The notes under the pieces: model-generated
What the model saw: only the letters and a program-made list of their open reading frames with translations
The model's database searches: none
What the model was told of the DNA's origin: nothing
Shown here: piece after piece, positions 1 to 64,000 of the stretch
Layout: every line of letters begins with the position of its first letter
Position numbering within the stretch: the stretch's first letter is position 1
Translations under genes and position numbers: made by a program
Source: Bacteroidaceae bacterium
GTDB taxonomy: Bacteria > Bacteroidota > Bacteroidia > Bacteroidales > Bacteroidaceae
Assembly: GCA_024398435.1 (NCBI GenBank)
Contig: JAKSJD010000010.1
Location: 19,635 to 83,634 of the forward strand
Length of the DNA: 64,000 nucleotides
Reading direction: 5' to 3'

Positions 1-1044
1 GCGGTTGATATTGTCCTGATCGAGCAAGTCTGCAGGTCGTTCGCGTCTCTGTTCTCCGTTTTCGTTGAGCGACATTGGCTTCTTGCCTTCGCGGTTCAAG
101 TTGATGATTTCGAAAGCGCGTCGAGCCGAAATGGTTTCCTCGCCAACGAGCATGTGCTTATCGGTGGAATATGTAATTTGCTTGCTGAGAATATCGGCTT
201 TGAAGAAGAAATATTCGTTGTCCATCGTCTGGAGGGTGATTTCCCTTGAAGGCAGACGCTTGAGCGATTCTACGTATTGGTCGACTTCATAGTTCATACA
301 GCATTTCAGCTTAGCACATTGTCCGGCCAACTTTTGTGGGTTGAGCGAAATATCCTGGAATCGTGCAGCACTGGTAGAGACGCTAATGAATTTAGTCATC
401 CAAGTAGAGCAGCAGAGTTCTCTTCCGCATGGACCTATACCTCCGATTCTGCCTGCTTCCTGGCGGGCACCAATCTGCTTCATCTCGATTCTGACATGGA
501 ATCTGTCGGCCAACACCTTAATCAATTGGCGGAAATCGACGCGATCATCGGCAATGTAGTAGAAGATTGCCTTGTTTCCGTCGCCTTGGTATTCCACATC
601 ACCAATCTTCATCTGCAATCCGAGGTCTTTGGCAATCTGGCGCGATTCGATCATTGTATCGTGTTCGCGAGCCTTTGCTTCGGCAAACTTGTCCATGTCC
701 ACCTGACGAGCCTTGCGATAGATTCGACGGATTTCAGCATCTGGTTTGAGACGTGCCTTCTTGATTTGAAGGGCAACCAATCGACCAGTCATTGTAACAG
801 TACCGATATCATGCCCTGGATTAGCTTCTACAGCCACAATATCGCCTTTTTCGAGAGGCAAATTGTTTGAATTGAGGTAATAACCTTTGCGAGGAGGCTT
901 GAATTGCACCTCCACCATTTCGGTTGCCTTATCATTGTCTGGAAGGTCGGCCAACCAGTCGTATGTATTGAGTTTGTCGATGGATTTACTGCATCCCTTT
1001 ATGCTGATGTTGTTGCATCCACCATCTACTTTATAGTCGCTCAT
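1..1044 (-). CDS. ricT: PSP1-domain protein, RicT/YaaT-like (3' end outside window)
   Basis: The minus strand from the ATG at 1044 is open to the window edge for 348 codons, so the C-terminus is missing. The reading frame contains GGIGPCGRELCCSTW with Cys206, Cys211 and Cys212, followed by CAKLKCCMNYE with Cys243, Cys248 and Cys249. This cysteine pattern is typical of the PSP1 C-terminal domain in RicT (YaaT). In Bacillus, RicT works with RicA and RicF in a [4Fe-4S] complex that affects RNA processing. The Bacteroidota homologues are annotated as the same subunit, but their role is not established. The visible end (LNENGEQRRERPADLLDQDN) looks like the start of a polar tail. A TAATTTTG box reads into the gene from 27 bases upstream. 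The family assignment is firm; the function in this organism is inferred. Confidence 0.85.
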   Translation of the reverse strand, partial: MSDYKVDGGCNNISIKGCSKSIDKLNTYDWLADLPDNDKATEMVEVQFKPPRKGYYLNSNNLPLEKGDIVAVEANPGHDIGTVTMTGRLVALQIKKARLKPDAEIRRIYRKARQVDMDKFAEAKAREHDTMIESRQIAKDLGLQMKIGDVEYQGDGNKAIFYYIADDRVDFRQLIKVLADRFHVRIEMKQIGARQEAGRIGGIGPCGRELCCSTWMTKFISVSTSAARFQDISLNPQKLAGQCAKLKCCMNYEVDQYVESLKRLPSREITLQTMDNEYFFFKADILSKQITYSTDKHMLVGEETISARRAFEIINLNREGKKPMSLNENGEQRRERPADLLDQDNINR

Positions 1045-1070
1045 TCTTCTATATCTATAGTTTTCGACTA

Positions 1071-1078
1071 CAAAATTA
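1071..1078 (-). promoter_or_regulatory. Promoter -7 box of the ricT-like gene
   Basis: On the minus strand this reads TAATTTTG, matching the Bacteroidota TAnnTTTG element, and lies 27 bases before the ATG at 1044. No good TTTG is seen 19-20 bases further upstream, so only the -7 half is supported. Confidence 0.5.
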
Positions 1079-1243
1079 CGAAAAAAACGTGAAAACACCA
1101 CTCACAACAGCGACTTTTTTCTATTGTCGGCAGTGTTTTGCTTTGCAAACGCCAATGTTTGGCTTCTATGGAAGCCGACTTCGGTTGTATGGGCGGAAGA
1201 CTTCATTTTGTAATTCTTTCGGTTTGGTTTTATGTTTTCTATT

Positions 1244-1361
1244 GCTCTAAAACCTAAAACATCTGGCTCTAAAACCATAATTATGTGCATTGCGGTAAAT
1301 AATTATGTCAATATTATTAATAATTATGTACATTATTAATATTAATTATGTACAATATTTT
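1244..1361. repeat. 22-bp-period direct repeat array (copy 1 of an AT-rich dispersed repeat)
   Basis: GCTCTAAAAC starts at 1244 and 1266 (22 apart). TAATTATGT then starts at 1278, 1300, 1321 and 1343 (22, 21 and 22 apart). From 1266 to about 1361 the sequence is nearly the same as 42942-43037, with about 5 differences in 97 bases, including the same 21-base step. It is a dispersed, non-coding repeat with internal 22-bp periodicity. Confidence 0.85.
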
Positions 1362-1468
1362 ACTTTTACACCTATTAAAATCATAAAATGCAGCCACAGG
1401 AATGGGAAAATGATGCTAAGGACGAAGTATTATGAAGGATGCACAAAGAAGAATGAAAACGAAGATTG

Positions 1469-1497
1469 CCTCAGATTCATGTGAGGTTACTTTTTTG
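1469..1497 (+). terminator. Weak terminator-like hairpin
   Basis: CCTCA (1469-1473) can pair with TGAGG (1482-1486), followed by TTAC and a run of six T. The stem is only five pairs, so this is a weak call. No transcript that would need it is obvious upstream on the plus strand. Confidence 0.25.
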
Positions 1498-1591
1498 TAC
1501 TATCTCTTGAACAAATCAGCCATTTGTGATAATTGTTGCATATAAATGCAAAAAATTTGTAACTCATTATTCCAAACTCGGAATTATTTAC

Positions 1592-1599
1592 TATCTTTG
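1592..1599 (+). promoter_or_regulatory. Promoter -7 box of dsbD
   Basis: TATCTTTG matches TAnnTTTG and lies 18 bases before the ATG at 1618. It sits inside the reading frame if the more upstream ATG at 1546 is used, which argues for the 1618 start. Confidence 0.6.
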
Positions 1600-1617
1600 T
1601 ACGAAAATTCAATAAGT

Positions 1618-3633
1618 ATGACACAGATTAGAAACATATTCTTTCTCGCTCTTCTTTTTGTTGCTCAGATGGCATTTGCTCAAATGGCCAATCCGGTGAC
1701 AGTGAAGAGCAGTATCAAGGAAACTTCAGACAAGGAAGCGGTTATCTCGTTCGATGCCAATATCGATATGGGTTGGCATATGTATTCCACTCAGGTGGTG
1801 GAAGACGGACCTACTCCTACAACTATCAATGTGGAGACAATCAGTGGCGCAAAACTTGATGGCCCTCTCCAGACAAAGGCAAAGCCAATCCAAAAGTTTG
1901 AGGAGATGTTCGGTGCCAATGTGTTCTTCTTTGAGCGTACTGCCACTTTCCTCCAGAAACTCACACTTACCGGTGGCAAATACAAGGTAGCCGGTTATCT
2001 CGAATATGGAGCTTGCAATGATAAGAGTTGCATCCCACCTTCTCGCACAGAATTCAGTTTCGAAGGCGAAACAAAGGCTGACGCATCAGCAAATGAAGAA
2101 GAATCACAACCAGAAGAAGAAAAGGCAGAAGAGGTAGAAGAAGCAGTGGAATCAACTGATTCTGTGGCTGCTGACTCTTTAAGCGAAGTGGCTGCTACAG
2201 TTACTGATGAAGGTCTTTGGGCTCCTGTGATCGACCAATTGCAAGCTTTTGAGAACAAGTCGACCACTAACAATTCGTTGTGGCAGATATTCCTTCTTGG
2301 TATTCTCGGCGGACTTGTTGCCCTCATCACTCCTTGTGTTTGGCCAATCATTCCAATGACGGTAAGTTTTTTCCTCAAGCGAAGTGGCGACCAGAAGAAG
2401 GGTATTCGCGACGCAATCATCTACGGAATATCAATCGTTGTGATTTATCTTGCTCTTGGATTGATCGTTACTGCCATTTTCGGTGCGAGTGCTCTCAATG
2501 CTCTCTCAACCAATGCAATATTCAACATCTTCTTCTTCCTCTTGCTGGTTGTGTTTGCAGCTTCATTCTTCGGAGCATTCGAATTACAACTTCCAGCATC
2601 TTGGAGTACGGCAGTAGATTCAAAAGCAGAGAAGACAGGCGGATTGCTCAGCATATTCCTCATGGCATTCACATTGACCCTCGTAAGTTTCTCTTGCACA
2701 GGTCCTATCATCGGATTCCTTCTTGTGGAGGTTTCAACCACAGGAACCATTCTCGCTCCAGCCATCGGAATGCTCGGATTTGCTCTTGCCCTCGCATTGC
2801 CTTTCACATTGTTTGCTATCTTCCCAAGTTGGCTCAAGCAGATGCCAAAGAGTGGTGGATGGATGAACACTGTAAAGGTGGTTCTTGGATTTGTGGAACT
2901 CTTCTTCGCATTAAAGTTCCTCTCAGTGGCCGACCTTGCATATGGATGGCACATCCTCGATCGCGAGACATTCCTCGCACTTTGGATTGCCCTTGCATTG
3001 CTCCTTGCCATCTATCTCATGGGATTCCTCAAGTTCCCTCATGATGATGACGACCGCCACATTGGAGTGACTCGTTTCTTCCTTGCCCTCATCTCCCTTG
3101 CCTTCGCAATCTACATGATTCCAGGTCTTTGGGGTGCTCCTTTGAAGGCAATCAGTGCTTTCTCTCCTCCAATGTCAACTCAGGACTTCAACCTCCAACC
3201 ATCTGAAGTGAAGGTGCAGTCGAACGATTATGACCTTGGTATGCAACTTGCAAAGCAAAACCATAAACCAGTAATCATCGACTTCACTGGTTATGGTTGT
3301 GTCAATTGCCGAAAGATGGAAGCTGCCGTTTGGACAAATCCAGAAGTTACCGACTTGCTCTCTAACGAATATGTATTGATTCAGCTCTTCGTCGATGACA
3401 AAACTCCTCTGCCAGAGACAATTACGGTAAACGAAAACGGTCAGGAAAGAAAACTCAGAACAGTGGGCGACAAGTGGAGCTACCTTCAGAGCAGTAAGTT
3501 CGGAGCCAATGCCCAGCCATTCTATGTGTTGATAGACAACGAAGGCAACCCTCTCTCTGCAAGCTATTCATTCGATGAGGAAGTCGACCATTACCTCAAA
3601 TTCCTCAAGAACGGACTTGAAGCTTACAAATAG
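1618..3633 (+). CDS. dsbD: Protein-disulfide reductase DsbD family (thiol:disulfide interchange protein)
   Basis: This 671-residue membrane protein carries electrons from cytoplasmic thioredoxin to periplasmic substrates. The start at 1618 gives a clean signal peptide (MTQIRNIFFLALL...AFAQ, residues 1-22). An in-frame ATG at 1546 would put the promoter inside the gene. The three expected modules are present. An N-terminal DsbD-alpha-like domain has GACNDKSC (Cys133, Cys138). An acidic Glu/Ala-rich linker leads to a multi-pass membrane core with ITPCVWPIIP (Cys240) and FSCTGPIIGF (Cys360). A C-terminal thioredoxin domain has GCVNC (Cys561, Cys564). The C-X2-C centre is VN rather than the more usual VA. 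The gene stands alone between its promoter and the DUF3467 gene. Its exact periplasmic clients cannot be read from the sequence. Confidence 0.9.
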   Translation: MTQIRNIFFLALLFVAQMAFAQMANPVTVKSSIKETSDKEAVISFDANIDMGWHMYSTQVVEDGPTPTTINVETISGAKLDGPLQTKAKPIQKFEEMFGANVFFFERTATFLQKLTLTGGKYKVAGYLEYGACNDKSCIPPSRTEFSFEGETKADASANEEESQPEEEKAEEVEEAVESTDSVAADSLSEVAATVTDEGLWAPVIDQLQAFENKSTTNNSLWQIFLLGILGGLVALITPCVWPIIPMTVSFFLKRSGDQKKGIRDAIIYGISIVVIYLALGLIVTAIFGASALNALSTNAIFNIFFFLLLVVFAASFFGAFELQLPASWSTAVDSKAEKTGGLLSIFLMAFTLTLVSFSCTGPIIGFLLVEVSTTGTILAPAIGMLGFALALALPFTLFAIFPSWLKQMPKSGGWMNTVKVVLGFVELFFALKFLSVADLAYGWHILDRETFLALWIALALLLAIYLMGFLKFPHDDDDRHIGVTRFFLALISLAFAIYMIPGLWGAPLKAISAFSPPMSTQDFNLQPSEVKVQSNDYDLGMQLAKQNHKPVIIDFTGYGCVNCRKMEAAVWTNPEVTDLLSNEYVLIQLFVDDKTPLPETITVNENGQERKLRTVGDKWSYLQSSKFGANAQPFYVLIDNEGNPLSASYSFDEEVDHYLKFLKNGLEAYK

Positions 3634-3724
3634 CAGATACACATTATATATAATATCGCGCGCGCGTAATATTATTAAAGTTATAATAAGAATATAAACT
3701 CACACAATCAAAACAATCAGAATT

Positions 3725-4036
3725 ATGGCAAACGAAAATCAAAAGCAATTACAAATAGAACTCAAACCAGAAGTGGCAAAGGGAACATACTCCAACCTCG
3801 CCATCATCGCAAACACACCAAATGAATTCGTAGTGGATTTCATCTCAATGCTTCCAGGACTTCCTAAGGCAGAGGTTTGCTCTCGCATCATTATGACTCC
3901 AGAGAATGCAAAGCGCCTTATGCTTGCTCTCCAGGAAAGAGTTCGCGGATATGAAAGTCAGTTCGGCAGCATCCAACTTCACCAACCAGAACAGCGCGAC
4001 CGCACAATCGCACCTTTTGGTACGGGAGAAGCATAG
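3725..4036 (+). CDS. DUF3467 domain-containing protein
   Basis: This small soluble protein of 103 residues starts 91 bases after dsbD. The whole length matches the DUF3467 pattern: a polar start, the core YSNLAIIANTPNEFVVDFI, the segment MTPENAKRLMLALQERV, and a short polar tail. Family members are widespread in Bacteroidota and have no defined biochemical role. There is no signal peptide or membrane segment, so it is probably cytoplasmic. It may be cotranscribed with dsbD or have its own promoter; the gap holds a (CG)5 run but no clear TAnnTTTG box. A good hairpin terminator follows at 4064-4097. Confidence 0.8.
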   Translation: MANENQKQLQIELKPEVAKGTYSNLAIIANTPNEFVVDFISMLPGLPKAEVCSRIIMTPENAKRLMLALQERVRGYESQFGSIQLHQPEQRDRTIAPFGTGEA

Positions 4037-4063
4037 AAAAACCATAACGAAGAGGGGATAAAT

Positions 4064-4097
4064 GGCATTGCAAGTTCTGCAATGCCCTCCTTTCCTC
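4064..4097 (+). terminator. Intrinsic terminator after the DUF3467 gene
   Basis: GGCATTGCA (4064-4072) pairs perfectly with TGCAATGCC (4078-4086) around a 5-base loop, followed by a pyrimidine-rich CTCCTTTCCT stretch. The stem is strong, but the T run is interrupted by C. Confidence 0.6.
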
Positions 4098-4276
4098 GAA
4101 AAAGGCTCAAAACAGCACTAGAAATTGACTCGTTTCGAGGCCTTTGGAAAATAAAATTGCCAAAAAAGTACCTTTCAAATGTTAAATAAAGTTAAAAAAC
4201 ATATCTAAAACCAATAAAACACACCCCCAACCCTAAAAAAAATACTAATATAACACGCTGTTTCAAAGATTTTTAC

Positions 4277-4284
4277 TACCTTTG
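4277..4284 (+). promoter_or_regulatory. Promoter -7 box of the rpsL super-operon
   Basis: TACCTTTG fits TAnnTTTG, implying a start near 4290 and a leader of ~130 bases before rpsL. No convincing TTTG is seen 19-20 bases upstream. Confidence 0.55.
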
Positions 4285-4422
4285 CACCGCTTTTTGGACT
4301 ATTGTGCTCGGACTATACCCTGTTCAGAGCCGTGGTTTATTACGCCTATAAGGCGAAGAAAGAGAGCGAATTGAATGCGATATATATAAAAATAAATAAT
4401 AAATAATTAAAAACTAAACAAA

Positions 4423-4803
4423 ATGCCTACAATTCAACAATTGGTACGAAAAGGTAGAACGGTGTTGGTAGACAAGAGCAAATCACCAGCTTTGGATTCA
4501 TGTCCACAGCGTCGTGGCGTTTGCGTACGTGTTTACACTACAACTCCTAAGAAACCTAATTCAGCAATGCGTAAAGTAGCACGCGTTCGCTTGACAAACA
4601 AGAAAGAAGTTAACTCCTACATTCCAGGAGAAGGTCACAATCTTCAAGAGCACTCAATCGTGCTTGTACGTGGTGGCCGTGTAAAGGACCTTCCAGGTGT
4701 ACGTTACCACATCATCCGTGGTGCACTCGATACAGCCGGAGTAGAAAGCCGCACACAGCGTCGCTCTAAGTACGGAGCTAAGCGCCCTAAGGCTAAGAAG
4801 TAA
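4423..4803 (+). CDS. rpsL: 30S ribosomal protein uS12
   Basis: This is S12 of the 30S decoding centre, 126 residues, full length. It opens [12 protein letters not shown] and contains the conserved [24 protein letters not shown] and [13 protein letters not shown] blocks. The lysine in PKKPNS is the usual wild-type residue at the streptomycin-resistance site. It is the first gene of the locus, behind the promoter at 4277 and a ~130-base leader, and rpsG follows after 135 bases. The C-terminus ends [13 protein letters not shown], as in most bacteria. Confidence 0.98.
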
Positions 4804-4938
4804 AAGAATTGAATTCAAACTTTTTATTAACTGTTTGGTTTGATGGCACGCTAAGAAAGGTTGAGTAAATGTTCAAGTGAGAACATCGAAGAAACAAAAT
4901 AATGCAACCTCAGACTAAAATTCAAAACAAACAAAACA

Positions 4939-5415
4939 ATGAGAAAAGCTAAACCAAAGAAACATGTGATCTTGCCAGATCCAGTTTATGGTGACGTAAA
5001 GGTGACTAAATTCGTAAATCACCTCATGTACGACGGAAAGAAGAGTATTGCTTACTCTATCTTCTACAACTCTCTCACAATCGTAGAAAACAAGTTGAAG
5101 GATGCTGAGAAGTCTTCTATCGAAATCTGGAAGAAGGCTCTTGACAACATCACTCCACAAGTGGAAGTAAAGTCTCGCCGTATCGGTGGTGCAACATTCC
5201 AGGTGCCTACTGAAATCCGTGCAGACCGTAAGGAAGCAATCTCAATGAAGAATATGATTGCCTTCGCTCGCAAGCGTTCTGGTAAGAACATGGCTGAGAA
5301 GCTCGCTGCTGAAATCATGGACGCATACAATGAGCAGGGTGGTGCATTCAAGCGCAAGGAAGACATGCACCGTATGGCTGAAGCAAACCGTGCATTCGCA
5401 CACTTCAGATTCTAA
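4939..5415 (+). CDS. rpsG: 30S ribosomal protein uS7
   Basis: S7 is a primary 16S rRNA binder of the 30S head, 158 residues. It opens [19 protein letters not shown] and includes [14 protein letters not shown] and AFAHFRF at the C-terminus. The 135-base gap to rpsL has no clear promoter box and the 66-base gap to fusA has no terminator, so the three genes look cotranscribed. In other bacteria S7 represses its own operon by binding the rpsL-rpsG spacer; no matching structure was identified here. Confidence 0.97.
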
Positions 5416-5481
5416 TCAACACACAAGCACCAATACAGTATTAAGATTTTTAGGTAATTAGATTAAAGGATAAAAAGATTT

Positions 5482-7599
5482 ATGGCAAAACGCGATTTGC
5501 ATTTGACGCGTAACATCGGTATCATGGCCCACATCGACGCGGGCAAAACAACTACTTCAGAACGCATCCTGTTCTACACAGGTCTGACTCACAAAATCGG
5601 TGAGGTTCACGACGGTGCCGCAACAATGGACTGGATGGAACAGGAGCAGGAACGTGGTATCACGATAACATCTGCCGCTACTACAACATACTGGAGCTGG
5701 AATGACGATAAATACAAAATCAATCTCATTGACACTCCGGGACACGTAGACTTCACAGCCGAAGTAGAGCGCTCACTTCGAGTTCTTGATGGGGCAGTTG
5801 CTGCATATTGTGCAGTCGGTGGCGTACAGCCACAGTCTGAGACAGTATGGCGTCAAGCAGACAAATACAACGTTCCAAGAATTGGATACGTAAACAAAAT
5901 GGACCGCTCTGGAGCCGACTTCTTTGAAGTTGTACGCCAGATGAAGGATGTACTCGGGGCAACTCCTTGCCCAATAGTAATCCCAATCGGAGCTGAAGAA
6001 CATTTCCAAGGTGTCGTTGACCTAATCAAAATGAAAGCCATCTTCTGGCACGACGAAACCATGGGTGCTGACTATTCAGTGGAAGACATCCCTGCAAACC
6101 TTCAGGCAGAAGCCGAGGAATGGAGAGACAAACTCCTTGAGACAGCAGCCAATACGGACGACGAACTTATGGAGAAATACTTCGATGACCCTTCAACAAT
6201 CACTGAAGAAGAAATCATCAAAGCCATCCGTAAGGCAACAGTAAAGATGGAGATCACTCCAATGCTCTGCGGTTCATCATTCAAGAACAAAGGTGTTCAG
6301 ACACTCCTTGACTATGTTTGCGCATTCCTCCCATCGCCACTCGATGCTGAAAATGTTGTCGGAACCAATCCTAATACAAAGGAAGAAGAAGACCGCACAG
6401 CTGACGAAGACGATAAGACATCGGCACTTGCATTCAAGATCGCAACCGACCCTTATGTGGGACGACTCACATTCATCCGTGTCTATTCAGGTAAGGTCGT
6501 TGCAGGTTCTTATGTTTACAACACCCGATCAGGCAAGAAAGAACGCGTATCACGTCTGTTCCAGATGCATTCAAACCACCAGAATCCAGTAGATGAAATT
6601 TGTGCAGGAGATATTGGCGCTGTAGTTGGCCTCAAGGACATTCACACAGGTGATACACTTTGTGACGAAGACGCACCAATCGTACTCGAATCAATGGACT
6701 TCCCAGATCCAGTAATCGGAATCGCAGTGGAACCAAAGACTCAGAAAGACCTCGATAAGCTTTCAGTAGGCTTGGCAAAACTCGCAGAAGAAGACCCAAC
6801 ATTCACAGTACGTACCGACGAACAAAGCGGACAGACAGTAATCTCAGGAATGGGAGAACTTCACCTCGATATCATCATCGACCGTCTGAAACGCGAATTC
6901 AAGGTAGAGTGCAACCAAGGCAAACCACAAGTCAACTATAAGGAAGCAATCACCAAGCCAATCAACCTTCGCGAGGTTTACAAGAAACAATCCGGAGGTC
7001 GCGGTAAGTTTGCAGACATCATTGTAGAAGTCGGTCCAGTAGACGACGACTTCAAGGAAGGCGGACTTCAGTTCGTCGACGAAGTCAAGGGCGGAAACAT
7101 TCCAAAGGAATTCATCCCAGCCGTACAGAAAGGCTTCACCAATGCAATGGTCAACGGTATACTCGGAGGCTTCCCAATGGATTCAATGAAAGTCCGCCTT
7201 ATCGACGGATCATTCCACCCAGTGGATTCAGATCAGCTGTCATTCGAGATCTGTGCACTCCAGGCCTACAAGAACGCATGCTCACAAGCAAAGCCAGTAC
7301 TCATGGAGCCAATGATGAAACTCGAAGTAGTCACACCAGAAGAAAATATGGGTGACGTCATCGGTGACCTGAACAAACGACGTGGACAAGTGGAGGGTAT
7401 GGACACAAGCCGCTCAGGAGCAAGAATCGTTAAGGCAATGGTTCCACTCGCAGAAATGTTCGGCTATGTTACCGCACTCCGCACAATCACTTCAGGTCGT
7501 GCAACGTCAACAATGACATACGACCACCACGCTCCTGTATCAAGTTCAGTCGCAAAGGCTGTACTTCAGGAAAGCGGAGGTCGAGCAGACTTAGTATAA
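5482..7599 (+). CDS. fusA: Translation elongation factor G
   Basis: EF-G drives ribosomal translocation with GTP; 705 residues, full length. The G domain begins at once with the P-loop in [21 protein letters not shown], then [14 protein letters not shown] (switch), DTPGHVDFT (G3) and [10 protein letters not shown] (G4). Domains II-V follow, including [18 protein letters not shown] and the C-terminal [10 protein letters not shown] region. No tuf gene follows; rpsJ comes next after 87 bases. Many Bacteroidota also carry a second EF-G, but this copy sits in the ribosomal locus and is therefore the likely housekeeping factor. Confidence 0.97.
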
Positions 7600-7611
7600 C
7601 AGAAAAAGGAA

Positions 7612-7651
7612 AGGGTGTCGGCTAGCAAACGACTCTTAGTCGGCAAACCCT
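7612..7651 (+). promoter_or_regulatory. Hairpin in the fusA-rpsJ spacer
   Basis: AGGGT (7612-7616) can pair with ACCCT (7647-7651), and inside it CGACT (7630-7634) pairs with AGTCG (7638-7642). No T run follows, so it does not look like a terminator. It could be an r-protein binding site in front of the S10 genes, but that is only a suggestion. Confidence 0.3.
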
Positions 7652-7686
7652 CCCCAAACATTAATAACAAATAATTAATAAAAACA

Positions 7687-7992
7687 ATGAGTCAGAAAAT
7701 TAGAATCAAACTCAAATCTTACGATCACAACTTGGTAGACAAGTCTGCTGAGAAAATCGTGAACACAGTGAAGGCAACTGACGCTAAGGTAAGTGGTCCT
7801 ATTCCATTGCCAACTCACAAGCGTATCTTCACAGTCAACAGAAGTACATTCGTAAACAAGAAGTCACGTGAACAGTTCGAACTGAGCACTTACAAGAGAC
7901 TTATCGACATTTACGACGCAACTCCAAAGACAATCGATTCACTCATGAAGCTCGAATTGCCAAGTGGTGTAGAAGTAGAGATTAAGGTTTAG
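7687..7992 (+). CDS. rpsJ: 30S ribosomal protein uS10
   Basis: S10 is in the 30S head (and is NusE in transcription antitermination); 101 residues. It opens [18 protein letters not shown] and has [26 protein letters not shown], the usual central block. It leads the S10-type gene order, with 87 bases and a small hairpin separating it from fusA and 30 bases before rplC. Confidence 0.97.
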
Positions 7993-8022
7993 AATTCAGA
8001 GAACAATTAAACAAATTAAGAA

Positions 8023-8637
8023 ATGCCAGGATTATTAGGAAAGAAAATCGGAATGACATCCGTTTTCAGTGCTGATGGAAAGAATCTTCCATGCACTGTT
8101 ATCGAAGTAGGTCCTTGTGTTGTAACTCAGTTGAAGACAGTCGAGAAAGACGGCTATGCAGCTGTTCAGATTGGCTTCCAGGAAGCTAAGGAAAAGAATA
8201 CATCAAAGCCAATGATGGGACATTTCCAGAAGGCAGGAACAACACCAAAGAGACACTTGGCCGAGTTCGCATTTGACGGGGAGTATAACCTCGGTGATGT
8301 AATCACAGTAGAGATCTTCAACGATGCTCCTTATGTAGACGTTGTTGGTACATCTAAGGGTAAGGGATTCCAGGGCGTTGTTAAGCGTCATGGTTTCGGC
8401 GGAGTTGGTCAGTCAACACACGGTCAGGACGACCGTCAGCGCAAGCCAGGTGCAATCGGCGCATGTGCAACTCCATCACGCGTTTACAAAAACCTTAAGA
8501 TGGGTGGCCAGATGGGCAACGTACAGGTTACAACTCACAACTTGCAGGTAATTAAAGTCATCCCTGAACACAATCTCCTCCTCGTGAAGGGTTCTGTTCC
8601 AGGAAGTAAAGGTTCAATCGTAACAATCAAGAACTAA
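8023..8637 (+). CDS. rplC: 50S ribosomal protein uL3
   Basis: L3 is an early 50S assembly protein near the peptidyl transferase centre; 204 residues. It opens [15 protein letters not shown] and contains [17 protein letters not shown] and the tip segment [34 protein letters not shown], shown here only as the region around residues 128-165. The stop codon overlaps the rplD start by one base (TAATG), suggesting translational coupling. Confidence 0.97.
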
Positions 8638-9266
8638 TGGAAGTTTCAGTTTTAAACATTAAAGGTCAAGAGACTGGTAAGAAGGTTGAATTGAATGACG
8701 CGATCTTTGGAATTGAACCTAACGACCATGTAATATATCTTGCAGTAAAGCAGTACTTGGCAGCACAGCGCCAGGGTACTCACAAGTCTAAGGAAAGAAG
8801 TGAAATCGCAGGCTCAACACGCAAGCTCATCCGCCAGAAGGGTGGTGGCGGTGCTCGCCGCGGTGACATCAAGTCTCCAGTACTCAGAGGTGGAGGTCGT
8901 GTATTCGGTCCTCAGCCACGTGACTATTGGTTCAAGCTTAACAAGAAAGTTAAGGCTCTCGCACGCAAGAGCGCTCTTACATATAAGGCTCAGCAGAATG
9001 CGATTGTTGTTGTAGAAGACTTCGATTTTGAGGCTCCAAAAACAAAATCTTTCGCAGAATTGCAGAAAAATCTTAATGTAGAAGGCAAAAAATTGCTTCT
9101 TGTTTTGCCATGTAATAATAAAAACGTATATTTGTCAGCTCGTAATATACAGCACGTTGAAATCGCAACTGCTACTGCACTCAATACGTACAATGTAATG
9201 AATGCAAACGTACTCGTTGTGACAGAAAACGCGCTCAAGTTGGTTGATGAAACTTTTAACAAGTAA
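8637..9266 (+). CDS. rplD: 50S ribosomal protein uL4
   Basis: L4 lines the peptide exit tunnel; 209 residues. It begins directly on the last base of the rplC stop. The basic loop [16 protein letters not shown] and [13 protein letters not shown] are diagnostic. In Escherichia coli L4 represses the S10 operon through the leader; whether this happens here is unknown. Eleven bases with a strong Shine-Dalgarno sequence separate it from rplW. Confidence 0.97.
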
Positions 9267-9271
9267 GGAGG
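9264..9271 (+). promoter_or_regulatory. Strong Shine-Dalgarno site before rplW
   Basis: AAGGAGGT ends 6 bases before the rplW ATG. Bacteroidota genes mostly lack such sites, which makes this one stand out; similar sites precede rplE, rplF and rpmD in the same locus. Confidence 0.8.
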
Positions 9272-9277
9272 TACAAT

Positions 9278-9571
9278 ATGGCATATATTATCAAACCATT
9301 GGTTACTGAAAAGATGACAGCTACATCAGACAAGCAGAACAATAAGTTCGGCTTCATTGTGCATCCTAAGGCCAATAAAATCGAGATTCAGAAAGAAGTA
9401 GAAGCTAAGTATAACGTAAACGTAGTTTCAGTTAACACTATGAAATACGCTGGTAAGCGTAAGAGCCGTTACACACGTGCTGGTGTTATCAAGGGACAGG
9501 CAAACGCCTATAAGAAGGCAATTGTAACCCTTAAGGAAGGTGAAACTATAGATTTCTTTAGTAACATTTAA
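9278..9571 (+). CDS. rplW: 50S ribosomal protein uL23
   Basis: L23 sits at the tunnel exit and docks trigger factor and SRP; 97 residues. It opens [15 protein letters not shown] and has [19 protein letters not shown] and [18 protein letters not shown] canonical Shine-Dalgarno sequence precedes it. The next gene, rplB, follows after 5 bases. Confidence 0.96.
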
Positions 9572-9576
9572 ACAAA

Positions 9577-10401
9577 ATGGGTATTCGTAAATTCAGACCA
9601 ATTACTCCAGGTCAAAGACACAAAGCTATTGGCACTTTCGATGATGTTACTACATCAGTGCCAGAGAAAACTCTTGTATTCGGTAAGAAGAGCACAGGCG
9701 GTCGTAACAACTACGGTCGTATGACAGTTCGCTACAGAGGCGGTGGTCACAAAAAGCTCGTTCGTATTATCGACTTCAAGAGAGAGAAAGACGGAATACC
9801 AGCTGTAGTAAAGACTATCGAGTACGATCCAAACCGTTCAGCACGTATCGCACTCCTCTTCTATGCAGATGGTGAAAAACGTTACATCGTTGCTCCTAAC
9901 GGATTACAAGTAGGCGCTACTATCATGTCTGGCGACACTGCAACTCCAGACCTTGGTAACACTCTTCCACTCCAGAACATTCCAGTCGGTACTGTTATCC
10001 ACAATATCGAACTTCGTCCTGGTCAGGGTGCCAAGATGGTAAGATCTGCTGGTAATTTTGCTCAGTTGACATCACGTGAAGGACGCTATTGCGTTATCAA
10101 ATTGCCTTCAGGTGAAATTCGTAAAGTTCTTTCAGTTTGCCGCGCAACTATCGGTAGCGTAAGCAATTCAGACCACGCACTTGAATCATCAGGTAAGGCA
10201 GGTCGCTCACGCTGGTTGGGACGTCGTCCTCACAACCGTGGTGTTGTAATGAACCCACATGATCACCCAATGGGTGGTGGTGAAGGCCGTCAGTCAGGTG
10301 GACACCCACGTTCACGCAATGGCTTGTACGCTAAGGGTCTCAAGACAAGAGCTCCAAAGAAGGCTTCAAACAAGTACATAATCGAAAGACGTAAAAAGTA
10401 A
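9577..10401 (+). CDS. rplB: 50S ribosomal protein uL2
   Basis: L2 is a core 50S protein needed for subunit association and peptidyl transfer; 274 residues, normal length. It has [19 protein letters not shown] near the N-terminus and the conserved [16 protein letters not shown] block, with the catalytically important His, near residue 228. The C-terminus is basic ([13 protein letters not shown]). Confidence 0.98.
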
Positions 10402-10421
10402 TTAAGTTAACTAAGTAAAAT

Positions 10422-10691
10422 ATGAGTCGATCACTTAAAAAAGGTCCATATATCAACGTCAAGCTCGAAAAGAAAGTTCTTGCTATGAACGAGAGCGGTA
10501 AGAAGAACGTTATTAAGTCTTGGGCCAGAGCTTCAATGATTTCCCCAGATTTCGTGGGACATACAATTGCAGTTCACAATGGTAATAAGTTCATCCCTGT
10601 ATATGTTACAGAGAATATGGTAGGCCACAAGCTCGGAGAGTTTGCACTTACACGTACATTCCGCGGACATGCAGGAAATAGAAAGAAGTAA
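10422..10691 (+). CDS. rpsS: 30S ribosomal protein uS19
   Basis: S19 is in the 30S head and contacts S13; 89 residues. [19 protein letters not shown] at the start and [20 protein letters not shown] near the end are typical. It lies 20 bases after rplB and 34 before rplV. Confidence 0.97.
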
Positions 10692-10725
10692 AAAACAGAT
10701 TCACAGAAATTATAAAGATTAAATA

Positions 10726-11130
10726 ATGGGATCAAGAAAGAAATTAATGGCCGAGAAGCATAAAGAGGCCAAAAAGACTATCTCCTTTGCTAGTCTTCGC
10801 AACATCCCAACATCTCCACGAAAGATGCGTTATGTAGTGGATCTTGTTAGAGGAATGGAAGTAAGCAAGGCTTTGGCAACTCTCAAGTTCTGCTCAAAGG
10901 ATGCTTCAAATGATCTCGAGAAGGTAGTTCGCTCAGCGATTGCTAACTGGGAGCAGAAGAATGAAAGAAAGGCCGAAAATGGCGAATTGTATATTTCAAG
11001 AATTTTCGTTGATGAAGGCGCAACTCTCAAGCGTATGAGACCAGCACCACAGGGTAGAGGATACAGAATTCGCAAGCGTTCAAATCATGTCACAGTATTT
11101 GTTGACGCTAAAACTAATGAAGAAAAGTAA
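10726..11130 (+). CDS. rplV: 50S ribosomal protein uL22
   Basis: L22 lines the exit tunnel; 134 residues. The N-terminus is extended by about 20 residues ([20 protein letters not shown]), as is common in Bacteroidota, ahead of the core [20 protein letters not shown]. The tunnel hairpin [20 protein letters not shown] is intact. Two bases separate it from rpsC. Confidence 0.96.
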
Positions 11131-11132
11131 TT

Positions 11133-11852
11133 ATGGGACAGAAGTGTAATCCAATTAGCAACCGTCTTGGCATCGTAAGAGGTTGGGACTCAAACTGGTT
11201 TGGCGGAAACAATTTCGGAGATAATATCCTTGAAGATAGCAAAATCCGCAAATACTTGAACGCTCGTTTAGCAAAAGCCAGTGTTTCGAAAATTGTAATC
11301 GAACGCACACTTAAGCTCGTCACTATTACTGTATGCACAGCTCGTCCAGGTATCATCATTGGTAAGGGTGGACAGGAAGTTGATAAGCTTAAAGAAGAAC
11401 TCAAGAAATTAACTGACAAGGATGTTCAGATTAATATTTATGAAGTGAAGCGCCCTGAATTAGACGCAGTTATCGTAGCAAACAACATCGCACGCCAGAT
11501 TGAAGGTAAGATCGCTTACCGCCGTGCAATCAAGACTGCTATCGCTAACACAATGCGTTCAGGTGCAGAAGGTATTAAAGTCCAGATTTCTGGTCGTCTT
11601 AATGGTGCAGAAATGTCACGTTCAGAGATGTATAAGGAAGGAAGAACTCCTCTCCACACTCTCCGTGCTGACATTGATTATTGTCTTGCAGAAGCACTTA
11701 CAAAGGTAGGTCTTCTTGGCATCAAGGTTTGGATTTGCCGCGGAGAAGTATTCGGAAAGAAGGACTTGGCTCCTAACTTCACTCAGGCAAAGGAATCAGG
11801 CCGCAACAATAATGGCGGAAGAAGATTCAGAAACAGAAAGTCTAACCGTTAA
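11133..11852 (+). CDS. rpsC: 30S ribosomal protein uS3
   Basis: S3 lies at the mRNA entry channel; 239 residues. It opens [20 protein letters not shown] and has the KH-domain loop [13 protein letters not shown] and RMNGAEM-type block ([18 protein letters not shown]). The Asn-rich, Arg-rich tail [15 protein letters not shown] is usual for the phylum. It follows rplV by 2 bases. Confidence 0.97.
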
Positions 11853-11863
11853 AATGTTGAAAC

Positions 11864-12295
11864 ATGTTACAGCCTAAAAGACAAAAATATAGAAGACCGC
11901 AAAAAGGACGTGGTCGTTTGAAGGGTGTTTCCCACAGAGGAACAGAACTCGCATTCGGTAGCTTCGGAATCAAGGCACTCCAGACTCGCTGGATCTCATC
12001 TCAGCAAATCGAGGCAGCCCGTGTAGCTATCACTCGTTATATGCAACGTCAGGGACAAGTTTGGATCCGTATCTTCCCAGATAAGCCAATCACAAAGAAG
12101 CCTGCCGACGTACGTATGGGTAAAGGTAAGGGTGATCCATATAAGTGGGTGTTCCCTGCTAAACCAGGCCGCATTCTCTTTGAAATCGAAGGTGTTTCAT
12201 ATGATATTGCAAAGGAAGCTCTCCGCCTCGGTGCTCAGAAACTTCCTACTACAACTAAGTTTATTGTAAGACGTGATTACGACAAAAACGCTTAA
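11864..12295 (+). CDS. rplP: 50S ribosomal protein uL16
   Basis: L16 helps position tRNA at the A site; 143 residues. [20 protein letters not shown] and [15 protein letters not shown]-type block ([19 protein letters not shown]) identify it. It follows rpsC by 11 bases. Confidence 0.97.
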
Positions 12296-12300
12296 GAGTT

Positions 12301-12495
12301 ATGAAAATTACAGAAATAAGAGAATTGACAGATTCTGAGCTTAAGGAACGCTTGGAAGCAGAGGTTGCCAACTACACTAACATGAAGTTCAACCATCATG
12401 TCTCTCCTGTAGAGAACTATTCAGCAATTAAGAAACTTCGTCGTGATATCGCTCGTATGAAGTGTGAATTGCGTCAGAGAGAACTTAACAAATAA
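12301..12495 (+). CDS. rpmC: 50S ribosomal protein uL29
   Basis: L29 is a small helical protein at the tunnel exit; 64 residues. MKITEIRELTDSELKERLEA and the pair KLRRDIARMKCELRQREL are typical. It follows rplP after 5 bases. Confidence 0.94.
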   Translation: MKITEIRELTDSELKERLEAEVANYTNMKFNHHVSPVENYSAIKKLRRDIARMKCELRQRELNK

Positions 12496-12507
12496 AATTG
12501 CATCTAC

Positions 12508-12765
12508 ATGGAAGATAGAAATTTAAGAAAACAAAGAATGGGTGTTGTAGTAAGCAATAAGATGGATAAGACTATCGTTGTTGTTTCTAAGTTCAAGGAG
12601 AAGCACCCAATTTATGGTAAGTTCGTTAGCAAGACTAAGAAGTACCATGCTCACGATGAAAAGAACGAGTGCAATATTGGTGATACAGTACTGATTATGG
12701 AAACTCGCCCTTTGAGCAAAACCAAAAGATGGAGATTAGTTAATATCGTAGAAAGAGCTAAGTAA
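12508..12765 (+). CDS. rpsQ: 30S ribosomal protein uS17
   Basis: S17 is an early 16S rRNA binder with an OB fold; 85 residues. [20 protein letters not shown] and [20 protein letters not shown] are diagnostic. It follows rpmC by 12 bases. Confidence 0.96.
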
Positions 12766-12767
12766 TT

Positions 12768-13133
12768 ATGATACAGGTAGAATCTAGATTGACAGTCGCT
12801 GATAACAGTGGTGCACGTGAGGTACTCTGTATCCGTGTATTAGGTGGTACTCGCCGCCGTTATGCCACTGTAGGCGATATTATCGTCGTAACAGTTAAGA
12901 ATGTTATCCCTTCAAGTGAAATTAAAAAGGGAACAGTATCAAAAGCTTTGATCGTTCGCACTAAGAAGGAAGTTCGTCGCGCTGATGGATCTTACATCCG
13001 CTTCGACGACAACGCATGCGTTCTTTTGAGTAACACAGGTGAAATGAGAGGAAGCCGTATCTTTGGCCCTGTTGCTCGTGAACTTCGTGCAGTAAATATG
13101 AAAGTAGTTTCTTTGGCTACTGAGGTTCTTTAA
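12768..13133 (+). CDS. rplN: 50S ribosomal protein uL14
   Basis: L14 bridges the subunits; 121 residues. [20 protein letters not shown] and the C-terminal [19 protein letters not shown] are nearly invariant in bacteria. It follows rpsQ by 2 bases. Confidence 0.98.
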
Positions 13134-13151
13134 TTTTAGATTAAATAAGTA

Positions 13152-13469
13152 ATGAGTAAATTACATATTAAGAAAGGTGACACGGTTATCGTAAATGCCG
13201 GCAACTCAAAAGGTCAGACAGGTAAGGTCCTTTCTGTTCTCGTTGAGAAGCAGCGTGCCGTTGTCGAGGGTGTCAACATCGTATCAAAGAGCACAAAGCC
13301 AAGTGCAAAGCACCCACAGGGAGGTATTGTAAAGCAGGAAGCTCCTATTCATATTTCTAACCTTAATGTAGTTGATCCTAAGACAGGTAAGGCTACTCGT
13401 ATAGGTAGAAAAGTTGGAGCAGACGGCAAATTAGTTCGTTATGCTAAAAAGTCAGGGGAGGAATTATAA
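13152..13469 (+). CDS. rplX: 50S ribosomal protein uL24
   Basis: L24 initiates 50S assembly; 105 residues. It has the KOW motif [20 protein letters not shown] and [20 protein letters not shown]. The last base of its stop codon is the first base of rplE, and its last codons contain the rplE Shine-Dalgarno sequence. Confidence 0.96.
13456..13461 (+). promoter_or_regulatory. Shine-Dalgarno site before rplE
   Basis: GGGAGG lies 7 bases before the rplE ATG, inside the last codons of rplX. It is unusual for Bacteroidota. Confidence 0.7.
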
Positions 13470-14023
13470 TGAGTACTACTGCAAATCTTAAAAATGTATA
13501 TGCAGAGCAAATCGCACCTGCATTGATGAAACAGTTCAATTATTCTTCTCCTATGCAAATTCCTGTATTGAAGAAGATCGTTGTAAACCAAGGTCTTGGT
13601 TCAGCAACTGCAGACAAGAAGGTCATTGAAGTAGCAATGGAAGAAATTGCCCAGATTACTGGTCAGAAGCCTGTTGCAACAATGTCAAAGAAGGATATCT
13701 CAAACTTCCACCTTCGTAAGAAGATGCCAATTGGTGTAATGGTAACATTGCGTCGTCAGAGAATGTATGAGTTCCTTGAGAAGCTCATCCGCGTTTCTCT
13801 CCCTCGTATCCGTGACTTCAAGGGTATCGAAAGTAAGTTTGACGGTCGTGGTAACTATACACTCGGAATTCAGGAGCAGATTATCTTCCCAGAAATCAAC
13901 ATCGACCAGGTTGACAAGATTATGGGTATGAACATCACATTCGTGACTTCTGCTCAGACAGATGAAGAAGGTTATGCACTTCTTAAAGCATTCGGATTAC
14001 CATTTAAAGACGCTAATAAATAA
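13469..14023 (+). CDS. rplE: 50S ribosomal protein uL5
   Basis: L5 binds 5S rRNA in the central protuberance; 184 residues. [38 protein letters not shown] and [20 protein letters not shown] are characteristic. It overlaps the rplX stop by one base. Confidence 0.97.
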
Positions 14024-14028
14024 TTGAT

Positions 14029-14328
14029 ATGGCAAAAGAATCAATGAAGGCACGTGAAGTAAAGCGTGCAAAGCTCGTTGCAAAATACGCTGCAAAGCGT
14101 GCGGCTTTGAAGAAAGTTGTTGCTACAGGCGACCCAATGGAAGCATATGAGGCAGCTCGTAAGCTTCAGGATATCCCTGCAAATGCAAATCCAATCCGTC
14201 TTCACAACCGTTGCAAGCTTACAGGCCGTCCAAGAGGTTATATCCGTCAGTTTGGTATCTCTCGTATTCAATTCCGTGAGATGGCATCTGCAGGTTTGAT
14301 CCCAGGCGTAAAGAAAGCAAGTTGGTAG
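14029..14328 (+). CDS. rpsN: 30S ribosomal protein uS14 (zinc-free type)
   Basis: S14 of the 30S head; 99 residues. It has the long, zinc-free form: there is no C-X2-C pair, and the C-terminal block is [20 protein letters not shown] followed by [20 protein letters not shown]. It follows rplE by 5 bases, and a 56-base gap separates it from rpsH. Confidence 0.97.
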
Positions 14329-14384
14329 AATTTTTATTATTAATCATTAAATATTGTCGGGGTGTCCCGATTAATTTAAGTATT

Positions 14385-14780
14385 ATGACAGATCCAATAG
14401 CAGATTATCTAACGAGACTGAGAAATGCGATCATGGCAAAGCACAAGGTCGTTGAGATTCCAGCCTCAAACTTGAAGAAGGAGATCACAAAGATTCTCTT
14501 CGACAAGGGCTATGTACTTAACTACAAGTTTGTCGACGAAGGTCCTCAGGGAACTATCAAGGTCGCTCTCAAGTACGATGCCGAAACAAAGGCAAGCGCT
14601 ATTCAGAGCTTGCAGCGTGTGTCAAGACCAGGTTTGCGTAAGTACACTGGTTACAAAGACATGCCAAGTGTGATTAACGGATTAGGTATTGCAATAATAT
14701 CTACATCTAAAGGTGTAATGACAGACAAGGAAGCTGCTGAACTTAAGATTGGTGGCGAAGTCCTTTGTTATGTATATTAA
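14385..14780 (+). CDS. rpsH: 30S ribosomal protein uS8
   Basis: S8 is a primary 16S binder and in E. coli the repressor of the spc operon; 131 residues from the ATG at 14385. Reading in frame from further upstream (14322) would overlap rpsN and add 21 non-conserved residues, so MTDPIADYLTRLRNAIMAKH is taken as the start. The C-terminus has the usual SKGVMTDKEAAELKIGGEVL. Confidence 0.97.
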   Translation: MTDPIADYLTRLRNAIMAKHKVVEIPASNLKKEITKILFDKGYVLNYKFVDEGPQGTIKVALKYDAETKASAIQSLQRVSRPGLRKYTGYKDMPSVINGLGIAIISTSKGVMTDKEAAELKIGGEVLCYVY

Positions 14781-14785
14781 TAAAT

Positions 14786-14791
14786 AGGAGG
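14786..14791 (+). promoter_or_regulatory. Strong Shine-Dalgarno site before rplF
   Basis: AGGAGG lies 7 bases upstream of the rplF ATG at 14799, a rare arrangement in Bacteroidota. Confidence 0.8.
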
Positions 14792-14798
14792 AAATATA

Positions 14799-15368
14799 AT
14801 GTCTAGAATCGGTAAGTTACCTATTAATATTCCTGCAGGAGTGACTATCACTCATAAGGATGACATTGTAACCGTTAAAGGTCCAAAGGGAGAGCTTTCT
14901 CAGTATGTAAACCCTGCAATCAAGGTTACAATTGATGAAGGTCAGATTACATTTGAGGAGAATCAGGATTTAATGGCTGACAATACAAAGCAGCGTCATG
15001 CATTCCACGGCCTCTATCGTGCACTTATCAACAATATGGTTGTAGGTGTTTCAGAAGGCTACAAGAAGACTCTCCAGTTGGTAGGTGTTGGTTTCCGTGT
15101 ATCAAACACAGGTAATGTTCTTGAGTTTGCTCTCGGTTATTCACACGCTATCCTCTTCGTTCTTCCAAAGGAGATCAAGGTTGAAACTAAGTCAGAAAGA
15201 AACCAGGATCCTTTGATTATGCTCGAATCTTGCGACAAGCAGTTGCTTGGTCAAGTCTGTGCGAAAATTCGTTCATTGCGTAAGCCTGAACCTTATAAGG
15301 GTAAGGGTATTCGCTTCCAGGGCGAGGTTGTTCGTAGAAAGTCAGGTAAGTCAGCTAGTGCTAAATAA
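14799..15368 (+). CDS. rplF: 50S ribosomal protein uL6
   Basis: L6 lies near the factor-binding site; 189 residues. [20 protein letters not shown] and [20 protein letters not shown] are typical. It is preceded by AGGAGG and lies 18 bases after rpsH. Confidence 0.97.
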
Positions 15369-15385
15369 TTTTTAATTGTACGAAT

Positions 15386-15727
15386 ATGATAACAAAGATA
15401 GAAAGACGTATCAAAATCAAATATAGAGTACGCAATAAAGTTTCTGGTACTGCTGAACGTCCACGTATGTCTGTATTCAGAAGTAACAAGCAGATTTACG
15501 TTCAGGTAATCGATGATGAAGCTGCTAAGACTTTGGTTTCTGCATCATCACTTGGACTTGAGAAGTGCAATAAGTGTGAACAGGCTGCTAAGGTTGGTGA
15601 ACTCGTTGCAAAGAAGGCTCTCGAAGCTGGAATCACAACAGTTGTATTCGACCGTAATGGCTACTTGTATCATGGTAGAGTAAAAGAGGTAGCTGAAGCT
15701 GCCCGTAACGCAGGACTTAAATTTTAA
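15386..15727 (+). CDS. rplR: 50S ribosomal protein uL18
   Basis: L18 binds 5S rRNA with L5; 113 residues. The core [20 protein letters not shown] and [20 protein letters not shown] are diagnostic. It lies 17 bases after rplF and 9 before rpsE. Confidence 0.96.
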
Positions 15728-15736
15728 TTAGGAATT

Positions 15737-16246
15737 ATGGTTAATAGAGTAAAAATAGGAAACGACGTCGAGCTTAAAGATCGATTGGTTGCTATTAATC
15801 GTGTTACCAAGGTAACAAAGGGTGGTAGAACATTTACATTCGCTGCTATTGTTGTTGTAGGTAATGAGAATGGCATAATTGGATGTGGTCTTGGTAAGGC
15901 AGGTGAAGTTACAGCAGCTATCGCTAAGGGCGTAGAAGCAGCTAAGAAGAACTTGGTAAAGGTGCCTGTACTCAATGGTACAGTACCTCACGAGGCATTC
16001 GCTAAGTTTGGTGGTGCTAAGGTTCTCATTATGCCAGCATCTGAAGGTACAGGAGTTGTTGCAGGTGGTGCAATGCGTGCTGTATTGGAAAGCGTTGGAA
16101 TTACTGACGTACTTGCTAAGTCAAAGGGTTCTTCAAATCCTCATAACCTTGTAAAGGCTACTATCGAAGCTCTTACAAGCATGCGTGATCCAAAGACCGT
16201 TGCACAGAACCGTGGCGTTAGTTTGACAAAAGTATTTAGAGGATAA
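15737..16246 (+). CDS. rpsE: 30S ribosomal protein uS5
   Basis: S5 contributes to decoding fidelity; 169 residues. It has the S5 N-terminal RNA-binding block ([20 protein letters not shown]), the [15 protein letters not shown] helix and the C-terminal [20 protein letters not shown]. Its stop codon is followed at once by AAGGAGGT, the rpmD ribosome-binding site. Confidence 0.97.
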
Positions 16247-16251
16247 GGAGG
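16245..16251 (+). promoter_or_regulatory. Strong Shine-Dalgarno site before rpmD
   Basis: AAGGAGG overlaps the rpsE stop codon and ends 7 bases before the rpmD ATG. It is a canonical site in a phylum where these are rare. Confidence 0.8.
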
Positions 16252-16258
16252 TAATATC

Positions 16259-16435
16259 ATGGCAACAATAAAGATTAAGCAGATTAAGAGTCGTGCAAAC
16301 CGACCAATTGATCAGAAGCGTACTTTGGATTCTCTTGGACTTACTAAGATGAATAAGGTAGTTGAACATGAGGACACTCCTGCAGTACGAGGAATGATAA
16401 ACAAGGTTCATCACCTTGTAGAGGTAGTAGACTAA
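16259..16435 (+). CDS. rpmD: 50S ribosomal protein uL30
   Basis: L30 of the 50S subunit; 58 residues read directly from the sequence. It begins MATIKIKQIKSRANRPIDQK, includes TLDSLGLTKMNKVVEHEDTP, and ends GMINKVHHLVEVVD. Length and position between rpsE and rplO match the family. A strong Shine-Dalgarno sequence marks the start. Confidence 0.96.
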   Translation: MATIKIKQIKSRANRPIDQKRTLDSLGLTKMNKVVEHEDTPAVRGMINKVHHLVEVVD

Positions 16436-16461
16436 ACGTTAATAAATTAAAATTTGACACA

Positions 16462-16908
16462 ATGGAATTACATAATTTACAACCAGCTGAAGGCTCAACT
16501 CACAATAGCAAGCGAGTAGGTCGTGGATACGGTTCAGGTAAGGGCCGCACATCAACTCGTGGTCACAAGGGAGCAAAGGCTCGTTCTGGTTACAAGAAGA
16601 AAATTGGTTTCGAAGGTGGTCAGATGCCTCTCCAACGCCGTGTGCCTAAATTTGGCTTCAAGAACATTAATCGCGTAGAATATAAGGCAATCAATCTTGC
16701 AACAATTCAGAAGTTGGCTGACGATAAGAATCTTGAAAAGGTGGGTATCGCAGAACTTATTGAAGCAGGTTTTGTTAATTCAAAGCAATTAGTAAAGGTT
16801 CTTGCTAACGGAGAACTTACATCAAAGATTGATGTTGAGGCTCATGCATTCTCACAGAAGGCAGAAACTATCATTACAGAAAAGGGTGGCAACGTCGTAA
16901 AACTTTAA
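16462..16908 (+). CDS. rplO: 50S ribosomal protein uL15
   Basis: L15 is a 50S assembly protein; 148 residues. It has the long basic Gly-rich N-terminus (RVGRGYGSGKGRTSTRGHKG) and GFEGGQMPLQRRVPKFGF. Four bases separate it from secY. Confidence 0.97.
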   Translation: MELHNLQPAEGSTHNSKRVGRGYGSGKGRTSTRGHKGAKARSGYKKKIGFEGGQMPLQRRVPKFGFKNINRVEYKAINLATIQKLADDKNLEKVGIAELIEAGFVNSKQLVKVLANGELTSKIDVEAHAFSQKAETIITEKGGNVVKL

Positions 16909-16912
16909 AATA

Positions 16913-18286
16913 ATGGGAAAAGCAATAGATAAACTTAAGAATAACAAGTTTGTTAAGACATTGTCTAACATTATGAAGATTGAGGATCTTCGCTCTCGTC
17001 TTCTCATTACCATCGGTTTTGTAGCTGTATACAGATTCGGCTCATATGTCGTTCTTCCAGGTGTTGATACATCGGCACTCCAGGCTCTCAGCGACCAGAC
17101 AGAAGGTGGACTTATGTCTTTGCTTGATATGTTCTCCGGTGGTGCATTTTCCAAGGCTTCAATATTCGCACTTGGAATTATGCCATACATCTCAGCTTCT
17201 ATCGTAATGCAGCTGTTAGGTATTGCTGTCCCTTATTTCCAGAAAATGCAACGCGAAGGTGAAAGTGGCAGAAGAAAGATGAATCAGCTGACTCGTTATT
17301 TGACAGTAGCTATTCTTTTGTTGCAAGCTCCTGGTTATTTGTTCAACCTTAGACAGACTACTCAAGGTATGGCAATCTATTCAAGTATCGATTGGACAAT
17401 GTTTATCATTACATCTACAATCATCTTGGCAGCCGGCAGTATGTTCGTCCTCTGGTTGGGTGAGAGAATCACAGACAAGGGTGTTGGTCAGGGTGTATCA
17501 TTGATCATCATGGTTGGTATTATTGCACGTCTCCCTCAGGCATTGTATCAGGAAACTTACACACGCTTCACTTCACCAGGTCATGGTGGCTTGTTCTTAC
17601 TCCTCGTGGAAATAGTTATTTTGCTTGCTGTTATGGCAGCTGCAATTCTTCTTGTCCAAGGAGTTCGTAGAGTCCCTGTACAATATGCAAAGCGCGTTGT
17701 GGGCAATCGTCAGTATGGTGGTGCTCGCCAGTACATTCCACTTAAGCCTTATGCAGCAAATGTTATGCCAATCATTTTTGCCCAGGCAATCATGTTTATA
17801 CCATTATCAGTGGCACAATATCTTGGTGCAAAGCAAACTCCATTTATGGCTCAGCTTACGGATAATACAAGTGTGGTTTACAATGTGATTTTCGCAGCGT
17901 TGATCATTCTCTTCACATATCTGTATACAGCCATTACAATCAATCCAACTCAGATGGCAGAAGATATGAAGCGTAACAATGGCTTCATCCCAGGTGTTAA
18001 GCCAGGTAAGAGTACTGCTGAATTCTTGGATAAGATTATGTCTCGCATCACATTGCCAGGCTCTTTGTTCTTGGCTTTGATAGCTGTTATGCCTGCATTT
18101 GCAGGTCTGCTTGATGTGCAGCGTGAGTTTGCTCAGTTCTTTGGTGGAACATCATTGTTGATTCTTGTAGGTGTTGTGTTGGATACTCTCCAGCACATTG
18201 AAAGCCACCTTTTGATGAGACATTATGATGGCTTACTCGAAACTGGACGTGTTCGCGGTGCTCATGCTAATATTGGGGCATATTAA
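16913..18286 (+). CDS. secY: Preprotein translocase subunit SecY
   Basis: SecY is the pore of the Sec translocon in the inner membrane; 457 residues with about ten hydrophobic segments. Conserved stretches include MPYISASIVMQLL, the cytoplasmic loop GESGRRKMNQLTRYLT, and GFIPGVKPGKSTAEFLDKI in the C-terminal half. It starts 4 bases after rplO and ends 6 bases before map, as expected for a spc-type operon. Confidence 0.97.
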   Translation: MGKAIDKLKNNKFVKTLSNIMKIEDLRSRLLITIGFVAVYRFGSYVVLPGVDTSALQALSDQTEGGLMSLLDMFSGGAFSKASIFALGIMPYISASIVMQLLGIAVPYFQKMQREGESGRRKMNQLTRYLTVAILLLQAPGYLFNLRQTTQGMAIYSSIDWTMFIITSTIILAAGSMFVLWLGERITDKGVGQGVSLIIMVGIIARLPQALYQETYTRFTSPGHGGLFLLLVEIVILLAVMAAAILLVQGVRRVPVQYAKRVVGNRQYGGARQYIPLKPYAANVMPIIFAQAIMFIPLSVAQYLGAKQTPFMAQLTDNTSVVYNVIFAALIILFTYLYTAITINPTQMAEDMKRNNGFIPGVKPGKSTAEFLDKIMSRITLPGSLFLALIAVMPAFAGLLDVQREFAQFFGGTSLLILVGVVLDTLQHIESHLLMRHYDGLLETGRVRGAHANIGAY

Positions 18287-18292
18287 TTTAAG

Positions 18293-19081
18293 ATGATTTA
18301 TCTTAAAACAGACGAAGAAGTAGAATTTCTGCGAGAGGCCAACTTGTTGGTAGGTAAAACTCTCGCAGAATTAGCCAAAATACTAAAGCCAGGGGTTACG
18401 ACTCGTGAACTGGATGTTTTAGCGGAAACATTCATTCGAGATCATGGGGCAGAACCTACGTTTAAAGGTTTCCCTAATCCTTATGGCCCTCCATTTCCTG
18501 GAAGTATCTGCACTTCTGTCAATGATCAGGTAGTGCATGGAATTCCAAACGACAGACCTCTGCAGGATGGTGATATTATATCTATCGACTGCGGAACAAA
18601 GCTTCACGGCTATTGTGGCGACTCTTGCTATACATTTGCTGTCGGTGAAGTTTCGGAAGAAGTTAATGCTCTTCTCAGAACTACCAAAGAGGCATTGTAT
18701 AAGGGAATTGAACAGGCTGTCGTCGGACGAAGAATCGGAGACATTTCATATGCTGTTCAGACTCATTGTGAGGCTAATGGTTATGGTGTTGTTCGTGAAT
18801 TCGTTGGTCATGGAATAGGAAAGGAAATGCATGAGGCTCCACAAGTACCAAATTTTGGACGTCGCGGCAATGGCGTGATGCTTAAAGATGGATTGTGTAT
18901 TGCTATAGAACCGATGATTACATTAGGATCAAAGGAAATCTATATGCAGCCTGACAGGTGGGGCATAGTTACTCGAGATCATAAGATTGCTGCTCATTAT
19001 GAGCATACGATTTGTGTTCGAAAGGGAAAGGCTGATATATTATCATCGTTTGAAGAAATAGAAGAAATAATCACTTGTTAA
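18293..19081 (+). CDS. map: Type I methionine aminopeptidase
   Basis: MAP removes the initiator methionine from new proteins in the cytoplasm; 262 residues, the short bacterial type without an N-terminal extension. Metal ligands and substrate residues can be placed in SIDCGTKLHGYCGDSCYTF (two Asp), EFVGHGIGKEMHEAP (His), IAIEPMITL (Glu) and HYEHTICV (Glu). There is no adk gene between secY and map, unlike the Firmicutes order. Confidence 0.96.
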   Translation: MIYLKTDEEVEFLREANLLVGKTLAELAKILKPGVTTRELDVLAETFIRDHGAEPTFKGFPNPYGPPFPGSICTSVNDQVVHGIPNDRPLQDGDIISIDCGTKLHGYCGDSCYTFAVGEVSEEVNALLRTTKEALYKGIEQAVVGRRIGDISYAVQTHCEANGYGVVREFVGHGIGKEMHEAPQVPNFGRRGNGVMLKDGLCIAIEPMITLGSKEIYMQPDRWGIVTRDHKIAAHYEHTICVRKGKADILSSFEEIEEIITC

Positions 19082-19090
19082 TAATTAAAT

Positions 19091-19309
19091 ATGGCTAAAC
19101 AGTCAGCAATAGAGCAAGACGGAACAATAGTTGAGGCATTGTCGAACGCAATGTTTCGCGTAGAACTGGAAAACGGTCATGAGATCATCGCGCATATCTC
19201 AGGCAAGATGAGAATGCATTACATTAAGATTCTGCCTGGTGATAAGATTCGCGTTGAAATGTCTCCTTATGACCTTTCTAAAGGAAGAATAGTATTTAGA
19301 TATAAATAA
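19091..19309 (+). CDS. infA: Translation initiation factor IF-1
   Basis: IF-1 occupies the A site during initiation; 72 residues. [20 protein letters not shown] and the OB-fold core [20 protein letters not shown] are typical, as is the end RIVFRYK. It sits between map and rpmJ with 9- and 11-base gaps. Confidence 0.97.
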
Positions 19310-19320
19310 AGATTCAGTAT

Positions 19321-19437
19321 ATGAAAACAAAAGCATCTTTAAAGAAGCGTACTCCAGATTGCGTTATCGTAAGACGTAAAGGACGTTTGTTTGTAATTAA
19401 CAAGAAGAATCCTAAGTACAAAATGCGTCAGGGATGA
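19321..19437 (+). CDS. rpmJ: 50S ribosomal protein bL36
   Basis: L36 is the smallest 50S protein; 38 residues read from the sequence: [20 protein letters not shown] followed by [18 protein letters not shown]. It has only one Cys, so this is the zinc-free form. A Met replaces the more usual Gln or Arg in the YK(Q/M)RQG end. It lies 11 bases after infA and 31 before rpsM. Confidence 0.96.
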
Positions 19438-19468
19438 TTCTGTTGTTAGAAAATTAATTTAATAAGAT

Positions 19469-19849
19469 ATGGCAATAAGAATTGTTGGTGTAGACCTCCC
19501 TCAGAATAAGAGAGGCGAAATTGCGTTAACATACATTTTTGGTATCGGACGCAGTAGCTCAGCTAAGATTTTGGAAAAGGCTGGCGTAGACAAGGATTTG
19601 AAAGTTAAGGACTGGACAGATGACCAGGCTGCAAAGGTTCGCGAGATCATCGGTGCAGAATACAAGGTTGAAGGTGACCTTCGTTCTGAAATCCAGCTTA
19701 ACATTAAGCGCTTGATGGATATTGGTTGCTATCGTGGCATCCGCCATCGTATTGGTTTGCCTGTTCGTGGACAGAGCACAAAGAACAATGCCCGTACACG
19801 TAAAGGTAAGAAGAAGACAGTTGCAAATAAGAAAAAGGCTACTAAATAA
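19469..19849 (+). CDS. rpsM: 30S ribosomal protein uS13
   Basis: S13 of the 30S head contacts the P-site tRNA; 126 residues. [20 protein letters not shown] and [20 protein letters not shown] are diagnostic, followed by the basic tail. Confidence 0.97.
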
Positions 19850-19858
19850 TAATCAAGT

Positions 19859-20248
19859 ATGGCAAAGAAAACAACTTCTGCTAAGAAGAGAAATGTCAAA
19901 GTTGGTGCTCAGGGACAGCTTCATGTTCACTCATCTTTCAACAACATTATTGTTACTTTGGCAAACAGTGAAGGTCAGGTTATCTCTTGGTCATCAGCTG
20001 GTAAGATGGGCTTCAGAGGTTCAAAGAAGAACACTCCTTATGCAGCTCAAATGGCAGCTCAGGATTGTGCCAAAGTTGCTTACGACCTTGGTCTGAGAAA
20101 AGTCGTCGCTTACGTGAAGGGTCCAGGTAATGGACGCGAATCTGCAATTCGTGGCGTCTATGGTGCAGGTATTGAAGTAACAGAAATCGTTGACGTTACT
20201 CCACTTCCACACAATGGTTGTCGTCCTCCTAAGAGAAGAAGAGTTTAA
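19859..20248 (+). CDS. rpsK: 30S ribosomal protein uS11
   Basis: S11 of the 30S platform; 129 residues. [40 protein letters not shown] and the end [12 protein letters not shown] are diagnostic. A longer gap of 102 bases to rpsD follows; it contains no clear promoter box or terminator. Confidence 0.97.
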
Positions 20249-20350
20249 TAATTAGTAAATTGTATTGGTGAAGTGTTATTTAGACGGCATCTTTTCCTTT
20301 CTGCTGTCGCGGCTGCAACACTAACCGATGCGTAAAAAATAAGAATTTAT

Positions 20351-20956
20351 ATGGCAAGATATATTGGCCCTAAATCAAGAATCTCTCGTCGTTTTGGTGA
20401 GGCAATTTTTGGACCTGACAAAGTTCTTTCAAAGAGAAACTATCCAGCAGGTCAGCATGGCAATAATCGCCGCAAGAAGTCTTCAGAATATGGACTTATG
20501 CTTGCTGAGAAGCAGAAGGCAAAGTATACTTATGGTGTTCTCGAGCGTCAGTTCCGCAACTTGTTTGAGAAAGCTGCTTCTACAGATGGTGTAACCGGTG
20601 AGGTACTTCTTCAGAGTCTCGAAGCTCGTCTTGACAACGTAGTATATCGTCTTGGTATTGCTCCAACACGTGCAGCTGCTCGCCAGTTGGTTGGTCACAA
20701 GCACATTACCGTAGATGGTCAAGTTGTAAACATCCCTTCTTATTCAGTTAAACCTGGTCAGCTTGTTGCTGTTCGCGAAAAGGCTAAGTCTCTCGAAGTG
20801 ATCGCAGCATCTTTGGCTGGATTCAATCACAGCAAATATCCTTGGATTGAGTGGAACGAAGAGGCAAAGGGCGGCAAGTTGCTGCACATGCCAGAGCGTG
20901 CTGACATTCCTGAGAATATTAAAGAACAGATGATAGTCGAGTTGTACTCTAAATAA
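20351..20956 (+). CDS. rpsD: 30S ribosomal protein uS4
   Basis: S4 is a primary assembly protein of the 30S body and represses the alpha operon in E. coli; 201 residues. [40 protein letters not shown] (S4 RNA-binding domain) and the C-terminal [20 protein letters not shown] fit the Bacteroidota type without the N-terminal zinc cysteines. Confidence 0.97.
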
Positions 20957-20965
20957 AAATTAACA

Positions 20966-21958
20966 ATGGCGGTATTAGCATTTCAAAAACCTGAAAAAGT
21001 CATAATGTTGGAAGCTGACGACAAGTTCGGAAAGTTTGAATTCCGTCCTTTGGAGCCAGGTTTCGGAATTACCATTGGTAATTCTCTTCGTCGCATACTT
21101 CTGTCTTCTCTTGAGGGTTTTGCCATCAACACTATCCGTATAGCTGGTGTTGAGCATGAATTCTCTACAGTTCCAGGAGTAAAGGAAGATGTCACCAACA
21201 TTATCTTGAATCTCAAAAAAGTGAGATTTAAGCAATTAGTCGACGAGATGGATTCTGAAAAGGTTTCCATTACTGTCGCAAACACAACTGAGTTTAAAGC
21301 TGGAGATATTAGCAAATATCTTAATGGATTTGGAGTGTTAAATCCTGAATTGGTAATTTGTCATTTAGATCCAAAAGCAACATTGGAGATTGAGATTAGT
21401 GTAAACAAGGGCCGTGGTTATGTTCCTGCAGATGAGAACCGTCAGTATTGCAAGGAAATCAACGAATTGGCAATTGATTCTACTTATACTCCAATCCGTA
21501 ATGTGAAGTTTTTCGTAGAGCCTTACCGTGTTCAGCAGAAGACTGACTATGATAAGTTGGTGCTTGAAATCACTACAGATGGCTCTATTCATCCTAAGGA
21601 TGCTTTGAAGGAAGCTGCTAAGATTCTTATCTACCACTTCATGTTGTTCTCTGACGAGAAGATTACTCTCGACAATAATGACCTTGATGGTAGCGAGGAA
21701 TTTGATGAAGAAATCCTTCGCATGCGTCAGTTGCTTAAGACTAAACTCACTGATATGAATCTGTCAGTTCGCGCCCTCAATTGCTTGAAGGCTGCTAAGG
21801 TAGAATCTCTTGGTGATTTGGTGACATACCAAAAGAGTGATTTGCTCAAATTCCGCAACTTCGGTAAGAAGTCACTCACTGAGCTTGACGACCTGCTCGA
21901 GCAGCATGGATTGTCATTCGGAACCGACACTTCTAAGTATAAATTGGATAAAGATTAA
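20966..21958 (+). CDS. rpoA: RNA polymerase subunit alpha
   Basis: The alpha subunit is the assembly platform of RNA polymerase; 330 residues. The N-terminal domain has [20 protein letters not shown] and [20 protein letters not shown]; the C-terminal domain has [20 protein letters not shown] and [20 protein letters not shown] for DNA and factor contacts. It lies 9 bases after rpsD and 6 before rplQ. Confidence 0.98.
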
Positions 21959-21964
21959 TCAACG

Positions 21965-22453
21965 ATGAGACACAATAAGAAATTCAATCATCTGAGTCGT
22001 AAGGCATCTCACAGAGCTGCAATGTTGTCAAACATGGCAACTTCATTGATTCTTCACAAGAGAATTACAACGACTCTTCAGAAGGCTAAAGCCCTTCGCG
22101 TATATGTAGAGCCATTGATTACAAAGGCTAAGGACGATACAACTGCTTCACGTCGTGTAGTATTCAGCTATTTGCAGGACAAGTATGCTGTTACAGAGCT
22201 CTTCGGCCCTGTTGCTACAAAGGTGGGCAACCGTCCAGGCGGTTACACTCGTATCATTAAGCTTGGCAAGCGCCAGTCTGATGATGCTGATATGGCTTTC
22301 ATTGAATTGGTTGACTTCGATGAGAACATGGCTAAGGTAGAAAAGAAGGTTACTCGTACACGCCGTTCAAAGAAGTCTGCACCAAAGGCAGAGGCTCCAG
22401 TAGAAGCACCTGCTGAAGCAGAAGCTCCTGTAGAAGAGAAGACTGAAGAATAA
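21965..22453 (+). CDS. rplQ: 50S ribosomal protein bL17 with acidic Ala/Pro/Glu tail
   Basis: L17 of the 50S subunit; 162 residues. The ~120-residue core starts [20 protein letters not shown] and includes [21 protein letters not shown] tail from about residue 130 begins basic ([14 protein letters not shown]) and becomes a low-complexity repeat of Ala, Pro, Glu and Val ending VEEKTEE. Such extensions are known in Bacteroidota L17, but their role is not. It is the last gene of the locus; a strong terminator follows 22 bases later. Confidence 0.95.
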
Positions 22454-22475
22454 TTTTCAGCTAATTCTATACAAG

Positions 22476-22507
22476 AACCGCATCCTATTTTGGGGTGCGG
22501 TTTTTTT
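22476..22507 (+). terminator. Intrinsic terminator of the ribosomal locus
   Basis: A ten-pair stem (AACCGCATCC at 22476-22485 with GGGTGCGGTT at 22493-22502, one T-G wobble) has a 7-base loop and is followed by further T residues to 22507. Confidence 0.92.
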
Positions 22508-22563
22508 GTTTGATTGCATCAATATATTTGCATTCAAAAAGATTATTATGTTTGGCATAAAAC

Positions 22564-22651
22564 CTTATAAGAAATGGGTCGGAGTCTTATAAGAAAATGG
22601 GTCAAACCTTATAAGAAATTGCCCTGTTTCTTATAATGTATTTTCGGGGGC
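22564..22651. repeat. 22-bp-period direct repeat array B1 (four units)
   Basis: CTTATAAGAAA (last unit CTTATAATG) starts at 22564, 22586, 22608 and 22630, exactly 22 apart. The first 11 bases of each unit are well conserved and the rest drifts (ATGGGTC in units 1 and 2). Confidence 0.85.
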
Positions 22652-22661
22652 AGAAATAGAC

Positions 22662-22749
22662 CGCGTTCCATGTGGCAAAACATCGCGTTCCATGAGGTAA
22701 AACATCGCGTTTCTGAAGGTCAAACAACGCGTTCTTTTTTCGTGGGTAA
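22662..22749. repeat. 22-bp-period direct repeat array B2 (four units)
   Basis: CGCGTT starts at 22662, 22684, 22706 and 22728, exactly 22 apart. Units 1 and 2 share CGCGTTCCATG and AAAACAT. The sequence is unrelated to the array just upstream although the period is the same. Confidence 0.85.
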
Positions 22750-22947
22750 ATTATGCTTTTTGCTATTGGACGAAAATAGGCATTCGAAGTGTTGGGAAAT
22801 GAAACAAGGTGGTAACTTGGTAACATGGTAACAAATAGCCATTGCGGAATAAGTGTCGAAAGATGTATTTTCTCGGTTTTGAAGATGAAATGACGCATAT
22901 ATTTTATTATTTTGTTAAAATATATAAATTCATTCGAAAATTTTGTG

Positions 22948-22955
22948 TAAGTTTG
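22948..22955 (+). promoter_or_regulatory. Promoter -7 box of the CotH-like gene
   Basis: TAAGTTTG fits TAnnTTTG, 55 bases before the ATG at 23011. No clear -33 TTTG at 19-20 bases. Confidence 0.5.
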
Positions 22956-23010
22956 CAGTCCAATAATTATTACGAACCAATATACCTGATGATAATAAAA
23001 AGAATTGAAG

Positions 23011-25416
23011 ATGAATCTTACTAAAAAACTAATTACACTATTTTTTGTCTTGGCTTCGTTTTGCCAAGTTATGGCTCAGAATCAGTATAGAGTCAACATG
23101 CATTACCAGAATGGTTACGACTGTCAATGGAGCTTCCCTTTCAAAGTGGAGCACATGTCTCATTTCGATTTTTCTGATGATTTGAAGGAACTAAGAGGCC
23201 ATCGCATTGATGAGGAGGAAGGGTATGAGATGTATATTCCTTTCAATGTGGATTATATTGACAGCATTACATTCTCTGACGAAATTCCTGATTCGCTCGA
23301 GGGACATGATAAGCATAAGGTTTTTGCACTATATATTACTACTGATGGCGGATTAGGTGTGAAATCGAAGGACGATTATGTAGATTGCTATATTTCGCTT
23401 GATGGAAAAGGGGAGTATGGCGACTATTCCGGTCCTGCACGAATCAAGGGCCGAGGCAATTCCACATGGTTGTGGTATGATAAGAAGCCTTACCGAATAA
23501 AACTTGCCGAAAAGCATAAGATGCTCGGATTGGATAAGAACAAGGATTGGGTGTTGCTGGCCAATTTCCGCGACCCAACTGATCTGATGAATGCCTTTGT
23601 GTTTGAAGTGGCAGATTGGATGGGTATGGACTATGTAAATCATACACGTTTTGTCGAAGTATGGCTTGATGGCGATTATATCGGATTGTATCAGTTGACC
23701 GAACAAATCGAACAAGGCAAGTCGAGGGTCGATGTAGCCGATGAAGGCGGAATATTGCTGACGATGGACTTGGACGACGGACCTTCATTGAGTCCTGAAG
23801 CAACAGATAATTTCTGGTCAGATGTGTTTAGCCTTCCTATGGCAGTGAAATACCCGGAAGACGTTACTGAAGACCGTTTGGAAGAGATAAAAGCCGACTT
23901 TGCTCAGGTGGAAGAAGCTATCAAAGCTGCCAATTACCAATTGCTTGATTCCTTGATGGATATGAGGTCATTTATGACGATGACTATGCTCCAGGAATAT
24001 ACGATGAATGTGGAGATATGTGCTCCTCGAAGCATTTATCTTTACAAAGATGCAGGAGGCAAATGGTTTATGGGTCCATTCTGGGATTGGGATGCAGGTT
24101 TTTGCTTTGATTGGACCGACTATGAACGAAATCATACTTTCTTTGGCGAATACACTTCTCTGATGTTAGGTGCTGATCCTGCCAATAGGCGCGGTGGACG
24201 TTCCGATTGTCCAAAATATTTCACAAATATGTTCAAGTCTGACACCTATACAAAAGAGTATAAAGCATTGTGGAATAGTGTGAAGGATTCTCTCCTAACC
24301 CGTAATTGGGCAGAGATGGAAAAGTATGTTGATGAACTCGAAAAGGGAGCATACTATCGTGATTCGAAGCGTTGGCCGATAGTGTGGAATGGGCATACTT
24401 TCATTATTGATGAAGAGATAAATAAGCTGCATACTTGGCTTATTAACCGTACATACTATCTTAATGAAATTATAAACAACTATCCCGAAACAGGACAGGA
24501 AGGAGATGACAGCAACTATGGTGTGGTAAGTACTGTGGTTGACAAGATCCAAAACACGATAACCATTAATGCAATTATGAATGCAGCAGATGGTTATGGC
24601 CAAGACTTCCGAATTGAAATAAATCAAACTGTTCTTGCCGAAATGTTCGGAGTTCCAGTTGAGAATATGTGGGCAATGGATTTGGTAGCTCTCAATTCAG
24701 ATGGCAGTGTGGGCCAAAACACTGCAGCCGGAGTTTATGGCGCATGGTTTGATGCAAATGGAAATACGAATCAGTGGGGTTCTGGCCATGTATATATTGA
24801 GTCAAACGAATTGTATTCATGGGCTTGTGGCAGTCATCCAGACAATTGCTACTCTGGGCATACCCATACCGTCTATATGAAATATAGCATGAATGTCAAT
24901 GGCCAGACGAAATCAGTTGTCGTTAAAGTCAATTTTGGAATCAATACTGCACCAGTTGACAACGGTAAAGTCATTCCTGGAGAAGGTGGAGAAGGCTCTG
25001 GCGAAGAAGATGCAAAAACCATTGAAAAATCATACACACTCATTAAGAGTGGAGGCTATGCCCAGAACGTGAAAGTAGAAGTGGACAAAGAGGAATTGGC
25101 CCAATTGCTTGGTGTATCTTCTTCCGATTTGAGCAGGCGCAATCTTTCACTCGTTCCGCTCAATGTTGACGGTACGGAAGGAAACAATACCGCAGCCAAA
25201 ACTTATGGTGCATGGTTTGATGAAAATGGAGATACAAATGAGTGGAGAAATGGCCATGTTTATATCGAATCAGATGACCTATATTCATGGGCTTGTGGTT
25301 GTCATCCAGACAACTGTACAGCAGGCGATATTCATACCGTAACCATGCAATATATTTACACAAATGGAAGTGTAAAAAAGACCGTAAATGTGGTCGTGAC
25401 TTTCTTCATTTCCTAA
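23011..25416 (+). CDS. CotH kinase-like secreted protein with two C-terminal DUF4859-like domains
   Basis: This 801-residue exported protein starts at the ATG at 23011; a TTG two codons earlier is possible. Its signal peptide ends near QVMAQ. Residues about 100-400 match the CotH family: RIKGRGNSTWLWYDKKPYRI, GLDKNKDWVLLANFRDPTDL, VEVWLDGDYIGLYQLTEQIE and WFMGPFWDWDAGFCFDWTDY. CotH proteins of spore formers are protein kinases; bacterial surface members are mostly uncharacterised. Residues about 505-800 hold two tandem copies of one domain. Both contain YGAWFD.NG.TN.W..GHVYIES and LYSWACG.HPDNC, resembling DUF4859 modules of Bacteroidota surface proteins; that name is my recollection of the family. 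It lies 186 bases upstream of the fasciclin operon, which appears to have its own promoter. Confidence 0.8.
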   Translation: MNLTKKLITLFFVLASFCQVMAQNQYRVNMHYQNGYDCQWSFPFKVEHMSHFDFSDDLKELRGHRIDEEEGYEMYIPFNVDYIDSITFSDEIPDSLEGHDKHKVFALYITTDGGLGVKSKDDYVDCYISLDGKGEYGDYSGPARIKGRGNSTWLWYDKKPYRIKLAEKHKMLGLDKNKDWVLLANFRDPTDLMNAFVFEVADWMGMDYVNHTRFVEVWLDGDYIGLYQLTEQIEQGKSRVDVADEGGILLTMDLDDGPSLSPEATDNFWSDVFSLPMAVKYPEDVTEDRLEEIKADFAQVEEAIKAANYQLLDSLMDMRSFMTMTMLQEYTMNVEICAPRSIYLYKDAGGKWFMGPFWDWDAGFCFDWTDYERNHTFFGEYTSLMLGADPANRRGGRSDCPKYFTNMFKSDTYTKEYKALWNSVKDSLLTRNWAEMEKYVDELEKGAYYRDSKRWPIVWNGHTFIIDEEINKLHTWLINRTYYLNEIINNYPETGQEGDDSNYGVVSTVVDKIQNTITINAIMNAADGYGQDFRIEINQTVLAEMFGVPVENMWAMDLVALNSDGSVGQNTAAGVYGAWFDANGNTNQWGSGHVYIESNELYSWACGSHPDNCYSGHTHTVYMKYSMNVNGQTKSVVVKVNFGINTAPVDNGKVIPGEGGEGSGEEDAKTIEKSYTLIKSGGYAQNVKVEVDKEELAQLLGVSSSDLSRRNLSLVPLNVDGTEGNNTAAKTYGAWFDENGDTNEWRNGHVYIESDDLYSWACGCHPDNCTAGDIHTVTMQYIYTNGSVKKTVNVVVTFFIS

Positions 25417-25508
25417 AGGAAAAAACGCAATCATTGCTCTCTAACTATGTTGATTTTATAGAAAACGCACAAATTATTAAAAAAAAACTGCTGAAAAGTT
25501 TGTTAAAA

Positions 25509-25539
25509 TTTGTTTACTAAAAATAAAATATGTAACTTG
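25509..25539 (+). promoter_or_regulatory. Promoter of the fasciclin-SusCD operon
   Basis: TTTG (25509-25512) is followed after 20 bases by TAACTTG (25533-25539), one base short of the TAnnTTTG consensus. The implied leader before the ATG at 25603 is ~55 bases. Confidence 0.5.
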
Positions 25540-25602
25540 CCGGCCATTAAGGACCACTCAAGTCCGCAATAACTATTAAATTATTTAATAATTCTAAATT
25601 TT

Positions 25603-28350
25603 ATGTTGTTTAACTTTCAGAGTAACAAACTACGCAAACATCTCCTGGTAGGAGGTGCTTTGTGTGCTGCAACTCTTGGATTTTTCTCTTGTACTCCAGA
25701 TTACAATCTGGACAATGACCAGCCATCAGGACTGAACACAATCTATGGCTACATGGTTCAAGAGGGAAACTACAAGACATTCTTGCAGCTGATTGACGAC
25801 CTTGGTGAAACAAGGACTTTGTCAATGACTGGTAGTAAGACCCTGTTTATAGCAGACGACGATGCATTCGCAGAGTTCTTTGCTACAAACAAGTGGGGGG
25901 TAAAGAATTATGATCAGTTGTCACTCGCGCAGAAGAAACTCATTCTCCGCAGTTCAATGATCGATAATCCTTACCCATTCAGCATGCTTTCGAGCGTACA
26001 GGGCCCAATTGAAGGCGAATGTATGCGTCGAACTTCTTCATTGCAAATTTACGACTCAGTTTTGGTCGTAAGTGTTGACGATCCTCAGCTCCCAACAAAC
26101 TCAGCTACACCAGCTTGGGCAGTTAGAGCAGCTAATCACGACTCACTCGTTCTCTTCAAGGACGCATCTGCAGCACCAATGATTCACTTCATGCCTCGCT
26201 TCCTTGCTCAGAACATGATTACCGACAAGGACGTTGACTTCCTTTTCAACGATCCAGCAGGTACTCGTAAAACTGACGACGGTTATGTAAATGACTGTAA
26301 GATTATCGAGTCTAACATCTTCTGTAAGAATGGTTTCTTGCATAAAGTAAACAAGGTGATGACTTCACTCGACAATATGGCAGAGATCATCCGAATCAAC
26401 CCTAAGATGAGCGCATATAGCACTTTGCTTGAGCGTTTTGCAACTTTGAGTTATGATGAAGATATTACAGATCGTTACAACGAAATCTACAACACAAATG
26501 TTGACTCTTGCTTCGAGAAAGTTTACTTTGCAAAGCGTGGCAACAAAACATCAGGTACAACATCAACAGAACGAAGCCAAGATATCGATGGTGTTTCAGT
26601 TGACGCATTGTTGAAGTTCGATCCAGGATGGAACAGATACCAGCCAGGTAACCTCAGCGATGGCAATCGTGACGAAGTTATGGAAGATATGGGCGTTATG
26701 TTGGTACCAACCAACGAAGCTCTTGATTTATGGTGGAACCAAGGTGGTGGTGAAGTTCTTAAAGACAACTATGGTGCATGGGAAAATGTTCCAAACAAAG
26801 TTGTAAAGGAACTCATCAACAACAACATGCTTTCTTCATTCACAAGTTCAGTTCCTACAAAGTTTAACACAGTCTTGAATGATGCAGCAATGGAAATGGG
26901 AATCACAACTGCTGATGTTGATAGTGTATTGCTTGGATGCAATGGCGCAGTTTATCTTACTAACAAGGTATTCTCTCCAACAAGCTACTCTTCAGTCCTC
27001 TTCCCTGCACTTGTAACTGAGAACATGAGCATTATCTACAATGCTATTGAAGTCCTTGACTTCTCAGCATACCTTAATGCAATGAAGCTTCAGGTTCCTT
27101 ATAGCTTCTTTATTCCAGTTAACGATGGTATGCTTACATATATCGACCCTGTATCTCTTGGTCAGGCAACAACCAACATGTGGAAGTTCCATTACGATCC
27201 AAAGGCAGCTAACATGTATTCTCGCATTTCTGCAACAGTTTACCAAGTAACAAGAAATGAAGACGGAACTTGGGAAGTAGGTGACTCTTTGAAGAAAATC
27301 ACTGGTAGCTCAAGTACAGACCAAGTATATGACCGTCTTGAAGATATTCTTGATAACTGTATCGTCATTGGCGAAATCACTCAAGGTAAGCACTTCTACA
27401 AAACAAAGGGCAACAACTTTATCAAGGTTGAAGGTCAAGTTAATGTAGAAGGTTCTATGCAAGTATATGGCGGATGGCAGGCAGAAGACGAAACTCCAAT
27501 CACTGTCAACAAGATATACAACATGGACAATGGTAAATCATATGTAGTTGACGTGCCTCTTTACACTCCACGCAGAGCAACAAGTGATGTTTTCTCAGAA
27601 AATGAAGAATTCAGTGAGTTCTATTCAATGCTTCAGGCTTGTGGTGCTTTGTCAACAAACACAAACAGCACAATCAACTGGTCTTCATCATCAAAGAATG
27701 GTAACTTGATCTACATCCCAGACAAGGCAAGTAAGTCAAGTATCAACTACCTCCTCAATACATTCCATTACACAATTTATGCTCCAACAAACGAAGCAAT
27801 GCGCGAAGCTTATGATATGGGTCTTCCTACATTGGATATGCTTGATGAAGCAATGGCAATTGACGAGGACGATACAACTGAAATTTATAAGGAAATTGAA
27901 GACTCAGCAGAACACCTTAAGAAAGTCATCCTCGACTTTGTTAAGTACCACATCCAAGATAATGCACTTTTTGCTGACCCAGGTTTTGAAAGTGGAAACT
28001 ACGAAACTGCAAAGACAAACCCTAACACAGGTCGTTCATTCAAGCTAACAGTTGTAAACGATGGCAACAACATGTCTGTTCAGGGTGTTTGCAGCGAAGC
28101 TCAGAACGTCAACAAAGACGTAATGTGCAACGTAATGGCTCGTGAATATTGGTTGAACAATTCTAAGGTCGAACAGGCTACTTTGATAGAGACTTCTTCA
28201 TTTGTAGTTCTCCATGCAATCGACCATCCTCTTCTTTACAAGTATTATCCTGATCAGGACTTGGAAGATCCTCTGTACAATCAGTTTATATATTCTCCAT
28301 TCGAAATATATGTGCCTGATGAAGAAGAAGCTGTTAAACGTCGTAAATAA
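25603..28350 (+). CDS. Multi-domain fasciclin (FAS1) lipoprotein
   Basis: This predicted surface lipoprotein has 915 residues. The N-terminus is hydrophobic and ends in a lipobox (LGFFSC, Cys30). About four FAS1-like domains can be traced by the repeating pattern of a hydrophobic helix, a (F/L)(I/V/A)P(T/V)N(E/D) strand and a late H..(N/D) segment: near residues 40-255 (TLFIADDDAFAEF), 265-470 (VMLVPTNEALDLW), 475-655 (YSFFIPVNDGML) and 660-905 (YTIYAPTNEAMREA). FAS1 domains are adhesion modules. In Bacteroidota they occur beside SusC/SusD, where their ligand is unknown. It is first in an operon with a 9-base gap to the SusC gene, so it probably forms part of the same outer-membrane assembly. 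Domain borders are approximate. Confidence 0.8.
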   Translation: MLFNFQSNKLRKHLLVGGALCAATLGFFSCTPDYNLDNDQPSGLNTIYGYMVQEGNYKTFLQLIDDLGETRTLSMTGSKTLFIADDDAFAEFFATNKWGVKNYDQLSLAQKKLILRSSMIDNPYPFSMLSSVQGPIEGECMRRTSSLQIYDSVLVVSVDDPQLPTNSATPAWAVRAANHDSLVLFKDASAAPMIHFMPRFLAQNMITDKDVDFLFNDPAGTRKTDDGYVNDCKIIESNIFCKNGFLHKVNKVMTSLDNMAEIIRINPKMSAYSTLLERFATLSYDEDITDRYNEIYNTNVDSCFEKVYFAKRGNKTSGTTSTERSQDIDGVSVDALLKFDPGWNRYQPGNLSDGNRDEVMEDMGVMLVPTNEALDLWWNQGGGEVLKDNYGAWENVPNKVVKELINNNMLSSFTSSVPTKFNTVLNDAAMEMGITTADVDSVLLGCNGAVYLTNKVFSPTSYSSVLFPALVTENMSIIYNAIEVLDFSAYLNAMKLQVPYSFFIPVNDGMLTYIDPVSLGQATTNMWKFHYDPKAANMYSRISATVYQVTRNEDGTWEVGDSLKKITGSSSTDQVYDRLEDILDNCIVIGEITQGKHFYKTKGNNFIKVEGQVNVEGSMQVYGGWQAEDETPITVNKIYNMDNGKSYVVDVPLYTPRRATSDVFSENEEFSEFYSMLQACGALSTNTNSTINWSSSSKNGNLIYIPDKASKSSINYLLNTFHYTIYAPTNEAMREAYDMGLPTLDMLDEAMAIDEDDTTEIYKEIEDSAEHLKKVILDFVKYHIQDNALFADPGFESGNYETAKTNPNTGRSFKLTVVNDGNNMSVQGVCSEAQNVNKDVMCNVMAREYWLNNSKVEQATLIETSSFVVLHAIDHPLLYKYYPDQDLEDPLYNQFIYSPFEIYVPDEEEAVKRRK

Positions 28351-28359
28351 TCTAAGCGT

Positions 28360-31300
28360 ATGAAAAGAATAATATCAATGTTTATGCTGCTTGCTTGTTT
28401 CTGCGCAGCAGCACAGGCACAGGTAAAGGCTGGTGACATGATCTCAGGAACTGTCCAAGACGACATAGAACCATTGATGATGGTGAATGTAGTCGAAATA
28501 GACAATAATAATCGTATCGTTGCCCATGGAGTTACAGATATCAATGGTAACTTCTCATTCACTTGTAAAAATCCAAAGGACCACCTTCAGGTTTCTTATG
28601 TTGGATATAAGACTCAGAACCTCCCAATCAACAAGAGAGTGTTCAAAATTGTTTTGCAAAGCAATACTCAGATTCAGGACATTGTCATCAAGGCAGTAAA
28701 GAAGACTGAAACATCAGGTCTTCAGATTCCTATTACAGAAATCTCAACTGCTCGCCAGACAATCGATATGAAGGAATTCGAAGGTATCGCAATGACATCT
28801 GTCGACGAGGCACTTCAGGGACGTATCGCAGGTCTTGATATCGTAATGAATTCAGGTAACCTTGGTTCTGGTACAACAATGCGTCTTCGTGGTGTCAGCA
28901 CTATCACTGGTAATGCAGAACCACTTATCGTTGTTAACGGTAACATCTGGGACGAACACAGAGATGTTGACTTCGATTATAACAACGCTAACGAAGAGCG
29001 TTTCGCAGAACTTCTCCAGGTAAATCCTGAAGATATCGAAACAATTACAGTCCTCAAGGATGCTGCCGCAACAGCTATCTGGGGTATGTATGGTGCAAAT
29101 GGTGTAATCGAAATTAAGACTAAGCGTGGTCAAAGAGGTAAGACTAAGGTTAGCTATCAGTACAGTTTCAATGGTACATGGCAGCCAGACGGTTTGAAGA
29201 CCCTTAATGGTGACGACTATACAATGTATTTGAAGGAAGCATACTTCAACCCAACTTTGAATAGTACAATCGCAGATAACGCTTCTTCAAGTTACATGCC
29301 AGAAATCAACTACGACCAGAACTGGTCACAGTACCACATGTTTAATAACAATACAGACTGGGAAGATGCAGTAAAGCAGTTTGGTCAGCAGCACTCTCAC
29401 TTCGTATCACTCACCGGTGGTGGTGAACGTGCACGCTTCCGTATCTCAGGAGGTTACGACCATCAGATTGGGCAGGTTATTAAGCAGCGCCTTGATCGTT
29501 ATACTACTCGTGTAGCTCTCGACTACTCAATTTCTGACCGTATCACAGTACAGACAAACTTCAACTTGTCTTACACTGATAACCATCAGACTTATGGAGG
29601 CGACCTCCTTGGTATCGCATATAAAAAGATGCCTAACCTCGCAATCTATGAAGAAGATGAATTTGAACGTTCAACTGGAAATTACTACATTATGTCAAAA
29701 GAGTTGACATCTTCTCAACTTAATGACCAGTTAGGAATTGCTAACCCAGTTGCCAATGCATATCTTGCTAAGAATGAAAGTGCAAACCTCAGTCTCTCAC
29801 CAGAATTCATACTTCGCTATGATATCTTGGGTACTCACGATGCTTCACATCGACTCACTTATGATGGAACAGTTTCATTCAATATCGGAAGCTCAGACAG
29901 TAAGCAGTTCGCTCCAACAATTCTTCAAACTGATGGATGGATTGGTAGTAATTCAAATGCTGCATCAAGCAATCAGAGCAAGAGCAATAGCTTCACTACT
30001 CGTCATAGCTTGACATTCGTTCCTCATTTCAACAATGAAGACCACTCAGTAATGTTCCTCGGACGTTTCGAATATTCTTCAGGAAATAGTTCTAATCAGG
30101 GTATCGGACGTAGATGGTTGGCAACAAGTGACATCATTTCTCCACTTGCAGGTGGTGTGATTTCAAACTTCAGCTCTGGTGTAGGCCGTAATAAGTCAAA
30201 CAACCTTGCAGCACAGGCACACTACGCTTATAAGGGTAAATATGTATTTGACCTCACTGCACGTTTCGACCGTTCAAATGGTAACCCTAAGAAGTGGGGT
30301 ACATCTTATGGTGTATCAGCACGTTGGAATGTCACCGACGAAGAATGGATGAAGGAAAATGTTAAGTGGCTCACAATGTTGTCAATCCGTCCAGGATGGG
30401 GTCGTTCAGGTCGTCCATCAGGAGGTGCAACAGGTATGTATAGTACATATAGTTCTTCCGGTACTTATATGGGTACAACAGCAATCGCTCCTCAGCAGAT
30501 TCGTTTGTCAATTATCCGTCCTGCATATCAGAACTCTTGGAACTTAGGTTTCGACTTCGGTATTCTTGACGATAAGGTATCCGGTAACTTCGAAGTTTAT
30601 ACTAACAACTCAGAACAGGTACAGAGCTATCCTATTCCAACATCATCTGGTTTCTCTAACCTCAATGCTAAGCTTCAGGGTAAGGTAAGAAACAATGGTT
30701 GGGAATTCAATATCAATGGTCGTGATGTCATCAAGAAGGGTAAGTTCGGTGTTGACTTCAACATTTCATTCGCTAACAACCGAAATGAAATTCTTGAAAT
30801 GGACCCAATGGTGCTCGAAAACATGAATACAGAATTCAACCATAGCAATGGCCAGTATCTTTCACGTGTTCAGCTCCACAACCCAATCGGTGCTATCTAC
30901 GGATTCCGTTACAAGGGCGTTTATGCATACAGTGAATATAGTGAAGAAGAAATCCCAGGTGTCAGCGGTCCAGATGCTCCAGTAGCAAGAAATGCAGAAG
31001 GAGAAGTTATCTTGAATGAAAATGGCCGTACAAAGCCAATGAGATTCGACTACAAGTCTGATGGTACAGGAGTAGGTTATGAATTCAAGGGTGGTGATGC
31101 TAAGTATGAAGATATCAACCATGATGGTAACATCAACGAACTTGATATCATTTACTTAGGTTCTTCTCTTCCAAAGCTTACCGGTGGTTTCGGTTTCAAG
31201 GTTCGTTATCGCGACTTCTCTGTAAACTTCCAGTTCAACTATCGTTTAGGACAGAAGGTTCTTAACACAGCAAGAATGAACTTGGAGAGCATGTACGACA

Positions 31301-31659
31301 ACAACAACCAGTCTCGCGCTGTCAACTGGCGTTGGCATAATGAAGGTGACGTTGCTCTCATCCCAAGAGCACTCTATGACTACGGTTACAACTGGCTAGG
31401 TTCTGACCGATTCATGGAAGAAGCAACATTCCTTCGTTGCAACTACATCTCTACAGGTTACAACTTCAAACCAAAGATGTTGTCACAGTTAGGCGTTAAG
31501 AGCTTGAATGTATATTTAAATATTAATAATGTGTTTGTACTTACCAAGTACTCAGGTGCTGACCCAGAACACCCACAAGGTGGTTATCAGCCAGCATCCG
31601 ATGGTGGTCGTACTCCACGTGCTAAGTCATTTACAGTTCGTCTGAATGTTGGATTCTAA
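28360..31659 (+). CDS. SusC/RagA-type TonB-dependent outer-membrane transporter (first copy)
   Basis: This 1099-residue TonB-dependent beta-barrel imports large ligands with a SusD-like lid. It has a signal peptide ending AAAQAQ, then a carboxypeptidase-D-regulatory-like domain (GTVQDDIEPLMMVNVVEIDN ... VSYVGYKTQ, residues about 27-100) and a SusC-type plug (MTSVDEALQGRIAGLDIV; GTTMRLRGVSTITGNAEPLI; INPEDIE-type block LQVNPEDIETITVLKDAAAT; GANGVIEIKTKRG, to about residue 255), then a ~850-residue barrel ending SFTVRLNVGF. No STN (secretin/TonB short N-terminal) domain is seen. The substrate cannot be read from the sequence; no polysaccharide-degrading enzyme is in the operon. Confidence 0.93.
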   Translation: MKRIISMFMLLACFCAAAQAQVKAGDMISGTVQDDIEPLMMVNVVEIDNNNRIVAHGVTDINGNFSFTCKNPKDHLQVSYVGYKTQNLPINKRVFKIVLQSNTQIQDIVIKAVKKTETSGLQIPITEISTARQTIDMKEFEGIAMTSVDEALQGRIAGLDIVMNSGNLGSGTTMRLRGVSTITGNAEPLIVVNGNIWDEHRDVDFDYNNANEERFAELLQVNPEDIETITVLKDAAATAIWGMYGANGVIEIKTKRGQRGKTKVSYQYSFNGTWQPDGLKTLNGDDYTMYLKEAYFNPTLNSTIADNASSSYMPEINYDQNWSQYHMFNNNTDWEDAVKQFGQQHSHFVSLTGGGERARFRISGGYDHQIGQVIKQRLDRYTTRVALDYSISDRITVQTNFNLSYTDNHQTYGGDLLGIAYKKMPNLAIYEEDEFERSTGNYYIMSKELTSSQLNDQLGIANPVANAYLAKNESANLSLSPEFILRYDILGTHDASHRLTYDGTVSFNIGSSDSKQFAPTILQTDGWIGSNSNAASSNQSKSNSFTTRHSLTFVPHFNNEDHSVMFLGRFEYSSGNSSNQGIGRRWLATSDIISPLAGGVISNFSSGVGRNKSNNLAAQAHYAYKGKYVFDLTARFDRSNGNPKKWGTSYGVSARWNVTDEEWMKENVKWLTMLSIRPGWGRSGRPSGGATGMYSTYSSSGTYMGTTAIAPQQIRLSIIRPAYQNSWNLGFDFGILDDKVSGNFEVYTNNSEQVQSYPIPTSSGFSNLNAKLQGKVRNNGWEFNINGRDVIKKGKFGVDFNISFANNRNEILEMDPMVLENMNTEFNHSNGQYLSRVQLHNPIGAIYGFRYKGVYAYSEYSEEEIPGVSGPDAPVARNAEGEVILNENGRTKPMRFDYKSDGTGVGYEFKGGDAKYEDINHDGNINELDIIYLGSSLPKLTGGFGFKVRYRDFSVNFQFNYRLGQKVLNTARMNLESMYDNNNQSRAVNWRWHNEGDVALIPRALYDYGYNWLGSDRFMEEATFLRCNYISTGYNFKPKMLSQLGVKSLNVYLNINNVFVLTKYSGADPEHPQGGYQPASDGGRTPRAKSFTVRLNVGF

Positions 31660-31671
31660 AAATTGTATAAG

Positions 31672-33558
31672 ATGAAAATATTAAATAAAGTAAAGTCAAT
31701 AGGTATGGCAGCTGTAGCATGTATGACATTAGCATCATGCGAAGTTGAGTTGCTGCCATTGGATACAGTCATCCTCGAAAACTATTGGACAAGTAAGGAT
31801 GACGTGGAGAGCGTCGTGGCTTCTTGCTATGCAGATTTGTGCACAAGCGATGTTCTCACTCGTATGTTAGTTTGGGGCGAGGTTCGTTCCGACAATATTG
31901 TTGCAGGTCAGCAGGTTTCATCAGCAGGTAACGACTTGAAGCATTTGCTTAAAGGCAACATTTTCGAAACAAATAGTTACTGCACATGGGCTGGTTTCTA
32001 TAAGGCTATCAATGAGTGTAACACAGTTGAACGTTATGCTCCAATGGTTCAGGAACGTGACCCTAACTTCACAGAATCAGACCTCATGCAGAGTTTGTCA
32101 GAAGTTAAGGCAATTCGTGCATTGTGTTATTTCTATTTGATTCGTACATTTGGTAATGTTCCTTTCACATTTACTCCATCTATTGATGATAGTCAGAATT
32201 ATATAATTCCAGCAACAAAGCAGGAATTGATTCTTGATACATTGATTATGGACTTGGAAGCATCTGCGAAGTTCGCTCCAGTTAGATACGTGGAAGAAAA
32301 CAAGAATTCAGGCCGCATTACACGTAATGCAGTATATGCACTTTTGGCAGATATGTATCTTTGGAGAGCATCAAATGCTAATATTGATCCTACACAGCGT
32401 AATGCAGATTATCTGCAATGTGTAAACTATTGTGATCGTATCATCGAATCTAAGATTGCTGAATACAAGGAAGACCGTTATGGTTCGCTCAAGCGTCAGA
32501 TCAGTAAGATTATCTATGCTGATTATGGCTATCCACTCATTGAGGAATGGGCTGAGGCTGACCAGTCAAGCGGTTCAGGTGTAACAACAAAAGCTTATAA
32601 CCTTATTTTTGGTAAGGGCCACTCATTCGAAAGTCTATTCGAATTGTCATTCTCTTCTAATGAAGCAGCAGGTGGTACAACAAATGGTGTTATCGGTGAT
32701 ATGTATGGTAATAGCTCAAGCAGTGAAAACGGTGCATATCTTGCTGCAAACGAAGCAATGATTAATGGCCGACTCACATCTTCAACAAAGTATGACTATG
32801 ACAACGGAACGCTTTTCACAGCATGGGACTTCCGCAGTCAGGAAAACTTCAAGTGGGATGAATCCAAGTCATACAATATTTTGAAGTATGTTGTAGACAA
32901 TATGAAGGTACGTTGTGGTGCAACATGGGAAATTCAGCAAAACACTCCACGTTCACAGAACTATGCTAACTGGATCATCTATCGTCTTACAGATGTTATG
33001 TTGATGAAGGCAGAGGCAGAAGTCCAGATTGCTGATTATCTCCAGAACTATGTTCCAGAAGAAGAGGAAGCAGATACAACTGCTATAGATTCAACTTCAG
33101 AAGAACCTGCAGGAGTTAAGACTCGTGCTCCTTATTACAACGAATTCACTACAGCTGAAGAATACTATGATGATGTATTCAACATTGTATGTGCAATCTA
33201 TTTCAGAGCTTGTCCACAGGCAAAGGATAACGCAAAGGCAGATTGTAAGCCTACAAGAAGCAGCCTTACAAATAAGGGACTCTTTGATAAGTTTGTAGAG
33301 GCAGAACGCCGTCGTGAACTTATGTTTGAAGGCAAGCGTTATTTCGACCTTCTCCGTCGTGCTCGTCGTGATGGCAACACATCATATGTGGCAGGTCTTC
33401 TCAGTTCAAAGTATGAGAATGCAAAAGCATTAGGTATTAAGATGGCTATGATTGATTTCTTCTATTTGCCATATGCAGAAGATGAACTCGATCGTAATCC
33501 ACTCTTGGAGCAGAATCCTGCATTCGATAAGGAAAAGAAGAACGAATTAAATATTTAA
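31672..33558 (+). CDS. SusD/RagB-type nutrient-binding lipoprotein (first copy)
   Basis: This SusD-family surface lipoprotein has 628 residues from the ATG at 31672; a TTG three codons earlier is less likely. The signal ends in the lipobox TLASC (about residue 23). Family features are a TPR-rich N-terminal region (EVKAIRALCYFYLIRTFGNV and NAVYALLADMYLWRAS) and a C-terminal FVEAERRRELMFEGKRYFDL block. It lies 12 bases after the SusC gene and 3 before the next fasciclin gene. The acidic insertion VPEEEEADTTAIDSTSEEPA near residue 463 is a low-complexity linker. Confidence 0.92.
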   Translation: MKILNKVKSIGMAAVACMTLASCEVELLPLDTVILENYWTSKDDVESVVASCYADLCTSDVLTRMLVWGEVRSDNIVAGQQVSSAGNDLKHLLKGNIFETNSYCTWAGFYKAINECNTVERYAPMVQERDPNFTESDLMQSLSEVKAIRALCYFYLIRTFGNVPFTFTPSIDDSQNYIIPATKQELILDTLIMDLEASAKFAPVRYVEENKNSGRITRNAVYALLADMYLWRASNANIDPTQRNADYLQCVNYCDRIIESKIAEYKEDRYGSLKRQISKIIYADYGYPLIEEWAEADQSSGSGVTTKAYNLIFGKGHSFESLFELSFSSNEAAGGTTNGVIGDMYGNSSSSENGAYLAANEAMINGRLTSSTKYDYDNGTLFTAWDFRSQENFKWDESKSYNILKYVVDNMKVRCGATWEIQQNTPRSQNYANWIIYRLTDVMLMKAEAEVQIADYLQNYVPEEEEADTTAIDSTSEEPAGVKTRAPYYNEFTTAEEYYDDVFNIVCAIYFRACPQAKDNAKADCKPTRSSLTNKGLFDKFVEAERRRELMFEGKRYFDLLRRARRDGNTSYVAGLLSSKYENAKALGIKMAMIDFFYLPYAEDELDRNPLLEQNPAFDKEKKNELNI

Positions 33559-33561
33559 GCT

Positions 33562-35625
33562 ATGAACAAAATAATATCAAAAATTCAGTATTTTGTAGCG
33601 GTTGTGGTAGCTCTTGTGGCATTGCAATTCACGGTTGTCAGTTGTTCTGATAAGCCAGATGCAGATTTCATATACACTCAGACAAGTGAATATGCAAATA
33701 GTTATCTCAGCAACCGTTCTGACAATTTCAGCAAATTTATTGAAATTATCAATAAGTCAAGAGTCGTAAGCTTTGATTTGCTTGGAACTTACGGTGAGTA
33801 TACTGTTTTTGCTCCAACAAACGATGCTGTTGACTTATACCTTGCAGGTCGTGGAATGACTTCAGTTGATGAACTTTCTGTTGAAGATTGTGATACAATT
33901 GCAGCCAATCATATTATCGAGAAGACATATTTCACAACAGACTTCTCAGATGCAACTCTTCCAACTGCTAATATGTTGGATAGATACTTAACAATCACTT
34001 GCGATTCAGATTTGGTTTCTAATCCAGGTAAGGTTGAGATTATGTATTTCGTAAATAAGTCTTCACAGATTATCATTCCTGATGACTCAGTCGAAAATGG
34101 TGTCGTACACACAATGAACCGTGTGATTGACGCATCTAACGAGATGCTTCCTGACTTGCTTGAGAAGGACTCTTCAATCACTCTCTTCTATCAGGCTCTC
34201 AAGATGACTCATATGGACGACTCAATGCAGCTCTATATTGATGATACATATTATTGCAGTCCTGACTCATTCGAGGAAGGCCATACTTACTACACAGGTG
34301 TTGAGTATGACAATGTATTCTATATGGAAAAGCGTTTCTTTGGCTATACAGGTTTCATCGAGAAAGATGAAGTTTACGCAGCTCACGGTATTAACAATTT
34401 GGACGACCTTATTCAGTATGCTAAGCAAGTATACGATGAGGTTTATCCTGAATGTGCTGACATTACAGATCCTACAGACCGTCGTAACTCTCTCAACCGT
34501 TTCGTTTCTTACCACTTCCTCCCATTCCGCTGTCCATACAATATGTTGACAGTAGACAACAAGATGTTGTCAGCCAATTTTGACCGTCGTCACTGGGACG
34601 TAGCAGATTGGTATGAGACAATGGCTCCATATTCAGTTATGAAGATTTCTTACCCTTCTGGTTCTCAGCAAGGTCGTTATGTCAATCGTCGTGGTATTCA
34701 GAATCGTAAGGATTCTCGCGGTGTATTTGTTCCTGGTGCAAAGATTTCAACTCCAAGTGAGGCAGAAGTTAATCAGACGGCTGTAAATGGTGTTTATCAC
34801 TATGTTAACGATATCATTACATACGGAAAGGAAACTCAGGAAGTAGTTTTGAACGAGCGTATGCGTATGGATGCTTCAACACTCTCACCAGATTTCATCA
34901 CAAGTGGTGCTCGCGGTCATAGCGTTATCGGTGTAGGTGGTTGTCCTGATTATCCAGGTCAGTACGGAGCCCAGAGTTTCTCTTCTGACCCTAAGGAAAA
35001 CATTAATACATGTCTTGGCTTCAAGGCTGGAACAGCAAAGAACTTCCAGTATACTGATGCAACTCACCTCCATGTTCGTCCTCGTTATATGAACTTTGCT
35101 TCATATGAAGGAGATGAAGTTACAATTCAGGGTATGTTTGATGTTACATTCAAGCTCCCTCCAGTTCCAGAAGGCAACTATGAGGTAAGAACACAGTCTT
35201 GTCTTAACTTCCCAACTCGTGGTATTATTCAGGTTTATCTTGACGGTGAGCCATGTGGTATCCCAGTGGATGTACGTATTGCTGGAACTAATGCAAAGAT
35301 TGGTTGGCGTTCAGATACAGACCTTGGTGACGATGAAGCTATCATGGCTTACGACAAAGCAATGCACAACCGTGGTTGGATGAAGGGTCCTGCAAGTTAT
35401 GGTTTGACAGCTGCCAATGGTGATGGTGGTAGAAGTTTGATGCGTGATGGTTCCGACCAGTTGAGAAAGGTTTGGGGTGTATTCCATTCAGATGGAAGAA
35501 CTGACCACTATGTACGTGTACAGCAGAAGTTGGAAACAACAAACGGTACATTCCCATTCGACTATCTCGAACTTTGTCCACAGAGCGTATACAATAATGA
35601 ATACTATCCAGAAGACAAGTATTAA
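33562..35625 (+). CDS. Fasciclin lipoprotein with C-terminal beta-rich domain
   Basis: This is a 687-residue lipoprotein (lipobox TVVSC, Cys29). Two FAS1-like domains cover roughly residues 40-200 (GEYTVFAPTNDAVDLYLAGR; NGVVHTMNRVID) and 205-430 (RFVSYHFLPFR; NGVYHYVNDIITYG). The last ~250 residues form a different, beta-rich module starting near VRPRYMNFASYEGDEV and ending DYLELCPQSVYNNEYYPED. Its ...HYVR.Q.. and ...F.FDYLELCP motifs resemble the C-terminal modules of other Bacteroidota FAS1 lipoproteins and may bind a ligand; that is inference. It lies 3 bases after SusD and 21 before the next fasciclin gene. Confidence 0.8.
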   Translation: MNKIISKIQYFVAVVVALVALQFTVVSCSDKPDADFIYTQTSEYANSYLSNRSDNFSKFIEIINKSRVVSFDLLGTYGEYTVFAPTNDAVDLYLAGRGMTSVDELSVEDCDTIAANHIIEKTYFTTDFSDATLPTANMLDRYLTITCDSDLVSNPGKVEIMYFVNKSSQIIIPDDSVENGVVHTMNRVIDASNEMLPDLLEKDSSITLFYQALKMTHMDDSMQLYIDDTYYCSPDSFEEGHTYYTGVEYDNVFYMEKRFFGYTGFIEKDEVYAAHGINNLDDLIQYAKQVYDEVYPECADITDPTDRRNSLNRFVSYHFLPFRCPYNMLTVDNKMLSANFDRRHWDVADWYETMAPYSVMKISYPSGSQQGRYVNRRGIQNRKDSRGVFVPGAKISTPSEAEVNQTAVNGVYHYVNDIITYGKETQEVVLNERMRMDASTLSPDFITSGARGHSVIGVGGCPDYPGQYGAQSFSSDPKENINTCLGFKAGTAKNFQYTDATHLHVRPRYMNFASYEGDEVTIQGMFDVTFKLPPVPEGNYEVRTQSCLNFPTRGIIQVYLDGEPCGIPVDVRIAGTNAKIGWRSDTDLGDDEAIMAYDKAMHNRGWMKGPASYGLTAANGDGGRSLMRDGSDQLRKVWGVFHSDGRTDHYVRVQQKLETTNGTFPFDYLELCPQSVYNNEYYPEDKY

Positions 35626-35646
35626 TCTTTCAAAATCAGTATAGAT

Positions 35647-37362
35647 ATGAATAAAATATTTAATAATACAATCCGCACAGGTGCAGTAGCATTAGCAAGT
35701 TTACTTGCTTGCTACTCCTGTTCAGATACTTGGGATGAACACTATGAGCCAACAGTAGGCGGTGTAGTAGTGGATGCAACCCTGTATCAGCAGATTAAGG
35801 CCGACAAGGGTCTCAGCGACTTTGTCGAAATTATTGATGCTACTGGATATAAGGCATTGTTGGACGAAAGCCAGATTGTAACAGTGTTTGCTCCAGTAAA
35901 TGGAACATTCAATAAGGACAGCTTGTTGAATGAGATTGCAATAGGTCACAAAGATTTGGTTATTCAGCGTTTCGTAAAGAACCATATCGCTCGTTACAAC
36001 TATTCATCAACACCAAATGAGCAGTCAATTCTTATGCTCAACAAGAAGCGTACAACTTTCACTGACGGTATTGTTGGAGTTGACCAAATTCCTGCTAAGT
36101 CAGTCAATACAGTGTGTACAAACGGTGTTCTTCATGTAATGACAAACTCTCTTCCTTTCCATACTAATATATATGAGTATATGGAAACAGAGCCATTGAT
36201 GGCAGAGATCTACGGATTCCTTCGTTCATATGATGAAGACTCATTGGATGTAAATCGAAGTGTTTACCGAGGCGTAGATGCTGAGGGTAATCGTATTTAT
36301 GTGGATTCAGTGCTTATCACAGCAAACGATGCAATGCGTCAGTTGGATTCATATATTTATGAAGAAGACTCAGACTATATCGCAATCGTTCCTACAAACG
36401 AGGCTTACAAGGCACGCTACGAAGAGGTGAAGACATACTTCAACTATAATCCAAATGAAGAAGATGGCGACTCACTCCAGGAGTACTATGCAAACTATTA
36501 CGTTCTTAACACATTATTCTATAATAAGAATGCAAACTTCCATCAGGAAGACTCTTTGAAGTCAACTGTTTACAATCCTTATGATCCTAAGTACAATGTA
36601 TTCTACAAGCCATTCGAAGAAGGCGGTATTCTTGCTCCAGGCAACTATGTTGAGAAGATCGAGTGCAGTAACGGTACATTGTATAAGGTTGACGTTATCC
36701 CAACTACAATCTACGATGCATTCTTCCGCGACATTGAGATTGAATGTGAGCGTGGTGGTTCAATCAATCAGGATTTGGATGAAAAGGGTAATGGTAAGTA
36801 CACAAAGACTTGTAACTACACAGCAATCTCAGAGAACAATGATGCTATTTCGAAGGGTGGTTACCTTGATGCTCAGCCATCATCTACTTCAGGCCAGCCA
36901 TTCGTAGCATTCAACATTCCTAACACGCTTTCTGGAACATACGACATGTATGTCGTTACAATTCCATTGCGTATGGGACATGGTGTTCAGGATGCCGACA
37001 CATTGAAGCCATATCAGTTCCGTGTCAATATGTTCTATCGTTCTGCTAAGGAAGATAAGGCCGGTGCTGTATGGCCAACAACAAAGAGTGAAACTCTCAA
37101 GAACCCAGCCGATCCAGCAGGTAAGGAACAGAACTTCGTAAGCGATCCATTAGAAATCGATACAATCTTCTTGGGTACTAAGACATTCACAGAATGCTAC
37201 TACAACACTACTCAGGTAGGTGTTATGATGCAGATTCAGGCTTATGTATCATCATCTCAGACAAAGAACTATTCACGTCGAATGCTCTTAGATGAAATCA
37301 TACTCAAGCCACATAAGGATCCAGTTGAAGCTACTGAAGTTAAAAAAACTCCTAAACATTGA
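35647..37362 (+). CDS. Fasciclin lipoprotein, shorter paralogue
   Basis: This is a 571-residue lipoprotein with lipobox CYSC (about residue 25) followed by SDTWDEHYEP, a start often seen in FAS1 lipoproteins of this phylum. Residues about 40-180 are one FAS1 domain (QIVTVFAPVNGTFNKDSLLN; CTNGVLHVMTNSLPFH). A second covers about 185-360 (DYIAIVPTNEAYKARYEEVK; CSNGTLYKVDVIPT). A C-terminal beta-rich region (residues 365-560) contains TYDMYVVTIPLRM and ends RRMLLDEIILKPHKDP, resembling the last module of the preceding gene. The two probably arose by duplication. The gap to the second SusC gene is 5 bases. Confidence 0.8.
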   Translation: MNKIFNNTIRTGAVALASLLACYSCSDTWDEHYEPTVGGVVVDATLYQQIKADKGLSDFVEIIDATGYKALLDESQIVTVFAPVNGTFNKDSLLNEIAIGHKDLVIQRFVKNHIARYNYSSTPNEQSILMLNKKRTTFTDGIVGVDQIPAKSVNTVCTNGVLHVMTNSLPFHTNIYEYMETEPLMAEIYGFLRSYDEDSLDVNRSVYRGVDAEGNRIYVDSVLITANDAMRQLDSYIYEEDSDYIAIVPTNEAYKARYEEVKTYFNYNPNEEDGDSLQEYYANYYVLNTLFYNKNANFHQEDSLKSTVYNPYDPKYNVFYKPFEEGGILAPGNYVEKIECSNGTLYKVDVIPTTIYDAFFRDIEIECERGGSINQDLDEKGNGKYTKTCNYTAISENNDAISKGGYLDAQPSSTSGQPFVAFNIPNTLSGTYDMYVVTIPLRMGHGVQDADTLKPYQFRVNMFYRSAKEDKAGAVWPTTKSETLKNPADPAGKEQNFVSDPLEIDTIFLGTKTFTECYYNTTQVGVMMQIQAYVSSSQTKNYSRRMLLDEIILKPHKDPVEATEVKKTPKH

Positions 37363-37367
37363 TAGAT

Positions 37368-40300
37368 ATGAAAATATATTCAAACATAACTATGCAGCGT
37401 TTCTGCAAGGCAGGAATTGCAGCTATGATATTTTGCGTAGGAGTACTTCCAATGTCTGCTCAGGAAGAAACTGAAACTGTTGAAGCAGCTGCTCCTGTTA
37501 AGAAAGAAAAGAAACCAGTTGTCAAGAAATATCCAATGAAGGAGATTTCAGGCCAGGTTGTAGATGCAGCCACAGGTGAAGGTCTTTCTGGTGTTAAGGT
37601 AAAGTCATTCAACAATAGTTTCTATACAGCCATGACCGACTCTGTTGGTCAGTACACAATCAGTGTTCCTACATTTGTAACATCACTTTCAGCTGAACTC
37701 GAAGGCTACAATATCATGCAAGTAGCAATCAACGAGCGTGCAAACGGAGTTGATTTCCAGATGTTCACAAATAAGTATCTTGGTGAATATACAGGCAAAC
37801 TTGATGCGGCAAGAAGTTCTGCAACATCCAATTTTGAGCAAACTACAGCAATGACAGCGGATCAGGAAGTTCAGAACCGCTTAGGCAGTGATGTACGCTC
37901 TATCTCACGTTCAGGTATTCCTGGAACAGGTGTCAATATGTTCATCGAAGGTTATCATTCATTGAATTCAATTTCTCAGCCATTGGTAGTGGTTGATGGA
38001 GTTGTTTATGATATGATGTACGATGCAATCATGCTCCACAATGGTTACTTCAACAATTTGTTGCTTGGCATCAATATGGACGACATTGAAGATGTTAAGG
38101 TTCTCAAGAACGGAGCAGCTATCTACGGAGCAAAGGCAGCCAATGGTGTTATCATGATTACAACAAAGCGTAACTCAAGCTTTGCTACACGAATCGACCT
38201 TAACATCAACGGAAGTTATGAGCTTATCCCATCTACTCCAGACGTGATGAATGCTGATCAGTATCGTTCATATGCATCAGGCCTTTTGAAGAATACTGGT
38301 ACTAAGCTCGACGATTTCAAGTTCCTCAAGACCGATCCTAATTATTATTATTATAATATGTATCACAACGATACAGATTGGAAGGACGTTGCATATCGTG
38401 AGGCATTCGCTCAGAACTACAGTCTCCACATCAATGGTGGTGATGATGTAGCCAACTACAACCTTTCTGTAGGATTCATGAATGCAAAGTCAACACTTGA
38501 GAAGAACGACATCACACGATTCAATATCCGATTCAATTCAGATATCGTTCTTACATCAGACATCACAACACGTTTCGATGTATCATATTCAAATGTTAAG
38601 CGCAACCTCCGCGACGATGGTTTCACAACTGACTACAAGAACGAAGCAATCTCATCTCCAGGTGCTTTGGTACTCGTGAAGTCTCCATTCGTTGCACCTT
38701 ACGACTTCTCAACTGACGGAAAGATGTCTTCATTCGTATCAGATGCTGACAACTATCTTGACGAAACACTCGGTAAGAGCGTAGCAGTAGCCAACCCACT
38801 TGGTATCCTCAAGTATGGAGAAGCTATCAACAAGAACAAGGTTGACAATACATTCGTTAACATCGCAATCACTCCAAAGTGGCACATCAAGACTAATATG
38901 AGTCTTCAGGAGCACTTCAGCTATTCTTCACAGACTTTCGACGAAGCATACTATACTCCAATCATTGGTATGCCACGCTACACAGTAGAGAACATCGGTC
39001 CTGTTGAGAATACAGTAGGTTCAAACTTCTCACGCCACAATGCAGTTCAGAGTGACACACGTTTCGATTGGGCAATTCCACTCGGAGCACATCGTATTGA
39101 TGCTTATGCAGGCGTTCGTTATTTGAACGATTCTTACCGTTCATCTTATCTCTATGCTTACAGTACAACAAACGATAAGACTCCTCAGCTCAGCAGCAAT
39201 CTTGACAATAAGATTTCAGAAGGTTCCGATCTTTCATGGTGTTCAATGTCATACTATGCAAATGTTGACTACAACTTCCGTGAAAAGTACTACTTGCAGG
39301 GTTCATTCTCAATGGAGACATCTTCACGCTTCGGTAAGGATGCAGATGCAGGTCTTCACATGTTCGGAGTTACATGGGGATTCTTCCCATCACTCCAGGG
39401 TTCATGGGTAATGTCAAACGAAGATTGGTTCCGTACGAACAACCTCGTTAACCAGTTGAAGCTCAATGCCGGATTCGAAATCCTTGGTAACGACAACTAC
39501 GATAACAATGCAGCTTATACATACATGAGCAGTAATGCATTCCTTCTCCAGAAGGCTGTAGGTATCGGTATCACAAACATCGGTAACACAAAGCTTCGTT
39601 GGGAAACAACAAAGCGCTTCAACGTAGGTCTTGAAGGCAACTTCTTCAACAACCGCTTGAACACACGCTTCAACTTCTTCCATTCAAAGACTGACAACCT
39701 CGTAACAATCGGTACACTTGCATATGTTGCAGGTCTTACAGATTACTGGACAAACGACGGTGCTCTTAAGAACACAGGTTTCGACCTTGCTCTTACAGGC
39801 AAGCCAGTAGTTGAGAAGAACTTCAAGTTGGAATTGGGCGCAAGTCTCGGTCACTACAAGAACGAAGTAACTAAGCTTCCTAACGGAATTGATTCTTACA
39901 CTACAGACATGTATCGTGGAACAGTTCTCACAAAGGTAGGCCAGCCAATCGGTGTATTCTACGGATATCAGACAAATGGTGTCTTCGCTACAACTCAGGA
40001 AGCAGAGAAGGCTGACCTTGGTATCCTCAATGAAGCAGGCAATAAGGTTAACTACGGTGCAGGTGACATGAAGTTCGTTGATCAGAATAAGGATGGTCTC
40101 ATCACAGATAAGGATAAGGTAATCATTGGCGACCCTAATCCAGATCTCTATGGTAACCTCTTTGCAAACTTGTTCATCGGTCAGCACTGGAGCCTCGGTT
40201 TCCGTTTCAACTATAGCCTTGGCAACGATATCTACAACTATGAGCGTTCAATCCTTGAAGGAGGTCACTCATTCCTCAACCAGACAACAGCACTCACTCG

Positions 40301-40631
40301 CCGTTGGATTGCTGAAGGACAGGTTACAGATATCCCACAGGCAGTGTTCAACGACCCAATGGGCAACAGCGTATTCTCAGATCGTTGGATTGAGGATGGT
40401 TCATATCTTAAGTTGAAGAACGTTACACTTAGCTATCAGCTCCCAATCACTAACCAGTATGTACAGGGACTTACAATTTGGGCAGCAGGTAACAATCTCA
40501 TCACTTTCAGTAAGTATTTAGGCCGTGATCCTGAAGTTTCTTGCTCAACAAGTTCTCTCTGCCAGGGAATCGATGCAGGTTACACACCAGCTGGACGCAG
40601 CTTCACACTCGGAATTAAGATCAACTTGTAA
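37368..40631 (+). CDS. SusC/RagA-type TonB-dependent outer-membrane transporter (second copy)
   Basis: This 1087-residue transporter starts at the ATG at 37368. After a signal peptide ending LPMSAQ there is an unusual charged spacer (EETETVEAAAPVKKEKKPVV) before the regulatory-like domain (EISGQVVDAATGEGLSGVKV). The plug region is more diverged than in the first copy: the usual RG/GxNxP segment reads SISRSGIPGTGVNMFIEGYH, and the end of the plug reads IEDVKVLKNGAAIYGAKAAN. The barrel ends RSFTLGIKINL. The divergence suggests a different ligand from the first SusC. It is followed 70 bases later by its SusD partner. Confidence 0.92.
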   Translation: MKIYSNITMQRFCKAGIAAMIFCVGVLPMSAQEETETVEAAAPVKKEKKPVVKKYPMKEISGQVVDAATGEGLSGVKVKSFNNSFYTAMTDSVGQYTISVPTFVTSLSAELEGYNIMQVAINERANGVDFQMFTNKYLGEYTGKLDAARSSATSNFEQTTAMTADQEVQNRLGSDVRSISRSGIPGTGVNMFIEGYHSLNSISQPLVVVDGVVYDMMYDAIMLHNGYFNNLLLGINMDDIEDVKVLKNGAAIYGAKAANGVIMITTKRNSSFATRIDLNINGSYELIPSTPDVMNADQYRSYASGLLKNTGTKLDDFKFLKTDPNYYYYNMYHNDTDWKDVAYREAFAQNYSLHINGGDDVANYNLSVGFMNAKSTLEKNDITRFNIRFNSDIVLTSDITTRFDVSYSNVKRNLRDDGFTTDYKNEAISSPGALVLVKSPFVAPYDFSTDGKMSSFVSDADNYLDETLGKSVAVANPLGILKYGEAINKNKVDNTFVNIAITPKWHIKTNMSLQEHFSYSSQTFDEAYYTPIIGMPRYTVENIGPVENTVGSNFSRHNAVQSDTRFDWAIPLGAHRIDAYAGVRYLNDSYRSSYLYAYSTTNDKTPQLSSNLDNKISEGSDLSWCSMSYYANVDYNFREKYYLQGSFSMETSSRFGKDADAGLHMFGVTWGFFPSLQGSWVMSNEDWFRTNNLVNQLKLNAGFEILGNDNYDNNAAYTYMSSNAFLLQKAVGIGITNIGNTKLRWETTKRFNVGLEGNFFNNRLNTRFNFFHSKTDNLVTIGTLAYVAGLTDYWTNDGALKNTGFDLALTGKPVVEKNFKLELGASLGHYKNEVTKLPNGIDSYTTDMYRGTVLTKVGQPIGVFYGYQTNGVFATTQEAEKADLGILNEAGNKVNYGAGDMKFVDQNKDGLITDKDKVIIGDPNPDLYGNLFANLFIGQHWSLGFRFNYSLGNDIYNYERSILEGGHSFLNQTTALTRRWIAEGQVTDIPQAVFNDPMGNSVFSDRWIEDGSYLKLKNVTLSYQLPITNQYVQGLTIWAAGNNLITFSKYLGRDPEVSCSTSSLCQGIDAGYTPAGRSFTLGIKINL

Positions 40632-40655
40632 AAAACTTTTCTCTATTGCATCTCC

Positions 40656-40673
40656 CTCCCCAGATGGGGAGAG
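40656..40673. repeat. Partial REP-like palindrome between SusC and SusD
   Basis: CTCCCC AGAT GGGGAG (40657-40672) forms a small hairpin inside the 70-base SusC-SusD gap. It resembles the CCCC/GGGG palindromes elsewhere in the window. Confidence 0.5.
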
Positions 40674-40701
40674 AGGCAAAGGAGATAAACAAAGAATATA
40701 T

Positions 40702-42822
40702 ATGAAAACAAAAGCAATCATATTTTCAGGAGTACTCCTCGCATTGTTAGGAGTTTCTACCACTTCATGCGAAGATATGTTCACTGTAGATGACGAACTC
40801 CATACAAGAGATCTCGCTCCAAAGGATACAGTCTATCAGATGTTCGGTATCATCAATCGCATGCAGAAGTTGGTTGACCGTACAGTAGTTCTTGGTGAAC
40901 TTCGTGCCGATCTCGTTGAGGTCGACCCAGCAGTTGCTACTACCGACCTGCAGAATGTCATGAATAATGATATTGATACAGAAAATGAGTACAACCATGC
41001 AGCCGACTACTACGCAGTGATCAACGCATGTAATATCTATTTGACTAATGTCGATTCATTGCTCGTTTCTCACAACAAGCGCTATTATGAGAAGGAAATC
41101 CAGGCATGTAAGGTATTCCGTGCATGGACATATCTCGAATTGGCAAAGACTTATGGCCGTGTACCATTCGTACTTGAGCCAGTGCTTTCAGCCAATGCAG
41201 CAAGTGAAATCGTAGCAAACGCAAGCAACCGTGCTGATATGAACGATATCTGTTCATACTTCATCGAAGACCTTCTTCCATATGCATCGCAGACAATCGT
41301 TGCGCCTGACTATGGTAATGTAGGCTTCACAAGCACACAGTTCTTCATTCCATCACGCCTCATGCTTGCAGAGCTTTATCTCTGGCGCGGATGCTACACA
41401 CAGAATCAGGATGACTTCGTAGAGGCATGTCGCTACTATCACGACTACTTCAACTATCCTCACAAGTATGTAACAACTGGTACAGGTGGTGTTACATGGA
41501 ATGGAGTAACATTTGAGAACACAAGCGATGGCTACACATCAGCTGTTGCTCCAGGTGGATCAGATGCAATCGCTATCATTCCTCTCGACACTTGTGCATA
41601 CGATGGAACTTACAGTGAAATCTATCAGATGTTCAACTCACAGTACACTAACAACTATTATGTACCAGTGATTCCATCAGAGCGCGTACGCGAACTTTCA
41701 CGCGAGCAGATCTATTGTATCTACCGTAATGAGAACAACCGTCGCGATACTATCTACAGCACTCAGAAGACAGCTTGGGAAGATTCAATCTACAAGGGCG
41801 ACCTCCGCTTCTCTGCAGTTTATCGTCCATCCAACACAAGTGATAAGTATTCTGACCGTTTCAGCAAGGAACGTCAGCACATCATGAAGTGGTCAACAAG
41901 CGAAGGTAATGCAGGACCTGACCAGCGTATCAAGCAGTTCAACCTCTACCGCAAGTCAATTGTATGGCTCCACTTTGCTGAAGCACTCAACCGTGCAGGA
42001 TTCCCTCAGACAGCATTTGCTGTTCTCAAGTATGGTATCTCTTCTGGTTCACTCAATCAGTATCTCACAGATACAGAGTTGATGGCACTTTTCGATGTAC
42101 CTTCATTCTTCAACGGAAGCCTCGCATCATGGACAAAGGAAGCTGTTACATCAAACGGATCAACAAGCTACACAGGTTTCTACACAATCTATGATTCAGA
42201 AGCTGGTGGTGCAGGTGGTGCAAGCTACACAATGAAGGGTATCCACTCTCGTGGTTGTGGTGACTCTGAATACAACGACTACTATGTTCTTCCACGCGAC
42301 TCACAGATTTGGGCTAAGTACGACTATTATAAGGAACTTCGTGATTCACTCACAAAGCAGTACAACGAGTTGTGCCAAACTCACGAAGCTCGTCCTGTAG
42401 AGGATGATGGTCATCAATACGTCGGTGACTACAATATCATTTTCTACCGCAATGTACAGGGTCAGGGTTCAACCCGAATGACATTCGTATTTGCTGATGA
42501 AGCCGATTCACTCGCAGTATATGAAATCTACGATGGCATGTATGATGCGCTTGACAAGATGTATGAAGAGGAAGAAGTAGCATATAATGCATCAAAGGCA
42601 GATTGGCAGGCAGCAAATGAAAAGCTCATTCTCGATGAAGAAGCACTCGAGGGCATGTTCGAAGGACTTCGTTTCTACGACCTCATGCGCTATGCAATGT
42701 ATCACGGAGATAAGGAATTCATTGCCGACCAGGTAGCTAAGCGTAAGGGCTCTGCTGACTATGACAGCCGTGCCGACAAGCTTCGCGGAGGTAATTGGTA
42801 CTTGCCACTTCCAACGAAGTAA
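40702..42822 (+). CDS. SusD/RagB-type nutrient-binding lipoprotein (second copy)
   Basis: This SusD-family lipoprotein has 706 residues from the ATG at 40702. Reading further upstream would overlap the SusC gene by 107 bases and lose the signal peptide. The lipobox is VSTTSC (Cys24). Typical SusD blocks are KEIQACKVFRAWTYLELAKT, SRLMLAELYLWRGCYTQ and, near the end, LEGMFEGLRFYDLMRYAMYH. It is longer than the average SusD (~550) because of inserts around residues 250-350 and 530-640. Last gene of the operon; a strong terminator follows. Confidence 0.9.
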   Translation: MKTKAIIFSGVLLALLGVSTTSCEDMFTVDDELHTRDLAPKDTVYQMFGIINRMQKLVDRTVVLGELRADLVEVDPAVATTDLQNVMNNDIDTENEYNHAADYYAVINACNIYLTNVDSLLVSHNKRYYEKEIQACKVFRAWTYLELAKTYGRVPFVLEPVLSANAASEIVANASNRADMNDICSYFIEDLLPYASQTIVAPDYGNVGFTSTQFFIPSRLMLAELYLWRGCYTQNQDDFVEACRYYHDYFNYPHKYVTTGTGGVTWNGVTFENTSDGYTSAVAPGGSDAIAIIPLDTCAYDGTYSEIYQMFNSQYTNNYYVPVIPSERVRELSREQIYCIYRNENNRRDTIYSTQKTAWEDSIYKGDLRFSAVYRPSNTSDKYSDRFSKERQHIMKWSTSEGNAGPDQRIKQFNLYRKSIVWLHFAEALNRAGFPQTAFAVLKYGISSGSLNQYLTDTELMALFDVPSFFNGSLASWTKEAVTSNGSTSYTGFYTIYDSEAGGAGGASYTMKGIHSRGCGDSEYNDYYVLPRDSQIWAKYDYYKELRDSLTKQYNELCQTHEARPVEDDGHQYVGDYNIIFYRNVQGQGSTRMTFVFADEADSLAVYEIYDGMYDALDKMYEEEEVAYNASKADWQAANEKLILDEEALEGMFEGLRFYDLMRYAMYHGDKEFIADQVAKRKGSADYDSRADKLRGGNWYLPLPTK

Positions 42823-42850
42823 ATAAAGCTTTATAGCTAAATACACATTA

Positions 42851-42888
42851 AAGTGTCTGCTCACACATCGGGGGCAGACACTTTTTTT
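42851..42888 (+). terminator. Intrinsic terminator of the fasciclin-SusCD operon
   Basis: AAGTGTCTGC (42851-42860) pairs perfectly with GCAGACACTT (42874-42883) around a 13-base loop, followed by a T run to 42888. Confidence 0.93.
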
Positions 42889-42897
42889 ATGTTCCTT

Positions 42898-43045
42898 GCT
42901 CTGTTTTATCTTTTTCCTTGTTCCAAAACCTTAAACACATTGCTCTAAAACTATAATTATGTACGTTGCGGTAAATAATTATGTCAATATTTTTAATAAT
43001 TATGTACATTATTAATATTAATTATGTACTATATTTTAGTTTTGT
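42898..43045. repeat. 22-bp-period direct repeat array (copy 2 of the AT-rich dispersed repeat)
   Basis: Unit starts are 42898 (GCTCTGTTTT), 42920 (GTTCCAAAAC) and 42942 (GCTCTAAAAC), all 22 apart. TAATTATGT then starts at 42954, 42976, 42997 and 43019 (22, 21, 22). From 42942 to 43037 it matches 1266-1361 at about 95 percent. Confidence 0.85.
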
Positions 43046-43184
43046 TCCTATGGGAAATATAAAACAGAGCAATAGAAACATGAAAATGCTCCTTCGTTCG
43101 GGATAAAAGATGCTGCAATTTGTTGCAAACATTGAATTTGGTTTGCAAAAAGATATGCAGAATGTCATTTTTATTGCTTTTTAT

Positions 43185-43215
43185 TTTGTAGAGTCGCAGA
43201 AATGATGTAATTTTG
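43185..43215 (+). promoter_or_regulatory. Promoter of the leu operon
   Basis: TTTG (43185-43188), then 19 bases, then TAATTTTG (43208-43215): a full match to the Bacteroidota TTTG-N19-TAnnTTTG consensus. Transcription would start near 43220. Confidence 0.8.
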
Positions 43216-43237
43216 CAATCGAAAAGAGAAAAGGCAT

Positions 43238-43315
43238 ATGAATTCAATCGGTAATTACGGCATAATCATTCTGTCACTTCGAATTAGTAAGCTCGGAGTG
43301 AGAGAGGCTTTGTAG
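43238..43315 (+). CDS. leuL: Candidate leucine/isoleucine leader peptide
   Basis: A 25-codon ORF (MNSIGNYGIIILSLRISKLG plus five more codons) begins about 18 bases after the predicted transcript start and ends TTG-TAG. It carries ATA ATC ATT CTG TCA CTT in a row, then further Ile, Leu and Val codons: 10 of 25 residues are Ile, Leu or Val. Its last third overlaps a 20-base segment (43291-43310) that can pair with 43367-43386 further down the leader. Size, codon content and position before leuC match an amino-acid-dependent attenuation peptide. Function is inferred from arrangement only. Confidence 0.65.
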   Translation: MNSIGNYGIIILSLRISKLGVREAL

Positions 43316-43397
43316 TGTTGGTTGGAAGCATTGCATGAACGAACAAAGAAGATAAGAGATTTCAATAAGCCTTTCTTGCTCCGAGCGAGAGAGGCTT
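43291..43397 (+). promoter_or_regulatory. Competing RNA structures in the leuC leader (attenuator-like)
   Basis: Segment 43291-43310 (GCTCGGAGTGAGAGAGGCTT) can pair along all 20 bases with 43367-43386, with three G-U pairs. Segment 43367-43379 can instead form a 13-pair hairpin with 43385-43397 (loop TCCGA, two G-U pairs). The two structures share 43367-43379 and exclude each other. Bases 43378-43397 are also a direct repeat of 43291-43310 with two differences. No T run follows the second hairpin, so the output could be translational or Rho-linked rather than simple termination. Confidence 0.65.
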
Positions 43398-43451
43398 ATA
43401 ATATAAATAATAATGTGTGGTAACAACAAAACAAAATAATAACAAGAAACA

Positions 43452-44840
43452 ATGAATACTCTATTCGACAAAATATGGGATGCACACGTTGTTCAGTGTG
43501 TTGAAGACGGTCCTACCCAGTTGTATATCGACCGCCTGTATTGTCATGAAGTTACAAGTCCTCAGGCATTCGATGCATTGCGCGACCGAGGCCTCAAGGC
43601 TTTCCGTCCAAAGCAGGTATATGCAATGCCCGACCATAACACTCCAAGCGATCAGCAGGAAGTGATAAACGATCCGGTAGGTCGCAAGCAGGTGGAAACT
43701 CTGAAGAAGAATTGTGAAGAGTTTGGCATCAACCACTTTGCAATGGGCACTAAGGACAATGGCATCATTCATGTGGTAGGTCCGGAGAAAGGTCTTTCTT
43801 TGCCAGGAATGACAATCGTTTGTGGCGATTCCCATACAAGTACACATGGAGCTGTAGGAGCATTGGCAATGGGCATTGGTACGAGTGAGGTTGCAGAGGT
43901 ACTTGCATCACAATGTATCCTCCAACAGAAGCCAAAGTCGATGCGTATCAATATTGAGGGAGAGCTTCAGCCAGGAGTAACAGCCAAGGATGTAGCCCTC
44001 TATATCATGGCAATGATGACCACTTCGGGTGCAACAGGTTATGCAGTGGAATATGCAGGTTCGGCTATCAGAAGTCTGTCGATGGAAGGCCGTCTCACAC
44101 TTTCTAATCTCTCAATCGAGATGGGTTCGCGTGCCGGACTTATAGCTCCTGATGAGAAGACAATCGAATACCTCAAGGGCAGGGAATATGCTCCAAAGGG
44201 AGAGGCATGGGACAAGGCAGTGGCTTATTGGAAGACATTGAAGAGCGATGACGATGCAGTGTTTGATAAGGAAGTGACTTATCGTGCAGAGGACATCACT
44301 CCTCGAATCACATACGGAACAAATCCAGGTGCTGGAATTGCAATCGATGGCAATATTCCTACACTTGATGAAATACCAGAGGCAGAGAAGGCAGGATTCC
44401 TCTCTCAACTCGATTACATGCAGTTCACTCCAGGCGAGCATCTCGAAGGCCATCCAGTGGATTATGTGTTCCTTGGAGCTTGTACAAATGGCCGCATCGA
44501 GGATTTCCGTGCTTTTGCATCAGTAGTGAAAGGCAAGAAGAAAGCAGAGAATGTAGTCGCTTGGCTTGTGCCAGGTTCATGGCTTGTTCGTCAGCAAATC
44601 ATCGATGAAGGTATAGACAAGATTTTGGAAGAGGCAGGTTTCGAGCTCCGACTCCCTTCTTGTTCGGCTTGTTTGGCAATGAATCCAGACAAAGTCCCAG
44701 CAGGTAAGTTGGCTATATCTACCTCAAACCGCAACTTTGTTGGTCGTCAAGGTCCAGGTGCACGCACTGTCCTTGCAAGTCCGCTCACAGTGGCCGCAAG
44801 TGCAATTACAGGTGTTATCACCGACCCAAGGACAGTTTAG
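43452..44840 (+). CDS. leuC: 3-isopropylmalate dehydratase large subunit
   Basis: LeuC with LeuD isomerises 2- to 3-isopropylmalate in leucine synthesis; 462 residues. Aconitase-fold signatures are [20 protein letters not shown], the [4Fe-4S] ligand segments [13 protein letters not shown] and [13 protein letters not shown], and [20 protein letters not shown]. It is the first gene after the leader; leuD starts 49 bases later, with a short 7-bp-based tandem repeat in between. Confidence 0.97.
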
Positions 44841-44869
44841 AGTTTAGAGATTAGAGTTTAGAGATTAGG
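44835..44869. repeat. Short tandem repeat at the leuC-leuD junction
   Basis: GTTTAGAGATTAGA (44842-44855) is repeated as GTTTAGAGATTAGG (44856-44869), preceded by a half unit GTTTAGA that contains the leuC stop codon. Confidence 0.75.
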
Positions 44870-44889
44870 GATTATTGAAAGAATATAGT

Positions 44890-45507
44890 ATGAAACAGGC
44901 TTTTAATATAGTACAGTCAACATGTCTGCCAGTTGCAATCGACAACTGCAATACAGACCTTATCATACCTGCCCGATTTATGGCAGCAACCACACGCGAC
45001 CCAAAGTTCTTCGGCGATGCTTTCATGCACGACCTTCGCTACGATGCAGAAGGCAAGCCAGTGGAGAGTTTTGTACTCAACCAGCCAAACTTCTCCGAAG
45101 CTCCTCGCGTGGGAGTTCATGAGATTATCGTTGGCGGCCAGAACTGGGGTTCGGGTTCTTCTCGCGAACATGCAGCTTGGGCAATTGCAGGATATGGAGT
45201 GAGAGTAGTCATCTCTTCATCTTTTGCCGATATCCATCGCAACAATCTGCTCAATTGCTTTGTTCTTCCAGTTGTTGTAAGTCAGGCGTTCCAGGCAGAA
45301 TTGTTTGCCTCTATCAATGCCAATCCTCAGACGGAGGTAAAGGTAGATGTGCCAAACCAAACTGTAACGAACTTGGCTACAGGAAACAGTGAGCACTTCG
45401 AAATCAACAGCTACAAGAAATATTGTCTGATGAATGCCCTCGACGATATTGATTTCTTGCTTGAAAACACATCCAAGATAGAAGAATGGGAGAAGAACAA
45501 CGCCTAA
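44890..45507 (+). CDS. leuD: 3-isopropylmalate dehydratase small subunit
   Basis: LeuD is the swivelling subunit of isopropylmalate isomerase; 205 residues from the ATG at 44890 (a TTG at 44875 is a weaker choice). VAIDNCNTDLIIPARFM, NFSEAPRVGVHEIIVGG-like core and GQNWGSGSSREHAAWAIAGY are characteristic, the last holding the substrate-binding GSGSSREH. Its last 22 bases overlap the next gene in another frame. Confidence 0.97.
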   Translation: MKQAFNIVQSTCLPVAIDNCNTDLIIPARFMAATTRDPKFFGDAFMHDLRYDAEGKPVESFVLNQPNFSEAPRVGVHEIIVGGQNWGSGSSREHAAWAIAGYGVRVVISSSFADIHRNNLLNCFVLPVVVSQAFQAELFASINANPQTEVKVDVPNQTVTNLATGNSEHFEINSYKKYCLMNALDDIDFLLENTSKIEEWEKNNA

Positions 45508-47009
45508 TAGAGATAATGGACACAACACTCCGAGATGGTGAACAAACCAATGGAGTGTCGTTCGTGCCACACGAGAAACTCATAGTTGCCCGTATGCTCC
45601 TGCACGACCTTAATGTCGACCGCATTGAGGTGGCATCTGCACGTGTATCGGATGGAGAGAAAGAAGCAGTAACAAATATTTGCCGATGGGCAAGCCAAAA
45701 CGATAAACTCGACCGTGTGGAGGTTCTTGGTTTTGTCGATGGGAAGGTTTCGATTGATTGGATTAACGAGTGTGGATGTAAGAATATCAATCTTCTCTGC
45801 AAGGGAAGTGAACGCCATTGCCGCTATCAATTGAATAAGACTTTGGACGAGCATGTGGCCGATATAAAGCAGTCAATCGCTTATGCTACCGAACTCGGCA
45901 TCAACGTGAATATCTACCTTGAGGACTGGAGTAATGGTATGAAGCATTCTCCTGAATATGTTCGTCAGTTGGTAGATGCTTTGAAGGATTGTGGAGTCAA
46001 GAGGTTTATGCTCCCAGATACATTGGGCGTGTTGAATCCTATTCAGACAAAGGAATATATCAGTCAGATGGTGGAATGGTTCCCTACAATCCATTTCGAC
46101 TTCCACTCTCATAACGACTATGACCTTGCTACGGCCAATGTTATGGCAGCAGTAGTGGGAGGATGCAAAGGCGTTCATACATCTGTCAATGGATTGGGCG
46201 AAAGAGCAGGAAATGCTCCATTAAGCAGTGTTCAGGCTATATTGAAGGACCAACTCCATTGCATAACAAATATTCATGAAGAGAAACTCAATGAAGCAAG
46301 CAATCTGATAGCAAGCTATGCAGGTATTGCAGTGCCACCAAACAAACCAATCATTGGAGAGAACGTGTTCACTCAGGTTGCAGGAGTTCATGCCGATGGC
46401 GATAATAAGAACAATCTTTATTGCAACGACCTCCTTCCAGAGCGTTTTGGCCGTAAGCGCGAATATGCCCTTGGCAAGAACAGCGGAAAGGCTAATATCC
46501 TGAAGAATCTTGAGGAACTCGGACTTGAACTAACCCCGGAACAAACAAGAAGGGTTACCGACCGAATCATCGAACTTGGAGACAAAAAGCAGATTGTCAC
46601 TCAGGAGGACCTTCCTTATATCGTGAGTGATGTCCTGAAACATTCCACTCCAGATGATCACGTTAAGCTTCTCAGTTATATGGTAAGTACGGCATATGGT
46701 TTGAAACCAATGGCCAGTGTGAAACTTGAAGTGGATGGCGAGGTGTATGAGGAGACAGCTATAGGCGACGGTATGTATGATGCATTTGTAAGAAGTGTAC
46801 GCCATATTTATCGCGATAAACTTCAGCGTCCTTTCCCTTGGCTCACGAATTATGTTGTAAGCATTCCGCCAGGAGGCCGAACAGATGCATTGGTACAGAC
46901 AAGTATTTCGTGGCTTTACAACGATAAGCCATATCGCACCCGTGCTCTCGATGCAGATCAGACAGAAGCTGCAATCAAGGCGACCATCAAGATGCTTAAC
47001 TTGATTTAA
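45486..47009 (+). CDS. 2-isopropylmalate/(R)-citramalate synthase family protein
   Basis: This 507-residue enzyme of the LeuA/CimA family condenses acetyl-CoA with a 2-oxoacid. The TIM barrel begins LIEIMDTTLRDGEQTNGVSF (metal Asp and catalytic Arg), has HSHNDYDLATANVMAAVVGG (metal His pair) and NGLGERAGNAPLSSV, then a LeuA-dimer-type regulatory domain in the last ~110 residues. The start at 45486 overlaps leuD by 22 bases; starting at 45516 would remove the conserved strand before MDTTLRDGEQ. Its place between leuD and leuB fits a leucine role, but family members here are annotated either as isopropylmalate or as citramalate synthase, and the sequence alone does not decide. Confidence 0.85.
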   Translation: MGEEQRLIEIMDTTLRDGEQTNGVSFVPHEKLIVARMLLHDLNVDRIEVASARVSDGEKEAVTNICRWASQNDKLDRVEVLGFVDGKVSIDWINECGCKNINLLCKGSERHCRYQLNKTLDEHVADIKQSIAYATELGINVNIYLEDWSNGMKHSPEYVRQLVDALKDCGVKRFMLPDTLGVLNPIQTKEYISQMVEWFPTIHFDFHSHNDYDLATANVMAAVVGGCKGVHTSVNGLGERAGNAPLSSVQAILKDQLHCITNIHEEKLNEASNLIASYAGIAVPPNKPIIGENVFTQVAGVHADGDNKNNLYCNDLLPERFGRKREYALGKNSGKANILKNLEELGLELTPEQTRRVTDRIIELGDKKQIVTQEDLPYIVSDVLKHSTPDDHVKLLSYMVSTAYGLKPMASVKLEVDGEVYEETAIGDGMYDAFVRSVRHIYRDKLQRPFPWLTNYVVSIPPGGRTDALVQTSISWLYNDKPYRTRALDADQTEAAIKATIKMLNLI

Positions 47010-47088
47010 GCAGCCCCTAAACCTCCCCAATGGAAGACTAGTAGACCCGTTGGCTTGTAAACTAATAGACAATTAAAATAAAAAAGAT

Positions 47089-48147
47089 ATGAAATTACAT
47101 TTAGCAGTACTTCCCGGCGACGGAATAGGTCCCGAGATAATGGAGCAAGGCCTTGCAGTTTGTCAGGCAGTTTGCGATAAGTTTGGTCATGAACTTACAT
47201 ATAAGTATGCCATCTGTGGAGCTGATGCCATTGATAAGGTGGGTGATCCATTCCCAGAGGAAACATTCCAAACATGTATGGAAGCCGATGCAGTGCTCTT
47301 TGCATCAGTAGGCGACCCTAAGTTCGATAACAATCCAAATGCTAAAGTGCGTCCAGAGCAGGGACTTCTTGCCATGCGCAAGCGTTTGGGTCTTTATGCC
47401 AATGTACGTCCTGTAGAGACATTTGATTGTTTGGTACATAAGTCTCCATTGAAGGATGAGTTGGTGCGAGGAGCTGATTTTATTTGTATTCGAGAACTTA
47501 CAGGAGGTATGTATTTTGGAGAAAAGCTCGAAGGCACAGATGTAGCTTTCGATACCAACAAATATACACGTCCAGAGGTTGAGCGCATTCTTCATGTAGC
47601 ATATCAGTATGCTTTGCAGAGAAAGAAGCATGTAACTGTTGTAGACAAGGCAAACGTGTTGGCCAGCAGCCGCCTTTGGAGGGCTGTAGCACAGGAAGTG
47701 GCAAAAGAGTATCCAGAAGTAACGACCGACTATATGTATGTTGACAATGCTGCCATGCGAATGATTCAGGAACCAAAGTTCTTTGATGTGATGGTGACAG
47801 AGAATACGTTTGGCGATATCCTCACAGATGAGGGCAGTTGCATCACAGGAAGTATGGGCTTACTTCCATCTGCAAGCACAGGCGAGCACACTCCAGTATT
47901 CGAGCCAATTCATGGAAGTTGGCCACAGGCAAAGGGCTTGAACATAGCCAACCCACTTGCACAGATTCTTTCAGTTGCAATGTTGTTCGAATACTTCAAC
48001 TTGAAGGAAGAAGGCAAACTCATTCGTGAAGCAGTCAATGCAAGTCTCGACCAGAACGTACGTACTCCAGAGATTCAGGTTGAAGGTGGTGCGAAGTATG
48101 GTACGAAGGAAGTTGGTCAGTGGATTGTTGATTATATAAAGAAATAG
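47089..48147 (+). CDS. leuB: 3-isopropylmalate dehydrogenase
   Basis: LeuB oxidises and decarboxylates 3-isopropylmalate with NAD; 352 residues. [20 protein letters not shown], the substrate-binding [13 protein letters not shown] and [12 protein letters not shown], the lysine in [15 protein letters not shown], and [20 protein letters not shown] are all in place. It follows the synthase gene by 79 bases and ends the leu operon. A GC-rich palindromic region follows. Confidence 0.97.
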
Positions 48148-48149
48148 TA

Positions 48150-48303
48150 ACTCCCCCTTCCAATCTCCACGAGGGGAGGGGCAATCAACCTTAATTAATA
48201 TGTTTCCCCTTAAGTGTTTCAAGGCTCCCCCTTGAGGGGTTTCTGTCCCCCGATAACGGGGGAATCGAAGGGGGTGGAAAGACCATTGAATTTAGAGGGG
48301 GCT
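48150..48303. repeat. Cluster of REP-like GC-rich palindromes after leuB
   Basis: Several CCCCC/GGGGG palindromes occur, including TCCCCCTTCCAATCTCCACG-AGGGGAGGGG near 48152-48182 and CCCCCGATAACGGGGG (48247-48262). The segment 48231-48290 recurs in inverted orientation at 50932-50991. It probably acts as a bidirectional transcript end as well as a repeat. Confidence 0.8.
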
Positions 48304-48325
48304 CCTTATTTAAAACCTAACAAAT

Positions 48326-50914
48326 ATGAGAAGATTATTATTGACGATAGCTCTCGTAGCAGCCACATCAATCAGTATGATGGCTAAGGACAATATTGGC
48401 ATAACTTCCACAGAGGTCAGTGCCGAGCGTTTCACTCTTATTGCCGATGGCATTCCTACCGACATTCTAATGTCAGAAGGCGATGCCGTGGGTGTAGGTA
48501 TTGCAGCCAATAATCTTGCTGCCGACTTTGAACGAGTTTGTGGCAAGCAATCTAAAGTGCTTACAGCTCCAGCTGGCAAGCGTTTGATTATTGTTGGTAC
48601 TCTCAATAGTGGCTATGTTCAGAAGTTGGTGAAGGCCAAGAAGATTGATGCCAAGGAACTGAAAGGTACGACCGAAAAGTATGTGATACAGTGGGTGGCA
48701 CAGCCACTTGATGGAGTGGATGAGGCTCTTGTTGTTGCCGGAAGCGATATGCGAGGAACCATTTATGGCATTTATGAGATAAGTGAGCAGATTGGTGTTT
48801 CTCCTTGGTATTATTGGGCAGATGTTCCAGTGGCAAAGGCTTCTAACATGTCGATAGCTCGTGGTAAGTACACAGCTGGCGAACCTGCAGTTCGTTATCG
48901 TGGAATCTTCTTGAATGATGAGGCACCTTGCCTTACTTCGTGGGTGAAGAACACGTTTGGTACCGATTACGGAGGTCATGATTTCTATGCAAAGGTATTT
49001 GAACTCATCCTTCGCCTCAGAGGTAATTTCCTTTGGCCTGCTATGTGGGGATGGAGTTTCTATGCAGACGACCCACTCAACAGCAAGACAGCATCGGATA
49101 TGGGTGTGATTATGGGAACTTCCCACCACGAACCAATGGCTCGCAACCATCAGGAATATGCCCGCAACCGCGGTAAGTGGGGTGCTTGGGATTATGCTAC
49201 CAATAAGGATAAACTCGACCAATTCTTCCGTGAGGGAATGGAACGAGCAAAGGATACAGAAGACCTTATCACGATTGGTATGCGTGGAGATGGTGACACA
49301 GCAATGGGAGGCAACGAAGGACATGATGATGAACTCACATCAGACGACCAAGCCATTATGAACCTCCTTCAGCAAGTGATTGCCAACCAGCGCAAGATTA
49401 TCAGTGAGGTTACTGGTCGTCCAGCATCAGAGCGTCCACAGGTTTGGGCACTTTATAAGGAAGTTCAACGCTACTACGACCTTGGAATGAAGGTTCCAGA
49501 GGATGCAATCGTATTGTTGAGCGACGACAACTGGGGCGATGTACGTCGTTTGCCATCAGAGGAAGAGCTCAAGAAGCAGAAGGGCGGATTCGGACTTTAT
49601 TACCATGTGGATTATGTAGGAGCGCCACGAAACTCAAAGTGGCTTAACATCACTCCAATCCAACACATGTGGGAACAATTGCAACTCACTTTCGATTATG
49701 GAGTGGATAAGCTTTGGGTGCTTAATGTAGGCGACTTGAAGCCAATGGAATATCCAATCGACCTCTTCCTTGATATTGCTTGGAATCCAAAGGCTATCAA
49801 TGCCGGTAATCTGCTTCAGCACACTCGCCAGTTCTGTGCCGAGGCATTTGGAGAAGAGCAAGCCGACGAGGCAAAGCGTATTCTCAATCTTTACAGCAAG
49901 TATGCAGGTCGAGTAACTCCTGAAATGCTCGATGCCAACACATATAATATTCGTACGGGCGAATGGGATGATGTCTGCATGGAATGGTCCGAGCTCGAGA
50001 ATGCGGCAATGCGTCAGTATATGAAGTTGCCTGCAGAATGTCGTGATGCCTATCAGCAAATCATACTCTTCCCAGTTCAGGCATTTGGCAATCTCTATGA
50101 AATGTATCGCGCTCAGGCAAAGAACCGTTTCTATAGCAGCCAGAATTTGCCAGAGGCAAACGAATGGGCCGACCGTTGTGAAGAGTGTTTCCGTCGTGAT
50201 GCTGAACTCTGCAACGACTACAACAAGGTGATGGCCGGAGGCAAATGGAACGGTATGATGACTCAGAAGCATATTGGCTACACCAACTGGAACGATAATT
50301 TCCCAGCCGACCGTCTTCCTCGTCTTACACGCGTTGAATTGGCAGCAGCCGACTCTAATTCGGTTGCTCCAATTGAAGGAAACGTGTTTACGGGAAGCAA
50401 TGGAGTGGTTGTGATGGAAGCCGAGCATATCTATGCAAAGCAAGATGCAAAGGAAGCCCAGTGGACGGTTATTCCTTATATGGGACGCACTCTCAGTGGA
50501 CTTTCGCTCATGCCATACACTGCAGCAACAGATGGAGCATCACTCTCTTATCAGTTCACACTTCCTGAAGATGTGACGAAGGTAAAGGTTTATGTCATCA
50601 CGAATGCCACACTTCCATTCAAACGTGCTGATGGCCACCGTTATACAGTGGCTCTCGACGATGCTCAGCCACAGGAAGTGAACTTCAACTACAACCTCAA
50701 GGATGTTCAGCAATATGCTTATAGTGTATATTATCCAACGGTTGCCCGTCGAATAGTGGAAAAGAATGTTAGTTTCGATGTGAAGAAGTCGGAACAGCAC
50801 GTATTGCGCTTGATGCCACTCGACCCAGGAGTTGTGTTTGAGAAGATAGTAGTAGATTTCGGAGGCTATCAACCTTCATATCTCTATATGCACGAATCCA
50901 ACCGCAAACGTTAG
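48326..50914 (+). CDS. Glycoside hydrolase family 115 (xylan alpha-1,2-glucuronidase)
   Basis: This exported enzyme of 862 residues (signal peptide ending SMMAK) belongs to GH115, whose members remove (4-O-methyl-)glucuronic acid from xylan. Diagnostic stretches are AVRYRGIFLNDEAPCLTSWV, LRLRGNFLWPAMWGWSFYAD, GVIMGTSHHEPMARNHQEY, LITIGMRGDGDTAMGG, YYHVDYVGAPRNSKWLN and NVGDLKPMEYPIDLFLDIAW. The C-terminal ~200 residues form the GH115 beta domain (VVMEAEHIYAKQDAKEAQWT). It is monocistronic: REP-like repeats lie on both sides, two of them as ~60-bp inverted copies. No clear TAnnTTTG promoter was found in the 178-bp gap upstream. Confidence 0.92.
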   Translation: MRRLLLTIALVAATSISMMAKDNIGITSTEVSAERFTLIADGIPTDILMSEGDAVGVGIAANNLAADFERVCGKQSKVLTAPAGKRLIIVGTLNSGYVQKLVKAKKIDAKELKGTTEKYVIQWVAQPLDGVDEALVVAGSDMRGTIYGIYEISEQIGVSPWYYWADVPVAKASNMSIARGKYTAGEPAVRYRGIFLNDEAPCLTSWVKNTFGTDYGGHDFYAKVFELILRLRGNFLWPAMWGWSFYADDPLNSKTASDMGVIMGTSHHEPMARNHQEYARNRGKWGAWDYATNKDKLDQFFREGMERAKDTEDLITIGMRGDGDTAMGGNEGHDDELTSDDQAIMNLLQQVIANQRKIISEVTGRPASERPQVWALYKEVQRYYDLGMKVPEDAIVLLSDDNWGDVRRLPSEEELKKQKGGFGLYYHVDYVGAPRNSKWLNITPIQHMWEQLQLTFDYGVDKLWVLNVGDLKPMEYPIDLFLDIAWNPKAINAGNLLQHTRQFCAEAFGEEQADEAKRILNLYSKYAGRVTPEMLDANTYNIRTGEWDDVCMEWSELENAAMRQYMKLPAECRDAYQQIILFPVQAFGNLYEMYRAQAKNRFYSSQNLPEANEWADRCEECFRRDAELCNDYNKVMAGGKWNGMMTQKHIGYTNWNDNFPADRLPRLTRVELAAADSNSVAPIEGNVFTGSNGVVVMEAEHIYAKQDAKEAQWTVIPYMGRTLSGLSLMPYTAATDGASLSYQFTLPEDVTKVKVYVITNATLPFKRADGHRYTVALDDAQPQEVNFNYNLKDVQQYAYSVYYPTVARRIVEKNVSFDVKKSEQHVLRLMPLDPGVVFEKIVVDFGGYQPSYLYMHESNRKR

Positions 50915-50917
50915 ACA

Positions 50918-50996
50918 AAGCCCCCTTCCCGTTCAATGGTCTTTACACCCCCTTTGGTTCCCCCGTTATCGGGGGACAGAAACCCCCAAGGGGGAA
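50918..50996. repeat. REP-like palindromes after the GH115 gene
   Basis: Contains CCCCCGTTATCGGGGG (50960-50975) and the inverted counterpart of 48231-48290 at 50932-50991, with about three substitutions and one indel over 60 bases. It lies between the convergent GH115 and tcdA genes. Confidence 0.8.
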
Positions 50997-51048
50997 TGAC
51001 TTAAATTGTACATTGTACTTGGTTCTTTGCGCATAAATAGGATGGGTT

Positions 51049-51744
51049 TCATACAATCAAGCTACAAAGAGTAAAGCCAAAGGTGGCAGTGACTTGAACG
51101 ATGCTGCCTTTGAGAGAAGAGTCGGCCAATTCTGGTCGACTTTCTTCTGAATATACGCAGAGGAATTTCTTTTCTGGAAATCTGCCAGAGCGTTTCATCT
51201 TGTTGCGAAGAGCTCGGGCAAGCGGACAACCTTTCACTTTCCAGAATTCGGCTACACTGACCTTTGTAGGGTCGGTTTTCATGGCAGCACCCATCGAAGA
51301 GATGAGTGTTGCTTTTGATTTTGAGGCCTCGATGATTAGTTCCACCTTGTCGTCCATCGAGTCGATTGCATCGATAATATAGTCGAAACGGTCGAAATCC
51401 AGTGTTATGTTTTGTCCGAATTCAGTCGAAGCCGAATAGCGTTCTTGCAAGGCAATGATTTCTGCATCTGGATTGATTTCGAGCAGATGCTTTTTGAGGG
51501 CTTCCACTTTTGGTTGGCCGATAGTGAGGGAAGTAGCCATCAGTTGGCGGTTGATGTTGGTAGGGTCGACAAGGTCGGGGTCGACGATGGTCAGATGTTT
51601 CACGCCTGAGCGTACCAATCCTTCAGCTGCCCAACTGCCAACGCCACCAACACCGAACAGCAGAATCTGGATGTTTTCCAGACGTTTCATTGAGTCGGTG
51701 CCGAGCAATGCTTCAGCTCTGGCGAAAGTATCTTTATGTGTCAT
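51049..51744 (-). CDS. tcdA: tRNA threonylcarbamoyladenosine dehydratase (TcdA, E1-like)
   Basis: TcdA cyclises t6A37 in tRNA to ct6A using ATP; 231 residues from the ATG at 51744 (a TTG ten codons upstream is possible). The ThiF/MoeB/E1 fold is marked by the nucleotide motif LLFGVGGVGSWAAEGLVRSG and VDPDLVDPTNINRQL, then YIIDAIDSMDDKVELI. The segment SEESRPELADSSLKGSIVQV fits the TcdA branch rather than MoeB or ThiF, which would carry zinc-binding C-X2-C pairs that are absent here. It is convergent with GH115 and divergent from the candidate small RNA. Confidence 0.9.
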   Translation of the reverse strand: MTHKDTFARAEALLGTDSMKRLENIQILLFGVGGVGSWAAEGLVRSGVKHLTIVDPDLVDPTNINRQLMATSLTIGQPKVEALKKHLLEINPDAEIIALQERYSASTEFGQNITLDFDRFDYIIDAIDSMDDKVELIIEASKSKATLISSMGAAMKTDPTKVSVAEFWKVKGCPLARALRNKMKRSGRFPEKKFLCVYSEESRPELADSSLKGSIVQVTATFGFTLCSLIV

Positions 51745-51878
51745 GATTGTCAGTCGTTTTGACGAGATTGCCAATCTGTTTTGATTCGTTTGCCGCTATA
51801 TGTAAGCAGTTTTGGAGTTCAAAAAGAATGCAATTCGCAATTAATGAGTGCAAAATTATAAAAAATAGTTGACAAAAC

Positions 51879-51909
51879 ATTGTATATTGCAAAAAAATTG
51901 CTAACTTTG
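51879..51909 (+). promoter_or_regulatory. Promoter of the candidate small RNA
   Basis: ATTG (51879-51882), 19 bases, then TAACTTTG (51902-51909). This is a good Bacteroidota promoter pointing into a gene-free region. Confidence 0.65.
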
Positions 51910-51915
51910 CAACGG

Positions 51916-52020
51916 ATTCAAAAGAAGCACTTAGTTTTTTTTATCACTTTAGAAGGTGATTAAATAGTGTAAATTAGTAGGAGAGAGTCAGGTTCGTGAA
52001 GAATATGACTCTTATTTTTT
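51916..52020 (+). ncRNA. Candidate small RNA (~105 nt), unknown family
   Basis: A consensus promoter is followed by about 105 bases without an ORF and then a terminator: AGAGTCA (51984-51990) pairs with TGACTCT (52006-52012) and T residues follow to 52021. A second small hairpin (ATCACT/GGTGAT, 51943-51960) lies upstream. The terminator stands more than 300 bases before the promoter of the next gene, so the unit looks independent. I do not recognise the sequence as any known RNA family. Confidence 0.5.
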
Positions 52021-52120
52021 TGTCTTAATCCAGAAAGGATCAGGAGAAAAAACATGTATGGCCAGTTCTGAAAGTTGAAACACATGGGAGAATTTTATGT
52101 TTTCTGTTGAAGAATAAATC

Positions 52121-52272
52121 GTACTTAACGTTTGGCACGATTGTACTCAGCGTTTGGTATGATTGTACTTAGGGTTTGGTACGATTGTACTCAGCATTTG
52201 GTACGATTTATTATTCTTGACGTTTTGGGTTTTTAAGCAAGGAACATAAGGTTTTTAAGCAAGGAGTTTTAT
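52121..52272. repeat. 22-bp-period direct repeat array C
   Basis: GTACTYAG-type units start at 52121, 52143, 52165 and 52187 (exactly 22 apart), each followed by TTTGGYAYGATT and identical at most of the 22 positions. Two units of another sequence, GTTTTTAAGCAAGGA, start at 52229 and 52251, again 22 apart. It is the best-preserved array in the window. Confidence 0.92.
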
Positions 52273-52348
52273 ATTATTGTTTTGGGGGAATTAGATTAGA
52301 GTCAGATGGTTTTTATGGTTGTTTCGAAAAATAATTCCCATGAAGTAA

Positions 52349-52378
52349 TTGCTGATTGCTGGTTTTTTCGTATATTTG
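52349..52378 (+). promoter_or_regulatory. Promoter of the PL11-GH2 operon
   Basis: TTG (52349-52351), 19 bases, then TATATTTG (52371-52378). The implied leader before the ATG at 52456 is about 70 bases. Confidence 0.7.
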
Positions 52379-52455
52379 CACTCGATGAAGCTATATTAGC
52401 TAATCAAACTAAATTGTAAATTTCACGCATTACGAACTCAATAATTTCTCAAACC

Positions 52456-55400
52456 ATGAAGCGTATAATCATCTTTGCTTTATTCAGTGTAGTAGCATTT
52501 TCAATGTCGGCACAGCGAATCTATCAGAAACTCGGCCGAGGAGTTGTGGCTGTCAGCAATGGCTCGAATGTAACCGTGACTTGGAGACGCTTGGCACAGG
52601 AAGCCGAGGATGTCCAGTACAATGTGTATAAATCCACGTCGGCCAATGGCAGCTATACGAAGCTCAACTCGAAACCGCTCACAGTTTCGTGTTTCACTTC
52701 CACTACTTCGGTCATCCCAACAGGCAGTTATTTGGCTGTGACAACCGTGATCGACGGACAGGAAAGCGAGAAGAGTGCTCCGTTCCACATGAAGAGCCAG
52801 TTCATGAGGAATGTTTTCGTGGATATAAGGTATAAGGGTGGTCCTTTGGATAATGCTCAATATGCCACAAAATATATTTGGCCATGCGACCTCGACGGAG
52901 ATGGAGAGATGGATTATGTGGTCGACCGAAACCCACTTGCCGGAGGCAACCAGATGGTGGAGGCCTATATCAGTGATGGCACATACCTTTGGACAGTTGA
53001 TATGGGACCAAATGAATGGATTAGCAATGGTCAGGATGATCAGGTGGCAGCCTTTGATATCGATTGTGACGGACGAGGCGAAGTGATGCTCCAAACCAGC
53101 GACGGAACCCGTTTCTGGGATAAGGCAAAAGGCACTTGGGGCCTTTATGTGAATGGCAAAACCACTGGTGATACGGATGGTGACGGAATCATAAACTATG
53201 AAAGTCAAGGCACGAAGAATCCACCTCGCTATGCAACCGTTGTCAATGGAATGACTGGAGAGGAGAAGGCAAGTGTGGAAATGAGGTACAACACCTATTA
53301 CAACCGCACCAACAAGTCCTCGCTTATGGGCGATGAATACAACAAACATGTCGGAAAGTTCATCATTTGCTACCTTGATGGCATTCATCCTGCCCTCGTG
53401 ATGGAGTGGCACACACGCTCTTCAAATGGTGACCACCACTACTATTCCGAAGGTTTCCAATACGATTTCTCAAGCGGAAAAGCAGGAGAGTGGAAGGATA
53501 TATTTCAGGAAGGCTGTGGCAATGGTTCGTTCCATTCAATCCGTGTGGGCGATGTCGACCTTGACGGAAAGGACGAAATGATAGAAGGCGGATGGACGAT
53601 GGACCATACCGGGAAGGTACTTTTCAATGCAGGAATCTCACATGGTGACCGTTTCCGCACAAGCGACATCAATCCCGAATTGCCAGGAATCGAGGCGTTT
53701 GCCATCCAACAAAATGCAGGCGATATGCTCGGACAGATTCTCTATAGGGCATCAGATGGCAAGGCTATCAAGAAATGGTATATGAGTGGAGTGGGAGATG
53801 TTGGCCGAGGCGATTGCTATGATATGACTCCCGACCATCTAGGATGGGAAATGTTCTCCACGATGGGAGGAGTTTATGATGCCAACGGAGATTTGATTCC
53901 AGGATTAGACAGTTATTTCCCAACCGAAGCCCTTTGGTGGGATGGCGACCTTGGCCGCGAATACTTGGCAGCACCCGATGGAAACGGCTACAATGCCTAC
54001 ATTGCCAAGTATGGTTCGGGCCGATTGATTGAAATGGCAAAGCAAAGTGGCTACATCGTTCAGAGCGAGTATGGAGCACGTGCAGCCTTTTGGGGCGACA
54101 TCATAGGCGACTGGCGCGAAGAAGTTCTGCTGAAGCACCTCACCAATGGAGTGGTTGATGGATTCACCGGATTCTCTACAGATTATTCCACATCTATTAA
54201 TAATATATATTGCCTCCTCGAAGATCCTGCCTATCGCGGACAAATCACGAGCAAGGGCTACTATCAGACACCTAACCCATTCTTCTATCTCGGTTGGGAC
54301 ATGCCTCGACCTCAATTGCCACCGGTTATGGTGACGGATTTGGTAGGAAAGGCATCAGACACATTTACCGACTTTGAGCGTGTGAATTCAGCCACCTATC
54401 AAGATGGCAAGTCAATTCTATACGACTTGAACACAGAAGCCGAAATCACCGTCTCATCCACTATGCGTCCAAGCGTCATCTATATGATGCCAGTGAAGGG
54501 ACAAACCACAACATTCAGTGGCAGCGGCCAGTTCGGAGGCGAAGGAAACATATGGAAGAGCCAGAACGGAACATCGGTCATCAACATTCCAATCACAACC
54601 AAAGGCAATGTAATCGTTTCGGAAGGAACACTCGAAATCAACAGTGAGGTCAATTGTCCTCTCGACCTTCGTGCCAAAGGTACGATTGCCGGAAACGGAA
54701 CATACAATGACACAATCATGTTTGAAGGCGCTCTCAACTATGAGGGTTGTCGCGTCATTCCAAACGGAACGATGACCTTCAACCGCTCGCTCAATATCAC
54801 GAAGCGCGTTTATTTCGAGTTCCACAAGCCAGAGGATATCATCCACATCAATGGCGACCTTAAAGTTTCGGGCAAGCCTATCTTCACTATTGCCCTTTCC
54901 AATCTTTCTGCCGGAACCTACAAGCTGATGGAATTCACTGGCGACTTCATCGGTTCGGTCGATAAGATTGAAATTAGTGGCATTACAGGTCTTTCCTACA
55001 ATGTTGTAGTCGAAGACAAAACCGTATGCCTCCGCATCAACGAACAACGCGAACCAAGCGATTTCGTATTCTGGACAGGTTCAACAAATGGTCTTTGGGA
55101 CTACACTACAACCAACTTCTGCATCGAAACCACAGCTACGGAATTCGTTGCAGGAGATAAGATTGAATTCGGTGATGAGGCAACAGCAACGACTGTCACG
55201 GTTGATGACTTGATGCCAACCTCTGGAGTGACATTCACAAACGATACGAAAAACTACACCATCAATGGCGATGGAGGATTCTCCGGAAACGGTGGTCTCA
55301 CAATGAATGGCAAGGGCAAGCTTACCATCAATACAACGAAGAACGACTATAAGGGAGCAACCATTATCAACAGTGGTACAGTCAGTTTGAAGGACTTGGC

Positions 55401-56868
55401 CGATGGCGGAATGGTAAGTAGTATCGGAGCCGCCTCTTCATCTGCCTCAAACTGGAAGATAGGAAAGGCAACCGTTATCATCAACAACACATCAGCTTCA
55501 ACAAATCGCGGATTGACACTGACTGATACTGCCACAATCAATGTTCCAAACGGTACTTTGGCCCTTAAAGGTCAGGTTGTAGGAAAGGGAACATTCGTGA
55601 AGACAGGAGGCGGACAAGTCAACTTCACTTATGGCGGAGCCAATACATTCAGTGGAGGAACCATCCTCAATGCCGGAACCATTGCAATGGGAACATGGGA
55701 TACGACGATTGGTTCGGCCACATCGAAGATAACAGCCAATGGAGGTACAATCACCATCTTCAACAACAACACGACCTCGGCTGTTCCTTCATTCCAAAAC
55801 ACACTCGAAGTGCCAAAGGGCAAGACTGTGACGATGAATGGCGGACAACGTTGTGCCATCAAGGGAAGTCTTACAGGCGAAGGAACGTTCAGAATCAATT
55901 TCCCTTATGTTCGAGGAGATGTATCAACCAATGTGTCTAAATTCTATGGCACATACGAAGTGACAAGCGGTCAGCTCCGACTTGTTGCAGCAATGGATTT
56001 CTCCAATGCCACACTCAAACTCGATGCCGACAACTATGTGGCTCACTTGAAGGCAGGAAGTGGAAACGAACAGCAACTCACTACAAAGATTGGAGCTTTG
56101 GTCGCAGCTAATTCAAGTGCTTCCTTCGGTTCCGGTACATGGAACATCGGTTATCTCGGTACCGACTTCTCGTTTGCTGGTAAGTTCGGAAGCGGTGCAA
56201 CCGTGAATAAATATGGTGAAGGCAAGATGACTCTCACCGGAGCAAGCACAGCACCAATCAATGTATATGCAGGTACTCTCGATGCAGAGAACACTTCGGC
56301 TCCAATCACAACGGGAACGATTAATGTAAACAAGGGAGGAACACTCACAGGAGCAGGTCAGACAGGTGCGGTAGTCATAGCTTCAGGTGGAACTCTTACA
56401 GCAGGAAAGAGCAGTGTTCTTACCGGAGTGCTTACAATCAATGGTACTCTCAAGGTCAATTCGGGTGGAATCATTGCAGTCAGAGGGCGTGGAACCACCA
56501 GCACAAAGGTTGACCAATATGTTGTTTCCGGCAAAGTGACTCTCACAAGTCCTTTGTTCCAGATGTCGCGATTGTCAGGAGAATGGGCCGAAGGAGATGA
56601 ACTGGAAATCTTCACAGGCGAAGGAACTATCTCATTGTCGGGCACTCCTACATTCGAACCATCCGTACCAATGGAAGGCTACAAATGGGATTGGAGTGAG
56701 TTGCAGTCATCCGGTATCATTAAGATTGCTGCAGATCCTGATGCCATTCAAGGCATCGAGATGGATGAAGCAAGTAAGCAAGTTGTGTTCGACTTGATGG
56801 GTAGAAGAGTATCAAACCCTTCAAAGGGTATCTATATCATGAATGGCAAAAAGATTTATATCAAATGA
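52456..56868 (+). CDS. PL11-type rhamnogalacturonan lyase with autotransporter-type repeats and C-terminal sorting tag
   Basis: This exported enzyme has 1470 residues (signal peptide ending SMSAQ). Residues about 20-635 are a polysaccharide lyase 11 module that cleaves the rhamnogalacturonan-I backbone: YIWPCDLDGDGEMDYVVDRN (calcium loop), GQDDQVAAFDIDCDGRGEVM, GDVDLDGKDEMIEGGWTMDH and GARAAFWGDIIGDWREEVLL. From about residue 660 it turns into long Gly/Thr/Asn-rich beta repeats; from about 943 several units match the autotransporter-associated strand pattern (GNGGLTMNGKGKLTINT ... YKGATIINSGTVSLKDL; NTFSGGTILNAGTIAMG). The last 30 residues, VFDLMGRRVSNPSKGIYIMN plus GKKIYIK, are a type IX secretion-like tag. 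The typical PL11 length is ~620, so more than half the protein is extra. The stop overlaps the next start (ATGA). Confidence 0.9.
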   Translation: MKRIIIFALFSVVAFSMSAQRIYQKLGRGVVAVSNGSNVTVTWRRLAQEAEDVQYNVYKSTSANGSYTKLNSKPLTVSCFTSTTSVIPTGSYLAVTTVIDGQESEKSAPFHMKSQFMRNVFVDIRYKGGPLDNAQYATKYIWPCDLDGDGEMDYVVDRNPLAGGNQMVEAYISDGTYLWTVDMGPNEWISNGQDDQVAAFDIDCDGRGEVMLQTSDGTRFWDKAKGTWGLYVNGKTTGDTDGDGIINYESQGTKNPPRYATVVNGMTGEEKASVEMRYNTYYNRTNKSSLMGDEYNKHVGKFIICYLDGIHPALVMEWHTRSSNGDHHYYSEGFQYDFSSGKAGEWKDIFQEGCGNGSFHSIRVGDVDLDGKDEMIEGGWTMDHTGKVLFNAGISHGDRFRTSDINPELPGIEAFAIQQNAGDMLGQILYRASDGKAIKKWYMSGVGDVGRGDCYDMTPDHLGWEMFSTMGGVYDANGDLIPGLDSYFPTEALWWDGDLGREYLAAPDGNGYNAYIAKYGSGRLIEMAKQSGYIVQSEYGARAAFWGDIIGDWREEVLLKHLTNGVVDGFTGFSTDYSTSINNIYCLLEDPAYRGQITSKGYYQTPNPFFYLGWDMPRPQLPPVMVTDLVGKASDTFTDFERVNSATYQDGKSILYDLNTEAEITVSSTMRPSVIYMMPVKGQTTTFSGSGQFGGEGNIWKSQNGTSVINIPITTKGNVIVSEGTLEINSEVNCPLDLRAKGTIAGNGTYNDTIMFEGALNYEGCRVIPNGTMTFNRSLNITKRVYFEFHKPEDIIHINGDLKVSGKPIFTIALSNLSAGTYKLMEFTGDFIGSVDKIEISGITGLSYNVVVEDKTVCLRINEQREPSDFVFWTGSTNGLWDYTTTNFCIETTATEFVAGDKIEFGDEATATTVTVDDLMPTSGVTFTNDTKNYTINGDGGFSGNGGLTMNGKGKLTINTTKNDYKGATIINSGTVSLKDLADGGMVSSIGAASSSASNWKIGKATVIINNTSASTNRGLTLTDTATINVPNGTLALKGQVVGKGTFVKTGGGQVNFTYGGANTFSGGTILNAGTIAMGTWDTTIGSATSKITANGGTITIFNNNTTSAVPSFQNTLEVPKGKTVTMNGGQRCAIKGSLTGEGTFRINFPYVRGDVSTNVSKFYGTYEVTSGQLRLVAAMDFSNATLKLDADNYVAHLKAGSGNEQQLTTKIGALVAANSSASFGSGTWNIGYLGTDFSFAGKFGSGATVNKYGEGKMTLTGASTAPINVYAGTLDAENTSAPITTGTINVNKGGTLTGAGQTGAVVIASGGTLTAGKSSVLTGVLTINGTLKVNSGGIIAVRGRGTTSTKVDQYVVSGKVTLTSPLFQMSRLSGEWAEGDELEIFTGEGTISLSGTPTFEPSVPMEGYKWDWSELQSSGIIKIAADPDAIQGIEMDEASKQVVFDLMGRRVSNPSKGIYIMNGKKIYIK

Positions 56869-59849
56869 AACGACTCAAATTGACGGCCATCGTACTGGCC
56901 TTAGGATTCGTGCCAATGATGGCACAAAGGCATCAGAACTTCAACGCCGGTTGGCGCATTGGTGATAATAAGAACGTGGTGACTCTTCCACATGCTTGGA
57001 ATGAGGACTATGCCTTCAAGGTGGGCATAGCCAACTTGCCCGACAGCGTCGTTTGGTATCGTAAGGACTTCAAACTGAAAAATACGAAAGGCAAGAAAGT
57101 GTTTATCGAGTTTGAGGGTGTTCGTCAGGCAGGCGAGTTCTTTATCAACGGTCACAATCTCGGACTTCATGAGAATGGTGTGATGGCAGTGGGATTCGAC
57201 CTGACACCTTATATTAAGGAAGGAATGAACCGAATCGAGGTGAGAACCGACAACAGTTGGACTTATCATGAAAAGGAATCAAACAGCAGGTTCCAATGGA
57301 ATGATAAGAACTTCAATGCCAACTATGGAGGTATTCCAAAGAATGTGTGGCTTCATGTGACGGACGAAGTTTATCAGACACTTCCTCTCTATAGCAATCT
57401 GAAGACAACGGGTGTGTATGTCTATGCGTCCGACTTTGATATTGCCGGCCATAAGGCTACTATTCATGCCGAGAGTCAGGTGACGAACGACAGCAAACAG
57501 GCTCGTACGTTCCATCTCGAAGTGGCTATGGCAGAGACTGAGGGCAATAAACTGCTCGAAAACAATGGCGGCCTTGAATATGAGAAGGGTGTGAAGAGCC
57601 AATCCGTAACTCTCCAACCAGGAGAAACTGCAATACTGAAGGCTGAATGGAAGGCCAGTGGCTTGCATTTCTGGAGTTGGGGATATGGATATCTGTATGA
57701 TGTGACCACCCGTTTGGCCAGTGATGATGGCAAGGCATTTGATGAGGTTGTCACTCGAACAGGTTTCCGTAAGACTCAATATGGAGAGGGAAAGATTTGG
57801 TTGAATGATAGGGTTTTGCAGATGAAAGGCTATGCCCAGCGAACAAGCAACGAATGGCCAGCCGTCGGAATCAGTGTGCCTGCTTGGTTGAGCGACTTCT
57901 CAAACGGTTTGCAGGTTCAGAGTGGTGCCAACCTTGTCAGATGGATGCATGTCACTCCTTGGAAACAAGATGTGGAATCGTGCGACCGTGTGGGACTCAT
58001 CCAGGCTATGCCTGCGGGGGATAGTGAGAAGGATGTGGCTGATGTGAGATGGCGTCAAAGGACCGACCTCATGCGCGATGCAATCATATATAATAGGAAT
58101 AATCCAAGTATTCTCTTCTATGAGGGCGGAAACGAGTCAATCAGCCGTGAACACGTTGTAGAACTTCAAGCCATTCGCAACCAGTATGACCCTCATGGCG
58201 GACGAGCTGTGGGAAGTCGTGAGATGCTTGATATCGATGAATCGGAATATGGTGGCGAGATGCTCTATATCAACAAGAGCGGGAAACACCCTATGTGGGC
58301 AATGGAATACAGCCGTGATGAGGGTTTGAGAAAATATTGGGATGAGTACAGCTATCCTTATCATCGCGAAGGCGACGGACCGCTCTATCGCGACCAAGGA
58401 GCTGAGGCTTGGAACCACAATCAAGACCAGATGGCCATTGAGAATGTACGCAGATGGTTTGATTATTGGCAGGAACGTCCTGGTACTGGTACGAGAGTCA
58501 GCTCGGGTGGTGTGAAGATTATCTTCAGTGATACTAATACTCATTATCGCGGAGCAGAGAACTACCGAAGAAGTGGTGCAACGGATGCCATGCGTATTCC
58601 TAAGGATGGATTCTTCGCCAATCAGGTGATGTGGCATGGATGGGTGGATAATGATGACGAATGGCAGACTTATATCATCGGTCATTGGAACTATCAGGAG
58701 GCTAAGGAACGCCACAACGAGCAATATTCTATTGCTTCGGCTCAGCAGAATACGGATGCTCCTCAGTTTGCAAAACCAGTGTATGTGGTTTCGAATGGCG
58801 AAGAGGTGGAACTCTTCCTCAATGGTCGTTCGCTTGGCAAGGGTGAGCGTTCATACAACTTCCTCTTCACTTGGCGACGAGTTGTTTGGGAACCAGGCGA
58901 ATTGGTGGCTGTGAGTCGCGATGCCGATGGAAAGGAATTGAGTCGTCATACGTTGCAGACAACTGGCGAACCTGCATCCATTCGATTGACTGCCTATCAG
59001 AATCCTGCCGGATTCCAAGCCGACGGAGCAGATATGGTTTTGCTTCAGGTGGAGGTGGTGGATAAGGAAGGCCGTCGCCTGCCGCTTGATAACCGTATGG
59101 TAAGGTTTGAAATGGAAGGACCCGCAGAATGGAGAGGCGGAATAGGCCAAGGTCCCGACAATTATATTCTTTCGAAGGAATTGCCTGTGGAATGCGGAAT
59201 CAACCGAGCTTTGATTCGTTCTACCACGAAAGCAGGAAAGATTCTCGTGAAGGCAAGTGCAGAAGGTTTGCCAGTGGCTACGTTGGAACTCCGTTCAGTG
59301 GCTCCAACGGGTGAGATGGTTGTGAGCAACGACCAGATGAAGATTTACGGTCAGCATGGCGAAACTCCTCTGGGACAGTCGTATGTTCAGACGAGTGTCG
59401 GTGTTGAGATAGAGAGTGCTGAAGCTGATGGAGGCAATGCTTCGATTGCCAATGCCTATGATGATAACGAACTGTCGGAATGGAAGGGTGGCTATTGGGC
59501 TACATTCCATTTGAAGGAGAAGGCTCCTATCGACGATGTCTGCATCAAGTTGTCGGGTTGGCGTACAAGCCGTTATCCACTTGAAGTGTATGCGGATGGC
59601 AAGATGGTTTGGAGTGGAACTACTCCTACCTCGCTTGGATATGTGCATCTGAAGATTAAGGAACCAGTGGAAGCAAAGGATTTCACACTACGCATTGCTG
59701 GTACTGCTTCGGATTCGAACGAAAAGGTAAAGGACAATATAGGTGGCGAACTTGCCGGAGGAAAGGCTAACGAACTCGACCAGGTGACTTCTACCAAGGG
59801 CAAACAGCCACTGAGAATTGTTGAGGTGGAATTCCTTAGGTCTCTATAA
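56865..59849 (+). CDS. Glycoside hydrolase family 2 enzyme (beta-galactosidase-like)
   Basis: This exported enzyme has 994 residues (signal ending VPMMAQ) and overlaps the PL11 stop by 4 bases, so the two are translationally coupled. GH2 layout: sugar-binding domain (VTLPHAWNEDYAFKVG; VFIEFEGVRQAGEFFINGHN), immunoglobulin-like domain, then a TIM barrel with the acid/base in ILFYEGGNESIS and a probable nucleophile Glu in MWAMEYSRDEG. Further beta domains follow (EVELFLNGRSLGKGERSYNF; Invasin-like DKEGRRLPLDNRMVRFEMEG), and a C-terminal discoidin-like segment (IANAYDDNELSEWKGGYWAT). Coupling to PL11 suggests it removes galactose or another sugar from rhamnogalacturonan fragments; the exact substrate is inferred. 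Confidence 0.88.
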   Translation: MKRLKLTAIVLALGFVPMMAQRHQNFNAGWRIGDNKNVVTLPHAWNEDYAFKVGIANLPDSVVWYRKDFKLKNTKGKKVFIEFEGVRQAGEFFINGHNLGLHENGVMAVGFDLTPYIKEGMNRIEVRTDNSWTYHEKESNSRFQWNDKNFNANYGGIPKNVWLHVTDEVYQTLPLYSNLKTTGVYVYASDFDIAGHKATIHAESQVTNDSKQARTFHLEVAMAETEGNKLLENNGGLEYEKGVKSQSVTLQPGETAILKAEWKASGLHFWSWGYGYLYDVTTRLASDDGKAFDEVVTRTGFRKTQYGEGKIWLNDRVLQMKGYAQRTSNEWPAVGISVPAWLSDFSNGLQVQSGANLVRWMHVTPWKQDVESCDRVGLIQAMPAGDSEKDVADVRWRQRTDLMRDAIIYNRNNPSILFYEGGNESISREHVVELQAIRNQYDPHGGRAVGSREMLDIDESEYGGEMLYINKSGKHPMWAMEYSRDEGLRKYWDEYSYPYHREGDGPLYRDQGAEAWNHNQDQMAIENVRRWFDYWQERPGTGTRVSSGGVKIIFSDTNTHYRGAENYRRSGATDAMRIPKDGFFANQVMWHGWVDNDDEWQTYIIGHWNYQEAKERHNEQYSIASAQQNTDAPQFAKPVYVVSNGEEVELFLNGRSLGKGERSYNFLFTWRRVVWEPGELVAVSRDADGKELSRHTLQTTGEPASIRLTAYQNPAGFQADGADMVLLQVEVVDKEGRRLPLDNRMVRFEMEGPAEWRGGIGQGPDNYILSKELPVECGINRALIRSTTKAGKILVKASAEGLPVATLELRSVAPTGEMVVSNDQMKIYGQHGETPLGQSYVQTSVGVEIESAEADGGNASIANAYDDNELSEWKGGYWATFHLKEKAPIDDVCIKLSGWRTSRYPLEVYADGKMVWSGTTPTSLGYVHLKIKEPVEAKDFTLRIAGTASDSNEKVKDNIGGELAGGKANELDQVTSTKGKQPLRIVEVEFLRSL

Positions 59850-59853
59850 AGCA

Positions 59854-59890
59854 AAGGGCTTGCACACATTGAGTGGCAAGCCCTTGTTGT
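59854..59890. terminator. Terminator between the convergent GH2 and CE1 genes
   Basis: AAGGGCTTGC (59854-59863) pairs perfectly with GCAAGCCCTT (59876-59885) around a 12-base loop. T-rich sequence follows on the plus strand. The site lies just after the GH2 stop and could serve both directions. Confidence 0.8.
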
Positions 59891-59908
59891 TTGTTGTTGA
59901 TTGGTTGA

Positions 59909-61081
<1,173 letters not shown>

Positions 61082-61099
61082 TTAATTCTGGTCGTCGAA

Positions 61100-61960
61100 T
61101 CAGTCCTTGACGATGGTCGTGTTGAGAGCAAACACTTTTTCCATGTTTCCGTTTGAATCGATGGTGTCCGTCCGGGCCGACATCAAGTCGAGCAAATTCA
61201 CGATAGTGGCTTCCTGACTGCAAGGCACTACAGGACTTCCGTATTCCAACTGCCCGTGGTGGGCAAGCACGCAATGCACGATTCGCTTCGCTTCCTCATC
61301 CTCGATTCCAGCCTTCTCGAGTTCTCCATGCAGCTTATGAGCCGAGATGTAGATATGGCCCATGAGAAACATGTTTTCGGTTGGTTCGCCCTCCTTCGTG
61401 TATTCGTAGATCTTGCCATAATCATGGAAGAGGATGGCAATCATGCAGCGCTCGGGCTTAATCTTGTAGCACAGCGTAGGATAAACCCCTTCGAGGAGAT
61501 GGAGCATCTGGTAGGTGTGGTTGAGCAAACCCCCATGAAAAGCATGATGAACACTCGTCGCAGCCGGCCATTTAGAGTAAGGTTCGAATAGCATATCTGC
61601 ATATCGGCAGAAGAAGTCCTTGAGTTGGCTGTCGCTGCACATCGAGGCAAGATTGCTGATGCAGGCATCCCACTTGTCTCTCGTGACGGGGCGTGGAATC
61701 AGGTTGTAGAGCGGGTGACTCTCGAAAGGCATATCGCCCGGAACCATCTCCTGAGCCTTTGCCGACTTCCTACCGGCCGAATCGATGGCGATATTGAAAA
61801 ACTTAATGAGTTGGCCCACATGAGGAGGCATTGTAGCAGGAACATCCCAAACGGTCACACTGATGGTTTCCTGAAGGTTGGCCAATTTGAGACTTATGTA
61901 AGGTGCTCCGTTCTTGGCTACATTGTTTGTTCTTGAAAGTACGATGTATTCAGAAGTCAT
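61100..61960 (-). CDS. OB-fold/HD-domain 3'-5' exoribonuclease, YhaM-like
   Basis: This cytoplasmic protein has 286 residues with the YhaM layout: an N-terminal OB-type nucleic-acid-binding region (KNGAPYISLKLANLQETISV; VGQLIKFFNIAIDS) followed by an HD domain with metal ligands in HHAFHGGLLNHTYQM, AILFHDYGKIYEY and HCVLAHHGQLEYG. In Bacillus, YhaM degrades RNA or DNA from the 3' end. It starts at 61960, about 24 bases after its probable transcription start, and may be cotranscribed with the CE1 gene although functions differ. Confidence 0.85.
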   Translation of the reverse strand: MTSEYIVLSRTNNVAKNGAPYISLKLANLQETISVTVWDVPATMPPHVGQLIKFFNIAIDSAGRKSAKAQEMVPGDMPFESHPLYNLIPRPVTRDKWDACISNLASMCSDSQLKDFFCRYADMLFEPYSKWPAATSVHHAFHGGLLNHTYQMLHLLEGVYPTLCYKIKPERCMIAILFHDYGKIYEYTKEGEPTENMFLMGHIYISAHKLHGELEKAGIEDEEAKRIVHCVLAHHGQLEYGSPVVPCSQEATIVNLLDLMSARTDTIDSNGNMEKVFALNTTIVKD

Positions 61961-61989
61961 AATTCTTTGGTTCTTTTTGTTTTACTTTG

Positions 61990-61997
61990 CAAAGATA
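61990..61997 (-). promoter_or_regulatory. Promoter -7 box of the YhaM-like gene
   Basis: The minus strand reads TATCTTTG, 30 bases before the ATG at 61960. The box lies at the edge of a duplicated 26-bp segment (61991-62016 and 62131-62156), whose second copy has GAAAGATA and so lacks the box. Confidence 0.6.
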
Positions 61998-62156
61998 TAA
62001 AAAATGCAGGATGCAGGATGCAGAATGCAGGATTTATTTATTATAAAGCTCCAAGTTTAAAGTTCAAAAGTATTAAATTGTACATTGACTCCGTCGAACT
62101 AAAAAGTCTATATCGCGAGCCGAAGGCAAGAAAGATATAAAAAATGCAGGATGCAG
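61991..62156. repeat. 26-bp direct repeat plus 7-bp tandem units
   Basis: AAAGATATAAAAAATGCAGG followed by ATGCAG occurs at 61991-62016 and again at 62131-62156. Next to the first copy, the 7-base unit ATGCAGG runs about four times (62004-62032). Confidence 0.85.
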
Positions 62157-62209
62157 AAACTTCATGCAGCGAAAATCTAGTATGAAAGTTTTGAAAGTTT
62201 CATCTTAAA

Positions 62210-62243
62210 AAAGAGAGTGGTATAGTAAATACCACCCTCTTAA
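62210..62243 (-). terminator. Intrinsic terminator of the smalltalk/HU transcript
   Basis: Read on the minus strand, GAGGGTGGTAT pairs with ATACCACTCTC (one mismatch) around a 5-base loop and is followed by a run of six T. Confidence 0.8.
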
Positions 62244-62271
62244 TGGATTCAGTCGAACCGAATGCTTACAA

Positions 62272-62409
62272 TCAAAGTTGTGTGAGGAAGCCGTGAACTC
62301 CAGCTGCTGCCATGCATGAGGCAAGTCCAAGAGCACTGGCAAGTCCAGTCAACACGGCCACGATGATTTTAATCACGAGACTCAAAGTCTCTTTGTTCTT
62401 GTCGTTCAT
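62272..62409 (-). CDS. Smalltalk family micro-protein
   Basis: A 45-residue protein read from the ATG at 62409: MNDKNKETLSLVIKIIVAVL, then TGLASALGLASCMAAAGVHG and FLTQL. The charged start, single hydrophobic helix and the LG(L/V)(A/T)SCM segment match the small Bacteroidota proteins annotated as smalltalk protein, which usually sit next to a HU-like gene, as here. The SC may be a lipidation site. The function of the family is unknown. It lies 175 bases after the HU gene, with REP-like palindromes in between, and has its own terminator. Confidence 0.8.
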   Translation of the reverse strand: MNDKNKETLSLVIKIIVAVLTGLASALGLASCMAAAGVHGFLTQL

Positions 62410-62418
62410 AATGTTATA

Positions 62419-62578
62419 GGCCCCCTTCCTGTTCCCCCAAGGGGGAATGATGGGGATTGGTTAATAGATTAAGTTTAAAGCCCCCTTCCCGTTCCCCCAA
62501 GGGGGAATGATGGAAAACCTCAATCAATAAGTCTCCCCTTTGGGGGAGATTTAGAGGGGGCTGGGGGGGCTTTCTTCT
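62419..62578. repeat. REP-like repeats between HU and smalltalk genes
   Basis: A 35-base element (CCCCCTTCC.GTTCCCCCAA... ending GAATGATGG) occurs at 62419-62453 and at 62479-62513, exactly 60 apart. A related element in the opposite sense follows at 62532-62570 (CTCCCCTTTGGGGGAG, TTTAGAGGGGGCT). All contain CCCC/GGGG hairpins. Confidence 0.85.
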
Positions 62579-62584
62579 TCTCAA

Positions 62585-63109
62585 TTATTCGCCTTCCTGT
62601 TCGTTGCCGCCGCCTTGGCCGCCACCGCCACCACCAGAGTTGTCTGGAGCATAGAGTTCCATAGATGACTGGTTGTTCTTCTCAGCTGAGCGGAGGAGTG
62701 CCTGGTTGGCACGAAGGCTGACATTTTCGAATGAGCACTCTTCACGGAAGTTCTTAGTCTTGACAGAGTTCTTGAACTTGAGAGTGACCTTCACGATGTT
62801 CTCTGCGGTGAAGTCGGTAGCTTGTGCAGTACCGTTCTTCACGTTCTGAATCTTTGGAAGGAATGTTCCGAGGTCGCCGAGTTCGACAGCCTTAGAGTCC
62901 ATTGCGAGTTCCTTGATGCATCGGATTGCCATGGTGAGGACTGCATAGATGTCGCCCTTGTTGTACTTGCAGTCGTGGTTCGACATGTGCTCTGCGAACT
63001 GGTCGAGAGAGAAGGTCTCTGCGATTTGGAGGTTTCCGCGATAGCGGGTAGTGTTTGCGTAGGTGCCGAGCGAATGCTTCATCTTACCTACTGAATAGCG
63101 TATTGCCAT
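62585..63109 (-). CDS. HU-family DNA-binding protein with glycine-rich tail (HU-HIG type)
   Basis: This 174-residue protein of the Bacteroidota HU-like group has a HU fold extended at the N-terminus (MAIRYSVGKMKHSLG; HDCKYNKGDIYAVLTMAIRC) and a segment for the DNA-binding arms (VELGDLGTFLPKIQNVKNGT). Its C-terminal tail is SGGGGGGQGGGNEQEGE. Such proteins occur in many copies per genome with a neighbouring smalltalk gene. Their DNA-binding role is presumed. A promoter at 63377-63408 gives it a leader of about 260 bases that contains REP-like and 22-bp repeats. Confidence 0.88.
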   Translation of the reverse strand: MAIRYSVGKMKHSLGTYANTTRYRGNLQIAETFSLDQFAEHMSNHDCKYNKGDIYAVLTMAIRCIKELAMDSKAVELGDLGTFLPKIQNVKNGTAQATDFTAENIVKVTLKFKNSVKTKNFREECSFENVSLRANQALLRSAEKNNQSSMELYAPDNSGGGGGGQGGGNEQEGE

Positions 63110-63127
63110 AAAATTAGATTTAAGTTT

Positions 63128-63272
63128 AAGCCCCAGCCCCCTCTAAATCTCCCCCAAGGGGGCGACTAGTGGATTATGGGGTGTGGTTAATAATTTGGTT
63201 AACTGTGCCCCCTCTAAATTTTTTGATTGTGTTTTCATCTTCCCCCCTTGGGGGGATAAGAGAGGGGCTTTT
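63128..63272. repeat. REP-like repeats in the HU gene leader
   Basis: CCCCTCTAAATCTCCCCCAA plus GGGGG (63140-63164) and CCCCCCTTGGGGGG (63242-63255) with flanking CCCCTCTAAA / AGAGGGGCTT segments, belonging to the same family as 62419-62578. Confidence 0.8.
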
Positions 63273-63285
63273 GAGTTGAAAAACT

Positions 63286-63373
63286 CTTGCGAGTCGTGAG
63301 CTATTTTCTTGCTAGAAATAGGCCTCTTTCTTGCTAGAAATGCACTCATTCCTTGCTAGCTTTTCTTAACTCA
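63286..63373. repeat. 22-bp-period direct repeat array D (four units)
   Basis: CTTGC(T/G)AG starts at 63286, 63308, 63330 and 63352, exactly 22 apart; units 2 and 3 share CTTGCTAGAAAT. Downstream parts of the units differ. It ends next to the promoter box at 63377. Confidence 0.85.
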
Positions 63374-63376
63374 CTG

Positions 63377-63408
63377 CAAAGATACGAAAAATATATGTAA
63401 TATCCAAA
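63377..63408 (-). promoter_or_regulatory. Promoter of the HU gene
   Basis: On the minus strand TTTG (63408-63405), 20 bases, then TATCTTTG (63384-63377). Transcription would start near 63370 and run through array D and the REP-like elements into the HU gene. Confidence 0.7.
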
Positions 63409-63482
63409 TATTTTATTAAAAATATTTGAATTTAATATAAAATATGTGTGAAGTGTTAAATTTTGTAAATATATAAGATTTC

Positions 63483-63680
63483 AAAGTCTTGAAAGTTTAG
63501 AAAGTCTACTAGTGCCTAGTGTAATATTGGGTTAGATTAATATATAATATAATTATATATTAATCTAAAAGTATTTCTTCAGTATTTTCTCTATTTCATA
63601 AAATTCAATACAAATCAATGCAACTTGAAGCTTCACGCAGCAAAAGTCAAGTAGTAAACTTTCTAAACTTTCAAGACTTT
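63483..63680. repeat. Nested inverted repeats, MITE-like
   Basis: A perfect 22-bp inverted repeat (AAAGTCTTGAAAGTTTAGAA plus AG at 63483-63504, and its complement at 63659-63680) encloses a perfect 15-bp inverted repeat (TTAGATTAATATATA at 63532-63546, complement at 63554-63568). Total length 198 bp; no ORF inside. Confidence 0.8.
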
Positions 63681-63705
63681 CATCTACACTTTGACACATT
63701 ATTAA

Positions 63706-63888
63706 TTAACACAGAATTATGCATTTTGATTTATTCAGAACTATAGGCGGAAAGGGTAGATATATGTGGGCTACTCTTATGGCGGGCTGTGAAGTTCGCC
63801 ATATTTTTATAGGCTCCTGCGCCTGCATGTTGCCTCTAAGCAGCAACAATGCAAGCGTGAGAGCATAGAATTTTATGTTATTTGACAT
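63706..63888 (-). CDS. Possible small exported protein (60 residues)
   Basis: The ORF starts with ATG overlapping the stop of the upstream gene by 11 bases and encodes a convincing signal-peptide-like start (MSNNIKFYALTLALLLL...NMQAQ), followed by ~36 residues without recognisable features. It could be a real coupled micro-protein, the broken start of a former secreted protein, or chance. Confidence 0.3.
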   Translation of the reverse strand: MSNNIKFYALTLALLLLRGNMQAQEPIKIWRTSQPAIRVAHIYLPFPPIVLNKSKCIILC

Positions 63889-64000
63889 ATATTAATACTG
63901 TTTTTTTATTCCGTTTTATGATGTATGTGCCTTTGGTTGGAGAAATGACACGGCGACCACTGAGGTCGTATGTGCCATCAATTGAATATGTGTTGCCATT
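63878..64000 (-). CDS. C-terminal end of a secreted protein with sorting tag (5' part outside window)
   Basis: The minus strand is open from the window edge to the stop at 63878-63880 and encodes 40 residues: NGNTYSIDGTYDLSGRRVIS followed by PTKGTYIIKRNKKTVLIYVK. The YDL.GRRV..P.KG.YI pattern is the same tag as at the end of the PL11 protein and marks Bacteroidota proteins sent to the surface. The rest of the protein lies beyond the window. Confidence 0.75.
   Translation of the reverse strand, partial: NGNTYSIDGTYDLSGRRVISPTKGTYIIKRNKKTVLIYVK

Follow-up and report, generated by a model that had tools for sequence, protein, structure and literature searches.

Intergenic arrays with a constant 22-bp step and changing unit sequence in Bacteroidaceae and related genomes

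Described repeats and the arrays of the window

The nearest published repeats found in related bacteria are BrickBuilt and PINSR. In the parts of its description available to us, BrickBuilt is a MITE reported from Porphyromonas gingivalis and P. gulae, a single family in which a 23-nt unit is repeated 1 to 22.8 times with a leader and a tail with inverted ends, and with 4-bp target duplications at some sites (PMC4596501). The same parts present it, like the arrays described here, as an imperfect, spacer-less tandem repeat that is intergenic, dispersed, found in the same order and predicted to form long stem-loops (PMC4596501). PINSR appears in the available portion of its report as a 188-bp repeat of Prevotella intermedia and P. 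nigrescens with 177-184 copies, no terminal inverted repeats and about three quarters of its positions common to two strains (PMC4755523). Compared by description, it resembles our arrays in being a non-coding, intergenic, lineage-specific repeat and differs in being one 188-bp sequence, for which that portion mentions no internal period (PMC4755523). REP palindromes, which are likewise small palindromic intergenic repeats of high copy number, carry GTAG or CGTC tags, with GTAG REPs accompanying RAYT genes, in the sections of the source at hand (PMC3733652). The present arrays differ in that no Y1 (PF01797, RAYT-type) transposase was found in five array-rich genomes (G000, which contains the window; the sister species G003 and G015; G012; and G014), although these are 63-90% complete and a gap could hide one; Y1 matches were obtained in 6 of 17 genus genomes. 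RAYT transposition is therefore unsupported in the array-rich genomes. An explanation by one known repeat family, which the initial annotation had named as a refuting outcome, was not borne out, given this lack of a Y1/RAYT-type gene, the 23-nt unit of BrickBuilt and the absence of any Rfam match at gathering score in the window, by which we mean the whole 64-kb stretch of DNA analysed. A CRISPR array was rejected because the units are contiguous, without spacers.

Arrays of comparable geometry are formed by lambda OL/OR and the 22-bp iterons of plasmids, in which a few tandem pseudo-palindromic or direct-repeat sites lie about two helical turns apart, the protein is known and the loci are few. 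Our arrays have a constant step and, in G003 and the mosaic class described below, oriented sites with unlike arms, but many other arrays have no detected dyad, and G015 has no unlike-arm signal; they occupy tens to hundreds of chromosomal loci, and their reader is only putative. The DNA-uptake-sequence dialects of Neisseriaceae offer another parallel, a short signal spread over the whole genome whose design is retained although related species use different versions; unlike the 22-bp-phased arrays, these dialects are single or paired 10-12-mers. No report of a fixed 22-bp period in this group was found among the matches listed in literature searches, which covered open-access papers and few subscription ones.

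Two arrays had initially been noticed after rplQ, and both are borne out, with four units each exactly 22 bp apart, as is the recurrence of this step at 1244-1370, 42898-43042, 52121-52265 and 63283-63369 (Table 1). The best LeuC matches among named genomes came from uncultured rumen and gut Bacteroidaceae/Prevotellaceae. About 173 bp separate the last array of the window from a gene of the HU-HIG type (HU-related, DNA-binding; window 62585-63109, minus strand).

Table 1. Arrays and neighbouring features of the window
Feature	Position	Strand	Details
AT-rich composite element	1244..1370	.	GCTCTAAAAC units (starts 1244 and 1266) followed by 22-bp units of AATAATTATG type
rplQ (ribosomal protein L17)	21965..22453	+	gene preceding the arrays
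Terminator-like hairpin with T run	22476..22507	+	after rplQ, before first array; read by eye
Mosaic-class array, 4 units	22560..22645	.	unit starts 22564/22586/22608/22630, CTTATAAG, last unit CTTATAAT; TATA cores at 22566/22588/22610/22632
Mosaic-class array, 4 units	22650..22739	.	unit starts and CGCG cores at 22662/22684/22706/22728
AT-rich element, second copy	42898..43042	.	upstream of leuC
GTAC-family array, 4 units (52121-52208)	52109..52216	.	complementary A/T-rich ends
Two GGTTTTTAAGCAAGGA copies, 22 bp apart	52228..52265	.	directly after GTAC array
Mosaic-class array	63283..63369	.	CTTGCTAG cores

Occurrence of the step, array families and position relative to genes

The sample of G000 (2.316 Mb in 32 contigs, 77.6% complete) comprised the window and 40 further stretches, 862 kb in all, of which 92,805 bp in 310 segments outside ORFs of at least 130 codons were treated as non-coding, and a cluster was defined as a stretch with 25 of 36 bases repeating at a given lag. 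Lag 22 gave 52 non-coding clusters, against 1, 0, 2 and 1 at lags 20, 23, 24 and 25 and a mean of 0.0 in ten dinucleotide shuffles. The proposed excess over lags 18-26 was not refuted, with 22 clusters at lag 21 and 0-4 at each of the others, and the 23-nt unit of BrickBuilt has no counterpart here (0 clusters at lag 23 versus 52 at lag 22). The other sizeable lags were 21, 14 (14 clusters) and 28 (8); many of their clusters resemble microsatellites of 7 bp, and a separate CGTCGTGA-type family adds to lag 21. Such microsatellites (AGTTTAG, ATGCAGG and others) were seen at window 44834-44874 and 62004-62033 and at C23:150894. A separate 21-bp-step family of CGTCGCGACG-like palindromes (C1:70718, C1:141207, C28:9835 and C28:143881) is the clearest second period of the G000 sample. 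A cruder ORF mask left 35 clusters in non-coding and 3 in 'coding' DNA, one of the latter being the 22650 array, which falls within a 98-aa minus-strand ORF (22602-22898) taken to be spurious. Judged by cluster length, 21, 21, 7, 2 and 1 arrays hold about 3, 4, 5, 6 and 7 units, respectively, and together they cover approximately 4.8% of the sampled non-coding DNA (4,426 of 92,805 bp, hand-summed). The arrays are real and go well beyond a peculiarity of this one stretch of DNA.

The initial annotation held that units differ completely between arrays, so that spacing is conserved and sequence is not. Within G000 this is wrong, as four dispersed families account for nearly all arrays, and already in the window the arrays at 1244 and 42898 are the same AT-rich element, while those at 22564, 22662 and 63286 form one mosaic class with common half-sites. 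At a threshold of at least 17 of 22 bases, 50 of the 52 arrays match one or more of the others, composition and chance inflating the AT-rich links and some of those between families; sorting by eye gave 5 GTAC, 7 ATACGA, 13 AT-rich and 25 mosaic arrays and 2 others. The mosaic unit consists of a self-complementary core (CGCG or TATA) flanked by recurring half-sites (AGAAAT, ATGTTT, GTTCG, CTTCG), and the two half-sites are nearly always unlike, being symmetric in 2 of 62 units versus 8.6 expected, a count in which units of one array are non-independent and half-site types are author-defined. GTAC arrays have four units at all ten loci read, and three more, known from match positions, show four matches at 22-bp steps. 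Copying of units from local sequence, another early suggestion, is rejected, because one genome carries the same units at many loci and the sister species share inner arms and differ in core. Phase-locking between adjoining arrays of different type is not general either, as the offset is 30 bp in the window and 50 bp at C1:35836-36021, though at C23:153789-153947 steps of 21-23 bp continue through a core change.

Between species and genera, conserved spacing with unconserved sequence is borne out, with unrelated units in different genomes. The pattern CGCG-N(12-24)-CGCG-N(12-24)-CGCG matched 15 of 17 genus genomes, and those listed matches with visible repeats mostly span 48 bases, or two 22-bp steps, with units that differ by genome, although many other listed matches look like chance. 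A search for three successive GATATC found matches in 8 of the 201 family genomes. G003 by itself has 397 such triplets on each strand; the ten places listed for it each span 50 bases, which again corresponds to two 22-bp steps, while some other listed matches show other spacings. In three pooled samples (944 kb of named Bacteroidaceae-side loci, 391 kb of genus samples and 353 kb of 20 other family genera), counting only 'clean' clusters, which exclude those with a shorter inner period, we found 23, 23 and 7 clusters at lag 22, versus 2, 4 and 4 at lag 21, 1, 1 and 0 at lag 23, and 7, 3 and 1 at lag 11. The arrays recur in Bacteroides, Phocaeicola and Prevotella loci and, within the 20-genera sample, in 5 genera; no lag-22 cluster was found in 23 outer named loci (429 kb) or in class and phylum genomes together with E. 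coli (450 kb). Dyad symmetry exceeded that of column-shuffled units at p<=0.05 in 13/52 and 11/26 arrays and was undetected at this level in 39/52 and 15/26. A step that stays constant while sequence changes by species suggests that spacing matters more than sequence. Other periods were noted in passing: steps of 23 bp in Muribaculaceae (L115:5376-5515) and 21 bp in Tannerella (L112:2276-2453), at loci of neighbouring families, and an array with an 11-bp unit, GGGACGCTTTT, at L200:5682-5771 (genome G099).

The arrays avoid the 100 bp before start codons. For the 49 of 52 G000 arrays with both neighbour genes callable, 8% of start-codon distances are below 100 bp versus 30% under random placement (p=1.5e-4), and the avoidance is also found in G003 (16%, 20 arrays) and G015 (12%, 16 arrays), versus 36%. 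Stop-codon distances below 100 bp are in excess in G000 (51% versus 33%, p=0.025) and without clear excess in G003 (48% versus 39%) and G015 (33% versus 40%). The arrays had been thought to lie mostly between a terminator and the next promoter, but flanking genes are divergent, co-directional or convergent, so such placement is no rule; a terminator was looked for only after rplQ, by eye. Divergent genes flank 19 of the 49 G000 arrays.

Different cores in sister species

G003 (to which locus L128 belongs, at 100%) and G015 are approximately 92% identical over a collinear 6.4 kb, and their units differ in all six letters of the core, GATATC in G003 (98 units) and TGCGCA in G015 (24 units), core letters that were fixed by the search. 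The inner arms are common to both, with three positions on each side and the same alternates (GA[G/C] before the core and [C/G]T[C/T] after it), while outer positions are alike only in part. Between such arms, the core is GATATC in 68 of 71 cases in G003, and TGCGCA leads in G015 with 21. Arm complementarity in the G003 unit falls below that of shuffles at pairs -1/6, -4/9, -5/10 and -6/11 but not at -3/8, pair -5/10 being Watson-Crick in 10 of 98 units versus 38.7 in shuffles; the 24 units of G015 show no such lack of complementarity. Most units of a G003 array share one orientation; relative to co-directional genes, arrays point with and against transcription equally often (6:6). A/T tracts of the kind expected beside intrinsic terminators were scored as inward brackets around the arrays; the ratios, 17:3 in G003, 9:8 in G015 and 44:32 in G000, are significant only in G003.

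In one gap, read by eye, both cores occur in the same frame. In G003 a single GGGTGCGCACCC and four GATATC units stand at 22-bp steps, where G015 carries four units of the TGCGCA type, of which the final one reads TGCGCG, and G014 has two GAGTGCGGAGTC units; the TGCGCA unit 22 bp before the GATATC run of G003 stands where G015 has its first TGCGCA unit. The three TGCGCA sites found in G003 less than 70 bp from a GATATC run lie at -22, +44 and -69. The gap after rplQ likewise holds GATATC arrays in G003, TGCGCA and another unit type in G015, and TGCGCA in G014, with different arrays in G000 and G012, while the other 9 of 14 rplQ loci, each read over up to 700 bp, reach at most 23/36 at lag 22. 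G005, G009 and G010 (L138, L140 and L137) have no 22-bp array in this gap, and G009 and G010 none at lag 22 in 40 kb each, making these three genomes possible array-poor comparisons. At L147:9288-9505 of G015, read by eye, the unit type changes and the 22-bp frame is kept; the first 11 bases of these units are similar (TCTCGAACATG, TCTCGGGCTTG) and the second 11 differ.

Whether arrays keep their gene gaps was examined by mapping. Under stricter conditions from G003 to G015, 10 arrays mapped and 6 had an array in the counterpart gap (two in one gap), as against 2 of the 8 that mapped among 24 array-free control gaps (Fisher p=0.19, not a significant difference in this small sample). Looser mapping gave 12 of 22 arrays from G003 to G015, 8 with an array (two in one gap, and one 76% mapping that may be paralogous), 7 of 18 in the reverse direction, 6 with an array, and 5 of 22 from G003 to G014, 3 with an array; automatic pairing of collinear gaps yielded only 15 gaps, 3 with an array. 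These counts are suggestive only of arrays keeping their gaps between sister species.

Competing explanations and implications

Among the explanations considered, DNA-binding sites rank first, mobile minisatellites next, then RNA structure for some families, and neutral duplication last. We tentatively favour reading the arrays as tandem, helically phased, putative DNA-binding sites in which the step would be under selection and the core would turn over. Each site would be an oriented unit of 22 bp that, in the clearest families, has two unlike arms flanking a short self-complementary core (4-6 bp), and consecutive sites, about two helical turns apart, would allow proteins on neighbouring sites to touch. 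What selection would maintain is the step, together with a small number of sites in each array; the recognition core would change along with its protein, and sites would then be replaced genome-wide, unit by unit and in frame, to give a species 'dialect', a replacement process that one well-read locus suggests. In favour of this reading are the 22-bp step with its limits in the genomes sampled, the excess of dyad symmetry, the unlike arms in G003 and the mosaic class, the prevailing orientation of units in G003 arrays, the inner arms that sister species share around different cores, the TGCGCA unit in frame with GATATC units and the avoidance of start codons. Of the initial suggestions, a spacing-sensitive DNA-binding protein and chromosome-structuring elements are both still candidates. 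Several unrelated families in one genome would, however, need several proteins of the same geometry, and 33-bp steps would be expected to be common if helical phase alone mattered, so that the clean clusters at lag 33 in the pooled samples (only 1, 1 and 3) count against binding sites; no binding protein or candidate gene for the units was found. The arrays with undetected dyads, the G015 units with no lack of arm complementarity, the non-significant gap comparison and the even split of array directions also speak against this reading.

The dispersed families fit mobility equally well. Non-autonomous mobile repeats, that is, minisatellites inside MITE-like elements such as BrickBuilt, of which each lineage amplifies its own and whose making or movement sets the 22-bp step, are nonetheless a somewhat unlikely source of the arrays. 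Dispersal is evident in the 13 GTAC arrays of G000 (our own count from match positions) and the GATATC triplets of G003, the AT-rich element is similar past its tandem part, and related bacteria offer published precedents in BrickBuilt (PMC4596501) and PINSR (PMC4755523), as far as the available parts of these reports describe them. CTATAG...GTTTTG-like inverted ends adjoin 6 of the 7 ATACGA arrays, with both ends at one, although 27 of 34 matches to this motif at up to 3 mismatches lie away from any array, and GTAC arrays have short complementary A/T-rich flanks. Against mobility, no end motif common to the families was seen, ends having been compared chiefly at ATACGA and GTAC arrays, no Y1 transposase was found in the five array-rich genomes, and one step is common to unrelated families. 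Furthermore, simple insertion does not predict core exchange between sisters or both cores in frame in one array.

Two turns of A-form RNA also span 22 bp, and the arrays might be transcribed into multi-unit hairpins that adjust mRNA ends or serve as substrate for a double-strand-specific RNase, but such a basis is improbable. The best fold has z < -3 in 5/5 GTAC, 7/7 ATACGA, 17/21 G003 and 9/16 G015 arrays, but in only 2/25 mosaic and 3/13 AT-rich arrays and 0/2 others; in the window, the GTAC array folds as a single long hairpin (z -6.9 on the plus and -5.1 on the minus strand), and the array at 22650..22739 is without an RNA fold (z -0.2 and -0.45). With mosaic and AT-rich arrays mostly unfolded, and with unlike arms, which reduce self-complementarity, in two lineages, RNA hairpins offer no general explanation, and an RNA function is retained only as a candidate for GTAC and ATACGA. 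The GTAC arrays look most like a structured element, having four units throughout, a long hairpin in most loci and the same strand more stable in 10/10, with 87 G-U versus 18 A-C oppositions on that strand, although some of the difference between strands comes from their G-T-rich composition, with means of -19.6 and -10.6 in shuffles. The ATACGA arrays lie near stop codons (6/7 stop distances below 100 bp), but GTAC arrays are mostly between divergent genes (8/10 loci versus 31% under random placement, one of the two exceptions, L002, depending on a doubtful ORF), where readthrough transcripts would be unexpected.

Functionless minisatellites, in which slippage or unequal recombination favours intergenic 22-bp duplications, are very improbable: neighbour units are more alike than distant ones (identity falling from 0.69 at lag 22 to 0.61 at lag 44 and 0.51 at lag 66 across 22 arrays, which had been picked by lag-22 identity) and promoter regions are avoided, as would be expected of tolerated insertions, but in-place duplication leaves unexplained the units common to several loci, the constant four units of GTAC arrays and the one step over unrelated sequences.

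In extension of the binding-site reading, it is quite possible, in our tentative judgement, that these are clade-wide Bacteroidaceae elements that inherit their frame and not their sequence, with a few sites at an invariant 22-bp step, in which the palindromic core is swapped genome-wide, unit by unit and in register, between sister species while inner arms and some positions persist. If this is true, the arrays would represent a system of sequence dialects in which the geometry is the conserved rule, recognised by a putative reader protein. Repeats are usually found and named by sequence, and sequence searches would miss a class conserved only in its step. If a protein does read the arrays, G003 and G015 would provide a natural experiment with the same inner arms and step and a different core, and their reader proteins should accordingly differ in core-contacting residues.
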